In this document: positions 1 through 64,000 of the stretch, one piece after another
Layout: each line of letters starts with the position of its first letter
Position numbering within the stretch: the stretch's first letter is position 1
Source of the DNA: Vibrio gallicus
GTDB lineage: Bacteria; Pseudomonadota; Gammaproteobacteria; Enterobacterales; Vibrionaceae
Assembly (NCBI RefSeq): GCF_024346875.1
Contig: NZ_AP024871.1
Location: 1,860,001 to 1,924,000, forward strand
Direction: 5' to 3'
Length of the DNA stretch: 64,000 nt
Notes under the pieces: model-generated
The model's database searches: none
What the model saw: only the letters and a program-made list of their open reading frames with translations
What the model was told of the DNA's origin: nothing
Position numbers and translations under genes: made by a program

Positions 1-13
1 TAAACTGACTGGA

Positions 14-1309
14 TCAACCAGCCACAACAAATTTTAGGATAAAGACAGCAGACATTATCCATACACTCAATGAAACCTCACGTCCTTTACCACTTAGCAG
101 TTTAATTGCTGCATAAGAGATAAAGCCCAATGAGATACCCTCAGCGATAGAGAAGGTTAGAGGCATCAATAAGCAAGTTACTACTACAGGCGCTGCCTCA
201 GTAATATCTCCCCAATTAATGTTCACCAAACCAGAAAGCATAAGGATTGCTACATAGAATAGCGCACCTGCTGTCGCATATGCCGGAATCATACCCGCTA
301 ATGGAGAAAACAGCAAAGCCAGTACGAACAAAACACCAACCGTTACTGCGGTTAAACCTGTACGACCACCCGCTGCAACGCCTGCTGTTGATTCAACATA
401 AGAGGTTGTATTTGAAGTACCTAGCAAAGCACCAATAGAGGTTGCAGTTGAGTCAGCTAGCAGTGCTTTATTTAGGCGTGGTAATTTTCCATCTTCTTTA
501 ATTAGGTTAGCTTTGCTTGCAACACCGACTAGAGTTCCAGCGGTATCAAACAAGTCAACAAACAGGAATGCAAACACGATAGAAATCATGCCAACTTCAA
601 AAAGACCAGAGAAATCAAGCTGTAGGAATGTAGGGGCAATACTCGGCGGCATAGCCATAATGCCGTGATACTGCACATCACCAAAGATAATACCTAGGAT
701 AGTGACCACTAAAATAGCAATCATCACCGCGCCACGAATACCGCGCTGTACTAAAGCAATGGTAATGAAAAAGCCTAGAGCTGCCAACACCGCGTGCAGT
801 GACGTTACATCCCCTAGAGAAACAAACGTAGCCGGATTTGCAACAACGATGCCTGCATTTTTTAAACCAATAAAGGCTAAGAAAAGGCCAATACCGGCTG
901 AAATACCAGTACGTAAGGACATTGGAATTGAATTGATGATCCACTCACGAATGCGAAGTAGGCTCAACAGGATAAATAATACACCTGAAACAAATACAGC
1001 GGCTAACGCTACCTGCCACGTATGACCCATGCCCAAAACTACTGCATAGGTAAAGAAGGCATTTAAGCCCATACCTGGAGCCTGTGCAATCGGGTAGTTA
1101 GCGTAGAAACCCATGACGAAACAGCCTATTGCAGCCGCCAGACATGTCGCGACAAATACCGCACCGTGATCCATTCCAGCGTCAGCCAGCATTGCTGGAT
1201 TCACAAAGATGATATAAGCCATTGTCAGGAAGGTGGTCATTCCGGCAATGATTTCAGTGCGCACATTGGTACCGTGCTCACTCAGTTTAAATAGCCTCTC
1301 CAGCATCAT
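14..1309 (-). CDS. NCS2/AzgA-family purine (guanine/hypoxanthine/adenine) permease
   Basis: This is a 431-residue polytopic inner-membrane protein with about 12 or more hydrophobic segments. It carries the AzgA-type signature QAPGMGLNAFF near residue 75, the segment DLFDTAGTLVGVA near 250 and GTSNTTSYVESTAG near 295. E. coli relatives (AdeP, AdeQ, GhxP, GhxQ) are proton-coupled importers of adenine, guanine or hypoxanthine; which base this one prefers cannot be read from the sequence. Two consecutive ATG codons could start it, and an AGGA lies just upstream. A PurR-like box sits 22 bp upstream of the start, which fits repression by purines. The gene is complete and appears to be monocistronic. 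Confidence 0.9.
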   Translation of the reverse strand: MMLERLFKLSEHGTNVRTEIIAGMTTFLTMAYIIFVNPAMLADAGMDHGAVFVATCLAAAIGCFVMGFYANYPIAQAPGMGLNAFFTYAVVLGMGHTWQVALAAVFVSGVLFILLSLLRIREWIINSIPMSLRTGISAGIGLFLAFIGLKNAGIVVANPATFVSLGDVTSLHAVLAALGFFITIALVQRGIRGAVMIAILVVTILGIIFGDVQYHGIMAMPPSIAPTFLQLDFSGLFEVGMISIVFAFLFVDLFDTAGTLVGVASKANLIKEDGKLPRLNKALLADSTATSIGALLGTSNTTSYVESTAGVAAGGRTGLTAVTVGVLFVLALLFSPLAGMIPAYATAGALFYVAILMLSGLVNINWGDITEAAPVVVTCLLMPLTFSIAEGISLGFISYAAIKLLSGKGREVSLSVWIMSAVFILKFVVAG

Positions 1310-1330
1310 TAAATTCCTAAAAAAGTATAA

Positions 1331-1346
1331 AAGTAAACGTTTGCGT
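1331..1346. promoter_or_regulatory. PurR-like operator upstream of the purine permease
   Basis: The 16-mer AAGTAAACGTTTGCGT matches the E. coli PurR palindrome ACGCAAACGTTTGCGT at 14 of 16 positions. It lies just upstream of a purine transporter gene, as expected for a PurR target. Similar boxes occur upstream of purL and guaB in this window. Confidence 0.75.
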
Positions 1347-1670
1347 ATATGAATTGAGCAGAATTATAAAGAGAACAATAACGAAATACCATACTGTAGC
1401 GTCCATTTATCAGCATATTCATCTAGACTACTACCATATAACCTCTCACAATCTATATTTAAGCCATTGTTTTAAATTAATATAAATCAAAAAAGGCGTT
1501 ATTAATCTAATGTGTTTTTTTTATACTTTGTTATAAAGTTACAATCGGAAAAGCGCTCTTTTATTTATCTATAGTTATTAATTCAAGCACTTTAAATCAA
1601 ATCCCTATCTAAACCCGTTCATTACTGACTCAGCACTAGTTATATACCTTGAAATCCCTGAATTTTAGGC

Positions 1671-1700
1671 AAAAAAAAGCCGCTCCATACAGGTGCGGCC
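1671..1700 (-). terminator. Rho-independent terminator on the minus strand inside a long gene-free stretch
   Basis: Read on the minus strand, a GC-rich stem (GCCGCACC pairing with GGAGCGGC, one mismatch) is followed by eight T. No minus-strand gene that would need this terminator is visible between here and pepD, so it may end a small RNA. Confidence 0.6.
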
Positions 1701-2301
1701 ACAAAATAAGTAATAAATTTCCAAACATAAGAGGGGGTGAACCTAGGTTCAATCACATGCTTTATGATTCGATAAACGAAACCATCAATTTGAATGATAA
1801 CTAATAGCTCAACAAATGGGCCATATAATCATGATTCAAACCTTTAACATAAGTTATTCACAACAACTTATGCATAAAATAAGCATTAATACAAAAAACG
1901 TTATGTACTATTAGGGGGAGTGCATACGTCTTTTGTATTTGATGGTAAGATAATACCTTTACTGTAATTTAATTACAAGTATTTTTATTGATCATTGCTT
2001 TCTACGGCATGATTATCACCTGGGTTGGTAATTTATTTTCAATGTCGAAATAAATAACCGAACCAAAAAACGTTCAATAAACAACCAACCCCAACTAAAA
2101 ACCGTGAACTTAGTGCCTGAGAGCAGCCACAAATATGGCGAATCATCGCCCAAAAACGTCATAGTTAATAGATTCACCCACTAATGGAATCTCAATCACT
2201 GTGAAATGCTACTTAGCGGTGCTATTCTGCCTGCAACTTGATTTAGGCACAGTTCTAACAAGGCATTAATATCTTTTCCTGCGAGCATGAAGGAGTATCG
2301 C

Positions 2302-3774
2302 ATGTCTCAATTTTTGACTGAAATTACTCGCCAAACTAATAATCCAATTTGGCCTTTATTCGACAAAATTTGCTCTATCCCACATCCCTCTAAACACGAA
2401 CAAGCATTAGCTGATTACATTACAAACTGGGCGCAATCACAAAACCTAGCTGTAAAGGTTGATGAAGTTGGTAACCTGATCATTAAAAAGCCTGCCACAC
2501 CAGGTATGGAAGATCGTAAAGGAGTAGTTCTACAGGCTCACGTAGATATGGTTCCTCAAAAAAATGAAGATACCGAGCATGACTTTACTACCGACCCAAT
2601 TAAACCTTATATCGATGGTGAATGGGTAACCGCAACCGGGACGACTCTTGGTGCTGACAATGGCATTGGTATGGCATCATGTTTGGCAGTACTTGCCTCA
2701 ACTGACATTGAGCACGGCCCATTAGAAGTGCTACTAACCATAGATGAAGAAGCCGGTATGACTGGTGCTTTCGGTCTCAAGCAAGGGCTTCTTGATGGCG
2801 ACATCCTACTCAACACCGACTCAGAGCAAGAAGGTGAAGTGTATATGGGATGTGCCGGTGGTATCGATGCCGGCTTTAATTTCAGCATTGAGCGCGAAAT
2901 AGCAGCCAGTGAAAATACCACTAAAAAGCTTATTATTAAGGGCTTGAAAGGCGGTCACTCCGGTTGTGATATTCACACCGGTCGTGGCAATGCCAATAAA
3001 CTGCTGGCGCGCTTTTTAGCCGGACACGCACAACAGCTTGATATCCAATTAATTGAAATCCGTGGTGGTAGCTTGCGTAACGCTATCCCTCGTGAAGCCT
3101 TTGCTAGCGTGTCATTGCCCCAAGAAAATGTAGCTAAGCTTGAGCTCCTATTTACTCAATACACGGATATACTAAAAGCCGAGCTCGGTAGTGTTGAAAC
3201 CGACCTTGTTAGCTTTATCGAAGATAGCCAAGACGATAGCCAAGTATTTAGCAAGGCGTCACAACAAAGATTGATCGCTGCTTTAAATGCTTGTCCAAAT
3301 GGTGTCATTCGTATGAGTGATGACATCCAAGGCGTTGTAGAGACCTCGCTAAACCTTGGTGTGATTACAACCGAACAAAACAGTGTGCGTGCATTATGCT
3401 TGATTCGCTCTCTAATTGATTCTGGTCGTTCACAAGTAGAGAGCATGCTAAGTTCTGTTGCCACACTTGCTGGTGCCAAGATTAGCTTCTCTGGTGCGTA
3501 TCCAGGCTGGAAGCCGGATGCAGACTCAGAAATAATGGGGGTATTCCGTGATATGTACCAAGGCATCTATGGTCACAAACCAAATATCATGGTAATTCAT
3601 GCCGGTCTTGAGTGTGGCCTATTTAAAGAACCTTATCCAAACATGGATATGGTGTCATTTGGCCCAACGATTAAATTCCCCCACTCACCTGATGAGAAGG
3701 TAAAGATCGATACCGTTGATCTATTCTGGGAACAAATGGTTGCGCTATTAAAGCACATCCCTAAAAAAGCGTAA
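2302..3774 (+). CDS. pepD: Aminoacyl-histidine dipeptidase (peptidase D, M20C)
   Basis: This 490-residue cytosolic metallodipeptidase hydrolyses Xaa-His and other dipeptides. The protein follows E. coli PepD along its whole length. Metal-ligand motifs are visible: QAHVDMVPQ near residue 80, LGADNGIGMA near 117, DEEAGMTGAFGL near 147, LNTDSEQEGE near 170 and FPHSPDEKV near 460. I placed the start at 2302 rather than at the in-frame ATG 15 bp upstream, because AAGGAG at 2290-2295 sits at ideal spacing before 2302 and the resulting N-terminus (MSQFLTEI) matches the family. A strong terminator follows. Confidence 0.95.
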   Translation: MSQFLTEITRQTNNPIWPLFDKICSIPHPSKHEQALADYITNWAQSQNLAVKVDEVGNLIIKKPATPGMEDRKGVVLQAHVDMVPQKNEDTEHDFTTDPIKPYIDGEWVTATGTTLGADNGIGMASCLAVLASTDIEHGPLEVLLTIDEEAGMTGAFGLKQGLLDGDILLNTDSEQEGEVYMGCAGGIDAGFNFSIEREIAASENTTKKLIIKGLKGGHSGCDIHTGRGNANKLLARFLAGHAQQLDIQLIEIRGGSLRNAIPREAFASVSLPQENVAKLELLFTQYTDILKAELGSVETDLVSFIEDSQDDSQVFSKASQQRLIAALNACPNGVIRMSDDIQGVVETSLNLGVITTEQNSVRALCLIRSLIDSGRSQVESMLSSVATLAGAKISFSGAYPGWKPDADSEIMGVFRDMYQGIYGHKPNIMVIHAGLECGLFKEPYPNMDMVSFGPTIKFPHSPDEKVKIDTVDLFWEQMVALLKHIPKKA

Positions 3775-3789
3775 CAGCCCTTAAGATCA

Positions 3790-3821
3790 AAAATGCCGAG
3801 CATGAATGCTCGGCATTTTTA
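3790..3821. terminator. Bidirectional terminator between pepD and the DUF3332 gene
   Basis: A perfect stem (AATGCCGAGCAT / ATGCTCGGCATT) has A-rich sequence on the left and T-rich sequence on the right, so it can end transcripts arriving from both convergent genes. Confidence 0.85.
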
Positions 3822-3834
3822 TACAATAAACAAT

Positions 3835-4371
3835 TTAAACTTGAGTGTTTTTCATCGCTTCTAGTTGAGTAATAGTCGTTTGAGACATCAACTCACCGTT
3901 GTAGTAATAAGAAACATTTTCACCATCACGAATACCAGTGACAATCGCTTTCTCACCCGTATTATAAGTAATATTCATCTGGATTGTATTTTGGTCAATC
4001 GCCTCAAAAGAGCTCTTTTGTACCTCACGCATGCTAATCGGTTCAACCGGTGCATCGTGCAATGATGGATCGATAGATTCGTTAATATTCATCATTGTTT
4101 TGGTTTTAGTATCAAAGATATGCGGCTTACCATTGAGGGGGTTTTTACCAGTCCAGAACTCAAGGGAGTTGAAGATCAGGGTATCTGCTGCCACAGAAAG
4201 TGCATAAACAGGCGCTAGAAGCATGTTCACACCACCACGAGCATAGCGGTTATCAACTACCTCAAGGTTGAACTTCATTACATAACCGGTTACCGCATTA
4301 CTACCAATACAGCCCGATAAAGAAGCTGCTACTACTGCCATGCCTACAGCCTTCATGCAAAACTTTTTCAT
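3835..4371 (-). CDS. DUF3332 family lipoprotein
   Basis: The protein has 178 residues when started at the ATG at 4371. That ATG gives MKKFCMKA followed by a hydrophobic segment and the lipobox LSGC, so it is probably a secreted lipoprotein. The body contains the conserved DUF3332 stretch with GGVNMLLAPVYALSVAADTL and NSLEFWTGKNPL. The function of the family is unknown to me. The start at 4428 is unlikely because it would put 19 extra residues before the signal peptide. AGGGA lies upstream of the chosen start. The gene is convergent with pepD and separated from purL by a terminator. Confidence 0.8.
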   Translation of the reverse strand: MKKFCMKAVGMAVVAASLSGCIGSNAVTGYVMKFNLEVVDNRYARGGVNMLLAPVYALSVAADTLIFNSLEFWTGKNPLNGKPHIFDTKTKTMMNINESIDPSLHDAPVEPISMREVQKSSFEAIDQNTIQMNITYNTGEKAIVTGIRDGENVSYYYNGELMSQTTITQLEAMKNTQV

Positions 4372-4514
4372 TAAATACGTCCCTTTTATAATGTTAAAGA
4401 TATGTTTTACATTATAAAAATAGTACAACTTCCGAATTTTACATTTAATTTTCGGTTTTTTTTACTTTTAAATCAAAGCTATACATTAGTAGCTAGCACT
4501 TACCTTCGCTCACA

Positions 4515-4541
4515 TAAAAAAAGCGCCTCAATAGAGGCGCT
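4515..4541 (-). terminator. purL terminator
   Basis: The stem AGCGCCTC/GAGGCGCT is followed on the minus strand by a run of T, directly after the purL stop codon. Confidence 0.85.
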
Positions 4542-4569
4542 CATAACATATCTCAATTATTTCGCTGGA

Positions 4570-7500
4570 TTATCCAACGTTTTTACGAGCATTGCGGAAC
4601 ATACGCATCCACGCTGAATCTTCACCCCAAGACTCTGGAGCCCAAGAGTTAGCTACGGTTCTAAATACACGCTCAGGGTGAGGCATCATGATAGTCACGC
4701 GGCCATCATTGGTAGTCAGACCTGTAATCGCATTTGGTGAACCGTTCGGGTTATTTGGATACTGTTGCGTTGCATTACCTTGGTTATCCACGTAACGCAC
4801 TGCCACTGTACCAGACGCTTCAATCGCATCTAAGTGAGCGGTATCACGAACCTCAACTCGGCCTTCACCGTGAGATACTGCGATTGGCATACGAGAGCCC
4901 GCCATACCATCAAAGAATACAGAATCTGATTTCTGTACTTCAACTAGGCTAAAGCGAGCCTCAAAGCGCTCAGATTCATTACGAACAAAGCGTGGCCACA
5001 GGTCAGCACCTGGGATTAGCTCTTTCAGGTTCGATAGCATCTGACAACCATTACACACGCCAAGAGAGAACGTCTCTTCACGCTTGAAGAAGCCTTCAAA
5101 CTGGTCACGAGCCTGAGCATTGAATAAAACAGACTTAGCCCAGCCTTCACCAGCACCAAGCACATCACCATAAGAGAAGCCACCACATGCAACTAAGCCT
5201 TGGTATTCATCAAGCACAGTTTGGCCTGTTAAGATATCACTCATGTGGATATCAACCGCATCAAAACCAGCGCGGTCAAACGCCGCCGCCATTTCAACAT
5301 GAGAGTTAACGCCCTGCTCACGCAAGATAGCCATCTTAGGCTTAGCGCCAGTTGCAATATATGGAGCTGCGATATCTTCGTGAGTATCGAAGGTAAGCGC
5401 TACATTTAGACCTGGGTCGCTATTATCTTTCTTGGCTGCAAACTCTTGGTCTGCACAAGCTGGGTTATCACGTAGTGCTTGCATTTTATGGGTTGTCTCA
5501 GCCCAAATAGTACGAAGCTCGGTACGAGAACGCTCAATAATGGCATTGCCGTTAGCAAATATTTCAAAGTTGTCACTTGCTTCAACTGAACCAATAACAT
5601 GTGAGCAAGCTTGTAAACCATTTGCCGAAAGCACGGTTTTAACTGCATCCAAATCAGAGTTCTTAACCTGTACAACGACACCTAACTCTTCGTTAAACAG
5701 CGTCGCTAATACGTCTTCACCTAGCTCTGAAATATCCGCTTTCAGACCACAGTGACCAGCAAACGCCATCTCAGCTAGGGTAACAAATAAGCCACCATCG
5801 CCTTTATCGTGATACGCAACAAGCTTGTCATCACGTACTAGGGTTTGCATTGCATCGAAGAAGCCTTTTAGCTGCTCTGCATTATCAACATCGGCAGGTT
5901 TATCCCCTAGCTGTTTGTATACTTGCGCTAGAGCTGTTGCGCCAAGACGGTTCTTACCATTACCTAGGTCAACCAACACCAGTGAGGTATCACCTTTATC
6001 AGTGCGAAGTTGTGGGGTTACAGTCTTGCGAACATCTTCTACGCGACCAAAGGCAGTAATAACCAATGACAGTGGAGAGGTAACTTCTTTATCTTCACCG
6101 TTCTCATTCCACTTAGTTTTCATAGACATTGAGTCTTTACCAACTGGAATCGTCAAACCAAGCGCAGGACACAGCTCTTCACCCACCGCTTTTACCGCTT
6201 CATATAGACCGGCATCTTCACCTGGGTGACCCGCTGGAGACATCCAGTTTGCAGACAATTTAATGTGCTTGATATCACCGATATCAGTACCTGCGATATT
6301 AGTAAGAGACTCACCTACCGCAAGACGCGCTGAAGCGCCAAAATCAAGAAGAGCAACCGGAGTACGCTCACCCATAGACATTGCTTCACCATGATAGGTG
6401 TCATAACTTGCAGCTGTTACCGCACAGTTTGCCACTGGCACCTGCCATGGACCAACCATTTGATCACGCGCAACCAGACCCGTTACCGAGCGGTCACCGA
6501 TTGTGATAAGGAAGGTTTTTTCTGCAACCGTTGGTAAACGCAATACACGCTCAACGGCATCATTTATCTCAATACCATCACGAGTAATTGCTGGGCTATC
6601 CACCTTCAAGGTCTTAGCATCGCGGTGCATCTTAGGTGTTTTACCCAGCAAGATATCCATTGGCATATCAATTGGGGTATTGTCGAAGTGTGAGTCTTCT
6701 AGGGTTAGATGACGCTCTTCTGTTGCTTCACCTACCACGGCAAAAGGTGCGCGTTCACGCTTACAGATAGCTTCGAATACTTCCATATTCTCTGGCGCGA
6801 CCGCCATTACATAACGCTCTTGAGATTCGTTACACCAGATCTCAAGTGGGCTCATGCTTAATTCATCATTTGGTACGTTACGTAGTTGGAATTTACCACC
6901 ACGCTCACCATCGTCAACCAGCTCAGGAAGTGCATTCGAGATACCACCAGCACCCACATCGTGGATGAACGCGATTGGGTTTTGCTCACCTAGCTGCCAA
7001 CAACGGTCGATAACTTCCTGACAACGACGCTCCATTTCTGGGTTTTCACGCTGTACAGAAGCAAAGTCTAGATCTTCAGCTGATTGACCAGAAGCCATAG
7101 AAGAGGCTGCGCCGCCGCCAAGACCGATGTTCATAGCAGGACCACCGAGAACAATCAGCTTAGCACCGACTGGGATCTCTTTTTTCTGTACGTGCTCATC
7201 ACGAATATTACCCATACCACCAGCGATCATGATCGGCTTGTGGTAGCCACGGATCTCTTCACCAGCATGTGAGGTTACTTTCTCTTCATAAGTACGGAAG
7301 TAACCAAGTAGGTTCGGGCGACCAAATTCGTTGTTAAATGCCGCGCCACCTAGTGGGCCTTCAAGCATAATATCAAGGGCATTTACAATGCGACCAGGCT
7401 TACCAAAGTCGGTTTCCCAAGGCTGTTCAAAGCCAGGGATACGCAAGTTAGAAGTGGTGAAACCCACTAGACCCGCTTTAGGTTTACCACCGATACCAGT

Positions 7501-8463
7501 TGCGCCTTCATCGCGAATCTCACCACCAGAGCCAGTAGAAGCGCCCGGCCATGGAGAGATAGCCGTTGGGTGGTTATGCGTCTCAACCTTCATCAGGATG
7601 TGCGCTTGTTCGTTATGATAGTTATATTGACGAGAATCTGGGTCTGGGAAGAAGCGTCCCACAGTAGAACCACTCATTACTGCCGCGTTATCTTTATAAG
7701 CAGATAAAACGTGATCAGGGGTGGTTTCCATGGTGTTTTTAATCATTTTGAACAAAGATTTTTCTTGTTCAACACCATCAATAGTCCAGCCTGCATTAAA
7801 GATCTTATGGCGACAATGCTCAGAGTTCGCCTGAGCAAACATCATCAATTCGATATCGTTTGGGTTGCGGCCAAGCTTGGTAAAGCTTTCAGCTAGGTAG
7901 CTAATCTCGTCTTCAGCCAATGCAAGGCCAAGGGAGATGTTTGCTTCGTCTAAGGCCTCACGACCACCCGTTAGAACATCAACCACGGTATGCGGTGCTG
8001 GCTCAGAGATAGTAAATAGTGCGCTTGCATCTTCAAACTCAACAAAAACCGCTTCCATCATGCGGTCATGGATAAGTACCTTAATGGCATCTACCTGATC
8101 AGCATTCAGCTCGGCTTGAGATTCAATGTAGTAAGCAGTACCGCGCTCTAAGCGCTTAATTTTTTCTAACCCACAGTTATTCGCAATATCAGTAGATTTT
8201 GAAGACCAAGGTGAAATCGTACCTGGGCGAGGTGTAACTAAAAGTAGAAGACCTTCAGGCTTGTGCTCTTCGATAGTTGGGCCGTAGGTAAGCAGTTTTT
8301 CAAGCTTAGCTAGTTCTTGGTCATCGAGCTCTGAGTTTAAATCTGCAAAATGCATAAACTCAGCGTAAATGCCTGTCACTGGAAGCCCTTGCTCACGGCA
8401 AAGTTCTAGAAGTTTTTGAACACGAAACTCAGAAAGAGCTGGGGAGCCACGCAAAATTCTCAT
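4570..8463 (-). CDS. purL: Phosphoribosylformylglycinamidine (FGAM) synthase
   Basis: This is the large, single-chain PurL (1297 residues) of gammaproteobacteria. It converts FGAR, ATP and glutamine into FGAM, the fourth step of purine synthesis. The N-terminal FGAR-AT domain is followed by two AIRS-like synthetase halves ([17 protein letters not shown] near 290, [10 protein letters not shown] near 505). The C-terminal glutamine amidotransferase has the nucleophile in [10 protein letters not shown] near 1135 and the His/Glu pair in MPHPERVF near 1260. Length and domains are normal. It is divergent from mltF, and a PurR-like box lies 144 bp upstream. Confidence 0.98.
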
Positions 8464-8606
8464 GTGCTTAGGTCTCTTAAATGATGGATTAAAAGTAATA
8501 TTCCAATATATTCAGTTGGTTAAACGTAAACCACTAAAGCTATTGCAGCATTACCTTTTAATTTTTCGCGTATTATAGAGCAAATTGTTTTGTGAAGTAA
8601 CACAAA

Positions 8607-8622
8607 AAGCAACCGTTTGCGC
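8607..8622. promoter_or_regulatory. PurR-like operator upstream of purL
   Basis: AAGCAACCGTTTGCGC fits the degenerate PurR pattern ANGMAANCGWTTNCNT at all but the last base. It lies in the 309-bp purL-mltF divergent interval, where I see no other element. Confidence 0.7.
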
Positions 8623-8772
8623 AAATATTTGCCTCTGACTTTTTTTAACCCACCAATCAACCCTAATTACCTCCCAATAACATCACTGCTATGCTTGTTT
8701 CTCTTTCACCTAGGTACTGCCTTTGATATAAAGGTGAACTTTAAGCTTGTAAGCAGGAGAAGTTCCAACAAC

Positions 8773-10257
8773 ATGCGCACGTCGATGTTCAAAAAGATAC
8801 TGCAATCTTCACTATCACTATTGGTTTTGTTTGCCCTAACTGGCTGCCAATATGAAATAGACTCTAAGAGTGAATTGCAAAAAATAAAAGATCGCGGAGT
8901 GTTGCGAGTTGGTACTCTAAATAACCAGCTTTCATACTATATAGGTCCTGACGGTCCAACAGGGCTGGAGTACGACTTAGCTGTTGAATTTGCAAAAGAG
9001 CTCGGGGTTAAGCTCGAAATAAAGCCGGCCTATCGCCTATCTGAATTGTTCCCTGCCTTAAAGAATGGGGAAATTGATATCATTGCAGCGGGACTAACCC
9101 AAGCACCAAATAGAATAAAAGCGTTTCGCCCAGGGCCTGCCTATTACTACGTAAGTCAGCAGGTTGTCTATAAGAAAGGCACATGGCGCCCAAGAAACCT
9201 ACAACAGCTTATCGATAGTGGTGAAATGCTGACTGTAGTAAAGGGATCTCACTTTGAGCATACCTTAGCTGACCTGTCCAAAACTCACACTAAAATAAAG
9301 TATGAAACAACCGATCGCTACGATATCAATGAACTACTCAAACAGGTATCTGAAGGTAAGCGACTGTTCACTGTCGCCGATTCCATCGAGCTTTCTCTAA
9401 CCCAGCGCATCTATCCAGACCTAGCATTGGCATTTGAGCTTACCGAGGATCAACCCACCTCTTGGTATTTACGACAAACCAGTGATGAGAGCCTTTATGC
9501 CTTGGTGATCGAATTCTTTGGCAATATCCAACAAAATGGCGAACTGCATCTACTCGAAGAAAAATACCTAGGACACATCCAAGATTTTGACTATGTCGAT
9601 ACCCGCGCCTTTGTGCGTTCATTAGACAGTAAACTTCCAAAATGGGAGCAGCTGTTTAAGAAACACTCTGAAGAGTTCGATTGGCGTTTGGTTGCAGCGC
9701 TGGCATATCAAGAATCTCACTGGAATCCCTATGCTAAATCCCCAACGGGTGTGCGCGGCATGATGATGTTGACACTCCCTACCGCAGAAAGTGTCGGCGT
9801 GACTAATCGACTCGACCCTGAACAGTCGATTCGAGGGGGCGTTGCCTATCTTAGAAAAATCGTCAAACGCATCCCAGACACGATTACCGAGCATGAGAAA
9901 ATCTGGTTTGCACTTGCCTCATACAATGTGGGTTATGGGCATGTAATGGATGCAAGGCGCATCGCTAAAGCACAAGGTGCTAACCCCAATCTATGGAGTG
10001 ATGTAAAAGAGCGTTTACCATTGCTACGTAAAAAAGGGTATTACGAATATACACGCTATGGCTATGCCAGAGGTGATGAGGCACTCAACTACGTTGAGAA
10101 TATCCGTCGCTATTATCAGAGTATTATTGGGCACATTGATAAACGGGACCACAAACAGACACAAACCAGCACTGAAGGATTAAAGGTTATTCAGGCCGTG
10201 AATACGCCTGAATCATCAGCTAATCAGACTGATAGCTCACAAACGAGCACTCCTTAA
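8773..10257 (+). CDS. mltF: Membrane-bound lytic murein transglycosylase F
   Basis: This 494-residue outer-membrane lipoprotein cleaves peptidoglycan glycan strands. I start it at 8773 (MRTSMFKKIL), which leads into the lipobox LTGC; the in-frame ATG at 8617 adds a 52-residue tail without family support. Domains: a periplasmic solute-binding-like domain at about 45-270 (RGVLRVGTLNNQ, LEYDLAVEFAKELG), then a lysozyme-like SLT domain at about 295-440 with the catalytic Glu in ALAYQESHWNP and the motif GVRGMMMLT. The C-terminus is Gln/Thr/Ser-rich. It is divergent from purL, as in E. coli. Confidence 0.95.
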   Translation: MRTSMFKKILQSSLSLLVLFALTGCQYEIDSKSELQKIKDRGVLRVGTLNNQLSYYIGPDGPTGLEYDLAVEFAKELGVKLEIKPAYRLSELFPALKNGEIDIIAAGLTQAPNRIKAFRPGPAYYYVSQQVVYKKGTWRPRNLQQLIDSGEMLTVVKGSHFEHTLADLSKTHTKIKYETTDRYDINELLKQVSEGKRLFTVADSIELSLTQRIYPDLALAFELTEDQPTSWYLRQTSDESLYALVIEFFGNIQQNGELHLLEEKYLGHIQDFDYVDTRAFVRSLDSKLPKWEQLFKKHSEEFDWRLVAALAYQESHWNPYAKSPTGVRGMMMLTLPTAESVGVTNRLDPEQSIRGGVAYLRKIVKRIPDTITEHEKIWFALASYNVGYGHVMDARRIAKAQGANPNLWSDVKERLPLLRKKGYYEYTRYGYARGDEALNYVENIRRYYQSIIGHIDKRDHKQTQTSTEGLKVIQAVNTPESSANQTDSSQTSTP

Positions 10258-10447
10258 ACAATAAAGATGGTAGCGATCACAGTTTAATTTTTAGCTTTAA
10301 TGACGCATATTGAAAATATCACCTCGAGCATATATATAGGTTCATATAACGTTCACAATTATGGTCTATATATAGTTAAGCAATGAAAACAACAACATTG
10401 CCTAACCTCGTAATCATGGAGATATGTCATTGAAACAAAAGAGAAGA

Positions 10448-10594
10448 ATGTCTAAAAAATTAGCACTAAAAGCCGTTGCAGCAAATCGCCGTAAACGCAT
10501 GCTTTCTAATAACAAGAAAAAGATTCTTTGGCGCAATAGAGCTTACGCTGCTACTACAATTGAAAACTCAAGCCAGACATTTAGCTTAGCTTAA
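10448..10594 (+). CDS. Small basic protein of unknown function (48 residues)
   Basis: This short reading frame runs MSKKLALKAVAAN and on, through RRKRMLSNNKKKILWRNRAYAA, to a neutral Ser/Thr tail. It is strongly basic, with about twelve Lys and Arg. AGAGAAG lies just upstream of this ATG. An in-frame ATG at 10424 would add eight residues (MSLKQKRR) and has GGAG only 2 bp away, so the start is uncertain. Its TAA at 10592-10594 overlaps the stop codon of convergent tadA. The charge and the presence of an RBS suggest a real gene, possibly nucleic-acid-binding. I do not recognise the family. Confidence 0.5.
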   Translation: MSKKLALKAVAANRRKRMLSNNKKKILWRNRAYAATTIENSSQTFSLA

Positions 10595-11127
10595 CCCTCT
10601 TGCTCACCATCTTGCTGTTGCGCTAACCGCTTCAAGGCCTTGTGCTCTTTTCGTCTACGGCGGAAAAATGCCTGTAATTGCTGTTTGCACTCTTGTTCCA
10701 TTAATCCAGACTCAATATCAGCGTAATGAAACGCAGCTGGGCTCTCAAATAAATTAAGGACAGTCCCTGCCGCACCCGCTTTAAGATCTGGTGCACCATA
10801 TACGATCCGCTTTACTCGGCTATGCAATAAGGCACCAGCACACATAGGGCATGGCTCAAGGGTGACATATAGGGTGGTATCCAATAAGCGGTAGTTCTGT
10901 AAGCTACTGCCCGCAGCACGTAGGGTCATTATCTCAGCATGTGCCGTGGCATCATGCAGTCCAATACTCTGATTCCAACCACAGGCAATCTCTTGCCCAT
11001 CCTTAACCAGTACCGCTCCAACTGGCACCTCGCCATGCTCTTCAGCCTCAGCAGCTAACTCTATTGCTCGTCGCATAAACTGATAATCGAGTTCACTAAA
11101 TTGTGTTGATGGGCTATTGCTGTCCAT
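10591..11127 (-). CDS. tadA: tRNA-specific adenosine deaminase
   Basis: TadA deaminates A34 to inosine in tRNA-Arg(ACG). The 178-residue protein shows the zinc/catalytic motifs DATAHAEIM near 68 and EPCPMCAGAL near 95, with a basic C-terminal tail. I use the ATG at 11127 (MDSNSPSTQF), which has AGGA upstream; the earlier in-frame ATG would deepen the overlap with the upstream LysR gene. Even so the two genes overlap by 14 bp. The mltF-tadA neighbourhood is conserved in enterics and vibrios. Confidence 0.95.
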   Translation of the reverse strand: MDSNSPSTQFSELDYQFMRRAIELAAEAEEHGEVPVGAVLVKDGQEIACGWNQSIGLHDATAHAEIMTLRAAGSSLQNYRLLDTTLYVTLEPCPMCAGALLHSRVKRIVYGAPDLKAGAAGTVLNLFESPAAFHYADIESGLMEQECKQQLQAFFRRRRKEHKALKRLAQQQDGEQEG

Positions 11128-12004
11128 ACTTATTCCTAGTAAGTGTATCTGAGAGATAATCAATCAAGGTTCTCACCTTAGACGTCAACATCCGATTTTG
11201 CGGGTATAACGCCCACACCCCTTCTTGCTTCCCTCGGTAGGCCTTTAGCAGTTCAATCAGTTTTCCTGACGCAAGATAGGATTGCACATAATAATCAGGA
11301 AGCTGGACAATACCTAGCCCCTTAATCGCTGCATCAACTAATGCATAACCACTATTACACTGTATTCTACCGTCAACATGAATAAGGCGCTCATTTCCTT
11401 TGTCATCAAAACGCCAGTACTTTACCGACCCACGCAAACATTGATGATGCTTGAGCTCAGACAAGGTGTGTGGTTCACCATGTCTTTCTAGATACTCAGG
11501 GCTACTACACACAAATACATCTCGATTTAACAGCTTTTTCGCCATCATCGTTGAGTCTTGAAGTCGCCCTAAACGAATCGCCAGATCGAAACCATCTTCA
11601 ATCAGATCCATACGCTGATTGGACAATACAAGCTCGAGCTCTACCTGCGGATATTCAAGTAAAAACTGGTGCATCAAAGGGGCAAGTACCTGCTCACCAA
11701 AGGTGACGGGAGCGGTGACTTTGATTCGCCCTTGTGGAGAGGACTGCAATTGGGTTACCGCTAGCTCAGCCATACCTAAGCCTTCAACTAATGGCTTACA
11801 GTGATGGTAATAAGTCGCCCCCGCTTCAGTCAGTGACACCTTGCGCGTGGTACGTAGCAACAGCTTAATCCCCAACCTCTGCTCAAGACTATGCACTCGG
11901 CGACTAATATTTGCCACTGAGGTTGCTAGTTGTTGAGCCGCTCCAGTAAAGCTTTGGTTCTGTGCTACCGCAACAAACTCATTAATACCTTCCCAGTTCG
12001 CCAT
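11114..12004 (-). CDS. LysR-family regulator, probable regulator of frmAB
   Basis: The protein has 296 residues. The N-terminal winged helix (about 5-60: FVAVAQNQSFTGAAQQLATS, then RRVHSLEQRLG) is followed by a LysR substrate domain. The ATG at 12004 is used; the codon one position upstream is TTG. It is divergent from frmA, and two palindromes lie between the two genes, the usual arrangement for a LysR factor controlling its neighbour. The inducer is unknown; formaldehyde or a formaldehyde adduct is a guess from context. The 3' end overlaps tadA by 14 bp. Confidence 0.85.
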   Translation of the reverse strand: MANWEGINEFVAVAQNQSFTGAAQQLATSVANISRRVHSLEQRLGIKLLLRTTRKVSLTEAGATYYHHCKPLVEGLGMAELAVTQLQSSPQGRIKVTAPVTFGEQVLAPLMHQFLLEYPQVELELVLSNQRMDLIEDGFDLAIRLGRLQDSTMMAKKLLNRDVFVCSSPEYLERHGEPHTLSELKHHQCLRGSVKYWRFDDKGNERLIHVDGRIQCNSGYALVDAAIKGLGIVQLPDYYVQSYLASGKLIELLKAYRGKQEGVWALYPQNRMLTSKVRTLIDYLSDTLTRNKYGQQ

Positions 12005-12019
12005 CAATCACAACCTATT

Positions 12020-12054
12020 ATTACATTAATGTAATAGTCTATTTCAAAATAGAC
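12020..12054. promoter_or_regulatory. Two adjacent palindromes between LysR gene and frmA
   Basis: A perfect 16-bp palindrome ATTACATTAATGTAAT (12020-12035) is followed at once by GTCTATTT-CA-AAATAGAC (12037-12054). The pair lies 16-50 bp upstream of the LysR gene and about 105-139 bp upstream of frmA, so it probably includes the LysR binding sites. Confidence 0.55.
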
Positions 12055-12146
12055 CTATTATCATTATTTATAGGAAATATATACTAAGTCTATTAAATGA
12101 AAAGCCGCCAAACTCAACTACCTTTATAGGGGCTTTGGCAAACTAA

Positions 12147-13283
<1,137 letters not shown>

Positions 13284-13295
13284 TTATATCTAAGC

Positions 13296-13327
13296 AAGGA
13301 GGTGTCAGCTAAAGCCTGACGCCTCCT
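13296..13327 (+). terminator. Hairpin/attenuator between frmA and frmB
   Basis: AAGGAGGTGTCAG pairs with CTGACGCCTCCTT (one G-T mismatch), followed by TTTATTT. It could end part of the frmA transcript and so lower frmB expression. Confidence 0.65.
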
Positions 13328-13345
13328 TTTATTTAGGAACGCTTT

Positions 13346-14191
13346 ATGTCACTTGAAAATATCAGCCAGGCAAAAGTCCATGGTGGCTGGCACAAGCAAT
13401 ATACCCATAACTCAGATGTACTCAATTGCGCGATGCGCTTTGCACTTTTTCTTCCCCCTCAGGCCACAACCGACAACCCGGTTCCTGTACTGTATTGGTT
13501 ATCAGGGCTCACCTGTAGTGACGAAAACTTTATGCAAAAAGCAGCGGCATTTGAAGCAGCAGCGCGACTAGGGATTGCCATTGTCGCCCCAGATACCAGC
13601 CCTCGTGGTGAAGAGGTCCCTGATGATCCTGAGTCAGCCTATGATTTTGGACTCGGAGCAGGCTTTTATCTCAACTCCACTCAATCGCCATGGTCTAAGC
13701 ATTATCAGATGTATAGCTACATCGTCGATGAATTGCCAAGCTTGATTGAGCAATATTTCCCAGTATCGGATCTGCGATCCATATCTGGTCATAGTATGGG
13801 AGGGCACGGCGCACTAACCATTGGCCTTAAAAACCAACACCGCTATCGCTCGATCTCCGCTTTTAGCCCTATAACTAATCCCATGGAATGCCCATGGGGG
13901 ATAAAAGCGTTGTCCAATTATCTTGGTGAGGATAAAACGCAGTGGGAGCAATATGACGCCTGCCGCCTACTTGCCAAGCTTGGTTCAAGTTTACCTATCT
14001 TAATTGACCAAGGTGATGCTGACGGATTTATAGAAAAAGAGCTTAAACCCAATCATTTAATTGATGTAGCAGCACAGCACTCATTAGACTTTGAACTGCG
14101 CATGCAAAAAGGCTATGACCACAGCTATTTCTTCATACAGAGTTTTATTAGTGACCACTTGGCCTTTCACGCCAAACACCTAAACCCATGA
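13346..14191 (+). CDS. frmB: S-formylglutathione hydrolase
   Basis: This 281-residue cytosolic alpha/beta-hydrolase of the esterase D family hydrolyses S-formylglutathione to formate and glutathione, the second step of formaldehyde removal. The nucleophile elbow is SGHSMGGHGAL near residue 150. The catalytic Asp is probably in IDQGDADGF and the His in GYDHSYFF. The early motif YWLSGLTCSDENF is typical. AGGAAC lies upstream of the ATG. It forms a unit with frmA. Confidence 0.95.
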   Translation: MSLENISQAKVHGGWHKQYTHNSDVLNCAMRFALFLPPQATTDNPVPVLYWLSGLTCSDENFMQKAAAFEAAARLGIAIVAPDTSPRGEEVPDDPESAYDFGLGAGFYLNSTQSPWSKHYQMYSYIVDELPSLIEQYFPVSDLRSISGHSMGGHGALTIGLKNQHRYRSISAFSPITNPMECPWGIKALSNYLGEDKTQWEQYDACRLLAKLGSSLPILIDQGDADGFIEKELKPNHLIDVAAQHSLDFELRMQKGYDHSYFFIQSFISDHLAFHAKHLNP

Positions 14192-14198
14192 TCAAAAA

Positions 14199-14224
14199 AG
14201 CCCGCAGTTTTAAGGCTGCGGGCT
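14199..14224. terminator. Bidirectional terminator between frmB and abgT-like gene
   Basis: The stem AGCCCGCAG / CTGCGGGCT has A6 on its left, so it makes a strong T-tail for the minus-strand gene and a weaker terminator for frmB. Confidence 0.85.
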
Positions 14225-14241
14225 GTTCTAATTAAGCTAAG

Positions 14242-15801
14242 TTACATGCTATAGGTATAAGGTGCGCTAATTCCTAAAGGAATGCCCAGAGCCCAGTACG
14301 CAAGTAAGAAGATAGTCCAACCAATCAGCATCGCAATTGAGAATGGCATCATTAATGACGCTAGCGTCCCGATACCAGTCGATTTAACGTAGCGCTGGCA
14401 ATAAACCACGACTAATGGGAAGAACACCATTAAGGGTGAAATAATATTAGATACCGAATCACCGACACGATAAGCCGCTTGCGAGAGTTCAGGGGAAATA
14501 CCCACAGCCATCAGCATTGGAACTAGAATAGGACCAATCAATGCCCACTTAGCAGAAGCTGAACCAACCAATAGGTTCACCATCGCAGTCAGCAAAATCA
14601 TACCCACGATTGTCGCTTCACCAGCTAGGTTCATCGCCTTTAGGCCTTCCGCGCCATACAGCGCCAGCATAGTACCTATGTTTGATTGACCAAACGCAAC
14701 TAGGAACTGAGCACAGAAGAACGACATTACCATATATGCACCCATGGTATTCATGGTGTCAGACATAGACTTGATAACATCATTACTGCTCTTAAATTTA
14801 CCTACCACACGACCGTATACGATGCCTGGGATGATAAATAGGATAAAGATCAATGGCACGATTGACTGCATCAATGGTGCAGAGAAGGCGGTCACCTCCC
14901 CTTCCGGAGAGCGCAGAGCTGAGTTCTCAGGCATGATAGCGGCAATAAGTAGACCAATACCCACCACCATAGACCAGCCAGCATATTTAAATGCTTTTGA
15001 CTCTTGAGCTGTCATAGAGCCAAGATCTGGTGCTTCTTCTGCATCTTCATCTACATCGATTGATGCATTAAGGCGCGGTTCAATGATTCGCTCAGTGACA
15101 AACCAGCCAATCGCGACAATCAAGATTGAAGACAAGCCCGTAAAGTAAATATTAGCTAATGGGTTCACCACATATTCAGGGTCTAATACATTAGCTGCTG
15201 TTTGAGTAAAGCCCGCCAGTAGAGGGTCAATTCCTGATGGAACAAAGTTTGCTGAGAAGCCACCAGAAACCCCGGCAAATGCAGCTGCAATACCCGCAAG
15301 AGGATGACGACCAGCAGCGTGGAAGATGATACCACCTAGAGGAATAACCAATACGTAGCCAGCATCTGCTGCGGTATGCGAAACAATAGCCACCAATATC
15401 AGCATTGGCGTTAAAAGCTTAGCTGGGGTAAAAGCCAGCATTTTTTTCAGGCCAGTGGTAATGAAACCAGATGAATCGGCAACACCGACCCCTAACATAG
15501 CCACCAGTACAATGCCCAGTGGTGCAAATCCAGTAAAGGTTGTCACCATGTTGGCTAGGAAACTAGCAAGGGCTTCACCAGTTAATAGGTTTGTAATCTC
15601 AAGCGGTGTGCCTGTACGCGGGTTAATCAGGTCAAAAGAAACATTAGAAAGTAGTGCTGAACTAACCCAAACGATGATCAGTGCCCAGAAGAACAGTATT
15701 GCTGGATCTGGAATTTTGTTGCCCACTTTTTCAATTAAATTCAAAAAGCGGTCCATACCACTCGCTTTCTGAGGAGGCAGGTTGGCTGCGTGATTGCTCA
15801 T
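14242..15801 (-). CDS. AbgT-family transporter
   Basis: This 519-residue inner-membrane protein has many hydrophobic segments and is of the length expected for AbgT (p-aminobenzoyl-glutamate transporter) proteins. Visible family stretches include IPDPAILFFWALIIVW near 30, SHTAADAGYVLVIPL near 140, AAFAGVSGGFSANFVPSG near 170 and VGSASAKWALIGPI near 415. Known members import p-aminobenzoyl-glutamate or export sulfonamides. No abgA or abgB hydrolase gene is adjacent, so the substrate is open. The gene stands alone between a shared terminator and a 248-bp spacer. Confidence 0.9.
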   Translation of the reverse strand: MSNHAANLPPQKASGMDRFLNLIEKVGNKIPDPAILFFWALIIVWVSSALLSNVSFDLINPRTGTPLEITNLLTGEALASFLANMVTTFTGFAPLGIVLVAMLGVGVADSSGFITTGLKKMLAFTPAKLLTPMLILVAIVSHTAADAGYVLVIPLGGIIFHAAGRHPLAGIAAAFAGVSGGFSANFVPSGIDPLLAGFTQTAANVLDPEYVVNPLANIYFTGLSSILIVAIGWFVTERIIEPRLNASIDVDEDAEEAPDLGSMTAQESKAFKYAGWSMVVGIGLLIAAIMPENSALRSPEGEVTAFSAPLMQSIVPLIFILFIIPGIVYGRVVGKFKSSNDVIKSMSDTMNTMGAYMVMSFFCAQFLVAFGQSNIGTMLALYGAEGLKAMNLAGEATIVGMILLTAMVNLLVGSASAKWALIGPILVPMLMAVGISPELSQAAYRVGDSVSNIISPLMVFFPLVVVYCQRYVKSTGIGTLASLMMPFSIAMLIGWTIFLLAYWALGIPLGISAPYTYSM

Positions 15802-15889
15802 AAATAGTACCGTAATTTAAGTATTAGTTGTGTTGATGCGTTAATTGTTATTATTTTTTTAGGAGCGCATCGTACCAAACTTACCTGTG

Positions 15890-15916
15890 CATTTTGGAAT
15901 GTAAGATTCCAAAATG
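15890..15916. repeat. Perfect 11-bp inverted repeat upstream of the AbgT gene
   Basis: CATTTTGGAAT-GTAAG-ATTCCAAAATG lies 88 bp upstream of the AbgT start. The short spacer and perfect arms suit a dimeric repressor site or an RNA hairpin. Confidence 0.6.
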
Positions 15917-16049
15917 TGGGGTGGGATTGCATTTTTATTTATGATTAACACAAGCAAAACAACCACACCAACAGTAGGTCAACTCGTCATTAACAATGAC
16001 GCTACAGCCAAATACCTATCTTTAATACAACTCTCAATCGCAACTCTAT

Positions 16050-16436
16050 TCAATGAAATGCCAATAGTGTATTTACGGTTAAAGATTTAAATTCACCATG
16101 TGGGTTTTCCCATTCAGCTTGTAGTGTTATCTGTGTACCGCTATGACCAAAACTTCCTAAATAATCAGCGCGAGTTAATTCAAAACTCACCCCCTGCATA
16201 GCAGTATTATTTAAGGCAGGGGTTAAAGTAAGCAGCAAGTCTGGGTTTATCTGCATGTGCCGTATAATCTCCAGTCTATTGATTAATGCGCGGCGGATTT
16301 GATTGGATTGACGCTGACTGTGTATTTCACGCTGAGACCATAGCGACAATTCAATGAGATACAATGAACCACCAGACAACAGTGCGACAGCAACCAGTAC
16401 CTCCAACAGTGCTAGCCCTGCAAGCTTAGAGATCAT
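16050..16436 (-). CDS. Type IV minor pilin (PilV-like prepilin)
   Basis: This 128-residue protein starts MISKLAG then LALLEVLVAV, a class III signal with Glu at +5 after the cleavage Gly. It would be processed by the PilD prepilin peptidase and initiate or cap a type IV pilus. I chose 16436; the earlier ATG at 16469 would put 11 more residues before the signal. It overlaps the preceding PilX-like gene by 11 bp and is the last of four tightly packed pilin genes. V. cholerae has a comparable minor-pilin cluster beside dnaJ that serves DNA uptake. Confidence 0.8.
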   Translation of the reverse strand: MISKLAGLALLEVLVAVALLSGGSLYLIELSLWSQREIHSQRQSNQIRRALINRLEIIRHMQINPDLLLTLTPALNNTAMQGVSFELTRADYLGSFGHSGTQITLQAEWENPHGEFKSLTVNTLLAFH

Positions 16437-17256
16437 ACCAACTCCACGCTTGCCAGTGGCGATTAGCATAATAGATTAGCGATTGAGAAAGCTGAGCCAC
16501 CTCTGGGATAAGGGCAACATCATCCAATATAAGCTCACCATCAATGACCACATATCCTGAAAGGGTGATCCCTTGCAACGCAATCTGTCCCTGTAAGCCA
16601 TCGCTAGCCACCCCCTCAAATAGCAAACTGCCTTGGTAATGACCGGCTCCAGAAATAAATACCTCTGTTGCGCTAAACAGCAGAATTTGCGGTTGATAGG
16701 TGGTTACCACTTGCCATTTATCAGCCGTGATCTGGCAGTCTCCCTTAATCCAAATGGAACGATAACCTTGCTCTAACAACAAAGCTAAAGCGCTGCCACA
16801 CTCATCAGCATTGGTGGCTTCAAAAGTCGCCTCTAGCTCCGTTTGCTGTCGGCCAAATACAGACACTATGGCGTTATCGTCAGTCACCAAAGCATGCTCT
16901 GCTAACTCCCCACCTAAATACATAACTTGAGCACGCTTAGCTTCACCGAGTAAAACAGTTAGCCGTACCTGATTTACTGCTATAAATTCGGAGTCAAAAT
17001 CTAGCATAGATTGATAGTGACATGGGCTCGCATCTGGGTAATGTAATGCATAGCAATTTAGTGCGCTATCTAGGGTAAGATTGAGTTGAGTGCGAGACAT
17101 TATTAACTCTTGATGCCACAGCAAGCGCTGTGACACAGTATTAAATTGGTAGATTGAATAAACACCAAGTACCAGCATGAGTGACATCACAATCAGCAAG
17201 GCTCCACCTTGCATATTACGTGGGGTATTACTCAGCACCGTCAGCGCCTCGCGCAC
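16426..17256 (-). CDS. PilX-like minor pilin assembly protein
   Basis: The protein has up to 276 residues, with one N-terminal hydrophobic helix (MQGGALLIVMSLMLVLG) and no Glu at +5. This is typical of PilX/GspK-like members of minor-pilin operons. The start is uncertain: GTG at 17256 overlaps the upstream pilW gene by 29 bp, while ATG at 17214 leaves a 13-bp gap and begins right at the helix. A Cys-rich segment (DSALNCYALHYPDASPCHY) lies near residue 70. The periplasmic part is otherwise unremarkable. Confidence 0.75.
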   Translation of the reverse strand: MREALTVLSNTPRNMQGGALLIVMSLMLVLGVYSIYQFNTVSQRLLWHQELIMSRTQLNLTLDSALNCYALHYPDASPCHYQSMLDFDSEFIAVNQVRLTVLLGEAKRAQVMYLGGELAEHALVTDDNAIVSVFGRQQTELEATFEATNADECGSALALLLEQGYRSIWIKGDCQITADKWQVVTTYQPQILLFSATEVFISGAGHYQGSLLFEGVASDGLQGQIALQGITLSGYVVIDGELILDDVALIPEVAQLSQSLIYYANRHWQAWSWYDL

Positions 17257-17773
17257 TGGCCAGCAAGCTGAATTCCTCTAGCTGTGTATCTCCTTTCAAC
17301 CTCAGGGCATAGTCGATGCTGTACAGCCGGCTAGTGACCTCTGAAACGATAAAGGACTCCACCACAATCAACTTATCGCTCAACATTGAAAACTTAATCG
17401 ATTGTTCACACACCTGGGTAAGTGATATGGGGTTGGCTGACAACCGGTTACAGACCTTAAGCTTATTGTCTTCCTCAAATATCAGTAAACCTTGATATTG
17501 ACACTCTGAGCACTCCCCTAGCTTATAATGTATCGCCAGTTGATTACCCACCACCGATGCCGATTGCGAAACAGCAAAGCCTGCTCTTTTTATTTCAGCG
17601 ACCAGATACTCATTAATCCGATTGGCTTGTATCAACAATTGCGCTTGTTTTAGTTCCGCGACAACCTGCTGATGCAAGGTAATCATTAAACTACTAACGC
17701 TAAGCATGAGTAGCGATGACATTGATAGCGCTACCAACAGCTCTATGAGGCTGTATCCCCTAACATGCCGCAT
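17228..17773 (-). CDS. PilW-like minor pilin
   Basis: This 181-residue prepilin has the signal MRHVRG followed by YSLIELLVALSMSSLLML, with Glu at +5. Four Cys lie in two CxxC-like groups (GECSECQ and KVCNRL, then QVCEQS), which could form disulphides in the exported domain. It overlaps the upstream FimT-like gene by 14 bp and the downstream PilX-like gene. The set suggests a priming complex for a type IVa pilus. Confidence 0.8.
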   Translation of the reverse strand: MRHVRGYSLIELLVALSMSSLLMLSVSSLMITLHQQVVAELKQAQLLIQANRINEYLVAEIKRAGFAVSQSASVVGNQLAIHYKLGECSECQYQGLLIFEEDNKLKVCNRLSANPISLTQVCEQSIKFSMLSDKLIVVESFIVSEVTSRLYSIDYALRLKGDTQLEEFSLLASARGADGAE

Positions 17774-18233
17774 AGCCTAAGCTCTCACTGCCGGTCGAAC
17801 ATATTCTAATTCGACCACTGATCTGATGGTAAATCACCTTAAGTTGCGAGTCAGAACTGCCACCAATTACGATACTCCCATTACCCATAGCAATCCCCTT
17901 CGCGCCATCAAAACGAATGCTGGCATCGGTTGCGGTTAATGTTACATCCTCAAGGGTAATCTGGGTCAACGCTGGCAATGGTGAATTAGAAGCAGATATG
18001 AGAAGGGTGTGTTGTGTGTCTGTCGCTGACTGAATGTGAAGCCACAAAGAGCGGTGCTTGGCATAGGCAAGGTTGCTAGTTGCCAAAATAGTTGAATACA
18101 CTTGCTGAGCGGCAAGTTTGTGTCTCTGCTGCTGGTGATATTCCGCGTAGGATTGTATGCCAACAGCGCAGCTAAGGCTCAACACACACAGCGTAGTAAG
18201 GAGTTCAATCAATGAAAAGCCGCTCATTCGCAT
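17760..18233 (-). CDS. FimT/GspH-like minor pilin
   Basis: This 157-residue prepilin starts MRMSG, then FSLIELLTTLCVLSLSC, with Glu at +5. It is the first gene of the four-gene pilin operon, 157 bp downstream of dnaJ and separated from it by the dnaJ terminator. FimT-like proteins in competence pili bind DNA; the sequence here cannot show whether this one does. The C-terminus ends in a Cys (GYAAC) with another at ICSTG, a usual disulphide arrangement. Confidence 0.8.
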   Translation of the reverse strand: MRMSGFSLIELLTTLCVLSLSCAVGIQSYAEYHQQQRHKLAAQQVYSTILATSNLAYAKHRSLWLHIQSATDTQHTLLISASNSPLPALTQITLEDVTLTATDASIRFDGAKGIAMGNGSIVIGGSSDSQLKVIYHQISGRIRICSTGSESLGYAAC

Positions 18234-18343
18234 CTATCTCAATTCACATTACATCCTCAAAAGGTAATCCGTTCTGGTCGATAGGCAAAAACAGCCCCCA
18301 GGCATGGGAGCTATCTCGAAAAAACGCATGCTAAATTGAGATA

Positions 18344-18370
18344 CAAAAAAGGCCAGCTAAAAGCTGGCCT
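18344..18370 (-). terminator. dnaJ terminator
   Basis: The stem AGGCCAGCT / AGCTGGCCT with a 3-base loop is followed on the minus strand by a run of T. Confidence 0.85.
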
Positions 18371-18390
18371 AGTAAATTGTGGTGCAATGA

Positions 18391-19533
18391 TTAACTGGTT
18401 AGGTCATCAAAGAACTTTTTCACGCCGTTGAAAAAACCTTCCGATTTAGGCTTGTGTTTATTGGCCGCATCGCCACCACAAGAATCTTCAAATTCACGCA
18501 GTAGTTCTTTTTGACGCGAGCTAAGCTTAACCGGTGTTTCAACCACTAATTTAACAATCAAGTCGCCCTGTGGACCGCCGCGAACACCCTTCACACCTTT
18601 ACCACGCATGCGGAACATACGACCAGTTTGGGTTTCTGAAGGGACCTTCAGGCTAACTCGTCCATCAAGAGTCGGAACTTCAACTTCACCACCAAGCGCC
18701 GCCATTGCAAAGCTTACTGGTACTTCACAATACAGGTTGCTACCGTCACGCTCGAAGATGTGGTGATCTTTAACATGTACTTGAACATATAAGTCACCCG
18801 CTGGAGCACCATTTTCTCCAGCTTCACCCTCACCAGACAAACGAATGCGATCACCGGTATCCACGCCTGCTGGGATCTTAACGCTAAGAGATTTAGTCTT
18901 GTGTTTACGACCTTCACCATGACATGCATCGCAAGGATCTTTAATGATTTGACCTTTACCATTACAGGTAGGGCAAGTCTGTTGTACGGCAAAGAAGCCT
19001 TGACGCATCTGAACTTGGCCGTGTCCATGACAAGTACCACAGGTTTGAGCTGAAGAGCCTTTCTTAGCGCCAGTGCCTTCACACACATCACAGCTAACTA
19101 GAGTCGGAACTTCGATTTCCTTGGCGCATCCACGAACCGCTTCTTCTAAAGTCAGTTCCATGTTGTAACGCAGATCTGAACCGCGCTGGGCACGTTGTTG
19201 ACCACCACCACGACGACCGCCGCCGAAGATATCACCAAATACATCACCAAAGATGTCACCGAAATCCGCACCGCCGCCGCCAAAGCCACCGCCGCCCATA
19301 CCGCCTTGCTCAAAGGCTGCATGACCGTGTTGATCATAGGCTGCACGCTTTTGCGAATCAGTTAGGATCTCGTACGCTTCTTTTACTTCTTTAAACTTTC
19401 CAGCTGCTGATTCATCATCAGGGTTTCTATCAGGGTGATACTTCATCGCTAAGCGCTTATATGCTTTCTTAATATCACGCTCTGAAGCATCTCTGCTTAC
19501 ACCCAAGATCTCGTAAAAATCACGTTTAGACAT
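18391..19533 (-). CDS. dnaJ: Chaperone DnaJ (Hsp40)
   Basis: This 380-residue co-chaperone stimulates the DnaK ATPase. It has a J domain (1-70) with HPD in YHPDRNP, a Gly/Phe-rich linker (about 75-115), and four zinc repeats of type CxxCxGxG ([32 protein letters not shown]) at about 145-210, then the C-terminal substrate domains. I start at 19533 ([11 protein letters not shown]); the upstream GTG at 19548 adds five residues not found in the family. It lies downstream of dnaK, 264 bp away across a region with a long inverted repeat. Confidence 0.97.
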
Positions 19534-19587
19534 GTGTTTCGTCACCAATTTAGTACTGCAAACGGCTTCAACCGCTTGGTGTTTATA

Positions 19588-19634
19588 TCGATATAGATGG
19601 AGGTTCTAGGATCTAAAAGTATCATCTATATCGA
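19588..19634. repeat. Long hairpin in the dnaK-dnaJ interval
   Basis: TCGATATAGATG (19588-19599) pairs perfectly with CATCTATATCGA (19623-19634) around a 23-base loop. There is no T-run, so RNA stability or processing is more likely than termination. Confidence 0.5.
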
Positions 19635-19797
19635 CAGCTGTATTTACAAACAGAAGGGCGTAAAGGTTTCCCCAAACGCCCATAAGCTACTGTCAGAATA
19701 GAAAAATTATTTCTAAACTAGAGCGAGTTGTTCAAAACAAGGTGTCACCTTTACTCAGGTAAACACAGCTTCAAATGACTCGCTATAGCATCGATAA

Positions 19798-21714
19798 TTA
19801 TTTTTTCTCGTCTTTAACTTCTTCAAACTCAGCATCAACAACGTCATCATCTTGAGACTGTTGTTGGCCTGCATCAGCACCTTGTGCTTGCTGTGCTTGA
19901 GCTTGTTGTTGAGCCATTTCCATTAGTTTTTGAGCCGCAGCCATAAGAGCTTGAACTTTAGTGTCGATAGCGTCTTTATCTTCGCCATTCTTCGCTTCTT
20001 CTAGCTCTTTGATTGCTGCTTCAATTTTCTCTTTCTCTTCAGCTGGAAGTGCATCACCTGCTTCTTCCATTTGCTTACGAGTACCGTGGATCATTTGGTC
20101 AGCTTGGTTACGTGCAGTTACTAACTCTTCAAACTTCTTATCAGCTTCTTTGTTAGCTTCTGCTTCTTGAACCATTTTTTCGATTTCTTCGTCGCTTAGG
20201 CCACCAGAAGCTTGGATTGTGATCTTCTGCTCTTTACCTGTTTGCTTATCTTTAGCAGATACATTCAGGATACCATCAGCATCTAGATCGAATGTTACTT
20301 CGATTTGAGGCATACCACGTGGTGCAGCTTGGATACCTTCTAGGTTAAATTGACCAAGAGATTTGTTGTACATCGCTTGCTTACGTTCACCTTGAAGAAC
20401 GTGGATAGTCACTGCGCTTTGGTTGTCTTCCGCTGTAGAGAACACTTGATCCGCTTTAGTTGGGATAGTAGTGTTTTTCTCGATTAGCTTAGTCATTACA
20501 CCACCCATCGTTTCGATACCGAAAGATAGAGGAGTAACGTCTAGTAGAAGTACGTCTTTAACTTCACCAGCTAGTACGCCACCTTGAACTGCAGCGCCCA
20601 TAGCAACTGCTTCATCAGGGTTCACGTCACGACGAGCGTCTTTACCGAAGAACTCAGCAACTTTAGCTTGAACCATAGGCATACGAGTTTGACCACCTAC
20701 TAGAATAACATCGTTGATGTCATTTACAGATAGGTCTGCATCCGCTAGAGCAACCTTAAGTGGCTCAAGAGAACGTTGAACTAGGTCTTCAACTAACGCT
20801 TCAAGTTTTGCACGAGTCACTTTAACGTTCATGTGCTTAGGACCAGTTGCATCAGCAGTTACGTAAGGTAGGTTTACGTCAGTTTGAGTAGTAGAAGAAA
20901 GCTCAATTTTCGCTTTTTCTGCTGCTTCTTTAACACGCTGCATTGCTAGTGGATCAGCTTTAAGATCGATACCTTGCTCTTTCTTAAACTCTTCTACTAA
21001 GTAGTTGATCATGCGGTTATCAAAGTCTTCACCACCTAGGTGAGTGTCACCGTTAGTTGCTAGAACTTCGAAGGTTTTTTCACCTTCAACTTCGTCAATC
21101 TCGATGATTGAGATATCAAAAGTACCACCACCAAGGTCATATACTGCGATAGTGCGATCGCCACCTGACTTGTCTAGGCCATATGCTAGAGCCGCAGCTG
21201 TTGGTTCGTTGATAATACGTTTAACGTCTAGGCCCGCGATACGGCCAGCATCTTTAGTTGCTTGACGCTGAGCATCGTTAAAGTAAGCAGGAACAGTCAC
21301 TACTGCGCCAGTTACTTCTTCGCCTAGGAAGTCTTCAGCTGTTTTCTTCATTTTCTTAAGAACTTCAGCAGAAACCTGAGGAGCAGCCATTTTTTGGCCT
21401 TTCGCTTCAACCCAAGCATCACCGTTGTCAGCCTTAACAATCTTATAAGGCATGATTTCAAGATCACGCTGAATTTCTTCGTCTTCAAAACGACGACCGA
21501 TTAGGCGTTTAATTGCAAATAGCGTGTTTTCTGGGTTAGTTACCGCCTGACGCTTAGCTGGTTGACCTACTAATGTTTCACCGTCTGTATATGCGATAAC
21601 AGATGCTGTTGTACGTTCACCTTCAGCATTTTCGATTACACGTGGCGTATCGCCGTCTAGTACTGCTACACAAGAGTTTGTAGTACCTAAGTCAATACCA
21701 ATGATTTTACCCAT
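19798..21714 (-). CDS. dnaK: Chaperone DnaK (Hsp70)
   Basis: This 638-residue ATP-dependent chaperone begins [18 protein letters not shown], with the nucleotide-binding domain to about 380 ([23 protein letters not shown]), then the substrate-binding beta domain and helical lid. The C-terminus is a Gln/Ala-rich linker ending in the acidic tail [10 protein letters not shown], matching the EEVKDKK type. A sigma-32 promoter lies 43-73 bp upstream. It is adjacent to grpE upstream and dnaJ downstream, the standard heat-shock cluster of vibrios. Confidence 0.98.
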
Positions 21715-21756
21715 CTGGCTATCTCCAAAAATTTAATTGTCTATTTCTATATCCCA

Positions 21757-21787
21757 ATAAATGGGGTGTGTTTCGCTTGGATTCAAC
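21757..21787 (-). promoter_or_regulatory. Sigma-32 heat-shock promoter of dnaK
   Basis: On the minus strand, GTTGAA (21782-21787) and CCCCATTTAT (21757-21766) are separated by 15 bp. This agrees with the RpoH consensus CTTGAA-N13/15-CCCCATNT. Confidence 0.8.
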
Positions 21788-21986
21788 CCCAAGTCTTACA
21801 AAATTTTCAAAGCAGGTGAGCTGTTTCGCTCAGTAATTATTTGCTCTGACTGATAGATAAGGGCGAGAAACGTGGATTCAAGAGCAAAGCCCAAAAAAAA
21901 GTAAAAAAACGAGTTTTTATTGGTAGTGAAGCATATTATTGCGCCTACTTGAGCTATCTGTACTCGGAATACCCACCGTTTTAAGG

Positions 21987-22019
21987 CAAAAAAAAGAGAG
22001 ACCATAACGGCCTCTCTTC
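21987..22019 (-). terminator. grpE terminator
   Basis: On the minus strand, AGAGAGGCC pairs with GGTCTCTCT (one mismatch), followed by eight T. It separates grpE from dnaK, which has its own promoter. The rest of the 328-bp interval holds only that promoter. Confidence 0.75.
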
Positions 22020-22042
22020 TAACATACAGTTTGCTTAAAGGA

Positions 22043-22681
22043 TTACTTAGCAACCATTACCATCGCTGGGCGAACCACACGACCGTTAAGTTCATACCCT
22101 TTCTGCAATACAATCGTTACCATATTGCTTTCGTGATCAGGGCTCTCAACCATAGATACTGCATTGTGCAGTTCTGGGTTAAAGGCTTCCCCTTCAGGGT
22201 TGATCTCAACTAAACCATTCTTAGTCACAACCTCAAGGAAAGACTTATGCGTCATTTCAATGCCTTCAAGGATAGGCTTAATGGCTTCGTTTTCGGTATC
22301 CGCAGCTTGAATTGCACGCTCAAGGTTATCAATAACTGGCAATAAATCTTCTGCGAATCTATTGATAGCAAACTTACGAGCTTTTGCCATTTCTTGCTCA
22401 GTACGACGACGCATGTTGTCGACCTCAGCCTTGGCACGTAATACTGAATCTTGTTGCTCTTTCAAGCGAGTTTCAGTTTGCAACAGCGCAGCTTCAAGCT
22501 GAGCTATTTTAGACTCTTCAAAATCAGCAACCGATTCTTCATTCCACTCAACATCGCCTTCGTCACCAATAACATCAGCATCTTGTTCAGCAGTAATCTC
22601 TTCAACAATCTCTTCAGCGGCTTGCTTTTGAGTTGCTTGTTCTAATTCTTGTTCATCAATCTTTGTATCTTTGTCGCTCAT
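22043..22681 (-). CDS. grpE: Nucleotide exchange factor GrpE
   Basis: This 212-residue protein releases ADP from DnaK. The N-terminal 50 residues are acidic and Glu/Gln-rich. They are followed by a long coiled coil (about 55-110) and the conserved stretch [16 protein letters not shown]. The C-terminal beta domain contains [22 protein letters not shown] and [13 protein letters not shown] textbook sigma-32 promoter lies upstream. It is divergent from nadK. Confidence 0.97.
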
Positions 22682-22779
22682 GATATCTCCAGCAAGACAA
22701 GTCTATTCATGAAAGTGCTATTATATTGACAGATAAACTCTGACAAAAGATTAGCATCTCTAATCAACTTGCCTTTATT

Positions 22780-22805
22780 ATGGGGATCATCATTTCTGAT
22801 TCAAG
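22780..22805 (-). promoter_or_regulatory. Sigma-32 heat-shock promoter of grpE
   Basis: On the minus strand, CTTGAA (22800-22805) and CCCCAT (22780-22785) are separated by 14 bp, an exact match to the RpoH consensus. Confidence 0.85.
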
Positions 22806-22841
22806 TCTCTCGAAGTCCATATATTAAAAAATGGGATTAAA

Positions 22842-23729
22842 ATGGGTAAACATTTCTCAACTATTGCGATTTTAGGTAAGCCACGCAGCCACCTTGCAAT
22901 TCAAACTCACAAAGAAATCTATGATTGGCTGGTTGAGCAAGGCTATAAGGTTCTGGTTGATGACCGCCTTAAAGAGCTGATGAATCACAAAGTAGATAGC
23001 AGTGCTTTTACCAATCTAATGCATATCGGAAAAAATGCCGACCTTGCAATTGTGATAGGTGGTGATGGCAATATGCTCGGGGCGGCTCGTGTTCTCTCGC
23101 GTTTTGATATCTCAGTCATCGGAGTAAATCGAGGTAATCTAGGCTTTCTAACCGACCTCGACCCAGATAGCTTTAAACAGCCATTGCTTGAGGTACTATC
23201 AGGGGAATACATCAGCGAACAGCGTTTTTTGTTAGAGGCTGAAATCCACCGCCATGGGCAGGTTAAGAGTCAAAATGCAGCCTTAAACGAGGCGGTATTA
23301 CACCCTGGAAAAGTCGCTCATATGATAGAGTTTGAAGTCTATATCGATGATACTTTCGCCTTCTCATTACGCTCTGATGGCTTAATTATTTCGACTCCGA
23401 CCGGCTCAACCGCATATTCACTCTCTGGTGGCGGGCCGATACTCTCCCCTAGCCTAAACAGCATATCGCTAGTGCCGATGTTTCCACACACCCTATCTAG
23501 TCGCCCGCTGGTAGTTGACGGTAACCGTCGCATAAAGCTATTACTCGCTCCAGATATGGTTGGCACCCAAGAAGTCAGCTGTGATGGCCAAATTTCTCTT
23601 CCGGTTGAACCTGGCGATGAGATCCATATTTATCAGAGCCCAAACGTCCTCAACCTAATTCACCCCAAGAACTACAGCTACTACCACGTACTTAGAGAGA
23701 AGCTAGGTTGGTCAAGTAAGTTGTTTTAG
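22842..23729 (+). CDS. nadK: NAD kinase
   Basis: This 295-residue cytosolic enzyme phosphorylates NAD to NADP. It shows the nucleotide-binding motif [13 protein letters not shown] near 65, [11 protein letters not shown] near 93, the NE/D-type segment [11 protein letters not shown] near 147 and the [21 protein letters not shown] stretch near 175 that binds NAD. Length is normal. It is divergent from grpE and 92 bp before the recN LexA boxes and start region. Confidence 0.97.
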
Positions 23730-23770
23730 AGCCTAGCGCATACTGAATAAAAAATTTCACCCAACATCTT

Positions 23771-23790
23771 TACTGTATGTAAAACCAGTA
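23771..23790. promoter_or_regulatory. LexA box 1 of recN
   Basis: TACTGTATGTAAAACCAGTA matches the SOS box with one weak half-site (CCAG instead of ACAG). The E. coli recN promoter has the same layout. Confidence 0.8.
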
Positions 23791-23792
23791 TA

Positions 23793-23812
23793 TACTGTTC
23801 TCATATACAGTA
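23793..23812. promoter_or_regulatory. LexA box 2 of recN
   Basis: TACTGTTCTCATATACAGTA is a perfect CTGT-N8-ACAG SOS box, 22 bp upstream of the chosen recN start. Confidence 0.9.
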
Positions 23813-23833
23813 CTTCTAGATATGGATTTCAGT

Positions 23834-25495
23834 ATGCTCGCTCATTTAAGTGTTAATAACTTCGCTATCGTAAAATCACTACAGGTTGAACTTAACCCTG
23901 GTATGACTACCATCACCGGTGAAACCGGTGCCGGTAAATCAATCGCCATCGACGCACTTAGCCTATGTCTAGGCTGTCGCGCCGATGCCGGTATGATTCG
24001 TCAGGGTGAAGACAAGGTCGATATTGTAGCCAGCTTTATCATTGAACATAACCTCAGCGCCAAACGATGGTTAGAAGACAATGAACTGGCAGAGAATGAG
24101 CAATGTATCTTGCGTCGAGTCGTGAGCAAAGATGGCCGCTCGCGTGGTTTTATTAACGGCAATCCAGTACCTATCTCACAGCTGAAATCACTAGGACAAC
24201 GACTTGTGAGCATTCACGGTCAGCATGCTCACCACCAGCTTTTGAAAAAAGAGTATCAAATTAACTTACTCGACGACTATGCAGGACATAGCAATCTAAT
24301 AGCTCACACCCAAAAACGTTATCAAACATGGCGTCAGGCTGAGAATACACTCAAGCAAATCATTCAAAACAGTGAGCAAAATCAAGCTCAAAAACAATTA
24401 CTTGAATATCAAATCAAAGAATTAGACGAGCTAATGCTAACCGAACATGAGTTTAGCGAGCTTGAGACCGAGCATAAAAGATTAGCCAACAGTGGCGAGA
24501 TATTAGGTCTCACCCAACAGAGTTTAGATCTCCTTAGTGAGAACGAACAATACAACGCACTTAGCATGCTGCAAGCTAGTATCAATTGTGCAAATCAACT
24601 CAGTGAGCTTGACCCGCAACTGAGTGAGATAAGTCAGATGCTAGGCGATGCCCTTATTCAAGCCGAAGAAGCCAATAGCGAGCTGCGTAATTATTTTGAC
24701 TCTGTCGATATCGACCCTGCACATATGCAAAGCGTTGAGGCGCGCTTTTCACAAGTTATGTCGCTGGCTAAAAAGCACAATGTATTACCAGAAGATCTCT
24801 ACACTCACCATCAACAGCTCTCAGCACAAATTGAAGCACTTGATTGTTCAGATGAAAAGATTGAGCAACTAACCCAACAGGTTAGCATCGCTCAAGAGAA
24901 CTATATAAAGAGTGCAGAAAAGCTTAGTAAATCTCGTAAGCGCTACGCTAAAGAGCTTAATAAGCTGATATCAAATAGCATGCAACAGCTGAGTATGGAG
25001 CAGGCGCGCTTTGATATTCAAATCAACTTCGACAGTAAGTTCTCATCGCCACTTGGCGCAGATGACGTTGAGTTCTTGGTTTCAGCAAACCCAGGACAGC
25101 CATTACAGTCATTAGCTAAGGTGGCCTCTGGCGGGGAACTATCACGGATCTCCCTTGCGATTCAGGTTATTACCGCTCAAAAAGTTGAGACCCCGAGCCT
25201 TATCTTTGATGAAGTAGATGTAGGTATCAGTGGTCCAACGGCCGCAATCGTTGGCAAGATGTTGCGTTCCCTCGGAGAGAGTACCCAAATATTGTGTGTT
25301 ACCCACCTGCCCCAAGTTGCCGGCTGTGGTCATCAACAAATGTTTGTCGCTAAAAAAATGCACTCTGGACACACTGAAACAAGCATGACCATGCTTGACT
25401 CCGAACAGCGAGTTGGAGAGCTAGCAAGGCTATTGGGGGGAAGTGAGATAACCGATACCACCCTAGCAAATGCTCGTGAATTAATGGCGGCCTAA
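23834..25495 (+). CDS. recN: DNA repair protein RecN
   Basis: This 553-residue SMC-like ATPase acts in double-strand-break repair. It has Walker A GETGAGKS near 30, two central coiled coils (about 150-230 and 300-360), the ABC signature [14 protein letters not shown] near 430 and Walker [14 protein letters not shown] near 455. I use the ATG at 23834 ([13 protein letters not shown]), which aligns with E. coli RecN; the ATG at 23822 adds four residues. Two LexA boxes make it a strongly SOS-induced gene. Confidence 0.95.
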
Positions 25496-25654
25496 CAGGG
25501 AACTCATACAGCTTATACTGGTCAAAAACCGAAGTTGATGCACAAAATAGAATATCAGTAGCGAAATTAGATAACTAAAAGCTGTTTCGCTATACAAGCT
25601 GTTAGAGCTTGTTTATCATTTGCCGAGTTTCAGTTTTAAAGTTAAAGACCTAAT

Positions 25655-26014
25655 ATGCAGTTTAAAAAGTGGTTAATCGCAGTACCGCTCGCGGTGTCTA
25701 TGCTTTCCGGTTGCTCTCTTCTTGAGAAGTTAGTGTATCGAATCGACATAGCTCAAGGTAACTATATTGAGCAATCAGCAGTTGATCAGCTGCGTATTGG
25801 CATGACCAAAGAACAGGTACGTTTCGTCCTTGGTTCTCCAATGCTAATTGAAAATGGTGAGCCTAATAAATGGTATTACATCTACCATTACACTAAAGGT
25901 CACAATGACCCTACCCAAAAGAACCTCTTTGTATTCTTTGGTGATAGCGGCCAATTGCAGCGCATTGAAGGCGACTTCCCTGCTGGTGCTCAATTTAACC
26001 AACCGATTCAATAA
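25655..26014 (+). CDS. bamE: Outer-membrane assembly lipoprotein BamE
   Basis: This 119-residue lipoprotein has signal peptide [16 protein letters not shown] and lipobox LSGCSLL. It belongs to the BAM complex that folds outer-membrane beta-barrels. Conserved positions include [19 protein letters not shown] and [10 protein letters not shown]. The 159 bp between recN and bamE hold only its promoter region. A strong terminator starts at its stop codon. Confidence 0.95.
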
Positions 26015-26044
26015 AAAAAGGCGCTTTAATAAGCGCCTTTTTAT
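26014..26044 (+). terminator. bamE terminator (bidirectional)
   Basis: AAAGGCGCT pairs with AGCGCCTTT; T5 follows on the plus strand and A7 precedes, so it can also serve the convergent rnfH transcript. Confidence 0.85.
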
Positions 26045-26062
26045 CACTAAATTTTATTAAGC

Positions 26063-26368
26063 TTAGGCTGTCTTCTCAGCTGCCTGCTGGGCACGCTTAC
26101 GGCGGATTTCTTTCGGATCTGCTAATAGCGGCCGATAGATTTCAATCCTATCTTGATCGCGCACTGTAGAATTCAGTTTTACATTGCGGCTATACACCCC
26201 AACCTTATTTTGCTTGAGGTCTATCTCAGGATATAAGGCTAACAACCCAGATTGAACAATAATATCTTCAACCGTAAGCTCTTTATTCACCACCAGCGAA
26301 ACCACGCGCTGTTCCTGTGGAAGTGCGTATACCACCTCCACATGAATCATCACAGAATCAATACTCAT
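26063..26368 (-). CDS. rnfH: RnfH family protein (UPF0125)
   Basis: This 101-residue ubiquitin-like-fold protein has the family motif [22 protein letters not shown] segment near 55 (here starting [13 protein letters not shown]) and [18 protein letters not shown] near 77. Its role is unknown. I start at 26368 ([17 protein letters not shown]), which overlaps ratA by 11 bp; the internal ATG at 26350 is possible, and 26407 is unlikely. The ratA-rnfH pairing next to smpB is conserved. Confidence 0.88.
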
Positions 26369-26801
26369 AACACGGGTACACCTGTTTTGCTCGGCTCGTA
26401 AAAGCACTCACCATGTTAGACATCAGCTCATTAAATATTTTGCCAAATGCCATCTCTACAATCTTGCTTGAAAACTCAAACTCAAGCTTAAGCTCAACCT
26501 TACAAGCATGCTCATCTAAGGGAGTAAAAAACCAACCGCCACTTAAATGCTTGAATGGACCATCAACAAGATTCATCTCAATCACTCGACCATACTCAAG
26601 TACATTTTGAGTCGTAAACGTCTTGCTAATACCTGCTTTAGATACATCAACCGATGCCGTCATACTCACATCATCGACATTGTGCACCTTGCTGCCAGAA
26701 CAGCCGGGTAGAAACTCAGGATAACGTGCAACATCGTTGACCAAATCAAACATTTGTTCAGCACTAAAAGACACCAAAGCCGAACGGGTCACTTGTGGCA
26801 T
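26358..26801 (-). CDS. ratA: RatA-family START/coenzyme-Q-binding protein
   Basis: This 147-residue START-like domain protein begins [10 protein letters not shown] and contains [18 protein letters not shown], a hallmark of the family. E. coli RatA was described as an inhibitor of ribosome association, while eukaryotic Coq10 relatives bind ubiquinone, so the cellular role is debated. It is divergent from smpB and translationally coupled to rnfH. Confidence 0.9.
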
Positions 26802-26903
26802 TTCATCTCCTCCAAGGCTAAACCATTAATTTGCCTAAAAATCGTCCTTACAAGGACAAAAACAATTTCCCTATAATAAGGCAATCCGTATAATGAAGCC
26901 ATT

Positions 26904-27389
26904 ATGGCAAAGAAAAAATCAAAAACCAAAGCGACTAGTAATACTATTGCGCTAAATAAAAAAGCCCGTCACGAATACTTTATCGACGACGAGCTTGAAG
27001 CTGGCTTAGAGCTCCAAGGTTGGGAGGTAAAATCTCTACGTCAGGGTAAAGCGAATATCGCTGAGAGCTACGTCTATCTTAAAGATGGCGAGGCATTTAT
27101 TAGTGGTATGAGCATCATACCGCTCAATCAAGCATCAACACATATTGTTGCTAACCCGACTCGTATCCGTAAGCTTCTACTTTCAAGGAAAGAGCTGGAT
27201 AACCTATTCGGTAGCATTAATCGTGATGGTATGACCCTTACTGCCCTTTCTCTATACTGGTCACGCTCCTGGGTGAAGATCAAAGTAGGCGTAGCTAAAG
27301 GTAAGAAACTGCACGATAAACGTACAGATCTAAAAGAAAAAGACTGGGCTCGCGACAAAGCACGAATTATGAAGAGTAATTTGCGCTAA
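26904..27389 (+). CDS. smpB: SsrA-binding protein
   Basis: This 161-residue protein binds tmRNA and delivers it to stalled ribosomes. It has a basic N-terminus, the core motifs [30 protein letters not shown] and [12 protein letters not shown], and the C-terminal tail [23 protein letters not shown]. It lies 67 bp upstream of its partner ssrA. Confidence 0.98.
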
Positions 27390-27456
27390 TATTGAGCATC
27401 CAGTTAGCATCGAACTAGACAGGCGAGCCTTTTCTGGTACTATGCAAATAACACTT

Positions 27457-27823
27457 GGGGCTGATCTAGGATTCGACGGGAATTCTGAAGTCTGAGGTGC
27501 ATGCCGTGGGGCGGTTGGCCACGTAAAAAGCCGCAAAAAAATAGTCGCAAACGACGAAAACTACGCACTAGCAGCTTAATAACCTGCTGAGAGCTCTCTT
27601 ACCCTAGCTTCCGCTTTTAAGACGGGGACCAATAAGAGATCAAACCCAAAAGAGCTAGATCGGATTCTCCCGCCTGAGAGATGAAGTTCGAAATATAATT
27701 CAGGATAGTCATTTACTAGCGTGTCGGTTCGCAGGTACTTGGTGAATTTAAAGATCGACTAAGCATGTAGTACCAATGATGAATGATTTTCGGACGCGGG
27801 TTCAACTCCCGCCAGCTCCACCA
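27457..27823 (+). ncRNA. ssrA: tmRNA (10Sa RNA)
   Basis: This 367-nt RNA starts GGGGCTGATCTAGGATTCGACGG and ends with the tRNA-like T-arm GGTTCAACTCCCG and CCA at 27821-27823. The tag reading frame begins with the resume codon GCA at 27547 and encodes ANDENYALAA followed by two TAA stops (27577-27582). It follows the E. coli tmRNA closely in the tRNA-like domain and PK1. Its 3' end is a known integration site for islands such as VPI-1, and an integrase gene follows. Confidence 0.98.
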
Positions 27824-27832
27824 ATCGATTGG

Positions 27833-27862
27833 AAAAGGCCACCTTTGGGTGGCCTTTTTTTT
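27833..27862 (+). terminator. ssrA terminator
   Basis: AAAGGCCACC pairs with GGTGGCCTTT, followed by a T-run, 10 bp after the tmRNA CCA end. Confidence 0.9.
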
Positions 27863-27930
27863 GCCTATAACAACATAAATCAAACACTTACATTCTTAAG
27901 AGTTCTCAAGAGATGTCACTGCATCTTAGA

Positions 27931-27969
27931 CATTTTGTTCCCCAAAACCTACTGTTGGGGAACAAAATG
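27931..27969. promoter_or_regulatory. 15-bp perfect inverted repeat plus a third half-site in front of the integrase
   Basis: CATTTTGTTCCCCAA (27931-27945) and TTGGGGAACAAAATG (27955-27969) are perfect inverted arms around 9 bp. A related half-site, TTTGGGGGAACATAAAATG at 27973-27991, overlaps the Shine-Dalgarno and start codon of the integrase gene. This could be an autoregulatory operator or arm-type sites for recombination. Confidence 0.6.
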
Positions 27970-27988
27970 AAATTTGGGGGAACATAAA

Positions 27989-29191
27989 ATGCCACTAGCC
28001 ACTTCAAGACTGTCACATACTAAGCTCCTAAAACTGAGACCTACAGAAAAAGAACAACTACTGTCTGATGGCAACGGCCTCTCTCTTAGGGTCCGACCAA
28101 ATGGTTCGAAGATCTTCTATTTCCTCTACTCTCACCCTTTAACAAAAAAACGAATCAAACTTCAAATTGGAAAATTCCCTCACTGTTCACTGAAGCATGC
28201 CCGCAAAGTGGCATTTGACTATAAAGAACTCGTTGAACAGGGTATCGATCCCAAACAACACATTGAGGCTCAAAACGAGCTAGCACTCTTAGAAGAGTCG
28301 AACTTGCTTATTGAAGTCTCCAACGAATGGTTAGAAGTCAAAAAACACAGTGTGACTGCCGACTATGCCGAAGATATATTGCGCTCTCTTGAGCTACACA
28401 TCTTTCCTTATTTAGGGCAAATGCCTATAGGAAAAGTTACAGCGCCTAGAGTCATTAAGATTTTGCGTGTTGTAGAAGCCAAAGGAAACCTAGAAACAGT
28501 CAAGCGACTTTGCCAGCGACTTAATGAAGTTATGAATTTTGCTGTCAATACGGGAAAGATCCACTCTAACCCAATTCAAAAGATCCATGTCGCGTTCAAA
28601 AAACCTAAGCCAGAAAACATGAAATCCCTTCCACCTTCTGAGCTTCCCGAGCTGATGCGCACAATATCTAGAGCCTCACTAAACCGAGTAACTCGTTGCC
28701 TTATAGAATTTCAACTTCACACAATGACAAGGCCAAGCGAAGCTGCTAGCGCCCTATGGGACGAAATAGACTTCGAAAATAAACTTTGGATCATTCCAGC
28801 TCATAAGATGAAAAGAAGACGGGAGCATATCATTCCTTTAAGTGATTGCTGTATTGAGCTATTGGTATTCACTAAAAGCTTGAGAAGAAACAGTCCTTGT
28901 GTTTTCCCTTCCCCTTTGAACAACTTCAAGCCTCTTAATAGCCAAACAGTAAATGCGGCATTAAAGCGTATGGGGTATCAAGGAAAACTCGTGAGCCATG
29001 GCTTTCGTTCAATAGCTTCTACAGCACTCAACGATGAGGGATTTGATTTCGACTTGATTGAATCTGCTCTTGCACATGTAGACCCAAACCAAACTCGTAG
29101 CGCGTACAATCGAGCTCAATACATTGAGCGTCGCCGAGATATGATGAACTGGTGGAGTGCATATATAACTAAAGCATCCAAAAGATTTTAG
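27989..29191 (+). CDS. P4-type tyrosine integrase of the ssrA-linked island
   Basis: The protein has 400 residues from the ATG at 27989 (MPLATSRLSHTKLL), with GGGGGAA upstream; the TTG at 27974 is a weaker start. The N-terminal arm-binding domain (about 20-100: LSDGNGLSLRVRPNGSKIF, IGKFPHCSLKHARK) is followed by a SAM-like core domain and the catalytic domain. Catalytic residues are visible: Arg in TMTRPSEA near 248, His-x-x-Arg in SHGFRSIAS near 337, and Tyr in SAYNRAQY near 372. It probably inserted the region into ssrA, like the VPI-1 integrase. Confidence 0.93.
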   Translation: MPLATSRLSHTKLLKLRPTEKEQLLSDGNGLSLRVRPNGSKIFYFLYSHPLTKKRIKLQIGKFPHCSLKHARKVAFDYKELVEQGIDPKQHIEAQNELALLEESNLLIEVSNEWLEVKKHSVTADYAEDILRSLELHIFPYLGQMPIGKVTAPRVIKILRVVEAKGNLETVKRLCQRLNEVMNFAVNTGKIHSNPIQKIHVAFKKPKPENMKSLPPSELPELMRTISRASLNRVTRCLIEFQLHTMTRPSEAASALWDEIDFENKLWIIPAHKMKRRREHIIPLSDCCIELLVFTKSLRRNSPCVFPSPLNNFKPLNSQTVNAALKRMGYQGKLVSHGFRSIASTALNDEGFDFDLIESALAHVDPNQTRSAYNRAQYIERRRDMMNWWSAYITKASKRF

Positions 29192-29203
29192 TTGATAGGT
29201 CTG

Positions 29204-29241
29204 TTACTAATGAACGCTCTGTCATTACTAATGAACGCTCT
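29204..29241 (+). repeat. 17-bp direct repeat, 21-bp period, just after the integrase
   Basis: TTACTAATGAACGCTCT occurs at 29204-29220 and again at 29225-29241. The location next to int and the period of two helical turns suggest protein-binding sites. Confidence 0.6.
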
Positions 29242-29278
29242 ATAACTCATTTTTGGACAAAACCTTGCCAGTGATTAT

Positions 29279-29309
29279 CCTAAATTAGTAAAAAGCGGAT
29301 TAATTTAGG
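29279..29309. repeat. 9-bp inverted repeat at the end of truncated hsdR
   Basis: CCTAAATTA and TAATTTAGG are perfect arms around a 13-base loop, overlapping the stop codon of the hsdR fragment. It may be a terminator or part of the deletion junction. Confidence 0.45.
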
Positions 29310-30418
29310 TATGGAAAAGTTGGGTAGGCAAAACGCAAGACACGACCCTGTAGTTTCAGTAGATCAATCCGGTCAACAATAAAATAAAACTTAGGGATTA
29401 TGTGTTGCTTTTGATAGTAGTCGGTTAAGTGCCTTACGTTGTAATAAGCCAGAGCCGTTTTTCCACTTCCCTGAGTATGCCAAATAATGCCTTTCTTAAT
29501 GCCTTCGCTTAACTTATTTTCAATCGCTTTGGTCGCAAACAGCTGTGGGTAGCGCATCACGTGTTTTTGTAGACCATCGGTTTCTTTAACGTACGCTAGA
29601 GAATATCTCAGCATGAACGCAAGGCGCTCTGGATTAAAAAGTGATGTGCATATTCTATTGGTTGGCGCATCATGGCCTTTGTTGGTGAGGAATTCAGGGC
29701 TATGTTTAATAACAGTGTAGTTATTGTCTTTTAGAACAAAGTTCTCAGTCTCATCGGCTAAAGGCTTAAGTAGCTTAGTAAGATTAAGAACTTCTTCTTC
29801 TCGGAAGTAGTTGAAGGTAGGCTTTGTATAAGATGAACTCGCATAGAACGCCCCTTGAATAGGCTCGGGGCTACCATCATCGTATTCCATGTTATTAGAA
29901 AACAGCATGAGCTGAGTAATGTTAACGAAGCGTCTAAATTTGGGATTTTGGAAACGTTCATTGATTCGTTTTCGTTCATCTAGAACACCATCTTTATTAT
30001 TTGGCTTTTTCACCTCAATAAAGACTAAAGGCATACCGTTAATGAGCAGAATGATATCTGGACGAAACTTTTCATCACCATTCTTGTATGTAAGCTCTGT
30101 TACTACGTGTAGGCTATTTTTTGAGAAGTCGTCAAAGTCGATGAGTTTTGTACCGGAACGACTCGTCAGTTTTTCATAAAAAGCACGACCTAGATCTTCA
30201 TTATCTAAGCTTAACTTTAAGTCATCCAAGCAACGTTCAACATCTCCATCATCCACTCCAGGATTAATACGCTCAATCGACTTTTTGAAGATATCCGGGA
30301 AAATATTGGTATCAGTGCACCAAGTAGCCTGCTTTAAAGATAAGTACTTATACCCTAAGCGCGTTAGGTGCAGTATGGTTGGTATCTTTACCCGTGTATC
30401 TTCGTTTTGTTTGGTCAT
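29300..30418 (-). pseudogene. hsdR: Type I restriction enzyme R subunit, N-terminal fragment
   Basis: These 372 codons encode the N-terminal nuclease domain of HsdR with the PD-(D/E)xK residues (EKFRPDIILLINGMPLVFIEVKKP near 110-130), then helicase motif I in IWHTQGSGKTALAYYN near 320 and motif Ia-like FYFIVDRIDLL near 345. HsdR proteins are usually 800-1100 residues, so two thirds are missing. The family match stops after DRIDLLK, and the last 18 or so residues look foreign, which points to a deletion joining it to sequence near the integrase. No hsdM or hsdS is present. It lies 37 bp downstream of the DprA-like gene on the same strand. Confidence 0.8.
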
Positions 30419-30455
30419 GAAATACCTAAGCTCTGTGTTGTGATTTTATTTTTAG

Positions 30456-31790
30456 TTATTTTTTGTTCCACTGGTACCGCACTGGTCGTGTTGATTTAGT
30501 CACCAAATTTTGCTCTAGAGCAAGAGCTAGCCAGCTTTTTACCTGTCCTTTATGCAATTCTGATACTTCAACAAGTTCTGTTTCTGATATTGGTTCACTG
30601 GCTAAAGTTTGTAGATACTGAACAAACAATTGATAAAAGCTGTCTTTGGTAACAGCATCAGGCTCTGCCTTTGTCAGTAAAGCGGATTCTTTGTTCTCTA
30701 CTAGCGCTTCATTATTTTTCATTTCTTGCTCAGAACTGCCTTCTACAGCCTTCTCATCGTTATATTCACTCTGAGATATTTCATTTGGCTGTGCGAACAA
30801 ATCTGCTTGTGCTCGGCTAAACAAGTCCGTTTGGTTGTTAACGTTAGAATTGGCACTGTTGACTAATAATGATTGAACATCCAGCTCTACAATGTTCTCG
30901 CTACACCAGCTTGCTCCTGCTGCAACAATTCCAGCATTACCAGCTGCAGCGTCTTGAGTTTGCTTTACCCAAGTAGGAACCCAACCTTTCTTTATGTTCT
31001 GAATAGCCCCTTCCCATGTACCGCCTTTAGTTCCTGAGTGAACCACTACAGAAGTATCCGCAAGACAATAAATGTACTTATTGCGGTCCATTGCATTAAA
31101 ACGGTTAAAGCCAGCTTCAGGATTGAAAGGGGAGACCAACACAACGTTGCCGCTCATTAGACCGCTTCGATATTTGGCCGAAGTAGAGGTTTTCAGTAAA
31201 CTATCAGCGAGTATGCCAATAACAGCACCCCCAGTACTCATAGCACCTAGCATTGAAGTTTCATCGACACCTCTAGCTCCACCAGAAACAGTCCCTAGAC
31301 CAGCATTCGCGGATTTACATCCAACCAGTTCGGCATAAGCAAGATCTGCAGGAGAAGCATTGCGTGAGCCTACGACTGCAATACCACCAGCCTTAAGCAA
31401 CTCTTTGTCTCCACATCCGTACAGCACAGGAGGAGCCTGGTTACCAAGCTTATGGAGTAAACGTTTAGGGTAGCTATCTTTGTCGGCACGAGTAATCACC
31501 CACAAGCCTGAGCGACTCCATTTTTCAAGCGCTAGTGCCATGCTGTGGCCTCGCTTTAAGAGGGCTTCAATTCGCTCTTGAGTCACTTTGTTTTTAGGAT
31601 CTCGCCACTGAGATAGCAACGCTTTCTTGTCGTTATCCAGCAAGTCAGCTGGACTGAGTTGACTATCCCTCAACCACATAGCGAAACGTGCCCATTCCGC
31701 ATTAGTGAGCGGCTTTGCTGCATCTTTATCCTGCTTGCCAAAGTAACTGGTAAGCAGGATTATCGCTTGTGCTGTTGTTGTTAAATTCAT
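30456..31790 (-). CDS. DprA-like SLOG-domain protein, partner of the RecQ-PRTase protein
   Basis: The protein has 444 residues. A helical N-terminus (1-110) is followed by a Rossmann-like DprA/SLOG domain at about 115-300 with VVGSRNASPADLAYAE, VSGGARGVDETSM and a degenerate RFNAMDRNKYIYCLADTSVVV. Next comes a low-complexity Asn/Gln/Glu-rich linker (about 315-375) and a C-terminal winged-helix-like segment. Competence DprA loads RecA on DNA, but this one is an island paralogue: its ATG overlaps the stop of the RecQ-PRTase gene in TAATG, so the two are translationally coupled. In ShosTA defence pairs a DprA-domain protein counteracts a phosphoribosyltransferase toxin; I infer a similar role. 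Confidence 0.75.
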   Translation of the reverse strand: MNLTTTAQAIILLTSYFGKQDKDAAKPLTNAEWARFAMWLRDSQLSPADLLDNDKKALLSQWRDPKNKVTQERIEALLKRGHSMALALEKWSRSGLWVITRADKDSYPKRLLHKLGNQAPPVLYGCGDKELLKAGGIAVVGSRNASPADLAYAELVGCKSANAGLGTVSGGARGVDETSMLGAMSTGGAVIGILADSLLKTSTSAKYRSGLMSGNVVLVSPFNPEAGFNRFNAMDRNKYIYCLADTSVVVHSGTKGGTWEGAIQNIKKGWVPTWVKQTQDAAAGNAGIVAAGASWCSENIVELDVQSLLVNSANSNVNNQTDLFSRAQADLFAQPNEISQSEYNDEKAVEGSSEQEMKNNEALVENKESALLTKAEPDAVTKDSFYQLFVQYLQTLASEPISETELVEVSELHKGQVKSWLALALEQNLVTKSTRPVRYQWNKK

Positions 31791-33904
31791 TAATCATTTA
31801 CCGATGTGGAAGCTAGTGCGACTGGGTATACTTTACCACTGCCAGCTTGCTGAAGCTTCGCAGCGAGAACAGTTAACGTCCAACCCGAATCAACAATGTC
31901 ATCAACTAAGAAGCAAGGCCCTTCTGGTATCGATCCCTCGACTTCAAAAGCACCATCTAGATTACGACATTGATGAAAGCGGTTTTGCTGGAACTTTTGT
32001 TGTTCATTGTCTCTAACTTTTTGTATCACGTCGACAAATTCTAAACCTAACCGTATAGCTAACCTTCTAGCATAATCAGGAACTAGTTCAGGGTGATTAC
32101 GGGACGGGACGCAACATAACCAAGTTGGTCGTTCTTCTAACTCCCAACGTTCAAGTATCATTTCAGCCATTGCATCAACTAACTCATCTCGGAAATGATT
32201 GTCATGTTTATCATCTCTTACCATTTGTCCCCAACCAGCATCCCCCCAACGAGACAGTACTCTGCCCTCTTGAGCTCTTCGCTCAATAGGTAAGTTACCT
32301 CTAAACCCTTCTTCAACAAATGCTCCTGCTGCTACCTGAACATTTGGTTTTATTGTCATTTCTGCATGACGCAAAAAAATCGCTGCATCGTGGGCTAATG
32401 CAGAATCTATTGCACTAGTCACTATTTCTTCTTCGAGACAAACTGCACATCGTCCACAAGGCTGTGCTTCCTCATCATCCAGAGCTTGGCGAAGGTATAG
32501 CATTAAACAAGTATCACTCACTTGGTAATCTAGAACCTCTTGCCATTCTAACTCCCGCTGATGAGTCAGGTGTTCGATTCTATCCTGATCCAAGTTGAAC
32601 CTAACCGGTGTCCGCTTCCATTGTGAACCTTCTTTAATTACAGGTGCAGGGTTCTCTACACTGAGTAACTTCAACACTTTCTCAATTTGCCCAAAACGAA
32701 GGTTGGTTAGCTCTTCCAATTGACGTATTGTTAGACCATCGACACTAGCGAGTGCTTCAAGTATCTCATTGATTTGCTCAAGGCTGGGAAATGCTGAAGA
32801 TCGGAAATACTCATGGATATCAGAATCCTCGACACCGGATAAAAGTACCCCCTTCGCATCTGAAATCCTTCGCCCTGCCCGACCAACTTGTTGATAGTAA
32901 GCTACGATTGAGCCTGGTGATTGGTAGTGGATAACAAAACTAAGGTCAGGTTTGTCATAACCCATTCCTAAAGCGGTAGTAGCTACCAACACGTCAATTT
33001 GATTATTTAATAGCAGGGTTTCTAAATGCTGACGATAAGCATTTGAATCAGGATTACCTGCCGGGGTAATAAAATCTGGGTGAGTAACTTTGCCATGATA
33101 AGCACGAGCATTAATATCATTGCGAACTAGCCATTCTGCGACTTGCTCAGCATCACGAGTAGTTAATGTGTAGACAATCCCTGTACCGTCCAATTGCGGA
33201 ATTACTCTTGCAAGCCAAGCTAATCTGGACGCCTGATCAGGTAATCGAATATTTTGCAATGCCAAACTATCACGACCTAATTGTCCGCGTAGCGTCTGAA
33301 TATCACCCAACTGTGCTTCAATATCTTCAACAACTCGTCTATTTGCAGTCGCTGTAGTTCCAAGAACCGGGGTATTTGCTGGAAGTTGCCTTAGAATACT
33401 AACAATTCGGCGATAATCTGGACGGAAATCATGCCCCCAATCAGAGATACAATGAGCCTCATCTACAACCATTAAGGATATTCTGTCAGCAATTGGACGA
33501 AGAACAGTCTCAACAAAATTGTCATTCGCGAGTCGCTCGGGAGAAATCAATAAACAATCAACTTGATCATTTAAGATGTCACGAGTAACAGCCTCCCAAT
33601 CCTCATTGTTAGATGAGTTCATTGTAACTGCACGTATACCCAACCTCTCAGCAGACTCTATTTGGTTACGCATTAACGCAAGCAAAGGCGATACAATGAT
33701 TGTAGGTCCTTGCTCTCTATCCCTGAAAATTTTTGTGCTAATGAAATAGACCGAACTCTTTCCCCAACCAGTTCGTTGAACAACCAACAACTTTTGATTG
33801 TGGTTAACTAATGCATCAATAGCTTCCCACTGACCTTCTCTAAACTGCGCATCCTCGTCATCAATTGCTGTTTTGAGTAATTGTTCTGCCGCTTGTCTAT
33901 TCAT
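31790..33904 (-). CDS. RecQ-like helicase fused to a ComFC-like phosphoribosyltransferase
   Basis: The protein has 704 residues. The SF2 helicase core shows Walker A VQRTGWGKSS (Lys about 49), DEAH box VVDEAHCISDWGHDFRPDYR near 146-165, TTATANRR, and motif VI QQVGRAGRR near 345. A Cys group CGRCAVC near 480 recalls the RecQ zinc site. The last 150 residues resemble ComFC phosphoribosyltransferases: VPDYARRLAIRLGL, KFQQNRFHQCRNLDGAFEV, and the PRPP loop CFLVDDIVDSGWTLT near 664-678. It is the first gene of a coupled pair with a DprA-like protein. I infer a defence function from the island context; normal RecQ proteins have HRDC instead of a PRTase domain. Confidence 0.82.
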   Translation of the reverse strand: MNRQAAEQLLKTAIDDEDAQFREGQWEAIDALVNHNQKLLVVQRTGWGKSSVYFISTKIFRDREQGPTIIVSPLLALMRNQIESAERLGIRAVTMNSSNNEDWEAVTRDILNDQVDCLLISPERLANDNFVETVLRPIADRISLMVVDEAHCISDWGHDFRPDYRRIVSILRQLPANTPVLGTTATANRRVVEDIEAQLGDIQTLRGQLGRDSLALQNIRLPDQASRLAWLARVIPQLDGTGIVYTLTTRDAEQVAEWLVRNDINARAYHGKVTHPDFITPAGNPDSNAYRQHLETLLLNNQIDVLVATTALGMGYDKPDLSFVIHYQSPGSIVAYYQQVGRAGRRISDAKGVLLSGVEDSDIHEYFRSSAFPSLEQINEILEALASVDGLTIRQLEELTNLRFGQIEKVLKLLSVENPAPVIKEGSQWKRTPVRFNLDQDRIEHLTHQRELEWQEVLDYQVSDTCLMLYLRQALDDEEAQPCGRCAVCLEEEIVTSAIDSALAHDAAIFLRHAEMTIKPNVQVAAGAFVEEGFRGNLPIERRAQEGRVLSRWGDAGWGQMVRDDKHDNHFRDELVDAMAEMILERWELEERPTWLCCVPSRNHPELVPDYARRLAIRLGLEFVDVIQKVRDNEQQKFQQNRFHQCRNLDGAFEVEGSIPEGPCFLVDDIVDSGWTLTVLAAKLQQAGSGKVYPVALASTSVND

Positions 33905-34139
33905 CTAGCCCACCTATGTAATTAGTTTTGTATAAGCACCAAAGAGATTACTTAATAAAATAATTTAAAACAATGAGATAGATTCCATTTAAGGCAACGT
34001 ATTGAATATACTGGTTGGGATAAAAATAGCAGCCATTAGGGTATTTGTATCATTGAAGTATATCTTTAGTGAGAGTAGATAAAATCAGCCTCATTAGTTT
34101 ATTCCTCGAATGAGATCGAGTAGCGCTCAGCTATACCCT

Positions 34140-34334
34140 TTAACTAAGCGCTTTAGCTACATTCGACGCTCGCCACTCTCTTATCAAGCGTTCAATATCG
34201 ACTCGTTGACCAGTACGTGAATCAATACAGGTATCTTGAAAGTTAGCCTGATACTGTTTTGAATCTATCATAGCCTCCACCAGCTCAGCTTCATCAAGTT
34301 CAATCGCTAACATCAATGGTGTGTATCCAAGCAT
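34140..34334 (-). pseudogene. Ankyrin-repeat protein fragment
   Basis: These 64 codons (MLGYTPLMLAIELDEAELVEAM and on) contain one recognisable ankyrin repeat and a short C-terminal tail. The reading frame is cut 12 bp before the end of the Y1 transposase element at about 34347. It is therefore probably the 3' end of a longer ankyrin gene broken by the element. I could not recognise the missing 5' part on the other side of the element. Confidence 0.5.
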
Positions 34335-34346
34335 AGCAGTGTCAGT

Positions 34347-36116
34347 AGATAAAACTGGACACCCATTAATTATAGTAATCAGAACGATACTTAACCGCTA
34401 CGTGGTAAAGCGCAAAATAATGAGTTCAAATCGGCCAAATATTGATTAATGTCGTGAAATTGACATTAAAATACGTAACTTAGCGAATTCAAGGCGTGGC
34501 GTATCGTTAGCTAGGCTAATTAATAAAGATGTGCGGTGAATATGAGTAAATAGAGCGAGTGGTCAGTGCAAACATCGTCGCAGTTGGTTCTTTTTCGCTA
34601 TCCATCGCCTACCTGTATGCTCTGCAAATAACGCCAACTCATCCAGTGTTCCGACCGCTCCTTGATAATCTTTGCCAAAATTACTGGCTAAGCCCATCCA
34701 AGTCTCTGTATCTAAGCCAAGTGAATGTAGTAGTTTCGGGTGCGAAGCGACAATTGCACCGGGTTTGTCATTTCGAATAACACGGCCACTCCAATCCACT
34801 AGCTCAATATAATCGAGTAATGAATACGGAATGCCACGCTGCTCAGACTCACTGGTATCGCCAACAAAACCAAATAATGCCTTCTTGTTACAAGGGGGAT
34901 CATCTTGATGTGACACGCCATGAACACGCTCATAAACGGAGGTGTATTCAGACGCTTCGATGCTGTCGTTGATGCCTGCGCGTATGGGATTCAAATCGAC
35001 ATAAGCCATGCATGTTAATAAGGCTTCTTCATCAAGTAACGCTTGAGACTTAAACCGCCCCTCCCAAAACCGTCCCGAGCAGTCATCTTCTGCGTTGGCT
35101 TTGCGCGCAATAAACTCATTTAAGCTGCGCATGAACCATGAAATATCAATCAGGCGCTCTCGCCAATCATTGATGATACTAAGAGCTGTTTCACTTTCAA
35201 TTCCAACGCAGGTTTGTTTTCTTAGCCAGAGAAAGATAAAACTGGACACCCATTAATTATAGTAATCAGAACGATACTTAACCGCTACGTGGTAAAGCGC
35301 AAAATAATGAGTTCAAATCGGCCAAATATTGATTAATGTCGTGAAATTGACATTAAAATACGTAACTTAGCGAATTCAAGGCGTGGCGTATCGTTAGCTA
35401 GGCTAATTAATAAAGATGTGCGGTGAATATGAGTAAATAGAGCGAGTGGTCAGTGCAAACATCGTCGCAGTTGGTTCTTTTTCGCTATCCATCGCCTACC
35501 TGTATGCTCTGCAAATAACGCCAACTCATCCAGTGTTCCGACCGCTCCTTGATAATCTTTGCCAAAATTACTGGCTAAGCCCATCCAAGTCTCTGTATCT
35601 AAGCCAAGTGAATGTAGTAGTTTCGGGTGCGAAGCGACAATTGCACCGGGTTTGTCATTTCGAATAACACGGCCACTCCAATCCACTAGCTCAATATAAT
35701 CGAGTAATGAATACGGAATGCCACGCTGCTCAGACTCACTGGTATCGCCAACAAAACCAAATAATGCCTTCTTGTTACAAGGGGGGTCATCTTGATGTGA
35801 CACGCCATGAACACGCTCATAAACGGAGGTGTATTCAGACGCTTCGATGCTGTCGTTGATGCCTGCGCGTATGGGATTCAAATCGACATAAGCCATGCAT
35901 GTTAATAAGGCTTCTTCATCAAGTAACGCTTGAGACTTAAACCGCCCCTCCCAAAACCGTCCCGAGCAGTCATCTTCTGCGTTGGCTTTGCGCGCAATAA
36001 ACTCATTTAAGCTGCGCATGAACCATGAAATATCAATCAGGCGCTCTCGCCAATCATTGATGATACTAAGAGCTGTTTCACTTTCAATTCCAACGCAGGT
36101 TTGTTTTCTTAGCCAG
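34347..36116. repeat. 887-bp tandem duplication inside the Y1 transposase element
   Basis: Positions 34347-35229 recur at 35234-36116 with an offset of 887 bp and four extra bases (35230-35233) between them. The copies appear identical apart from an A/G difference at 34899/35786, which does not change the protein. The near-identity shows a recent event. It copied the 3' two thirds of the transposase gene and the downstream element end. Confidence 0.9.
34563..35229 (-). pseudogene. 5'-truncated copy of the Y1 transposase gene
   Basis: This copy holds the C-terminal part of the intact transposase (from WLRKQTCVGIE onward). It lacks the start and the HUH motif because it arose from the 887-bp tandem duplication. 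At the junction the frame runs into unrelated codons, so it should not make a functional enzyme. Confidence 0.85.
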
Positions 36117-36436
36117 CGCTGAACTAATACGGGAAGTGAGTATAACTGCCCCCATCTCCAGCAGACCTCTTCATCACTAAGCTGTTGATTTAATTGCTCG
36201 TCGACATGCAGCACAATGTGGTAATGATTTGACATCACCGCATAGGCGCAGATATCCATACTAAATACCGTAGACAAATAATGCATCCGCTCAACCACCC
36301 ATGCTCGACGGTGCTCAAATGATTGCCCTGTATATTTATCGTCGCCACACAGATAGGCTCTGCGAACACAACGCGAGATACAATGATAATAAGGAGTATC
36401 AGAAAGAGAAACTTGAGACTGTCGAGATTGTGTCAT
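35450..36436 (-). CDS. Y1_Tnp (REP-associated/IS200-like) transposase
   Basis: This 328-residue single-strand DNA transposase has the HUH-type motif AVMSNHYHIVLHV near 75 and CISRCVRRAYLCGDD near 25. It also has the RAYT-type stretches GRFWEGRFKSQALLDEEALLTCMAYVDLNPIRAG near 150-185. I start at 36436 (MTQSRQSQVSLSD), which has GGAGGT at ideal spacing; the ATG-like position at 36457 is upstream of that RBS. Long RAYT relatives of this size are common in Vibrio and Shewanella and may act on REP-like sequences. Confidence 0.85.
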   Translation of the reverse strand: MTQSRQSQVSLSDTPYYHCISRCVRRAYLCGDDKYTGQSFEHRRAWVVERMHYLSTVFSMDICAYAVMSNHYHIVLHVDEQLNQQLSDEEVCWRWGQLYSLPVLVQRWLRKQTCVGIESETALSIINDWRERLIDISWFMRSLNEFIARKANAEDDCSGRFWEGRFKSQALLDEEALLTCMAYVDLNPIRAGINDSIEASEYTSVYERVHGVSHQDDPPCNKKALFGFVGDTSESEQRGIPYSLLDYIELVDWSGRVIRNDKPGAIVASHPKLLHSLGLDTETWMGLASNFGKDYQGAVGTLDELALFAEHTGRRWIAKKNQLRRCLH

Positions 36437-36633
36437 AACAACTACCTCCAGATGCACTGTGCATCAATTAAAGCTAGCTGTAGAGTCGAGAGGCGTCAAT
36501 ATTTATGGGTGTCCCGCAATTTCTATCCCTTGATTTACTTACTCAAGCTCATCCATGCTAAATATCATCCTGTATATAGATAAGTCAAAGCCAAGGGCTT
36601 TGATTGTTCTATCTAAACATAATGTATATATCC

Positions 36634-36887
36634 TCCCTTCTACAAGGGATACGCACATATCACCCTCTACAAGGGATAGGTACACTATCATCCCCTACAA
36701 GGGATATGTAAACTATCATCCCCTATAAGGGATAGGTAAACCATCATCCCCTACAAGGGATAGGCACACTATTACCCCCTACAAGGGATAGGTACACTAT
36801 CATCCCCTATAAGGGATAGGTACACTATCATCCCCTGTAAGGGATAGGTACAATTCAAAAACAAATTAGTATCCCCTACAAGGGATA
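36634..36887. promoter_or_regulatory. Array of nine HipB-operator-like palindromes upstream of hipBA
   Basis: Nine 18-bp sites of form (T/C)A(T/C)CC-N8-GGATA start at 36634, 36661, 36689, 36717, 36745, 36773, 36801, 36829 and 36870. Seven of the intervals are 28 bp, one is 27 and the last is 41. The ninth site is TATCC-CCTACAAG-GGATA, an exact match to the E. coli HipB operator TATCC-N8-GGATA, and lies just before a TATACT -10 box at 36892-36897. The first site is degenerate on its left half. E. coli has four such operators, so this array is about twice as long. Confidence 0.85.
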
Positions 36888-36954
36888 ATGCTATACTCTA
36901 TGTATAAAGCACGCAATTATGCATCTAAAATTCAAAAAAATAGGAAGCTAATAC

Positions 36955-37203
36955 ATGATATATAGCCCAAAGCAACTTGCTGATAGCATGCTTCTTATAA
37001 GGCAAAAGAACAACTGGAGTCAGACTGAGCTAGCCAAAAGAGTTGGTATAAAGCAATCAACAATATCCAACTTCGAGAACAATCCAAATCTCACTACACT
37101 CTCAACTTTTTTTAAACTGCTCCAAGCCATGAACTTAACACTGAAGTTAGAAGAAAAGAGCCTAGTACAACATTGTAACGATAATGATGAGGAAGACTGG
37201 TAA
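36955..37203 (+). CDS. hipB: HipB-like antitoxin and autorepressor
   Basis: This 82-residue HTH_3 protein is very close to E. coli HipB: IYSPKQLADSM, the helix-turn-helix WSQTELAKRVGIKQSTISNFENNP (about 20-44), and TTLSTFFKLLQAMNLTL. The C-terminus ends in an acidic tail with Trp (DEEDW), as in E. coli where the terminal Trp contacts HipA. AGGAAG lies 7 bp before the ATG. It neutralises HipA and should repress the operon by binding the operator array upstream. Its stop overlaps the hipA start (TAATG). Confidence 0.93.
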   Translation: MIYSPKQLADSMLLIRQKNNWSQTELAKRVGIKQSTISNFENNPNLTTLSTFFKLLQAMNLTLKLEEKSLVQHCNDNDEEDW

Positions 37204-38522
37204 TGCAAGAACTACTAGCTTATATGAATGGAGAGCTTGTCGGCAGATTACAAAAACAATCGAATGGTGCTCATTCTTTCCAGTATGATCCAGACTGGAT
37301 AAATAACAGAAAAGCCCGCCCCATATCTTTATCATTAAAGTTGCAAATAGCACCAATAAAATCAGATGCAGTTATTAATTACTTTGATAACCTTTTGCCT
37401 GATGCTCCAAAAGTTAGAGAAAGAATAGTTGCTAGATATAAAGCCTCTTCTAAGCAACCATTTGACCTTTTAAAAGAGGTAGGTAAAGACAGTGTTGGTG
37501 CAATAGCCTTATTACCTCCTGAGCAACCTTATAATGAAGATAAGATCAATTATGAGACGCTAAATGAAGAAAAGCTTGAAAATGTTCTTCTCGCATACAA
37601 ATCAGATATACCCTTAGGGATGCTTGAAGAAGAGGAAGACTTCAGAATATCAGTGGCGGGCGCACAAGAAAAAACGGCTCTTCTTCGCTCCAACGACCAA
37701 TGGTGCATACCGAAAGGCAATACACCAACTACTCATATTATCAAGTTACCTATTGGAGAAATACAGCAAGCTCATGCAACGTTAGATCTAACAGATAGCG
37801 TTGAAAATGAATACCTTTGTATTGAGTTGGCTAGAGAGCTTGGTTTCGAAGTGCCTAATGTTGAGATTATCCATACTGAAAAAGTCAAAGCACTAGCAGT
37901 AGAACGTTTCGATAGACGCTGGAACAAAGATAAAACAAATTTATTGCGATTACCTCAAGAGGATATTTGCCAAGTTTTCGGAAAACCTTCATCTATAAAG
38001 TATGAGTCTCAAGGTGGTCCTGGTATCGCTGAAATAATGGAGCTTTTGATGGGGTCGAGTAACGCACTAGAAGACCAATACAACTTCATGAAGTTCCAAG
38101 TTTTCCAGTGGGCAATTGGCGCTACAGATGGACATGCTAAGAACTTTTCCATTTTTATTGAAAAAGGAGGAAGCTATAAGCTTACCCCTTTTTATGACAT
38201 TCTATCTGCTTATGTTGTCCTTGGAGGAAAAGGATTAAATATAAGAAAGCTAAAGTTAGCTATGGGGATAAAAGCAACTCGTGGTAAGAAGTATGAAATA
38301 AATAAAATCTACGCTCGTCACTTCTTAGATACAGCCACATCTGTAGGATTTAGCAAAGAAAAGATGCAACAAATCTTAGACGATATCCAAGTTGAGCTTC
38401 CTCAAGCAATTGAACGACTAAAAGCTAGACTTCCAGATAGCTTTCCTGAAGAAGTTTCGACAGCTATATTCGATAATTCTCTAAAAATGGTAAAAAAACT
38501 AGGTATAAATTCAGGCCAATAA
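37203..38522 (+). CDS. hipA: HipA Ser/Thr kinase toxin
   Basis: This 439-residue protein is collinear with E. coli HipA, which phosphorylates glutamyl-tRNA synthetase and induces persistence. Key residues fall at the E. coli positions: Gly22 in NGAHSF and Asp291 in ALEDQY (both wild-type, unlike the hipA7 persistence allele), the autophosphorylated Ser150 in RISVAGAQEK, and catalytic Asp309 in GATDGHAKNFS. The protein is full length, so an active toxin is likely. It is translationally coupled to hipB, and a weak hairpin follows. Confidence 0.95.
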   Translation: MQELLAYMNGELVGRLQKQSNGAHSFQYDPDWINNRKARPISLSLKLQIAPIKSDAVINYFDNLLPDAPKVRERIVARYKASSKQPFDLLKEVGKDSVGAIALLPPEQPYNEDKINYETLNEEKLENVLLAYKSDIPLGMLEEEEDFRISVAGAQEKTALLRSNDQWCIPKGNTPTTHIIKLPIGEIQQAHATLDLTDSVENEYLCIELARELGFEVPNVEIIHTEKVKALAVERFDRRWNKDKTNLLRLPQEDICQVFGKPSSIKYESQGGPGIAEIMELLMGSSNALEDQYNFMKFQVFQWAIGATDGHAKNFSIFIEKGGSYKLTPFYDILSAYVVLGGKGLNIRKLKLAMGIKATRGKKYEINKIYARHFLDTATSVGFSKEKMQQILDDIQVELPQAIERLKARLPDSFPEEVSTAIFDNSLKMVKKLGINSGQ

Positions 38523-39007
38523 CCCCTTTCAGTATCAATAAATACAATAGGAAAGTCCAAAGAGCTTCCGCTCTTTGTGTTATCTACTCATAGCTATCGC
38601 TGCCAGTTCAACTCCCTAAGTGGGAGCTGAACCCAGTTGACAGCTCAAGGTAATTAATCCATATTTTCAGTACTAAATCGACACAAAACCAAAAAATCAA
38701 TTTCAAATAAGACATTGAAAATAAAGAAAAATAAAAGACTTTGGAAGCACTTCTCACCAGTGCTGCGAACAGGCCTGTGGCAGTTTACTGAGTTTACCCT
38801 CATCAACACTGATTTTATCAAGTATAAGCCTTGAGCAAGCGAGTGATGCGCTACCCTCTCCAGGTATTTTTCCAGCCTACAAGCAAGCCGTATTGCGGCC
38901 TCCTATTGTTTAGCGTTCGATCCCACAAAATCTAACGATAAAGGTATTTTTCACTTTCTACACAATATTAATTTGCCGAGCTCATCGCTTGGCAATGGAG
39001 CAATACA
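38523..39007. other. Gene-free 485-bp interval after hipBA
   Basis: No gene is visible. It contains the hairpin after hipA and an imperfect 11-bp inverted repeat at 38606-38632 (GTTCAACTCCC / GGGAGCTGAAC). The left arm is identical to the tmRNA T-arm bases 27800-27810. I could not extend this match, so it is not a convincing attachment site. Confidence 0.4.
38559..38576 (+). terminator. Possible hipA terminator
   Basis: AAAGAGC pairs with GCTCTTT around a TTCC loop, 36 bp after the hipA stop. There is no clear T-run, so termination may be weak. Confidence 0.45.
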
Positions 39008-39442
39008 ATGAATACAATCAACAAAGTCATCCTTACCTCTTCCCTGCTATTTAGTGGTCTAAGCTTTGCAAGTAGCAATATTGAAGTGTACAAATCCCCA
39101 AGTTGCGGATGCTGTGCCGCTTGGGTAAAGATCATGGAGCACAAAGGGTATAAGGTAGATGTCCATGACCAAGAAGATTGGACAAGCGTCAATCAAGAGT
39201 ATGGGCTACCTACTAAGCTCAAGGCATGCCATACCGCGATTATCGATGGCTATCTAATTGAAGGGCATGTACCAGAGAAAGAGATTGCCCGCCTTCTCAA
39301 AGAGCGCCCGCAAGATATTAAAGGACTAGCAACGCCGGGAATGCCAATGCACTCTCCGGGCATGGCCGGTGGTGCGTATAAGGGCTTCGATGTCATCGCC
39401 TATGATAATGATGCCAACACAAGTGTTTACGCAACGTATTAA
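39008..39442 (+). CDS. DUF411 family secreted metal-binding protein
   Basis: This 144-residue protein has an N-terminal signal peptide (VILTSSLLFSGLSFAS). The mature part has the DUF411 motifs YKSPSCGCCAAWVKIME, KACHTAIIDGYLIEGHVP and a Met/His-rich GMPMHSPGM near the end, suggesting copper or another soft metal in the periplasm. DUF411 genes often lie near copper-resistance genes, but none are adjacent here. A hairpin at 39477-39514 probably ends transcription. Confidence 0.8.
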   Translation: MNTINKVILTSSLLFSGLSFASSNIEVYKSPSCGCCAAWVKIMEHKGYKVDVHDQEDWTSVNQEYGLPTKLKACHTAIIDGYLIEGHVPEKEIARLLKERPQDIKGLATPGMPMHSPGMAGGAYKGFDVIAYDNDANTSVYATY

Positions 39443-39868
39443 GGGAACTTACTCGTTATGTAAATAGTTAAACTATAACCGTTATTCCGGCTGAAAAGTG
39501 CTGGCATAACGGTTGTTTAGCATTAAGCACTTGGATAATGGAGGTCGCTCTTCGATAATCACCTTACTCCCTAAAGCATTGAAAAATAGGCAATATCTCA
39601 TTTTCATTGTCTTACTGGGTCTTATCGGATAATTCACGCTCTACCGTCGGTGGACATAGTGACAGATTCCATGTCAATTCGATCTCAATCAGGGTTATCT
39701 GGCGCCAGGCAATCGATAACTGAGTAAAAAGGCAAGTCCCCTAAGCCAATTGCTTTAGAATCTTAAGACTCCATCAATCTAAGTCTAAAATCAAACTACA
39801 CAGGTTAGTCCAAATGACCATAATCTAAGTTATGATAATCACCGTCATTCAAACCTCTCGGTAACACC
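39443..39868. other. 426-bp interval without a gene
   Basis: The only structure I see is the hairpin AACCGTTAT / ATAACGGTT at 39477-39514 with a short T-containing tail, a likely terminator of the DUF411 gene. The rest should include the promoter of the RecX-like gene. Confidence 0.5.
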
Positions 39869-40681
39869 ATGAACTCTGACTCCAACAAACCAAGAAAAGC
39901 CACACGCATTGAGAGCGTGATGAATTCGGCTATGTGGCACCTAACTCAGAGGGATATGACTGAGAGTGAACTGCTGACTAAACTCAAGGCGAAAACAGAT
40001 AATCAAGAATGGATCGATCAGACCTTGCAGAGCCTGCGAGGCTACGGTTATCTCAAGTCTGACTCTGTGTTTGCTGAGCAGTTTGCTGAGCGTTCTTTTA
40101 GTAGTGAGTATGGGTCGAACTACATTGTAGAGAAATTAAAGCATAAAGGGATTGGTGAGCACACTATTGTCAGTGCTATCGACACCGTTAAAAAGCGACT
40201 TGAAATAGACGAGTTGGCTATTTTGATAGAAAGGCTCAATAACCAGTATCAAGAATTTACGATGAGTCGTGAGAAGCTAGTTAACTCTTTACTAAAGCGT
40301 GGGTTTACATTTTCGCAGGTGCAAACAGCTATTTCTCAGCACCCCTATGTAGGCACTTTACGCTCTAACTTAGAGATAAAGGCTGAAAAAGCAGACCTTG
40401 AAAAGGAAGTGCTCAAGTATGTAAGAAAAGGCAAAGGCCTTACGGTCATTCGCCAAGAACTGAAGCTGCGAAAAATCGATATTTCTGACCTCGATACTTT
40501 TATCGAACAAGCGACTAACAGCGGCAAGATCGACTTTTTTGCCTCTTGCCTCGAACAGCTACATAAGAAATCTTACGACCTGAATGACTTTAAAGAACGA
40601 AGCAAGGCCTACGCTATGCTTTCGCGCAAAGGCTTCTCTTCTGAGGAGATAAAGTATGCATTAAGCGATGGGGATGAGTAA
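39869..40681 (+). CDS. RecX-like protein with extended helical repeats
   Basis: The protein has 270 residues. The N-terminal third resembles RecX (SAMWHLTQRDMTESELLTKLKAK, LQSLRGYGYLKSD, FAEQFAERSFSSEYGSNYIVEKLKHKGI). Later segments repeat the same three-helix pattern (REKLVNSLLKRGFTFSQVQTAI, YAMLSRKGFSSEEIKYAL). Classical RecX is about 150 residues, sits next to recA and inhibits RecA; this one is nearly twice as long and stands alone. Whether it acts on RecA is not shown by the sequence. Confidence 0.65.
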   Translation: MNSDSNKPRKATRIESVMNSAMWHLTQRDMTESELLTKLKAKTDNQEWIDQTLQSLRGYGYLKSDSVFAEQFAERSFSSEYGSNYIVEKLKHKGIGEHTIVSAIDTVKKRLEIDELAILIERLNNQYQEFTMSREKLVNSLLKRGFTFSQVQTAISQHPYVGTLRSNLEIKAEKADLEKEVLKYVRKGKGLTVIRQELKLRKIDISDLDTFIEQATNSGKIDFFASCLEQLHKKSYDLNDFKERSKAYAMLSRKGFSSEEIKYALSDGDE

Positions 40682-40916
40682 CCATTAGCTCTGCATTCAG
40701 GTAGTCGCTGTTAAATAGAAAGCATCTTGCTTCTAACACACCCCATACAAATAGCGGCCTAACCACACTTTAGACCTTACCTTTTACTTCCCATATCGTG
40801 ACGTACACAAGATAAAAAACGAAAAACTGAGCTAGTTACCAAATTATATTATTGGCTGTTCGGTATAATCGCCACTCATCTATTTGAACCATAAATACTC
40901 TTTTAAAGTGAAGACG

Positions 40917-41261
40917 ATGATTGAACGAAAAGAAACCAAACAACGCATGAGTCGCGCTGTGATTCATAATAATACCGTGTATTTTTGTGGCCAGGTTGCT
41001 AAAGACTCTAGCCAAGATATCACCGGCCAAACTCGTACTATGCTGGAGAAAGTAGATGATCTACTAGCCAGTGTCGGCTCTGATCGAACCAAGCTGCTTT
41101 CAGCTACTATTTATATTAAGACCATGGATGATTTCTCAGCAATGAATGAGGTTTGGGACAACTGGGTTGCTGAAGGTCATGCCCCTGCACGAGCGTGCGT
41201 GCAAGCATCTATGGCAAGAGAAGAATTACTCGTGGAGATTTCAGTTATAGCGGCAATCTAG
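40917..41261 (+). CDS. RidA-family (YjgF/YER057c/UK114) enamine/imine deaminase-like protein
   Basis: This 114-residue protein starts at the ATG at 40917 ([13 protein letters not shown]). The family signature with the substrate-binding Arg is in [20 protein letters not shown] near the C-terminus, and the early motif [20 protein letters not shown] is typical. RidA proteins hydrolyse reactive 2-aminoacrylate and related imines; this member looks like the YoaB-type side branch. A strong terminator follows. Confidence 0.85.
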
Positions 41262-41292
41262 CAAGATAGTCACTGTTCTGTTAAACCGTTTT

Positions 41293-41318
41293 AAAGGGCT
41301 CTAAGAGCCCTTTTTTAT
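41293..41318 (+). terminator. Terminator after the RidA-family gene
   Basis: AAAGGGCTC / GAGCCCTTT with a 3-base loop is followed by TTT. Confidence 0.85.
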
Positions 41319-41381
41319 CAGCTCGATTTCCTCTACTCCTCAATACGATAACTCCTCCCCCTAGCCAGCAACTACAAGCAT

Positions 41382-41410
41382 AAAAAAACCCGCTCAAAAT
41401 GTGAGCGGGC
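41382..41410 (-). terminator. Terminator after the alginate lyase gene
   Basis: CCCGCTCA pairs with TGAGCGGG; the minus-strand transcript then reads a run of T. Confidence 0.8.
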
Positions 41411-41435
41411 TGTTAGAGGTCAATAAAAACGAAGT

Positions 41436-42530
41436 TTATTGATCAAGTTTAAACTGGTAGAAGCTTACTTTAGTGTAGTCACCAGCTTCGATGCCGTTGT
41501 TAGAACAACCGCTTGAGCCAGTATTACATTGGTTGTAAGTACCTGCTTTGAAGTACATCCAATCATTTGCGTAGCCTTGGTCATACTCATCGCCTTTATA
41601 GTGACCTTTCGCTAGGTTGATGTCGAACTTCTTAATTTCTTGAGTTGGCTTGCCAGGGTTCTTAGTAAAGGTTAGGTGCATGATGTCACCTTCTACATTT
41701 ACGTTATAAGAGAACACTTCACCCAATAGGATACCATCAACTGGATCTGCAGAACCCTTACGTAGGCCTGATTTACCAAATACTTCATGCATGATGTCAC
41801 GGCGTTGGCCATAGTCATCACCTAGCGCATTTGTTTCATAGTTCCAATAAAGTGAACCGTGCTTATGCTCTGGCAGTTTACGGTACATGATCTTCAGCGG
41901 TTCATTTTTAGAACCGTGGATTTGACCAATTACAGTTGCGAATGCACCGTTCTTTTTATAGTTACCACTGGTACTAACCCAATCAACAGAAAGAGTCGCA
42001 CTCATTTCGCCGCCGATAGAGCCGTATTGATCAGCATCTTTAGTCGAAGCTACAGTAAAGTTATTTTTGTTTGAACCGTAATCATCGGCAAGCATTGCAC
42101 GCAGTTCACTACGAGCATTCTTTGAGTTAGGTGTGGTCATTGCTTTGTTTGGAGAAGCAAACACCATTGCGCCTGTAGTTTGGTCAGTGTAGAACCAATC
42201 TTTTTGAGAGAATGGCTTCTCTTTATTGTTCAACATATCCTTGTAGATTTCCATAACCTTACCTGCGCGCTCTGACTTATCGTCATCCATTGGCAGGTTT
42301 AGTTTGAATTTTGACAAGTCAAAGTTTTCAGTTGGAGTCTTGTTAACATCAAGGTTGTACTGTGCTGCTAATGCTGGGTCTTTAGCTACAACAGTTTGTG
42401 AATGATTTACAGTGGTTGCAGTCGCTGTATCTGTTGCAGTGGTTGCATCTGTTGCGGTAGTTGCACAGCCTGCAAGGCCACCAGCTAGTGCTGCCATTAC
42501 AAGCATTGCTGTTTTATTCAGTTTTTGCAT
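41436..42530 (-). CDS. Polysaccharide lyase family 7 alginate lyase (lipoprotein)
   Basis: The protein has 364 residues. Signal peptide MQKLNKTAMLVMAALAGG leads to the lipobox LAGC, then a Thr/Ala-rich linker. The PL7 jelly-roll domain carries the three classic motifs: RSELR near 130, QIH (VIGQIHG) near 185 and YFKAGTYNQ near 330. These contain the catalytic Gln, His and Tyr region, so it should cleave alginate by beta-elimination at the cell surface. I start at 42530 with GGGA upstream. It stands alone; no other alginate genes are visible. Confidence 0.93.
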   Translation of the reverse strand: MQKLNKTAMLVMAALAGGLAGCATTATDATTATDTATATTVNHSQTVVAKDPALAAQYNLDVNKTPTENFDLSKFKLNLPMDDDKSERAGKVMEIYKDMLNNKEKPFSQKDWFYTDQTTGAMVFASPNKAMTTPNSKNARSELRAMLADDYGSNKNNFTVASTKDADQYGSIGGEMSATLSVDWVSTSGNYKKNGAFATVIGQIHGSKNEPLKIMYRKLPEHKHGSLYWNYETNALGDDYGQRRDIMHEVFGKSGLRKGSADPVDGILLGEVFSYNVNVEGDIMHLTFTKNPGKPTQEIKKFDINLAKGHYKGDEYDQGYANDWMYFKAGTYNQCNTGSSGCSNNGIEAGDYTKVSFYQFKLDQ

Positions 42531-42712
42531 GAATCGTTCCCTCTGGGATATTAATTCAGACTCCAATATTGAGCCTTGTTAATTAGATGCACTAATAATG
42601 CATTAATATAATAAGACAATATTTGAATCGCATCACACTATAAAAATTAGCCGCTTACAAATCAAAAATCTTATCTTGCTCAAACGGTCAGCCTAGATGG
42701 GCTTTTCTGCGT

Positions 42713-42754
42713 AAAAAAATAACTAAGCCAGTGAATATTATCACTGACTTAGTT
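42713..42754 (-). terminator. Terminator of the tct operon
   Basis: AACTAAGCCAGTGA pairs with TCACTGACTTAGTT (one mismatch) and is followed on the minus strand by seven T. Confidence 0.85.
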
Positions 42755-42759
42755 GAACA

Positions 42760-44256
42760 TTATGAGTTCTTTAGTGACTCAAGCCTCTGCTTTTTCTTCA
42801 TTTTCATTGTCGAGTAAACAGAGAACACAGCCAGTAAAATAAAGGCTAGTGCAATAGGACGCTCATACAAGAATGACCAACTGTTATCAAACATAAGTAA
42901 TGATTTACGCAAATTGGTTTCAGCCATTGGCCCCAATATGATAGCCAGTAGTATTGGTGAAGATGGGATCTCTAATTTACCTAATACAAAGCCCAAAACA
43001 CCAAATGCAATCGCAATGCCCACATCAAACATCGAGTTGTTGATAGCATAGGCGCCAACCACAGATAAAAACAGGATCACAGGGATCATCAGCAGCTTAG
43101 GAACTTCGATGATACGGCAGAAGAATCGAATGCCAAGTAGCCCAACTAATAGCATCACTACGTTTGCTACCAGCATAGAGCTAAACACGCCATAAACTAC
43201 TTCTGGGCTATGAGCAAATAGCAGCGGTCCTGGGGTAAGTCCTTGAACAATCAATGCCCCAAGCAGTACTGCGGCAACTGCATCTCCAGGAACGCCTAAG
43301 GTTAGAAGTGGAACCAATGACCCGCCAGTAACACCGTTGTTGCCCGCCTCTGCCGCTGCTAATCCGCGCACTGAACCCTTACCAAACTCATCAGGGTTCT
43401 TAGAAGAACGCTTGGCTTCGTTGTAACAAACAAAAGCCGAGATATCCGCGCCAGCGCCAGGAACAGACCCTATGGTTGTTCCCATGACCCCACTCTTAAT
43501 TGCAGTTGGCATCATCTCTTTCAGGTCTTGTTTGCTCATCAGTTTGTGATCAAACTTCGGTGCTTTGGCTTTCTTCTCTTGTAGAATTTTCTCTATCTGA
43601 TTAATGGCTTCAGAAAGTGCGAATAAGCCAATCAATACTGGAATTACGTTGATACCGCTATAGAGATCCATCACCCCAAAGGTGAAGCGAGGAACTGAAC
43701 TGATAGGGTCTAACCCTACCGTTGAGATTAGCAAGCCAATCGTACCTGCCAGCAATCCCTTTAATATATTCTGCGATGACACACTAGCAATAATAGTTAA
43801 ACCAAATAGCGCAAGTGCAAAATATTCGGGAGCATTAAAGCGCAACGCAAAATTGGCTAGAAGCGGGGCAACAGCAATCAATACTATGGTGCTGATCAAG
43901 CCTCCAGTAAAAGAAGCAACCGCAGAGATACTAAGCGCTCGGGCTGCCTGCCCTTTGGCGGCTAATGTATGTCCGTCTAACACGGTAGCTGCTGATGCCG
44001 GTGTACCGGGTGTTTTTAGTAAGATAGCAGCAATTGAGCCGCCGTAAATTCCACCAATATAGACCCCAATCAGCATAACTAAAGCAGCTGTAGGTTCCAT
44101 ACCAAAGGTAAATGGCAGTAATATAGCTACCCCCATTGTTGCGGTAAGCCCAGGCAAAGCACCCAGCACAATCCCACCCACAACACCAAATATCAGAACC
44201 GGTAAAACGTCAGGACTAAAGGCGGTTAATAGGCCATTTAAAATATGTTCAAGCAT
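42760..44256 (-). CDS. tctA: Tripartite tricarboxylate transporter large permease (TctA family)
   Basis: This 498-residue inner-membrane protein has about 12 hydrophobic segments. Family motifs include GALPGLTATMGVAILLPFTF near 35, GSIAAILLKTPGTPASAATVLDG near 75 and SVPGAGADISAFVCYNEA near 265. It forms the transport channel of a TTT system with TctB and the periplasmic TctC. It is the last gene of the operon, 8 bp after tctB. The solute is a carboxylate but cannot be named. Confidence 0.93.
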   Translation of the reverse strand: MLEHILNGLLTAFSPDVLPVLIFGVVGGIVLGALPGLTATMGVAILLPFTFGMEPTAALVMLIGVYIGGIYGGSIAAILLKTPGTPASAATVLDGHTLAAKGQAARALSISAVASFTGGLISTIVLIAVAPLLANFALRFNAPEYFALALFGLTIIASVSSQNILKGLLAGTIGLLISTVGLDPISSVPRFTFGVMDLYSGINVIPVLIGLFALSEAINQIEKILQEKKAKAPKFDHKLMSKQDLKEMMPTAIKSGVMGTTIGSVPGAGADISAFVCYNEAKRSSKNPDEFGKGSVRGLAAAEAGNNGVTGGSLVPLLTLGVPGDAVAAVLLGALIVQGLTPGPLLFAHSPEVVYGVFSSMLVANVVMLLVGLLGIRFFCRIIEVPKLLMIPVILFLSVVGAYAINNSMFDVGIAIAFGVLGFVLGKLEIPSSPILLAIILGPMAETNLRKSLLMFDNSWSFLYERPIALAFILLAVFSVYSTMKMKKKQRLESLKNS

Positions 44257-44264
44257 AGTGGCTC

Positions 44265-44711
44265 CTAATAAAACATGCCTTCAGGCAGTGCGATATAAAA
44301 CACTTCACCAAATAGGTAATACACTCCAAGTACAAAGCTCCAAGCCACTGCATAATAAAGAGGCTTCTTAACTTTGAAGAAAACTAGATAAAGAGTGAAA
44401 GCGATAAGACTGGCATATAAGTAGCCTACAATCGTGATAAGAACCGCATAGCCAATCAAAAATAGAATGCCAAATACAGCCATCTTAGAGATGATTTTTT
44501 GCTCAGCTTCGGTCGCGGCTTTTTTAAGCTTATGTTGCACAATAAGCGCTACACAGATCAACACCTGAATAATCGCAATCACAGCTGGAAAGAATTTTGC
44601 GTCTACGCTGGCATCTTGAAATCTAGGCTCTGCGAACTGGCTAACGAAATAAAGAATGAACGCACTACAAACAATAAGAAGAGAGGGAAATACAACGTGT
44701 CGATTGAGCAT
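44265..44711 (-). CDS. tctB: Tripartite tricarboxylate transporter small permease (TctB family)
   Basis: This 148-residue protein has four hydrophobic segments, the size and layout of TctB subunits. The motif AKFFPAVIAIIQVLICV is typical. It lies between tctC and tctA in the usual C-B-A order. Confidence 0.88.
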   Translation of the reverse strand: MLNRHVVFPSLLIVCSAFILYFVSQFAEPRFQDASVDAKFFPAVIAIIQVLICVALIVQHKLKKAATEAEQKIISKMAVFGILFLIGYAVLITIVGYLYASLIAFTLYLVFFKVKKPLYYAVAWSFVLGVYYLFGEVFYIALPEGMFY

Positions 44712-44739
44712 AGCGTTTGCCCTTAGGTATTTAGAATTA

Positions 44740-44762
44740 AGGGGAGGCTTGCACCCTCCCCT
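44740..44762 (-). promoter_or_regulatory. Hairpin between tctC and tctB
   Basis: AGGGGAGG pairs perfectly with CCTCCCCT around a 7-base loop. There is no T-run, so it probably protects the tctC mRNA end or attenuates, giving more binding protein than permease. Confidence 0.6.
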
Positions 44763-44775
44763 AATATCAATGGTG

Positions 44776-45702
44776 TTAGTTAATCAAAGTCGAAAGAGAC
44801 TTAGTATCTTGCTCAACAAATTTAGTGAACTCTTGTGCATTCATGTTGTGGATAGTCATCGCGCCTTTATTCATAAACTCTTTGAATTCAGGTGATGCCA
44901 TCGCTTGATCAAATGCCTTGCCTAGCGTCTCGATTACTTCATCTGGTGTATTCTTAGGAGCGCCAATACCACGCCATGTACCAGTGACTACATCAATACC
45001 TTGCTCTTTTAAAGTTGGTACATCAGGGATATAAGAAATACGCTCTTCAGACATTACACCTAGTGCTTTTAGCTGACCAGAACGCAGCTGAGCAATGGCT
45101 TCACCTGGGGTAACCATAGTTACATCAGTATGGTTACCAAGAACCGCAGGAATCGCTTCTGCTGCACCGTTGTAAGGAATTGCGTTTAGTTTAATACCTT
45201 GGTTTTTCTCTAGTGCCATTAGATAGAAGTTTGGAGCCGCAGTAGATGCAAACTTAACTACGCCATCGCCTTTTTTAGCTTCAGCAATAAGGTCGTTAAT
45301 GGTGTTATATGGGCTATCTTTAGCAACTAGAACAACTGCAGGGTCAAGGTTAACCATACGAATCAGTTTAAAATCACTTGCATCGTGTTGCATCAGTCCC
45401 ATCTGTGGTAAAGAAGCAATTTCACGAGTAACAACAGTCAAGGTATAACCGTCTGCTCGTTGTTGAGCACCAAAACTCATCCCTACAGCACCTGCGCCGC
45501 CAGTACGGTTCATCACCGCTATATTTTGGCCAAGAATGTCTTTGGCTGAATTTGCAAGTGTACGCCCAACAGCATCAGTACCACCACCGGCACCAAAAGG
45601 AACGACCAAGCGGATATTCTTAGTTGGGTAATCAGCAGCAACTGCAGTTGCAGATACCATAATACCGGCAGCAACCAGTAGAGATTTTAATAGTTTATTC
45701 AT
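44776..45702 (-). CDS. tctC: TctC-family (Bug) periplasmic solute-binding protein
   Basis: This 308-residue protein has signal peptide MNKLLKSLLVAAGIMVSATAVAA. The mature protein begins DYPTKNIRLVVPFGAGGGTD, the classic Bug-family start with the ligand loop. Later VNLDPAVVLVAKDSPY and GTWRGIGAPKNTP are typical. It captures a carboxylate in the periplasm for TctAB. It is 23 bp downstream of an uncharacterised gene in the same operon. Confidence 0.93.
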   Translation of the reverse strand: MNKLLKSLLVAAGIMVSATAVAADYPTKNIRLVVPFGAGGGTDAVGRTLANSAKDILGQNIAVMNRTGGAGAVGMSFGAQQRADGYTLTVVTREIASLPQMGLMQHDASDFKLIRMVNLDPAVVLVAKDSPYNTINDLIAEAKKGDGVVKFASTAAPNFYLMALEKNQGIKLNAIPYNGAAEAIPAVLGNHTDVTMVTPGEAIAQLRSGQLKALGVMSEERISYIPDVPTLKEQGIDVVTGTWRGIGAPKNTPDEVIETLGKAFDQAMASPEFKEFMNKGAMTIHNMNAQEFTKFVEQDTKSLSTLIN

Positions 45703-45725
45703 TGTATTGACCTTATGTTGGATAG

Positions 45726-46199
45726 TTACTTTCTAAGTGTTTGAGTAGGGTTGGAGATCTTATTATTTTGATATTCACTCATGCATAGCTGCTCCATAGC
45801 GACTGCAATCCAGCCGCTCACTAGCATGTCATACCACTGCTCTACGCCACTGCACGCGACAACGATATCGCCATAGACAAATGAGCCGTAGAACAACAGG
45901 TCGTCTTCACGAAGCGAAGATGTATGTAGGGTTTGATTGGTTAAATTTGAATTGGAGTTTCGCCACGCTTGCTGAGCTTTCTTTCTTGCGAACTCATCGA
46001 ATGGAATCGTCCACGATTGCGGTTGACCAAGAGAGGCTTCACATAGAATAGCTTCTTGAAAATCACTCTCCCAAGGCTTAACTCTTGGGTCCATGATCAC
46101 AATATGCATTTCCTTGCGATTAGTACGCTCAAATAGCCTTTCAATGGCAGGTTTTACTAGTTCAATAGCATCTTGAGCTATCTCTTTATGACTCTTCAT
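45726..46199 (-). CDS. Uncharacterised first gene of the tct operon
   Basis: The protein has 157 residues from the ATG at 46199 (MKSHKEIAQ), chosen because AGGGA sits 8 bp upstream; an ATG at 46253 has no RBS. I do not recognise the family. It has no signal peptide or membrane segment and contains MHIVIMDPRVKPW, ILCEASLGQPQSWTIPFDEFARKKAQQAW and LLFYGSFVYGDIVVACSGVEQWYD. The last segment suggests a small alpha/beta fold. Position as first gene of the transporter operon suggests it handles or senses the imported compound. Confidence 0.7.
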   Translation of the reverse strand: MKSHKEIAQDAIELVKPAIERLFERTNRKEMHIVIMDPRVKPWESDFQEAILCEASLGQPQSWTIPFDEFARKKAQQAWRNSNSNLTNQTLHTSSLREDDLLFYGSFVYGDIVVACSGVEQWYDMLVSGWIAVAMEQLCMSEYQNNKISNPTQTLRK

Positions 46200-46437
46200 C
46201 TGTTCAATCCCTATGAATGCTTGCTCATATACCGTGACTATATTGTATGACATGCAAAAGGAGTAGATACGAGTTACGCAAATGATATATTGATCACTCA
46301 GGCATAATCAAAACAGTGCATATGATCGCATAATTATTGATAATCGAAGGATAAAACGGAGAAGTAGCTCACACTAATTTATTGAGGCAGTGCGATGCCC
46401 GATAGCACAGGCAGATATAAGAAGAGATAAAGGCATA

Positions 46438-46463
46438 AAAAAAGCCCCATAATAATGGGGCTA
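46438..46463 (-). terminator. Terminator of the arsR-ACR3 operon
   Basis: AGCCCCAT pairs with ATGGGGCT around four bases; the minus strand then has a T-run. Confidence 0.85.
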
Positions 46464-46485
46464 AGAGATTGATATTAGTATTATA

Positions 46486-47538
46486 TTATGCCGCTTTTAG
46501 CGTGTACTTTTTCTTAAGCGCCACATTAACAAGGGCAATTAGGACAGGCACCTCAATCAGTGGCCCAATTACTCCAGCGAACGCTTGGTCTGAATTAATA
46601 CCAAATACTGCAATCGCAACCGCAATCGCCAATTCAAAATTGTTGCCAGTTGCGGTGTAAGCAATTGATGCATTCTTGTCATACTCAATGCCCATACGCT
46701 TACCAATATAAAAACTACTGAAAAACATAACCACGAAGTAAATGGTTAACGGAATAGCAATACGCACTACATCCATTGGCAACTCTAAAATCATCTCACC
46801 CTTAAGGCTAAACATCAGCACGATAGTGCCAAGAAGCGCGATTAATGTCATTGGTGAGATACGCGGAATAAATACCTCGTTGTACCAAGTTTCACCTTTT
46901 GCAGCCACAAGATACTTTCTACCTAAGAAGCCGGCAGCAAATGGGATGCCAAGGTAGATAGCAACGCTTTGCGCAATCTCAAGCATTGAAATATCGACAA
47001 CCATACCTTGATAGCCAAAAACTGGAGGTAACACTGTGATAAATAACCATGCCATAAAGCTATAGGTTACTATCTGGAAAGCACTATTAAGTGCAACAAG
47101 TGCGGCACCGTATTCACGATTACCGCCACCGATGTCATTCCAAACCAGTACCATTGCAATACAGCGCGCTAAACCAATAAGGATGATACCAACCATGTAT
47201 CCTGGGTGATCGCCAAGGAAGGTCATTGCTAGAACAAACATCAAGATAGGGCCAACAATCCAATTCATAACCAGAGAAAGCTTAATTGCTTTACGGTCTT
47301 TGGTGACTTTACCCAGCAGGTTGTAATTCACTTTAGCAAGCGGAGGGTACATCATTAAAATAAGTCCTATCGCCAATGGAATATTTGTTCCACCTACCGA
47401 CAAAGACTCATTAATATCAGCTACCTGTGGAAACAATGCTCCAATAGCGACTCCGATTGCCATTGCTAGAAAGATCCAAACCGTAAGATAGCGGTCTAAG
47501 AAACTCAGCTTGGTTGTTGCTGTTTGTGATTGACTCAT
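46486..47538 (-). CDS. ACR3-family arsenite efflux transporter
   Basis: This 350-residue protein has about ten hydrophobic segments. ACR3 hallmarks are [14 protein letters not shown] near 65, the conserved Cys region [15 protein letters not shown] near 125, and [16 protein letters not shown] near 300. It exports arsenite or antimonite with the proton gradient. I start at the ATG at 47538 with AAGG upstream; the GTG two codons earlier is less likely. It is 52 bp after arsR. No arsenate reductase gene is nearby. Confidence 0.93.
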
Positions 47539-47590
47539 AGTCACCTTCGTTAATCGTCGAAAAACGATTGATGGTAGTAAAAAAAACCGC

Positions 47591-47926
47591 TTAATACAAA
47601 GCGGATAACATTTTCTTATATTGCGCTACTGTTTCAGGTATTACTCGGTAGCACATTTTAGGGGGCTTAGGTTCTCCGCGAACAAAGCCAACCTCTTTAA
47701 GTATTCTTAGGTGCTCGGAAACCGTAGATTGTGCAAGCCCTAACTCTCCAACCAGATCGCTATTTAGGCATCCTCCGCAAGAGTCTAAATCTACAAGTAC
47801 CTTTAGAATTCTAACGCGAGCAGGATGTGATAATGCTTTAGACAAGCGTGCAAAATCAGCTTCCAGCTGTAATTGCCCTTCATCGCTACTAAGTAAGTCG
47901 CTAACTACACATTCACATTCAGACAT
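47591..47926 (-). CDS. arsR: ArsR-family metalloregulator
   Basis: This 111-residue winged-helix repressor has the recognition region [18 protein letters not shown] near 65-82. Cys residues at the N-terminus (ECEC) and in DSCGGCL near 48-51 could bind arsenite, a different arrangement from the ELCVC box of E. coli ArsR. It is co-transcribed with the ACR3 exporter, which it should derepress on arsenite binding. Confidence 0.88.
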
Positions 47927-48204
47927 GACCTACTCCGATTATCCTATTAATAGCCGAAATAATACGCCTCATTAAAAATATTTCAACTCCGCCCACAGAT
48001 GTATTCGTCTATCTCGACTACCCTATATGGCTTGGTGCAAGTAATACAGTTATTTACCACCTATTACACAATAGTAATGAAAACTAACTTTTATAAAACA
48101 ATCAATATGTTAGTATTTATGCATAGTCAGTATCAATTTATTTGATACTTGTGAGTGATTTTCATGCTGAGTTATGACCCCATATATCTTACAAGGAGTA
48201 GGTT

Positions 48205-49134
48205 ATGTTCAAGTTTTCTTTAAAACAGATCACCGTATTTGACGCAGTCGCTAGCCAAGAGAGCGTTAGTGCTGCGGCTAAGAAGCTTTCTATGACCCAA
48301 TCCGCTGTAAGTATGTCACTATCTCAACTGGAGTCAGTACTTGACCGCCCTCTTTTCAATCGTCAAGGCAATAGACTGGTCCTAAGTCACTGGGGACACT
48401 GGTTACGCCCGCGTGCTAAAAAACTGCTACAAAATGCACAACAAATTGAGTTTGGCTTACATGACCAACACCTTATCAGTGGCAACCTAACCCTCTGTTC
48501 AAGTCAAACTGCCGCCAAACACCTCTTACCTGGTCTCATCAGTAAAATTGATAGCGATTTCCCTGAAATGCGCATTGACCTGATGATTGAGAATACTGAG
48601 AACGTCATCGACTCACTGTTAAATTATGATTGTGACCTTGGGATTATAGAGGGAAAGAACAGCGATGGACGCTTACAAACAGAACACTGGTTAGATGATA
48701 ACTTAGTGGTTATTGCCTCCCCTAATCATCCTTTTGCCCACTATAAGCAGGTAACATTAGCGCAGCTTGAACAAGCCAAATGGGTGCTACGTGAACCAGG
48801 GGCAGGAACTAGGCGCATCTTTGATGGCGCAATACATGGGCTTATAGATAATATAAAGGTATGGAAGGAATATGAAAGTGTGCGTGTAATAAAGGCAATG
48901 GTTGCCAACGGAAGCTACCTTGGCGTAGTTCCTTATCTGGACGTGGTGAATAAGTTAGAGACCAATCAACTGATAATATTACCAACACCTCAGTTAAATA
49001 TGCAGCGCGAAATTTCATTTATCTGGCGTACAGATAGTGGTGAGTCCCCTTTAAGGGAGTGCTTGTTATCAGAAGCAAGAAGATTAACTAAGGGACGATC
49101 TTTCAAGCCACACAAGAGTTCAACTCCCGTGTGA
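48205..49134 (+). CDS. LysR-family regulator (YeiE/CysB-like)
   Basis: This 309-residue protein has an N-terminal helix-turn-helix (QESVSAAAKKLSMTQSAVSMSLSQLE, about 18-45) and a LysR substrate domain with LREPGAGTRRIFD near 190, as in YeiE-type regulators. AAGGAG lies upstream of the ATG. It is convergent with the FNT-CBS gene and divergent from arsR across 278 bp in which I see no clear operator. The target genes are unknown. Confidence 0.82.
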   Translation: MFKFSLKQITVFDAVASQESVSAAAKKLSMTQSAVSMSLSQLESVLDRPLFNRQGNRLVLSHWGHWLRPRAKKLLQNAQQIEFGLHDQHLISGNLTLCSSQTAAKHLLPGLISKIDSDFPEMRIDLMIENTENVIDSLLNYDCDLGIIEGKNSDGRLQTEHWLDDNLVVIASPNHPFAHYKQVTLAQLEQAKWVLREPGAGTRRIFDGAIHGLIDNIKVWKEYESVRVIKAMVANGSYLGVVPYLDVVNKLETNQLIILPTPQLNMQREISFIWRTDSGESPLRECLLSEARRLTKGRSFKPHKSSTPV

Positions 49135-49163
49135 CCTAAAAACTTGGTTGTGTCATTTTTTAT

Positions 49164-50633
49164 TTACGCGACAGTACGTTGTTTATCAGCTTGCTGTTGC
49201 GGCTGATAGAAGTTAGCAACCCATGCTGCTATAGCATCACGCTGCAATAAACCAACATAACGCCCTTGGAAAACGACTGGATAGCTGCTCGGCATTTTGC
49301 TCGCAGCTTGAGCTAAACGCTCGCTATAAGAAGCACTTACCCCACCCATATAAAAACCATTGTTGTTAACCGGATAAAGAACATCTTGGTCAACTATCAT
49401 TGGCTCAAGAGCGCTAAGTACGCTTTGCTCTGGTGATAATGTACAAACGGGTGTTTGCATAAAATCTTTTACTACTAGTGTCGACTCAATATCAAAGTCT
49501 TGTCCCCACAGCCCGCGCAGTAGATCTTGCTGTGAAATAAAGCCAACAACATTATCAGCACTATCAATAACCGCAGCCCCAGCTTGATTATTATCGATTA
49601 ATGCTTTTAGACCACTCACACAGTCTTGTGTCTCGTAGCAAGTTACTTGATCATTGGTAGCCAAATCCGCTACGCGTAAGTTTTTTAGTTTTTCTAGCAT
49701 GTCGTACTCCAAATTAGATAGGTTCGAATATTTTTGATCTGATGTATTGATTACGTGTAGGCCGTCTTCGGATTTATTCTCTATACTCCAAAACGCCAAC
49801 CCGACTAATACACCTCCACCAAAAATATTTCCTAGGGTTACGGGTATTAGGTTGTTTACTACAAAATTGCTCACATTAAGTAGCTCAATGTGTATCCCTG
49901 CCGTATGTGCCGCTTCTAACATTTCACCGGATGCCAAAAACTTCACTGCTATCCCTAAAGGCACCATAAACATATTGGCAATACTGTGCTCGAAACCCGA
50001 GCTGACAAACATCGCCACTGGCAATAGAACAAGTAGTGACTTGCTCGCACTCTCTTTACTGCTGAAACTCATCCATATTCCTAGGCATACCAATAAGTTA
50101 CATAACACTCCCAGTGAAAATGCCTGCCACCATGAGTGCTCCAGCTTATGGGTTGCTATGTACAATACATTGAGCCCCCAATTTCCACCGTCGAGTAAAT
50201 ACATCTTGGCCATGATAATTAGGCTAAGTGTCAGCATTGCTCCTACAAAGTTGCCCGCATATACCCGAAGCCAACACAGTAGTAACTGCTTACTACTTAC
50301 TCGCTTCTGAGCCCATGCTATAGAGCTTAATACGGTGCTGGTAAATAACTCACCGCCACAAACCACAACTAAAATAAGACCAAGTCCAAACGCTAAACCT
50401 CCAGCGAAACGGGTCATGCCCCATCCTTGGCCTTGTGATCCTGTGGTAACCGTAATGTAGAAAACAAACGCTAGAGCGATAAACGCTCCTGCGAATATGG
50501 CTAATACAAAAGACTGCTTAAACGGCTTTAAAACCTTTTGATGCCCATAATCAGCAGCTGTTTGGGTAAGGCTAGGCGCAGCTTTAGAACCTAGATCCTC
50601 AACCAATGTCGGCTTTGGGCGATGTAGTGACAT
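49164..50633 (-). CDS. Formate/nitrite-type (FNT) channel fused to CBS domains
   Basis: The protein has 489 residues. Residues 35-290 form an FNT channel with FNT-like segments (VVCGGELFTSTVLSSIAW near 95, GNFVGAMLTL near 128, SSGFEHSIANMFMVPLGI near 212, NLIPVTLGNIFGGGVLVG near 262). Residues 320-470 contain two CBS-type modules (DCVSGLKALIDNNQAGAAVIDS and VKDFMQTPVCTLSPEQSV). FNT proteins such as FocA and NirC are about 280 residues without CBS; the added part probably senses an adenine nucleotide and gates transport of formate or a similar anion. Confidence 0.85.
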   Translation of the reverse strand: MSLHRPKPTLVEDLGSKAAPSLTQTAADYGHQKVLKPFKQSFVLAIFAGAFIALAFVFYITVTTGSQGQGWGMTRFAGGLAFGLGLILVVVCGGELFTSTVLSSIAWAQKRVSSKQLLLCWLRVYAGNFVGAMLTLSLIIMAKMYLLDGGNWGLNVLYIATHKLEHSWWQAFSLGVLCNLLVCLGIWMSFSSKESASKSLLVLLPVAMFVSSGFEHSIANMFMVPLGIAVKFLASGEMLEAAHTAGIHIELLNVSNFVVNNLIPVTLGNIFGGGVLVGLAFWSIENKSEDGLHVINTSDQKYSNLSNLEYDMLEKLKNLRVADLATNDQVTCYETQDCVSGLKALIDNNQAGAAVIDSADNVVGFISQQDLLRGLWGQDFDIESTLVVKDFMQTPVCTLSPEQSVLSALEPMIVDQDVLYPVNNNGFYMGGVSASYSERLAQAASKMPSSYPVVFQGRYVGLLQRDAIAAWVANFYQPQQQADKQRTVA

Positions 50634-50776
50634 TCATTTCTCCTCTGAATGTGGCAGTAGATACTGCTTGCTAATAGTTGTTGCCAATACCGTTTACTGG
50701 CAACACATTCAGAATATGAAATCTTAGATTGAAAAAATATCGAGTAATTTTGATTCGATCATTAAGGGAATTTGAA

Positions 50777-50832
50777 GCAAAAAAGGGGTTAGTGGTCGCA
50801 ACATCACTAGATGCGCGCTCACTAACCCCTTT
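50777..50832 (-). terminator. Terminator after ynjF
   Basis: AAGGGGTTAGTG (50783-50794) pairs perfectly with CACTAACCCCTT (50820-50831); the minus-strand transcript continues into T6. The loop is long, about 25 bases. Confidence 0.8.
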
Positions 50833-50869
50833 ATATAGGTGGCTTAGCGTGATTTACACCATTATCTGG

Positions 50870-51490
50870 CTAGCAATCCTCACTTCCCTTTAGGGTATGA
50901 AACCCAGAGTAGATGCGAGTTACCGTGGTAAACCAGCATAAGCAACCAAAGGCGTAAGCTATATAAGAGAAATAATGAGGAAGCAGACACAATATAATAA
51001 AACAGGCTATGGTTTCTGTTCCTTCAGTAAGGCCGCTCATGTAATAGAGGGATTTATACTTATATACAGGATTATTGATACCCCTCTTTCCCGCCATTAC
51101 CGCAAAAGCCAAGAAACTACTCCCTGTACCAATAAAAGAGAAAATCAGGAACGCTCCAGCAATCGCATTTGCTTCTGGATTAGCTAAAACAAAGCCAAAC
51201 GGTACCAGCGAATAAAAAAGAAAATCGAGACTAATATCGAGAAAGCCCCCTGCATCACTGATCCCTTGCCTGCGGGCTAATGCACCATCAAGCCCATCAA
51301 AGATACGATTTAAAACAATAAACACCAATGCAGCCGTATATTGCTCAATGACCAACATTGGCAGAGACAGACAACCAATAACAAAGCCAATAACAGTCAC
51401 TTGATTGGCAGTAGCTCCACATCGGTCTAGTAGTTTCGCGCATTGCGCCAGTGGCCAGCGAATTAAACGCACGCTGTAGCTATCAAGCAT
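50870..51490 (-). CDS. ynjF: CDP-alcohol phosphatidyltransferase family protein
   Basis: This 206-residue membrane protein has the signature DG-x2-DG-x2-AR...G-x3-D-x3-D, seen as DGLDGALARR and GGFLDISLD near 65-88, which binds metal and the CDP group. Such enzymes move a phosphatidyl or similar group from a CDP-alcohol; the acceptor is unknown. It is the last gene of a ynjB-C-D-F operon like that of E. coli, overlapping ynjD by 8 bp. Confidence 0.85.
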   Translation of the reverse strand: MLDSYSVRLIRWPLAQCAKLLDRCGATANQVTVIGFVIGCLSLPMLVIEQYTAALVFIVLNRIFDGLDGALARRQGISDAGGFLDISLDFLFYSLVPFGFVLANPEANAIAGAFLIFSFIGTGSSFLAFAVMAGKRGINNPVYKYKSLYYMSGLTEGTETIACFIILCLLPHYFSYIAYAFGCLCWFTTVTRIYSGFHTLKGSEDC

Positions 51491-52157
51491 GACGGTCCTC
51501 TTTTTGTAACGAGTGTGATATATCGCACCAAGGCCAGCTCAAGGTACGGCAACTCGGCGGGTTATCTTGCTCATCATGAGTCACTAATAGCGTTGGAATG
51601 TTAGCTTGCTTTAGTTGCTCAAACACCCAGTCTCGAAACTGACTGCGCAGAGCCTTATCGAGTTTACTGAAAGGCTCATCTAATAGTGCAACTTGAGGCT
51701 TAGCAAGTAACATACGCGCCAAAGATATTCTCGCTCTTTGACCTCCCGATATCTGATCAGGATAAGATGCCTGTAGCTCTAATAGCGATAGGTTCTCTAG
51801 TGCCTGAATTGCTTGTTCACGACGAGCCTGCCCTTTAATTGACTCAGGTAAGGCAAAGGCGAGATTTTCCCAGATATTCAAGTGAGGGAACAACAAGTCC
51901 TCTTGAAAAAGAATCCCAACCTTTCGCTTGTGAGCTGGTAGAGCATCTATCTGCTCTCCATCCAGCTCGACTCGTCCTTTATAGCAGAACTCATCACTTA
52001 GGTGTCCAGCGATGACGTCAAGTAGCGTAGATTTCCCACAACCACTAGGTCCCATTAATGACACCACATCTCCCGGTTTAACAGTGAGATCAATAGGATC
52101 AAACAACAGCGCACCATCGCGCTTATAAACGGTGAGTGCGTTTAGACATAGACTCAT
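51483..52157 (-). CDS. ynjD: ABC transporter ATPase YnjD
   Basis: This 224-residue ATPase has Walker A GPSGCGKST near 36, Q-loop FQEDLLFPHLN near 85, the signature ISGGQRARISLARM near 135, Walker B VALLDEPFS near 158 and the His switch LLVTHDEQ near 192. It overlaps the upstream permease gene by 35 bp. It energises the YnjBCD importer, whose substrate is unproven; the layout resembles thiamine and iron(III) importers. Confidence 0.9.
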   Translation of the reverse strand: MSLCLNALTVYKRDGALLFDPIDLTVKPGDVVSLMGPSGCGKSTLLDVIAGHLSDEFCYKGRVELDGEQIDALPAHKRKVGILFQEDLLFPHLNIWENLAFALPESIKGQARREQAIQALENLSLLELQASYPDQISGGQRARISLARMLLAKPQVALLDEPFSKLDKALRSQFRDWVFEQLKQANIPTLLVTHDEQDNPPSCRTLSWPWCDISHSLQKEDRHA

Positions 52158-53826
52158 CAGCTACAAACCTTTTTATAGAAATACGACCAAGCTTAATGCG
52201 GCTTAATAGCACCACCAGCATAAAGAACATCAATGGCAGCAATGCCTGCCAAAGCCCATAGATTGCTGTGACTCGGCGATCAAAGCCACTCGAAAGCGCA
52301 ACCGCCTCTGTGGTCAAAGTGGTAATACGTCCAGCCCCGAGTATCAAGGTTGGCAGATATTGCGTTAGGCTAACACTGACCCCGATAGCCCACGCAAATA
52401 GTACAGCTGAAAACAACTGCGGTAGTTTAATCGCAATAAATACATGCAGTGGCGACTTTCCAAGGCTTAACGCTACCTGCGTCATTTTGGGATTATAGGC
52501 ACGCCAAGGGCCATCAAGAGCCAAGTACACAAAAGGAAATGCAAACAATACATGCGCCCAACATACCCAAAGCCAATGGTAATCACCGGCTATCGACAAG
52601 CTCACTATCTGCAACCCAAATAGCATAGATAACTGAGGTATCAACATCGGGAGCACTATCACCATACCAGGGATATGCCAGCGATAACGTAGGCGATATT
52701 CATGAGCAATTAAAGCGAGTACGATAGCAACTAGTGAAGAAACTAAAGCCAAACTAAGGCTTTGCTGCAAGGTAGAAATAATCCCCTGCCACTCATACTC
52801 CCAGAACCGCATGCTGTATCGACTCGGTATTAAGTCAGGAAAGCGCCAGCGCTGAGCAAAGCTCCACAACAGCATCACCGGCACTATGCTTAGGCACAGC
52901 CCAATCAATCCAAGTATTACGCTTGTGCCCGGAAACTGGATACCACTACGTCCCGAATATTGCCAAGCTCGGTATCTCCGGCTCACGCCATATTCGATTC
53001 CCCGAGCTAGCAGCAACACAAAACAGGTCAAACAAAACAGCACCACAGCACCTGCCGATGCGCGAGGCAACAGCGACAAATCGGGGTCGTTAAACCACTG
53101 CCATACCAATACTGCAAAAGTGGGGGGATTAGTCGGCCCTACAATCAAGGCTACATCGACTACTGACAAGCTATACGCCAACACCGCAAACATAGGAAAA
53201 CGCAGCTTCACCAGCCATTGTACCAGTAGCACCTTCCACCACATTTGAGAGACGCTATAGCCAAGAGAGGCGGAGACCTTAATGCTTTTTTCTACATTGA
53301 GCTGTTTAAGGATAGGGATGCTCATTAGCAGTAAAAACGGTACCTCTTTGATGGCTAACATCAAGGTTAGCCCTAGAGCATATGGGTCTTGAACCAGCAG
53401 CGCTTGTTGTGCACCACTGTTATGAGTAAGGTCTACTCCGGTTAAGGCATGCAGTGCGCGCACGCCAAGTCCGGTTGGAGAAAACAGAAAAGCAAAACCA
53501 ATCGCAAACGCCACATGTGGCAAGGCTAATAAAGGAGAAAGTGTTATTTCAATACGTCGCCACCAGCGGCTATGCCAGCATGATTGGAGAATAACAAAAG
53601 TAAGCAAACAAGCTAAATAACTGCTCAGTAATGCCGAGCTTAAACTTAGAGCAATTGAGCGCCCTACACCATGCCAACTAAATACATCGCTGAATGCTTG
53701 CAAGGAAACTTGCTCCATCCCCAACGGAGGGATGAAGCTTAAAGAAGAGGCGCTGACACCTAACATTCCCGGCACAATCGGTAATACACATACCGCGATA
53801 ACCACAAGGTACAACAATCGAAGCAT
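52123..53826 (-). CDS. ynjC: ABC transporter permease YnjC (fused two-domain)
   Basis: The protein has 567 residues with about 12 hydrophobic segments arranged as two binding-protein-dependent permease domains (about 40-270 and 320-545), like ThiP and FbpB. The coupling-loop motifs are weakly visible (SASLGYSVSQMWWKVLL near 183 and ALSLGKSPLHVFIAIKLPQ near 450). It is 12 bp downstream of ynjB and overlaps ynjD. Confidence 0.88.
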   Translation of the reverse strand: MLRLLYLVVIAVCVLPIVPGMLGVSASSLSFIPPLGMEQVSLQAFSDVFSWHGVGRSIALSLSSALLSSYLACLLTFVILQSCWHSRWWRRIEITLSPLLALPHVAFAIGFAFLFSPTGLGVRALHALTGVDLTHNSGAQQALLVQDPYALGLTLMLAIKEVPFLLLMSIPILKQLNVEKSIKVSASLGYSVSQMWWKVLLVQWLVKLRFPMFAVLAYSLSVVDVALIVGPTNPPTFAVLVWQWFNDPDLSLLPRASAGAVVLFCLTCFVLLLARGIEYGVSRRYRAWQYSGRSGIQFPGTSVILGLIGLCLSIVPVMLLWSFAQRWRFPDLIPSRYSMRFWEYEWQGIISTLQQSLSLALVSSLVAIVLALIAHEYRLRYRWHIPGMVIVLPMLIPQLSMLFGLQIVSLSIAGDYHWLWVCWAHVLFAFPFVYLALDGPWRAYNPKMTQVALSLGKSPLHVFIAIKLPQLFSAVLFAWAIGVSVSLTQYLPTLILGAGRITTLTTEAVALSSGFDRRVTAIYGLWQALLPLMFFMLVVLLSRIKLGRISIKRFVADESMSKRTHRL

Positions 53827-53838
53827 TACGCGGCAACC

Positions 53839-54987
53839 TTACTGGTTTCCATAGCGCTGTAACCATTCTTTTTCAAGGCGAACCTGCCAACTCGGGTGCG
53901 GTTCAGAGACAGATTTAAATTGCTGTGAACGCTTTGCACTTCCAGTGAGATACTGTTTTTCTAATACTGATGGATCGCCCCAGATATTCACATCACCTTT
54001 ACGTGACTGAGCCTCAGGACTTAACAAGAAATTAATCGCTACCATAGCACCAGCCTTAGCACTGGAGTTCCACGGAATCGCTAAGAAGTGAATGTTAGAT
54101 AGCGCCCCGGCATCCATCGCATAAGCTTGTGTTGTTGGCTCTAAATGCCCAGCAGCCTGAGCTGAATAAACCGCATTAGGGTTGAATGTCAGAGCAAGAT
54201 CGAGCTGGCCATCATCTAGTAAGCGCACCGTTTCAGATGTCCCTGAAGGAAACTGTTTACCGCCACGCCACGCCACAGCATGCAAGGCATCTAAATACTG
54301 CCATAGCGCTGGGGTGAGTTGATTATAGCTTTTATCTGTTACTGGACTTTGTAGTAACGGGCTATCATTGGTTAACTCAATCAATAGTGACTTAATAAAG
54401 CTAGTACCATGAAACTCAGGGGGTTTCGGATAGCTCACTCGATTAGGGTGAGCCTTCGCATAACTGAGTAACTCACTAAAAGAAGCGGGAGGATTTGTTA
54501 GCTGCGTTGAGTCATAAATAAACACTAATTGCCCCACCCCCCAAGGCGCTTCAAAGCCCTCGGTTGGAACGGAAAAGTCCACATCTACAGGCAGGCTCTT
54601 ATCAACATATTTCCAGCTTGGAAGTTGCTCGACAAAGGGTCCAAACAGCAACCGGTTTTCCTGCATAGATTTAAAGTTCTCACCGTTAATCCATACCATG
54701 TCAATGCTACCACCTTGTGCTTTGCCCGCAGCTTTTTCAGCTAATAAGCGCGAGCTGCTTTCAGCAATATCGGTGACCTTTACGTGCTTAAGAGTAACGC
54801 CATAGCGACTCTGTAATTCTTTGGACGCCCATTGCAGATAGCGGTTTATCTCCTGACTGCCGCCCCAAGCATGAAAGTAAACCGTCTGTCCTTTGGCTTT
54901 CTGTTCAATATCTTGCCAGTTTTGAGGCGCAGCATGAGCCATGAATGTAACCCATGTGATGCTCAGTATCGCGAGGAGTTTTTTCAT
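53839..54987 (-). CDS. ynjB: ABC transporter substrate-binding protein YnjB
   Basis: The protein has 382 residues from the ATG at 54987. The signal peptide MKKLLAILSITWVTFMAHA precedes a mature protein starting APQNWQDIEQ. The segment VYFHAWGGSQEINRYLQWA is typical of YnjB. It should collect the substrate in the periplasm for YnjCD. The ATG-like start at 55059 would place 24 residues before the signal peptide and is rejected. Confidence 0.88.
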   Translation of the reverse strand: MKKLLAILSITWVTFMAHAAPQNWQDIEQKAKGQTVYFHAWGGSQEINRYLQWASKELQSRYGVTLKHVKVTDIAESSSRLLAEKAAGKAQGGSIDMVWINGENFKSMQENRLLFGPFVEQLPSWKYVDKSLPVDVDFSVPTEGFEAPWGVGQLVFIYDSTQLTNPPASFSELLSYAKAHPNRVSYPKPPEFHGTSFIKSLLIELTNDSPLLQSPVTDKSYNQLTPALWQYLDALHAVAWRGGKQFPSGTSETVRLLDDGQLDLALTFNPNAVYSAQAAGHLEPTTQAYAMDAGALSNIHFLAIPWNSSAKAGAMVAINFLLSPEAQSRKGDVNIWGDPSVLEKQYLTGSAKRSQQFKSVSEPHPSWQVRLEKEWLQRYGNQ

Positions 54988-55224
54988 ACAGTTATCCGTT
55001 ACTTTCCTTGGTATAAACCTAAGCGTGATGCTGACTCGGTATCGAAACAAAAAGCTCATCTCGATTTAGTCGATGACCTATATGGTAATACGCACCTAGA
55101 GCCAATGTAACCAATAGTTACGTTACGAGCTCAAGGCTGTGAGTTGCACCGTTAATTGAACATACTGTGACCGATGTTTTGATAGATAAATTTCTAGCCT
55201 TGAATAGAAACCACCTTAATTTCT

Positions 55225-55350
55225 GGTGTGTGTCCTTAATTAATAGGGTGTATGTCCCTGATATATAGGGTGTATGTCCCTGATTATAGGGTGTGTGTCC
55301 CTGATAAATAGGTGTGTGTCCTTGATAAATAGGTGTGTGTCCTTGTTTAT
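55225..55350. repeat. Six tandem 21-22 bp repeats of GGTGTGTGTCC type
   Basis: The core GGTGT(G/A)TGTCC recurs with TGTCC at 55231, 55253, 55275, 55296, 55317 and 55338 (spacings 22, 22, 21, 21, 21). On the minus strand one unit reads GGACATACACCCTATTAATT, very like the Y1 element end GGACACCCATTAATTATAG at 34357. The surrounding 421-bp interval between ynjB and yaiL has no real gene. Confidence 0.75.
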
Positions 55351-55366
55351 CGGGGAGCAAAATGAC

Positions 55367-55390
55367 ACAAGGCAGCCTAAGCTGCCTTGT
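55367..55390. terminator. Terminator-like hairpin after yaiL
   Basis: CAAGGCAGC / GCTGCCTTG with a 4-base loop lies 18 bp after the yaiL stop codon. The T-tail is weak. Confidence 0.6.
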
Positions 55391-55408
55391 TTGTAATGAT
55401 TGGATTTT

Positions 55409-55930
55409 CTACCACATTAGGTCATCAGGAATCACATAGTCTTTATATGGGTCATCCTCATCTACGTCGTCTGCGGTTGATTCACTGGTTGAAACCACAG
55501 CTTCAGGTACTCGCGTCGCTATTTTTTCTGCAACTATGGTTGGTATGACAGCGTAGCTCTCGCCATAGCGCGCAATACTCAAAATCCCTTTACTCAGTTG
55601 ATTTCGAATCAGCTCTTCAACATATAGATACTTAACTAGGGTGCCGTCAGTAAAGTTGTACTTAATCTCACCTTTTGAGGTATCGATACGGTTCATATCA
55701 ATAAGCTGCTTAACCTGTGCCTTGAGCTCTTTAGCTAGGCGCGCCTGTTCACGTTCTTGGTTAATTTTCTTATCACGCTCTTGCTGGGCAACGCGGTTTT
55801 CTTCTGCCGCGGCCTTCGCTTCTCTTGATTGAACTCGGGACTTTTTAGCGCCTTTCTTAGCCTTTTTTAGCTTCTTTTCATTCACTAAGCCCGCTTTTAA
55901 CATTTGTTCTTGAAGGGTCAGTTTCGCCAT
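55409..55930 (-). CDS. yaiL: DUF2058 family protein YaiL
   Basis: This 173-residue cytosolic protein matches E. coli YaiL at both ends: MAKLTLQEQMLKAGLVNEKK at the start and DEDDPYKDYVIPDDLMW at the end. The first 70 residues are Lys/Arg-rich and predicted to be helical or coiled coil. The middle has KQLIDMNRI and YNFTDGTLVK. It has been annotated as nucleic-acid-associated, but its role is not established. Confidence 0.92.
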   Translation of the reverse strand: MAKLTLQEQMLKAGLVNEKKLKKAKKGAKKSRVQSREAKAAAEENRVAQQERDKKINQEREQARLAKELKAQVKQLIDMNRIDTSKGEIKYNFTDGTLVKYLYVEELIRNQLSKGILSIARYGESYAVIPTIVAEKIATRVPEAVVSTSESTADDVDEDDPYKDYVIPDDLMW

Positions 55931-56047
55931 CTTTATTTCTTCTTTCTATTTCACTCAATACTGCTATTTTCGCATGCCTTAGGGGCGCTTTGCTAGAGTT
56001 TGTCGAGCTTAAACGACATCAAATACTAATCGGCTTAAAAGATGCAT

Positions 56048-56079
56048 AAAAAAACCCGCACATCATTGCGCGGGTTTTT
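56048..56079 (-). terminator. guaA terminator
   Basis: AAACCCGC pairs with GCGGGTTT (extended by the central bases), and the minus strand then has seven T. Confidence 0.85.
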
Positions 56080-56095
56080 GATATCTAGTGGAAGA

Positions 56096-57673
56096 TTATT
56101 CCCATTCGATTGTTGCAGGTGGCTTACCTGAAATATCGTAAACAACGCGCGAAATACCATCAACCTCGTTGATAATGCGATTTGAAACCTTACCTAAGAA
56201 GTCATATGGCAGGTGTGCCCAATGCGCAGTCATAAAGTCGATAGTCTCAACAGCACGCAAAGAAACAACCCAATCGTATTTACGACCATCACCCATAACG
56301 CCGACCGAGCGAACTGGTAGGAATACAGTAAAGGCTTGCGACACCTTGTTGTATAGATCCGCTGCATGTAACTCTTCAATGAAGATAGCATCAGCGCGAC
56401 GCAATAGGTCACAATATTCTTTCTTGATCTCACCAAGAACACGTACACCTAGACCAGGACCTGGGAAAGGGTGGCGGTAAAGCATGTTATAAGGCAGACC
56501 AAGCTCTAGACCAATCTTACGCACTTCATCTTTAAATAACTCACGAAGCGGTTCAACTAGCCCCATTTCCATATCATCTGGCAAACCGCCAACGTTATGG
56601 TGAGATTTAATAACGTGCGCTTTACCTGTTTTCGATGCCGCTGACTCAATTACATCTGGGTAGATAGTACCTTGCGCAAGCCATTTAGCATTCTTCAATT
56701 TCTTCGACTCTTCATCGAAAACATCAATGAATACATGACCGATAGTTTTACGCTTCTGTTCTGGATCAGATTGGCCTTCAAGGGCGCTCAAGAAACGCTC
56801 TTCTGCTTCAATCTTAATGATATTCAGACCAAAGTGGTCACCAAACATATCCATCACTTGCTCGCCTTCGTTAAGACGAAGCAGGCCGTTATCAACAAAT
56901 ACGCAAGTCAGTTTGTCACCAATTGCACGGTGAACCAGCATAGCCACAACCGAAGAATCTACACCACCAGACAGACCAAGGATAACCTCGTCATCACCTA
57001 CCTGTTCTTTGATACGAGCAATCGCATCATCAATAATAGATTGAGAGGTCCATAGCTTTTCACAACCACAAACATTAAGAACAAAGTTCTCTAGCATGCG
57101 ATTACCTTGGCGAGTGTGCGTCACTTCAGGGTGGAACTGCACGCCATAGTATTTTTTATCTTCGTTTGCCATAGCTGCAAATGGACAGGTATCCGTTTGC
57201 GCAATCTTGGTAAAATCAGATGGGATCTCAACAACTTTATCGCCGTGACTCATCCACACATCAAGTAAGGCTTTACCATCTTCAGCAATAGCATCTTCGA
57301 TGCTATTGAATAGTGCTGATTCTTGTACAACCTTAACTTGCGCATAACCGAACTCGCGCTCATCAGAGCCTGCAACCTTGCCGCCAAGTTGCTCAGCCAT
57401 GGTTTGCATGCCATAGCAGATACCAAATACAGGAACACCTGAATCGAATACATATTGAGGGGCGCGTGGGGAGTTAGCTGCAGTTACACTCTCCGGACCG
57501 CCAGAAAGAATGATACCGTCTGGGTTAAATTCACGAATGTCCGCTTCTTCTACATCCCAGCTCCAAAGCTCACAGTAAACACCAATTTCACGAACGCGAC
57601 GCGCAACAAGTTGAGTGTACTGAGAACCAAAATCAAGGATCAAAATACGCTGGTCATGGATATTCTTAGTCAT
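56096..57673 (-). CDS. guaA: GMP synthase (glutamine-hydrolysing)
   Basis: This 525-residue enzyme converts XMP to GMP. The class I amidotransferase domain (1-200) has the Cys in GICYGMQ near 86 and the His/Glu in FHPEVTHT near 180. The ATP-pyrophosphatase domain has the PP-loop [12 protein letters not shown] near 233. The C-terminal dimerisation domain ends [13 protein letters not shown]. It is downstream of guaB in the classic guaBA order, with two hairpins between. Confidence 0.98.
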
Positions 57674-57738
57674 TTAGAAATCTCAATAGTATTAGATGGA
57701 TGGAGGCAAATTTACCTCCAAAACTTTAAATAATCTGT

Positions 57739-57759
57739 TACCCCTAATCGCTAGGGGTA
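57739..57759 (-). promoter_or_regulatory. Hairpin in the guaB-guaA spacer
   Basis: TACCCCTA pairs perfectly with TAGGGGTA around a 5-base loop, 66 bp before the guaA start. Confidence 0.55.
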
Positions 57760-57781
57760 GTTAAGTTGATATTGGCTAAGT

Positions 57782-57807
57782 TGAATTCCTTGAACTCAAG
57801 GAATTCA
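57782..57807 (-). promoter_or_regulatory. Long perfect palindrome after guaB
   Basis: TGAATTCCTTGA-AC-TCAAGGAATTCA has 12-bp perfect arms just after the guaB stop. There is no T-run, so an RNA-stabilising or attenuating hairpin is more likely than a terminator. Confidence 0.6.
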
Positions 57808-57819
57808 GCGGTACAAATA

Positions 57820-59283
57820 TTAACCTAGGCGGTAGTTTGGTGCTTCTTTAGTGATCTGAACATCATGAACATGAGATTCATTCAGACCAGCACCAGAGAT
57901 ACGTACAAATTCAGCTTTGGTACGCATATCTTCAATTGTCGGGCTACCAGTAAGCCCCATGCTTGAACGTAAGCCACCCATTTGTTGGTGAACGATCTCT
58001 TTCAAGCGACCTTTATATGCGATACGACCTTCGATGCCTTCAGGAACAAGTTTGTCAGCAGCGTTATCTGTTTGGAAGTAACGGTCTGAAGAGCCTTGAG
58101 ACATTGCAGCTAGAGAGCCCATGCCACGATAAGACTTATAAGAACGACCTTGATATAGGATAACCTCACCCGGTGCTTCTTCAGTACCTGCAAACATAGA
58201 GCCAACCATCACACAAGATGCGCCCGCTACGATAGCTTTACAGATATCACCAGAGAAACGAATGCCGCCATCAGCGATAACTGGAATATCGAACTCTTGC
58301 GCAACTTCAGCGGCATCAGCGATAGCTGTCACTTGAGGAACACCAACACCAGTAACAATACGAGTGGTACAGATTGAACCTGGGCCAATACCCACTTTAA
58401 CTGCGCTTACACCAGCGTCGATAAGTGCACGAGCACCTGCGCTAGTTGCAACGTTACCACCGATGATATCTAGATCTGGGTATGCTGCACGTGTTTCGCG
58501 GATACGGTTAAGAACACCTTCAGAGTGACCATGAGATGAATCGATTAATAGGACATCAACACCGGCTTCAACTAAAGCGGCAACGCGCTCTTCGTTACCC
58601 GCGCCAGCACCAACTGCGGCGCCAACACGTAGACGGCCACGCTCATCTTTACATGCGTTAGGTTTACGCTCTGCTTTATGGAAATCTTTTGCCGTGATCA
58701 TGCCGCGAAGTTTGAATTCATCATTTACAACGAGAACTTTTTCAACGCGAGCTTCGTGCATTTTCTCTTGAACTTCTTCAGGAGAAGCGCCTTCTGTCAC
58801 TGCCGCTAGGCGAGCTTTAGGCGTCATTACTTCTTCAACCGTTTTGGTTAGTTCAGTAACAAAACGAATATCACGCCCCGTGATAATGCCCACGAGTTCT
58901 TGACCGTCCGCTACTACAGGGAAGCCAGCAAAACCATGTTTTTCAGTTAGCTTAAGAACTTCACTAATAGTTTGTTCAGGGCGAACAGTCACTGGGTCAG
59001 AAACAATGCCTGCTTCAAAGATCTTAACTTGGCGAACCATCTCAGCTTGCTGTTCAATAGACATATTCTTATGAATGAAACCGATACCCCCCTCTTGAGC
59101 CAGAGCAATCGCTAAGCGAGCTTCTGTAACTGTATCCATAGATGCAGAGATCATTGGGATGTTTAGGGTAATGTTTTTCGTCAAACGAGTGCGCAGATCA
59201 GCAGTGTTTGGGAGAACAGTGGAGTGTGCTGGAACCAATAATACATCGTCGAAGGTCAGCGCTTCTTTGGCAATACGTAGCAT
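57820..59283 (-). CDS. guaB: IMP dehydrogenase
   Basis: This 487-residue enzyme oxidises IMP to XMP with NAD, the rate-limiting step to GMP. The TIM barrel is split by two CBS domains (about 95-205). The catalytic Cys is in [11 protein letters not shown] near 303, and the flap region holds [20 protein letters not shown] use the ATG at 59283 ([13 protein letters not shown]); the track-style upstream TTG adds two residues. A PurR-like box and an 8-bp stem lie upstream. Confidence 0.98.
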
Positions 59284-59319
59284 TTGCAATATCTCACAAC
59301 AATAAGTAAAAAATAGAGA

Positions 59320-59360
59320 AATCCAACACCTAACAGGAAGCTAGAAGATTGCGTTGGATT
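59320..59360 (-). promoter_or_regulatory. Inverted repeat in the guaB leader
   Basis: AATCCAAC (59320-59327) and GTTGGATT (59353-59360) are perfect arms around 25 bases in the untranslated region of guaB. Confidence 0.4.
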
Positions 59361-59386
59361 GATATTGCGGAGGGATTATACGCAGA

Positions 59387-59402
59387 GCGCAAACGATTGG
59401 CT
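59387..59402. promoter_or_regulatory. PurR-like operator upstream of guaB
   Basis: GCGCAAACGATTGGCT fits the PurR pattern ANGMAANCGWTTNCNT except at the first base and the C at position 14. E. coli guaBA is PurR-regulated. Confidence 0.6.
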
Positions 59403-59473
59403 AGACATTTTTATATTTTTTATTTGCACTCAAGCCATTGATGTGTATTATATTGGAGCTATCTTCCATACTC

Positions 59474-60832
59474 ATGCCTAACGAGTTGAATTTGCCCTCC
59501 CAACCAAATAAAAACATCTATACCGTCTCACGCTTAAATGCAGATGTTCGTCTGTTACTAGAAAACGAAATGGGTATAGTGTGGCTTATCGGCGAAATAT
59601 CAAACTTCTCAGCCCCAGTTTCTGGGCATTGGTACCTCACTCTAAAAGACTCTCGCGCCCAGGTTAAATGTGCCATGTTTCGTGGCAACAACCGTCGAGT
59701 AAGCTTTAAACCTGAGAATGGAAAACAGGTATTGGTAAAAGCACGCCTCTCTTTATATGAGCCACGTGGAGATTATCAACTGATCATCGACTCTATGCAG
59801 CCAGAAGGCGATGGCAGACTGCAACAGCAATTCGAGCAACTAAAAATGCAACTTGCTGGCGAAGGGTTGTTTGCTCAATCAAGTAAACTGCCTATTCCTG
59901 AGCATCCACAGCGAATTGGTGTTGTCACCTCATCTACTGGCGCTGCATTACACGATATTCTGCGCGTGCTAAAGCGTCGCGACCCTAGCCTACCTGTAAT
60001 CATCTACCCTACCCTTGTACAAGGCGAATCTGCAGCTTTTAGTATCGCGCAGGCAATCGGCTTAGCAAACGAGCGCAACGAGTGCGATGTATTAATTGTT
60101 GGCCGAGGTGGCGGTTCTTTGGAAGACCTTTGGTGTTTCAACCATGAGGCAGTAGCTCGCACAATTGCCGCCAGCCAGATCCCGATTATCAGTGCCGTTG
60201 GGCATGAAGTTGATGTCACTATTGCAGATTTCGTTGCCGATATGCGCGCCGCTACCCCATCAGCAGCAGCTGAACTTGTCAGCCGAGATCAGAGCTACAA
60301 GCTCGATCAACTTGTCTCCAAGAAACGTCAGCTTATCGCCGCGATTAAGCAACAACTGGCCATGCATCAGCAACAGATGTTGATACAGCAGCATAGATTA
60401 CAGCAGTTACACCCTAAGCATCAGTTGCAACAACAAAGCCAGCAGCTTGATGAAAAAGAAACCCGCATAAGACAAGCAATACGTGACCTATTAGCGGCAC
60501 GAAAACAGCAGCTAGCTAATCTCAGCCATCGACTTGAGCTACGCTCACCTGACAACCAATTAATTACGGCAAAGCAGCAACTCACAAGCCTTGAACAAAG
60601 GCTACATAGTGCGCTATCTACCCGTATGAATAAAGAAAAGTATGCCCTTGGGTTGCTGGCAGAAAAGCTCGACGCAGTCAGTCCGCTGGCCACAATGAAG
60701 CGTGGCTACTCAATCAGTTCGATAGGATCAACTGTGGTTACAAAAGCCAAGCAAGTTAAAGCTGATGATATGCTTACTACCCGCTTTGCTGATGGCAAGA
60801 TCACCTCAAAGGTTATATCTATAGAGTCGTGA
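59474..60832 (+). CDS. xseA: Exodeoxyribonuclease VII large subunit
   Basis: This 452-residue nuclease subunit degrades single-stranded DNA with XseB. It has an N-terminal OB-fold (about 15-110: [26 protein letters not shown]), catalytic-domain motifs [14 protein letters not shown] near 145, [14 protein letters not shown] near 213 and [26 protein letters not shown] near 240-265, then a long Gln-rich coiled coil (about 285-400). I use the ATG at 59474 ([10 protein letters not shown]). It is divergent from guaB, as in E. coli. Confidence 0.97.
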
Positions 60833-60909
60833 ACAAACCTTTAGTTCATAGCATGGGTAATGCCAGTACGAGAATGTCACGCTCTATATTTAGTCACTAC
60901 AGTACAAGA

Positions 60910-61134
60910 CTAGGCAACAGGCTGAAACTCAAAGCGAGCACGAGATTTAGACTTTAACTCATTGCAGCTATTACAAAAATAACTGGCAGCCCCACACGCT
61001 TGTAGCTTTTCCATCTCGGCATCACAATCAGGACAAAAACCTACCTTGTTATAGTGTTGTTCACAGCTATGACATACGTACTTTCCATCCCATTCCAGAT
61101 CACTGTTACATTGTGGGCATTTATTTTGCTGCAT
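60910..61134 (-). CDS. yfgJ: Small zinc-ribbon protein (YfgJ-like)
   Basis: This 74-residue protein has four Cys pairs: CPQCNSDL, CHSCEQHY, CPDCDAEM and CNSCNE, plus ACGAASYFC. This matches E. coli YfgJ in pattern and in location between xseA and der. It probably binds two zinc ions; the function is unknown. The start is the ATG at 61134 with GGAG upstream. The 370 bp upstream to der hold a 15-bp palindrome, GATCT-TAGCT-AGATC (61218-61232), and the der terminator. Confidence 0.85.
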   Translation of the reverse strand: MQQNKCPQCNSDLEWDGKYVCHSCEQHYNKVGFCPDCDAEMEKLQACGAASYFCNSCNELKSKSRARFEFQPVA

Positions 61135-61471
61135 ATTACACTCCAACTTCCATAAAACACTTATATTCTATGATATATGCCCTCGTTCATAGAAACTCAA
61201 TCAATTAGCCCAAAAAAGATCTTAGCTAGATCATCGCCTTTGTGTTCCTTGAACAGCGATCTACATCAAAAAGAACATTTATATAACCACATACCGAAAG
61301 CATAAGTTACATATCCTGTTTTTGGATTTACAGAAGAACATTACACTAATGCAGTTAGTAAAAAGCCGAATTACAAGACAATAATAAAACGATCTTTTCG
61401 TGAATGATGTCGAAATACAGGTTTATGTAATAAGAGATATGCTTCGGGACAAGCTATCTCTATAACGCAGG

Positions 61472-61498
61472 TATAAAAAAACCGCCTGACGGCGGTTT
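61472..61498 (-). terminator. der terminator
   Basis: AAACCGCC pairs with GGCGGTTT around TGAC, followed by a T-run on the minus strand. Confidence 0.88.
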
Positions 61499-61504
61499 AT
61501 CTGT

Positions 61505-62992
61505 TTATCGCTTACTGCGACCTTTCAGCATCTGGTCAAGGCGCTTCTTACGGCGCTCTTGAGAGATGGTCATCTTATTCGTTTTCGCTTCGTACGGGTT
61601 TTCACTATTCTGGAATTGAATGCGAATTGGTGTCCCCATAATCTCTAAAGAACGGCGATAGTAGTTCATTAGATAGCGCTTGTAAGAGTCAGGAAGGTCA
61701 TTAACCTGATTACCGTGAATCACGACTAGAGGTGGGTTATAACCACCAGCATGCGCGTACTTAAGCTTCACACGGCGACCACGAATAAGGGGTGGTTGGT
61801 GATCATCACTTGCCATCTTCATAATACGGGTAAGTACTGAGGTACCTACACGAGTCGTTGCAGACTTATACGCCTCTTGCACAGACTCAAACAAGTGACC
61901 AACACCTGTACCATGCAATGCTGAGATAAAGTGAATACGAGCAAAATCAACAAAGCCTAAACGGCGATCGAGCTCTTTCTTCACTCGCTCTTTCACTTCA
62001 GTATCCAATCCATCCCATTTATTTACTGAGATAACAATCGAACGACCCGCATTCAAAGCAAAGCCTAATAGGCTAAGGTCTTGATCTGAGATGTTTTCAC
62101 GGGCATCAATAACCAGCAAAACCACGTTAGCATCTTCTACTGCTTTAAGGGTTTTAACCACAGAAAATTTTTCTACGGTTTCATTAATACGTCTACGACG
62201 GCGAACACCAGCAGTATCAATCAGCACATATTCTCGGCCATCGCGTTCCATTGGGATATAGATAGAATCACGAGTGGTACCAGGCATATCGTAAACAACA
62301 ACGCGCTCTTCACCAAGAATACGGTTGGTTAACGTAGATTTACCTACGTTAGGACGTCCAATGATGGCTAATTTAATTGGCTGGTCTTGAAGGCGCTTGA
62401 ATTCATTTTCCGCTTCTTCTTCTGTGTATTCTAATTTCTCTTCTTCTGAATCTTCAAAACCCGTGAGATCTTCAATTTCACCTTGCTCAGCTTTAAGTTC
62501 TTCTGCAAATGGGTTTAGAGCACGGTCAATCAATACGCTCACACCACGACCATGAGCCGCAGCAATCTGATACATATCATCAACGCCCAATTTCCAAAAT
62601 TCAGCACTTGCTGCGTCGGCATCAATACCATCGACCTTGTTAACTACAAGCATCGCTGGTTTTTCAATCTTACGTAAATGCTGAGCAATAGCTTCATCTG
62701 ATACGGTGAGGCCAGCACGGCCATCAACCATAAATAAAACCACATCGGCTTCATCGATAGCAGCTAGAGATTGTTGGGCCATTTTGGTTTCAACACCCTC
62801 TTCAGTACCATCGATACCGCCGGTGTCGATCACGATAAACTCATGTTCGCCTAGCTTAGCTTGACCATATTTTCTATCGCGCGTTAAGCCTGGGAAGTCC
62901 GCAACCAAGGCATCGCGAGTGCGTGTCAAACGGTTGAATAGAGTAGATTTACCTACATTTGGACGCCCAACAAGCGCAATAACTGGAACCAT
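61505..62992 (-). CDS. der: Ribosome-assembly GTPase Der (EngA)
   Basis: This 495-residue protein has two GTPase domains in tandem: P-loops [14 protein letters not shown] near 8 and [15 protein letters not shown] near 215, with DFPGLTRDR and DMPGTTRDS as switch regions and NKVDG and NKWDG as base-recognition motifs. A KH-like C-terminal domain ends in a basic tail. An acidic linker (about 165-205) joins the domains. It acts in 50S subunit maturation. A terminator separates it from bamB upstream. Confidence 0.98.
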
Positions 62993-63030
62993 AACGACCT
63001 CAAAAATGAAACTGTTCTATTTAGAATAAT

Positions 63031-63065
63031 AAAAACGGCTCTTGACTTTCATTAGCCAAGAGCCG
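63031..63065 (-). terminator. bamB terminator
   Basis: CGGCTCTTG (63036-63044) pairs with CAAGAGCCG (63057-63065); the minus strand then has five T. It separates bamB from der. Confidence 0.75.
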
Positions 63066-63151
63066 AATGTGAATCATATCACAGATAATAGTATGTGTTG
63101 ATAATTAGTGGTTGAATTTCAACCGCAGTTAAACAAAAAGATCCAATGATC

Positions 63152-64000
63152 TTATTCTTCGATCTTCTTCTTCTCAACACTGCCATCTCGAGTTACGACT
63201 AAGTAGCCGTCCTCAAGCTGTAACGGTGCAACTGCAAAGCCACTATCGTCTTCTTGCTGTTGCGAAACAAACTCGCCACTACGGCGATCTAGCCAGTAGA
63301 GATAGCCTTCGCTATCACCCACGACAACCTTGTTATCAATAATGGTTGGTGGTGTGAGCAAGCGATATTCTAGCTCTCGGTTTTGCCACAGTTCAGTACC
63401 ACTGCGCGCATCAACTGCCACGATATAATCTTTGTCTGTCACAAGGTAGATAGTTCGACCATCGGTGGCCATATCTTTTGCCGAAGAGTAGTTGCGCTTC
63501 CAAGCCGGTGCACCGGAGCGTAAATCAATCGCAACCAATTGACCATTAACCCCAATGGTATACAGCATTCCACCAATAACCAGTGGTTGCGCATCAGAGT
63601 CTACGAGACGGTCAATCTCAGTTGCACCCTTTGGCGTGCCTACCGGTTGCTGCCAGATCATCTGACCACGCTCTACGATAGCTGCGGCCAAACGGCCATT
63701 TGCAGTCCCCCAAAATACCCCACCTGAGAGTGCAGTCGGTGAACTGGTACCACGTAGTGTTAGGTTCGGTACCTCGGTACTTACCGTCCACATCTCATTA
63801 CCCGTTTCTTCATCAAGGGCCACTAATGCCCCCCGTGACGTATGAACCAGCACTAAGTTAGAGTCGGTTTCAGGAACAGATAGAACCTCACCATCTACTT
63901 GCACACGCCATTTTTCTTCACCAGTATTCTCATCTAGAGAGATCATCTCTCCGTTTTCGGTACCAATAAATAGCTGTCCATAAGAGGCATTGATTCCTCC
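63152..64000 (-). CDS. bamB: Outer-membrane assembly protein BamB, partial (5' end outside the window)
   Basis: The frame is open to the window edge, so the N-terminal signal peptide and lipobox are missing here. At least 282 C-terminal residues are present. They show the PQQ-like beta-propeller repeats of BamB, such as TGEEKWRVQVDGEVLSVPE, TGNEMWTVSTEVPN and RSGTELWQNRELEYRLL. BamB is a lipoprotein of the BAM complex, like BamE elsewhere in this window. The bamB-der order is conserved in E. coli. Confidence 0.93.
   Translation of the reverse strand, partial: GGINASYGQLFIGTENGEMISLDENTGEEKWRVQVDGEVLSVPETDSNLVLVHTSRGALVALDEETGNEMWTVSTEVPNLTLRGTSSPTALSGGVFWGTANGRLAAAIVERGQMIWQQPVGTPKGATEIDRLVDSDAQPLVIGGMLYTIGVNGQLVAIDLRSGAPAWKRNYSSAKDMATDGRTIYLVTDKDYIVAVDARSGTELWQNRELEYRLLTPPTIIDNKVVVGDSEGYLYWLDRRSGEFVSQQQEDDSGFAVAPLQLEDGYLVVTRDGSVEKKKIEE

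Follow-up and report, generated by a model that had tools for sequence, protein, structure and literature searches.

The pair of genes described here, carried on a 64-kb stretch of Vibrio gallicus DNA (the window), belongs, on profile scores, to the already published PsyrTA/RqlHI family, of which it is an added member; PsyrT and PsyrA have also been published as RqlH and RqlI (PMC4670107, in part). It is highly probable that the two proteins form a toxin–antitoxin system, in which a PRTase-dependent helicase toxin is bound and silenced by PsyrA and released on disturbance. Comparison across relatives further shows that PsyrT occurs with alternative central blocks between near-constant ends, and that the pair is repeatedly embedded within restriction and BREX operons.

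Identity and architecture of the pair

The 704 aa protein is covered from residue 2 to 704 by the PADLOC PsyrT model (PDLC03928, 1022 bits), and the 444 aa protein from residue 1 to 442 by the corresponding PsyrA model (PDLC03927, 526 bits). Membership of the published family follows from these scores, taken together with work on the toxicity and restraint of RqlHI in Escherichia coli. Both ORFs lie exactly where the sequence-only reading had placed a coupled helicase–PRTase gene and DprA gene, with the motifs it listed present, and the stop and start codons do overlap, by 1 base, in TAATG (Table 1).

Table 1. Location of the features discussed, in window coordinates
Feature	Position	Strand	Description and basis
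ssrA (tmRNA) gene	27457..27823	+	Neighbour of the pair
Tyrosine integrase	27974..29191	+	Shortly downstream of ssrA; profile match
Truncated hsdR	29300..30418	-	Downstream of psyrA; profile match
Block common with V. splendidus 12E03	29358..34344	-	97.9% DNA identity over 4,987 bases
psyrA (rqlI)	30456..31790	-	ORF, 444 aa; DprA/SLOG-domain protein, putative antitoxin; shares its first base with the psyrT stop codon
DprA-like Rossmann core, PsyrA residues 92-295	30906..31517	-	Pfam DNA_processg_A, 121.7 bits
psyrT (rqlH)	31790..33904	-	ORF, 704 aa; RecQ-type SF2 helicase with C-terminal PRTase, putative toxin; PADLOC
PRTase domain, about residues 555-704	31793..32242	-	Pfam Pribosyltran below cut-off; structure model
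PRPP loop VDDIVDSG, residues 667-674	31883..31906	-	Motif search
Exchangeable central block, about residues 245-550	32255..33172	-	Block identities, DNA profile, trees, model secondary structure
Zinc-type module, cysteines C466, C483, C486, C489	32438..32509	-	Sequence, alignment
Walker A TGWGKS, residues 45-50 (Lys49)	33755..33772	-	Motif search
hipBA	36955-38522		Profile match

PsyrT displays the RecQ-like core, Walker A lysine and DEAH box by which the helicase of PsyrTA/RqlHI is recognized, with DEAH at residue 148 and GRAGR at residue 341. PsyrA carries the DprA motifs GSRNAS at residue 141 and SGGARGVD at residue 169. Pfam DEAD and Helicase_C score far over their cut-offs; the broader RecQ subfamily model TIGR00614 passes (233.5 against 219.8), and the RecQ equivalog TIGR01389, by which a housekeeping RecQ is judged, falls under its threshold (266 against 640.2 bits). 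Of 243 aligned rows, 241 keep Lys49 and two are gapped at that column; each of the four zinc-type positions is a cysteine in 240. The AlphaFold model of the protein has a mean pLDDT of 88.9. For PsyrA, the DNA_processg_A match is well over the Pfam cut-off, and the gene lies directly downstream of psyrT on the same strand, as is typical of the family.

The C-terminal PRTase had been described as ComFC-like, of which the PRTase loop holds whilst the ComFC label is weak. Pfam Pribosyltran matches residues 612–688 at 24.1 bits, slightly below its cut-off of 26.3, the ComF-type GntX model, whose cut-off is 304 bits, scores 20.5, and PRPP synthetases come first amongst solved structures when this part is compared by sequence (E=0.0056). 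The PRPP loop is intact, reading VDDIVDSG from residue 667, which rules out a degenerate loop in the window psyrT, and D668, D669, S673 and T676 are invariant in all 243 rows. Four other Vibrionaceae loci (L032, L033, L036 and L044) have DDVVRSK as their PRPP loop, accounting for 7 of the 243 rows, as L011–L013 duplicate three of the four. Residue 663, a change in which abolishes RqlH toxicity, is in Nissle numbering the second aspartate of the DD pair, and would correspond to D669 of the window on the assumption that F11 numbering equals that of Nissle; since the D669 equivalent is invariant, the DDVVRSK alleles are not claimed to be inactive.

The likeness to RqlH/RqlI (Russell and Mulvey 2015; PMC4670107, available text) extends to the whole arrangement, with a RecQ-like helicase bearing a C-terminal PRTase and a DprA-like partner downstream in the operon. 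In the E. coli Nissle 1917 homologue, used as a stand-in for F11 RqlH, Lys49 and Asp148 occur at identical numbers and the PRPP loop contains DIVD. PsyrTA of Pseudomonas syringae (Sberro 2013, as described in PMC8790059 and PMC9122126) is likened to the present pair via the PADLOC PsyrT and PsyrA models, which match full length.

Genomic setting and embedding in restriction and BREX operons

The neighbours on which a defence location had been proposed, a broken hsdR, hipBA and ssrA, are all present, whereas the limits of an ssrA-linked island could not be drawn, as neither the 64-kb window nor the genome was found to repeat the 3′ end of ssrA, and no intact att pair emerged. In V. splendidus 12E03, the shared block heads a complete psyrT-psyrA-hsdR-hsdM-hsdS operon; only a truncated hsdR follows the pair in the window, residues 1–355 of which are 94% identical to V. 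splendidus HsdR, itself a full-length frame. The broken gene looks like a remnant of such an operon. This site differs from that of RqlHI in Nissle 1917, where the pair stands alone between gntU and yhgN, rather than near ssrA and an integrase and adjoining a truncated hsdR.

Embedding of this kind is recurrent. Of the loci that are complete and retain 1.5 kb or more of downstream sequence (54 in all), eight have the nested order hsdM-hsdS-psyrT-psyrA-hsdR; elsewhere, the pair precedes hsdM (L036 and L058) or lies within a BREX operon (L116), and in L034 it has a helicase/DUF4391 pair on one side and a methylase on the other. PsyrTA within RM operons was not found in the literature searched, including the available portions of PMC10121019, PMC12839542, PMC12255303 and PMC12707154. 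The repeated use of the hsdS-hsdR gap, and the BREX placement, raise the question of whether PsyrTA is guarding restriction. Two other effectors found at type I loci, PrrC and DarTG2, are not known to be related to the PsyrTA proteins. PrrC sits inside the type IC locus EcoprrI, as a toxic effector within a type I RM locus, and fires upon inhibition of that locus (PMC12707154, in part). By this precedent, PsyrTA would monitor an RM or BREX system and fire when a phage inhibits it, as the nested loci and the further placements, including that before hsdR-hsdM-hsdS in V. splendidus, might suggest. Against this, the majority of the 54 loci have no RM neighbour detected by the seeds or scans used, the Nissle 1917 pair is solitary, and the window retains its pair despite the truncated hsdR; the pair therefore needs no adjacent RM system. 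Moreover, embedding may only mean a landing site: cargo with no relation to the pair also occupies the hsdS-hsdR gap, DarTG2 of the EPEC type I locus being one example (PMC12255303, in part). A guard role is accordingly considered unlikely, albeit the best placed of the alternatives.

Distribution and gene coupling

PsyrTA is accessory within the genus, the pair being found in 8 of the 148 genomes sampled, with V. gallicus counted. Presence in all vibrios, as would be expected of a core recombination locus, is thereby ruled out in favour of a patchy distribution. Co-conservation of the two genes, a further point on which the sequence-only reading could have failed, is strong: psyrA lies 3′ of psyrT, in the same orientation, in 50 of the 54 complete loci, or 51 if L065, found by another method, is included. 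It was not found by either method in L060 and L063, nor by one method in L117. As full-length relatives share the architecture and the coupling is so frequent, the arrangement is not a product of chance.

A tblastn search of a phage collection (E≤1e-30) gave 21 records, none of which reached 80% query coverage, so that no full-length phage-borne PsyrT was found there; the 20 matches listed cover 46–52% of the query, corresponding to the helicase part. In a distant DNA search, 1,655 of 5,426 E. coli genomes were matched, a figure that is unusable as a prevalence because 80% query coverage was attained at only one place.

These distributions bear on whether the helicase, ComF-type PRTase and DprA protein might process incoming or damaged DNA as a housekeeping-like repair or uptake module, rather than kill. 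The DprA and ComF families are those of competence, and a connection with transformation is considered by the RqlHI authors, who put forward a model of DNA modification (PMC4670107, in part). However, the pair is patchy amongst congeners, two further strong RecQ-like matches lie elsewhere in the V. gallicus genome (C1:1453588, a 728-aa frame, and C1:2452669, a 607-aa frame), and RqlH without RqlI is genotoxic, according to the available text of the same report; such a role is thus rather improbable.

The least probable alternative, and one we strongly disfavour on model scores, is the enlarged ShosTA module that had been proposed, in which a DprA partner controls a PRTase to which a helicase has been added: whilst ShosTA likewise joins a DprA-fold antitoxin to a PRTase effector, its PRTase is described as a DprA-associated protein with the helicase unmentioned in the available part of PMC9122126, and whilst the PsyrA profile matches the solved ShosA 9vzo (E=6e-15), comparison with the ShosA profiles gave only 79 and 28 bits against 526 for PsyrA, the window toxin carries a helicase and scores 1022 bits with PsyrT, and no ShosT model occurs within the best 25 of 43 PADLOC rows.

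Proposed mode of action

For PsyrTA/RqlHI, the E. coli work provides the framework. There, RqlH is toxic via its PRTase domain, and RqlI, encoded in one operon with it, physically binds RqlH, restrains it and rescues the cell (PMC4670107, in part). By analogy, the PRTase of the RecQ-like window PsyrT would be needed for toxicity, and PsyrA, translated from the overlapping start, would bind PsyrT and silence it; the restraining role foreseen for the DprA-like partner agrees with its antitoxin-like match to the PsyrA model. Disturbance of the complex, for instance where a phage replicates or DNA is damaged at the structure on which the helicase rides, may then free the PRTase to act on a nucleotide or DNA substrate, which would damage DNA metabolism, induce the SOS response and stop growth. 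Trigger, substrate and any abortive anti-phage role of the window pair are put forward as inferred steps. In E. coli NILS69, deletion of PsyrTA revealed no contribution to resistance against the phages tested, and expression of this system in K-12 slowed growth with no detectable protection (PMC12409345, in part). Also counting against the proposed scheme are the sub-threshold Pribosyltran score and the three complete loci in which psyrA did not turn up.

Exchange of the central PsyrT block

Comparison of natural alleles lends good support to exchange of the PsyrT centre, as judged from aligned sequences. The alleles P0078 and P0135 are 99.6% identical in the N-lobe and 98% in the PRTase, but only 48% in the centre. 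Centre-odd pairs number 2,639 of 29,403, and as nearly all contrast the same two centre types (a parallel count gave 2,636), they represent few events rather than many. In AU tests for residues 240–480, run on quick trees with clades defined after the block identities were known, a single vibrio clade was rejected (p 0.0007), as was one uniting 11 further taxa, amongst them the E. coli plasmid (p 0.001), whereas neither was rejected for residues 481–704 (p 0.53 and 0.66, respectively). For residues 1–230, the vibrio clade appears in the best tree with a support of only 58. The N-lobe is itself subject to exception: in 18 of the 29,403 pairs, all involving L017, its copy L009, or P0007, the centre and PRTase are at least 85% alike and the N-lobe only 74–80%, demonstrating that it is not immune to divergence apart from the other two.

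From the secondary structure of the model, the central block appears to comprise the second RecA lobe, a helical and winged-helix-like part, the zinc-type cysteines and a linker; within it, residues 301–350 remain conserved. This block may be the sensing part of PsyrT. Tentatively, and with the odds somewhat against it, PsyrT could be a modular immune toxin, in which the second RecA lobe, winged-helix and zinc region serve as a specificity cassette swapped by recombination under phage pressure, little change affects the ATP lobe, the toxic PRTase or, as a rule, the antitoxin, and the whole unit travels as cargo in type I RM and BREX operons. Such swapping might alter what is sensed or allow escape from a phage inhibitor. 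Alleles of the P0078 and P0135 type constitute a natural experiment, requiring no engineering, on what the little-understood PsyrTA system senses.

Gene pair and surroundings

In the V. gallicus window, psyrT and psyrA overlap by one base within TAATG. The encoded PsyrT harbours the RecQ-type helicase motifs, with Lys49 in Walker A, DEAH at 148 and GRAGR at 341, together with four zinc-type cysteines and, in its C-terminal PRTase, VDDIVDSG at 667. Pfam identifies a DprA Rossmann core in PsyrA (121.7 bits). Downstream of the pair is a truncated hsdR, with hipBA on the opposite side and an integrase adjoining ssrA. The coupled helicase–PRTase and DprA-like genes proposed from sequence alone are borne out, at the coordinates checked, by ORFs, overlap, motifs and Pfam, and the broken hsdR, hipBA and ssrA named as neighbours are all present.

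Features of the psyrTA region (window coordinates)
Feature	Position	Strand	Remarks
psyrT	33904-31790	minus	704 aa ORF, head to tail with psyrA
psyrA	31790-30456	minus	444 aa ORF, head to tail with psyrT
REP-associated tyrosine transposase-like gene	35450-36457		42 bits, under the NCBIfam cut-off of 80

A shortened copy (34563-35249) comes after the transposase-like gene, and direct repeats lie 887 bases apart within the same stretch (34347-36457), the doubling being either a recent tandem duplication or an assembly effect. Between this gene and hipBA lies a tandem array of 28-base units (36631-36882), each with a near-palindrome (CCCCTA..AAGGGATAGG).

Distribution and coupling

With regard to distribution, PsyrT matches occur in 8 of 148 genomes of the genus sample (E ≤ 1e-100) and 11 of 369 of the class sample (E ≤ 1e-120), the window's own genome being counted in both. 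The locus survey comprised 70 loci, of which 51 (L016-L066) came from 80 matches and 19 from other searches, with same-genome repeats dropped; the remaining 29 matches, helicase-only at 30-37% identity, were left out. Complete psyrT with at least 1.5 kb downstream was present in 54 loci, the base set for all coupling and embedding counts. An ORF search found same-strand psyrA in 50 of these, and none in L060, L063, L065 and L117. For L065, a tblastn-based step had already located psyrA 11 bases past the psyrT stop, which raises the preferred count to 51 of 54. In Gram-positive bacteria, RqlH has been described without an accompanying RqlI (PMC4670107).

Embedding in restriction and BREX operons

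The order hsdM-hsdS-psyrT-psyrA-hsdR on a single strand was found in 8 of the 54 loci (L018, L021, L028, L031, L056, L097, L098 and L108), which is not a population estimate, the sample being similarity-driven and including seven hand-chosen annotated records (L096, L097, L114-L118). The L031 hsdM runs off the end of its contig, and the L028 hsdR frame has only 582 aa. Pfam confirms hsdS in L018, L031 and L098 and hsdR in L098, whilst the record annotation gives the same order for L097, a conjugative IncF plasmid of E. coli. Other arrangements include psyrT-psyrA-hsdR-hsdM-hsdS in V. splendidus 12E03 (L016), hsdM after psyrTA (L036 and L058), psyrTA flanked by a helicase/DUF4391 pair on one side and a methylase on the other (L034), and brxC-pglX-psyrT-psyrA-DUF262-pglZ on an Acinetobacter plasmid (L116), which places PsyrTA within a BREX operon. 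Restriction neighbours were sought with 13 seed proteins, 40 Pfam-scanned proteins and record annotation only, so these counts may be too low.

Because window positions 29358-34344 are 97.9% identical to V. splendidus, and the 372 aa HsdR frame is truncated, with residues 1-355 sharing 94% identity with the 1067 aa V. splendidus frame, the window pair looks like the remainder of a five-gene operon, having outlived its restriction–modification part. Contig C174 of a V. splendidus genome carries two further weak HsdR-like places (30-34% identity), which hints at a region rich in defence genes.

Earlier work describes the hsdS-hsdR gap as a landing site, occupied by DarTG2 in EPEC and by a further gene pair in four genomes (PMC12255303), and PrrC is the classic restriction guard (PMC12707154); the embedding of PsyrTA is therefore regarded as a fresh example of an established pattern. 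That PsyrTA strictly guards the restriction system, watching it as PrrC does, is unlikely, as the window pair survives beside a truncated hsdR and E. coli Nissle holds the pair alone.

Exchange of the central block

Compared with V. anguillarum (L033), window PsyrT displays identities per 50-residue block of 86, 88, 82, 84 and 68% in the N-lobe, 46, 76, 48, 46, 44 and 36% in the centre, and 74, 64 and 70% in the PRTase. The PsyrA blocks share 98, 94, 90, 84, 92 and 90%, followed by a variable last third (70, 64 and 79%), so that the antitoxin core is 84-98% identical over the first 300 residues. In Vibrio the toxin difference extends through the PRTase to the PsyrT C-terminus, and hence one antitoxin core is found with two toxin types. 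Vibrionaceae PsyrT of L032, L033, L036 and L044 carry the PRPP loop DDVVRSK for DDIVDSG, with D668, D669 and S673 kept. The C-terminal third of PsyrA (residues 300-444, window 30456-30893) varies independently of the core among vibrios, being 94-98% alike in L017 and L033, each 64-81% to the window.

Outside Vibrio, the cleanest case is the E. coli plasmid (L097) against Mangrovibacter (L020), with PsyrT blocks of 100, 94, 90, 100 and 86%, then 50, 86, 58, 50, 44 and 48%, then 94, 100 and 94%, and PsyrA at 90-96% over its first six blocks. The DNA profile within psyrT has flanks of 79-91% identity and a centre of 52-59%, save one 73% block.

A PsyrT alignment of 243 rows (235 distinct), a non-random sample of fetched loci and two listings of 120 best hits, contains one cluster of rows with similar N-lobe and PRTase, of which 147 have one centre type, 36 a second and 1 a third. 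The best natural pair (P0078/P0135) is 99.6% identical at residues 1-240 and 98% at 560-704, with 48% at 350-550; a separate Methylobacter pair (L023/L038) shares 94, 46 and 87% for N-lobe, centre and PRTase. Since unequal rates would hardly produce the 99.6/48/98 pattern by themselves, the central differences are read as probable recombination. No pair among the 243 aligned rows has a centre at least 85% alike with an end at or below 65%, and none of 29,403 is alike in N-lobe and centre with a PRTase at or below 70%. Pairs alike in centre and PRTase with an N-lobe at or below 80% number 18 of 29,403, all around L017/L009/P0007, the difference falling at residues 101-150. Since like-centre pairs with an odd end are lacking and odd N-lobe pairs so few, the centre is the main, but not sole, exchanged part. 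Over residues 101-150, L017 PsyrT is 44% identical to the window, with 84% and 76% in the flanking stretches, which would fit a further small exchange within the first helicase lobe.

The trees fit exchange only in part. Seven Vibrionaceae rows form one clade in the antitoxin-core tree (support 100), and such a clade is weakly supported (58) for PsyrT residues 1-230; it is rejected for residues 240-480 (AU p 0.0007) and not rejected for 481-704 (AU p 0.53). In the AlphaFold model the block spans the second RecA lobe minus the conserved 301-350, a helical and winged-helix-like portion and the cysteines, as far as the PRTase start. PsyrT may contact DNA or phage factors through this block.

Mechanism and significance

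In the most likely reading, PsyrA and the helicase would keep the PRTase inactive until a disturbance frees it, whereupon it would use PRPP or a nucleotide and harm DNA metabolism. Published work on RqlHI (PMC4670107) covers the steps as far as restraint and toxicity that depends on the PRTase. For E. coli NILS69 PsyrTA, deletion and K-12 expression gave no sign of protection (PMC12409345), which weakens a simple phage-defence claim. The observation itself is correct, but the system is of a known kind; its added interest is moderate and lies in natural domain exchange and repeated embedding in restriction operons.
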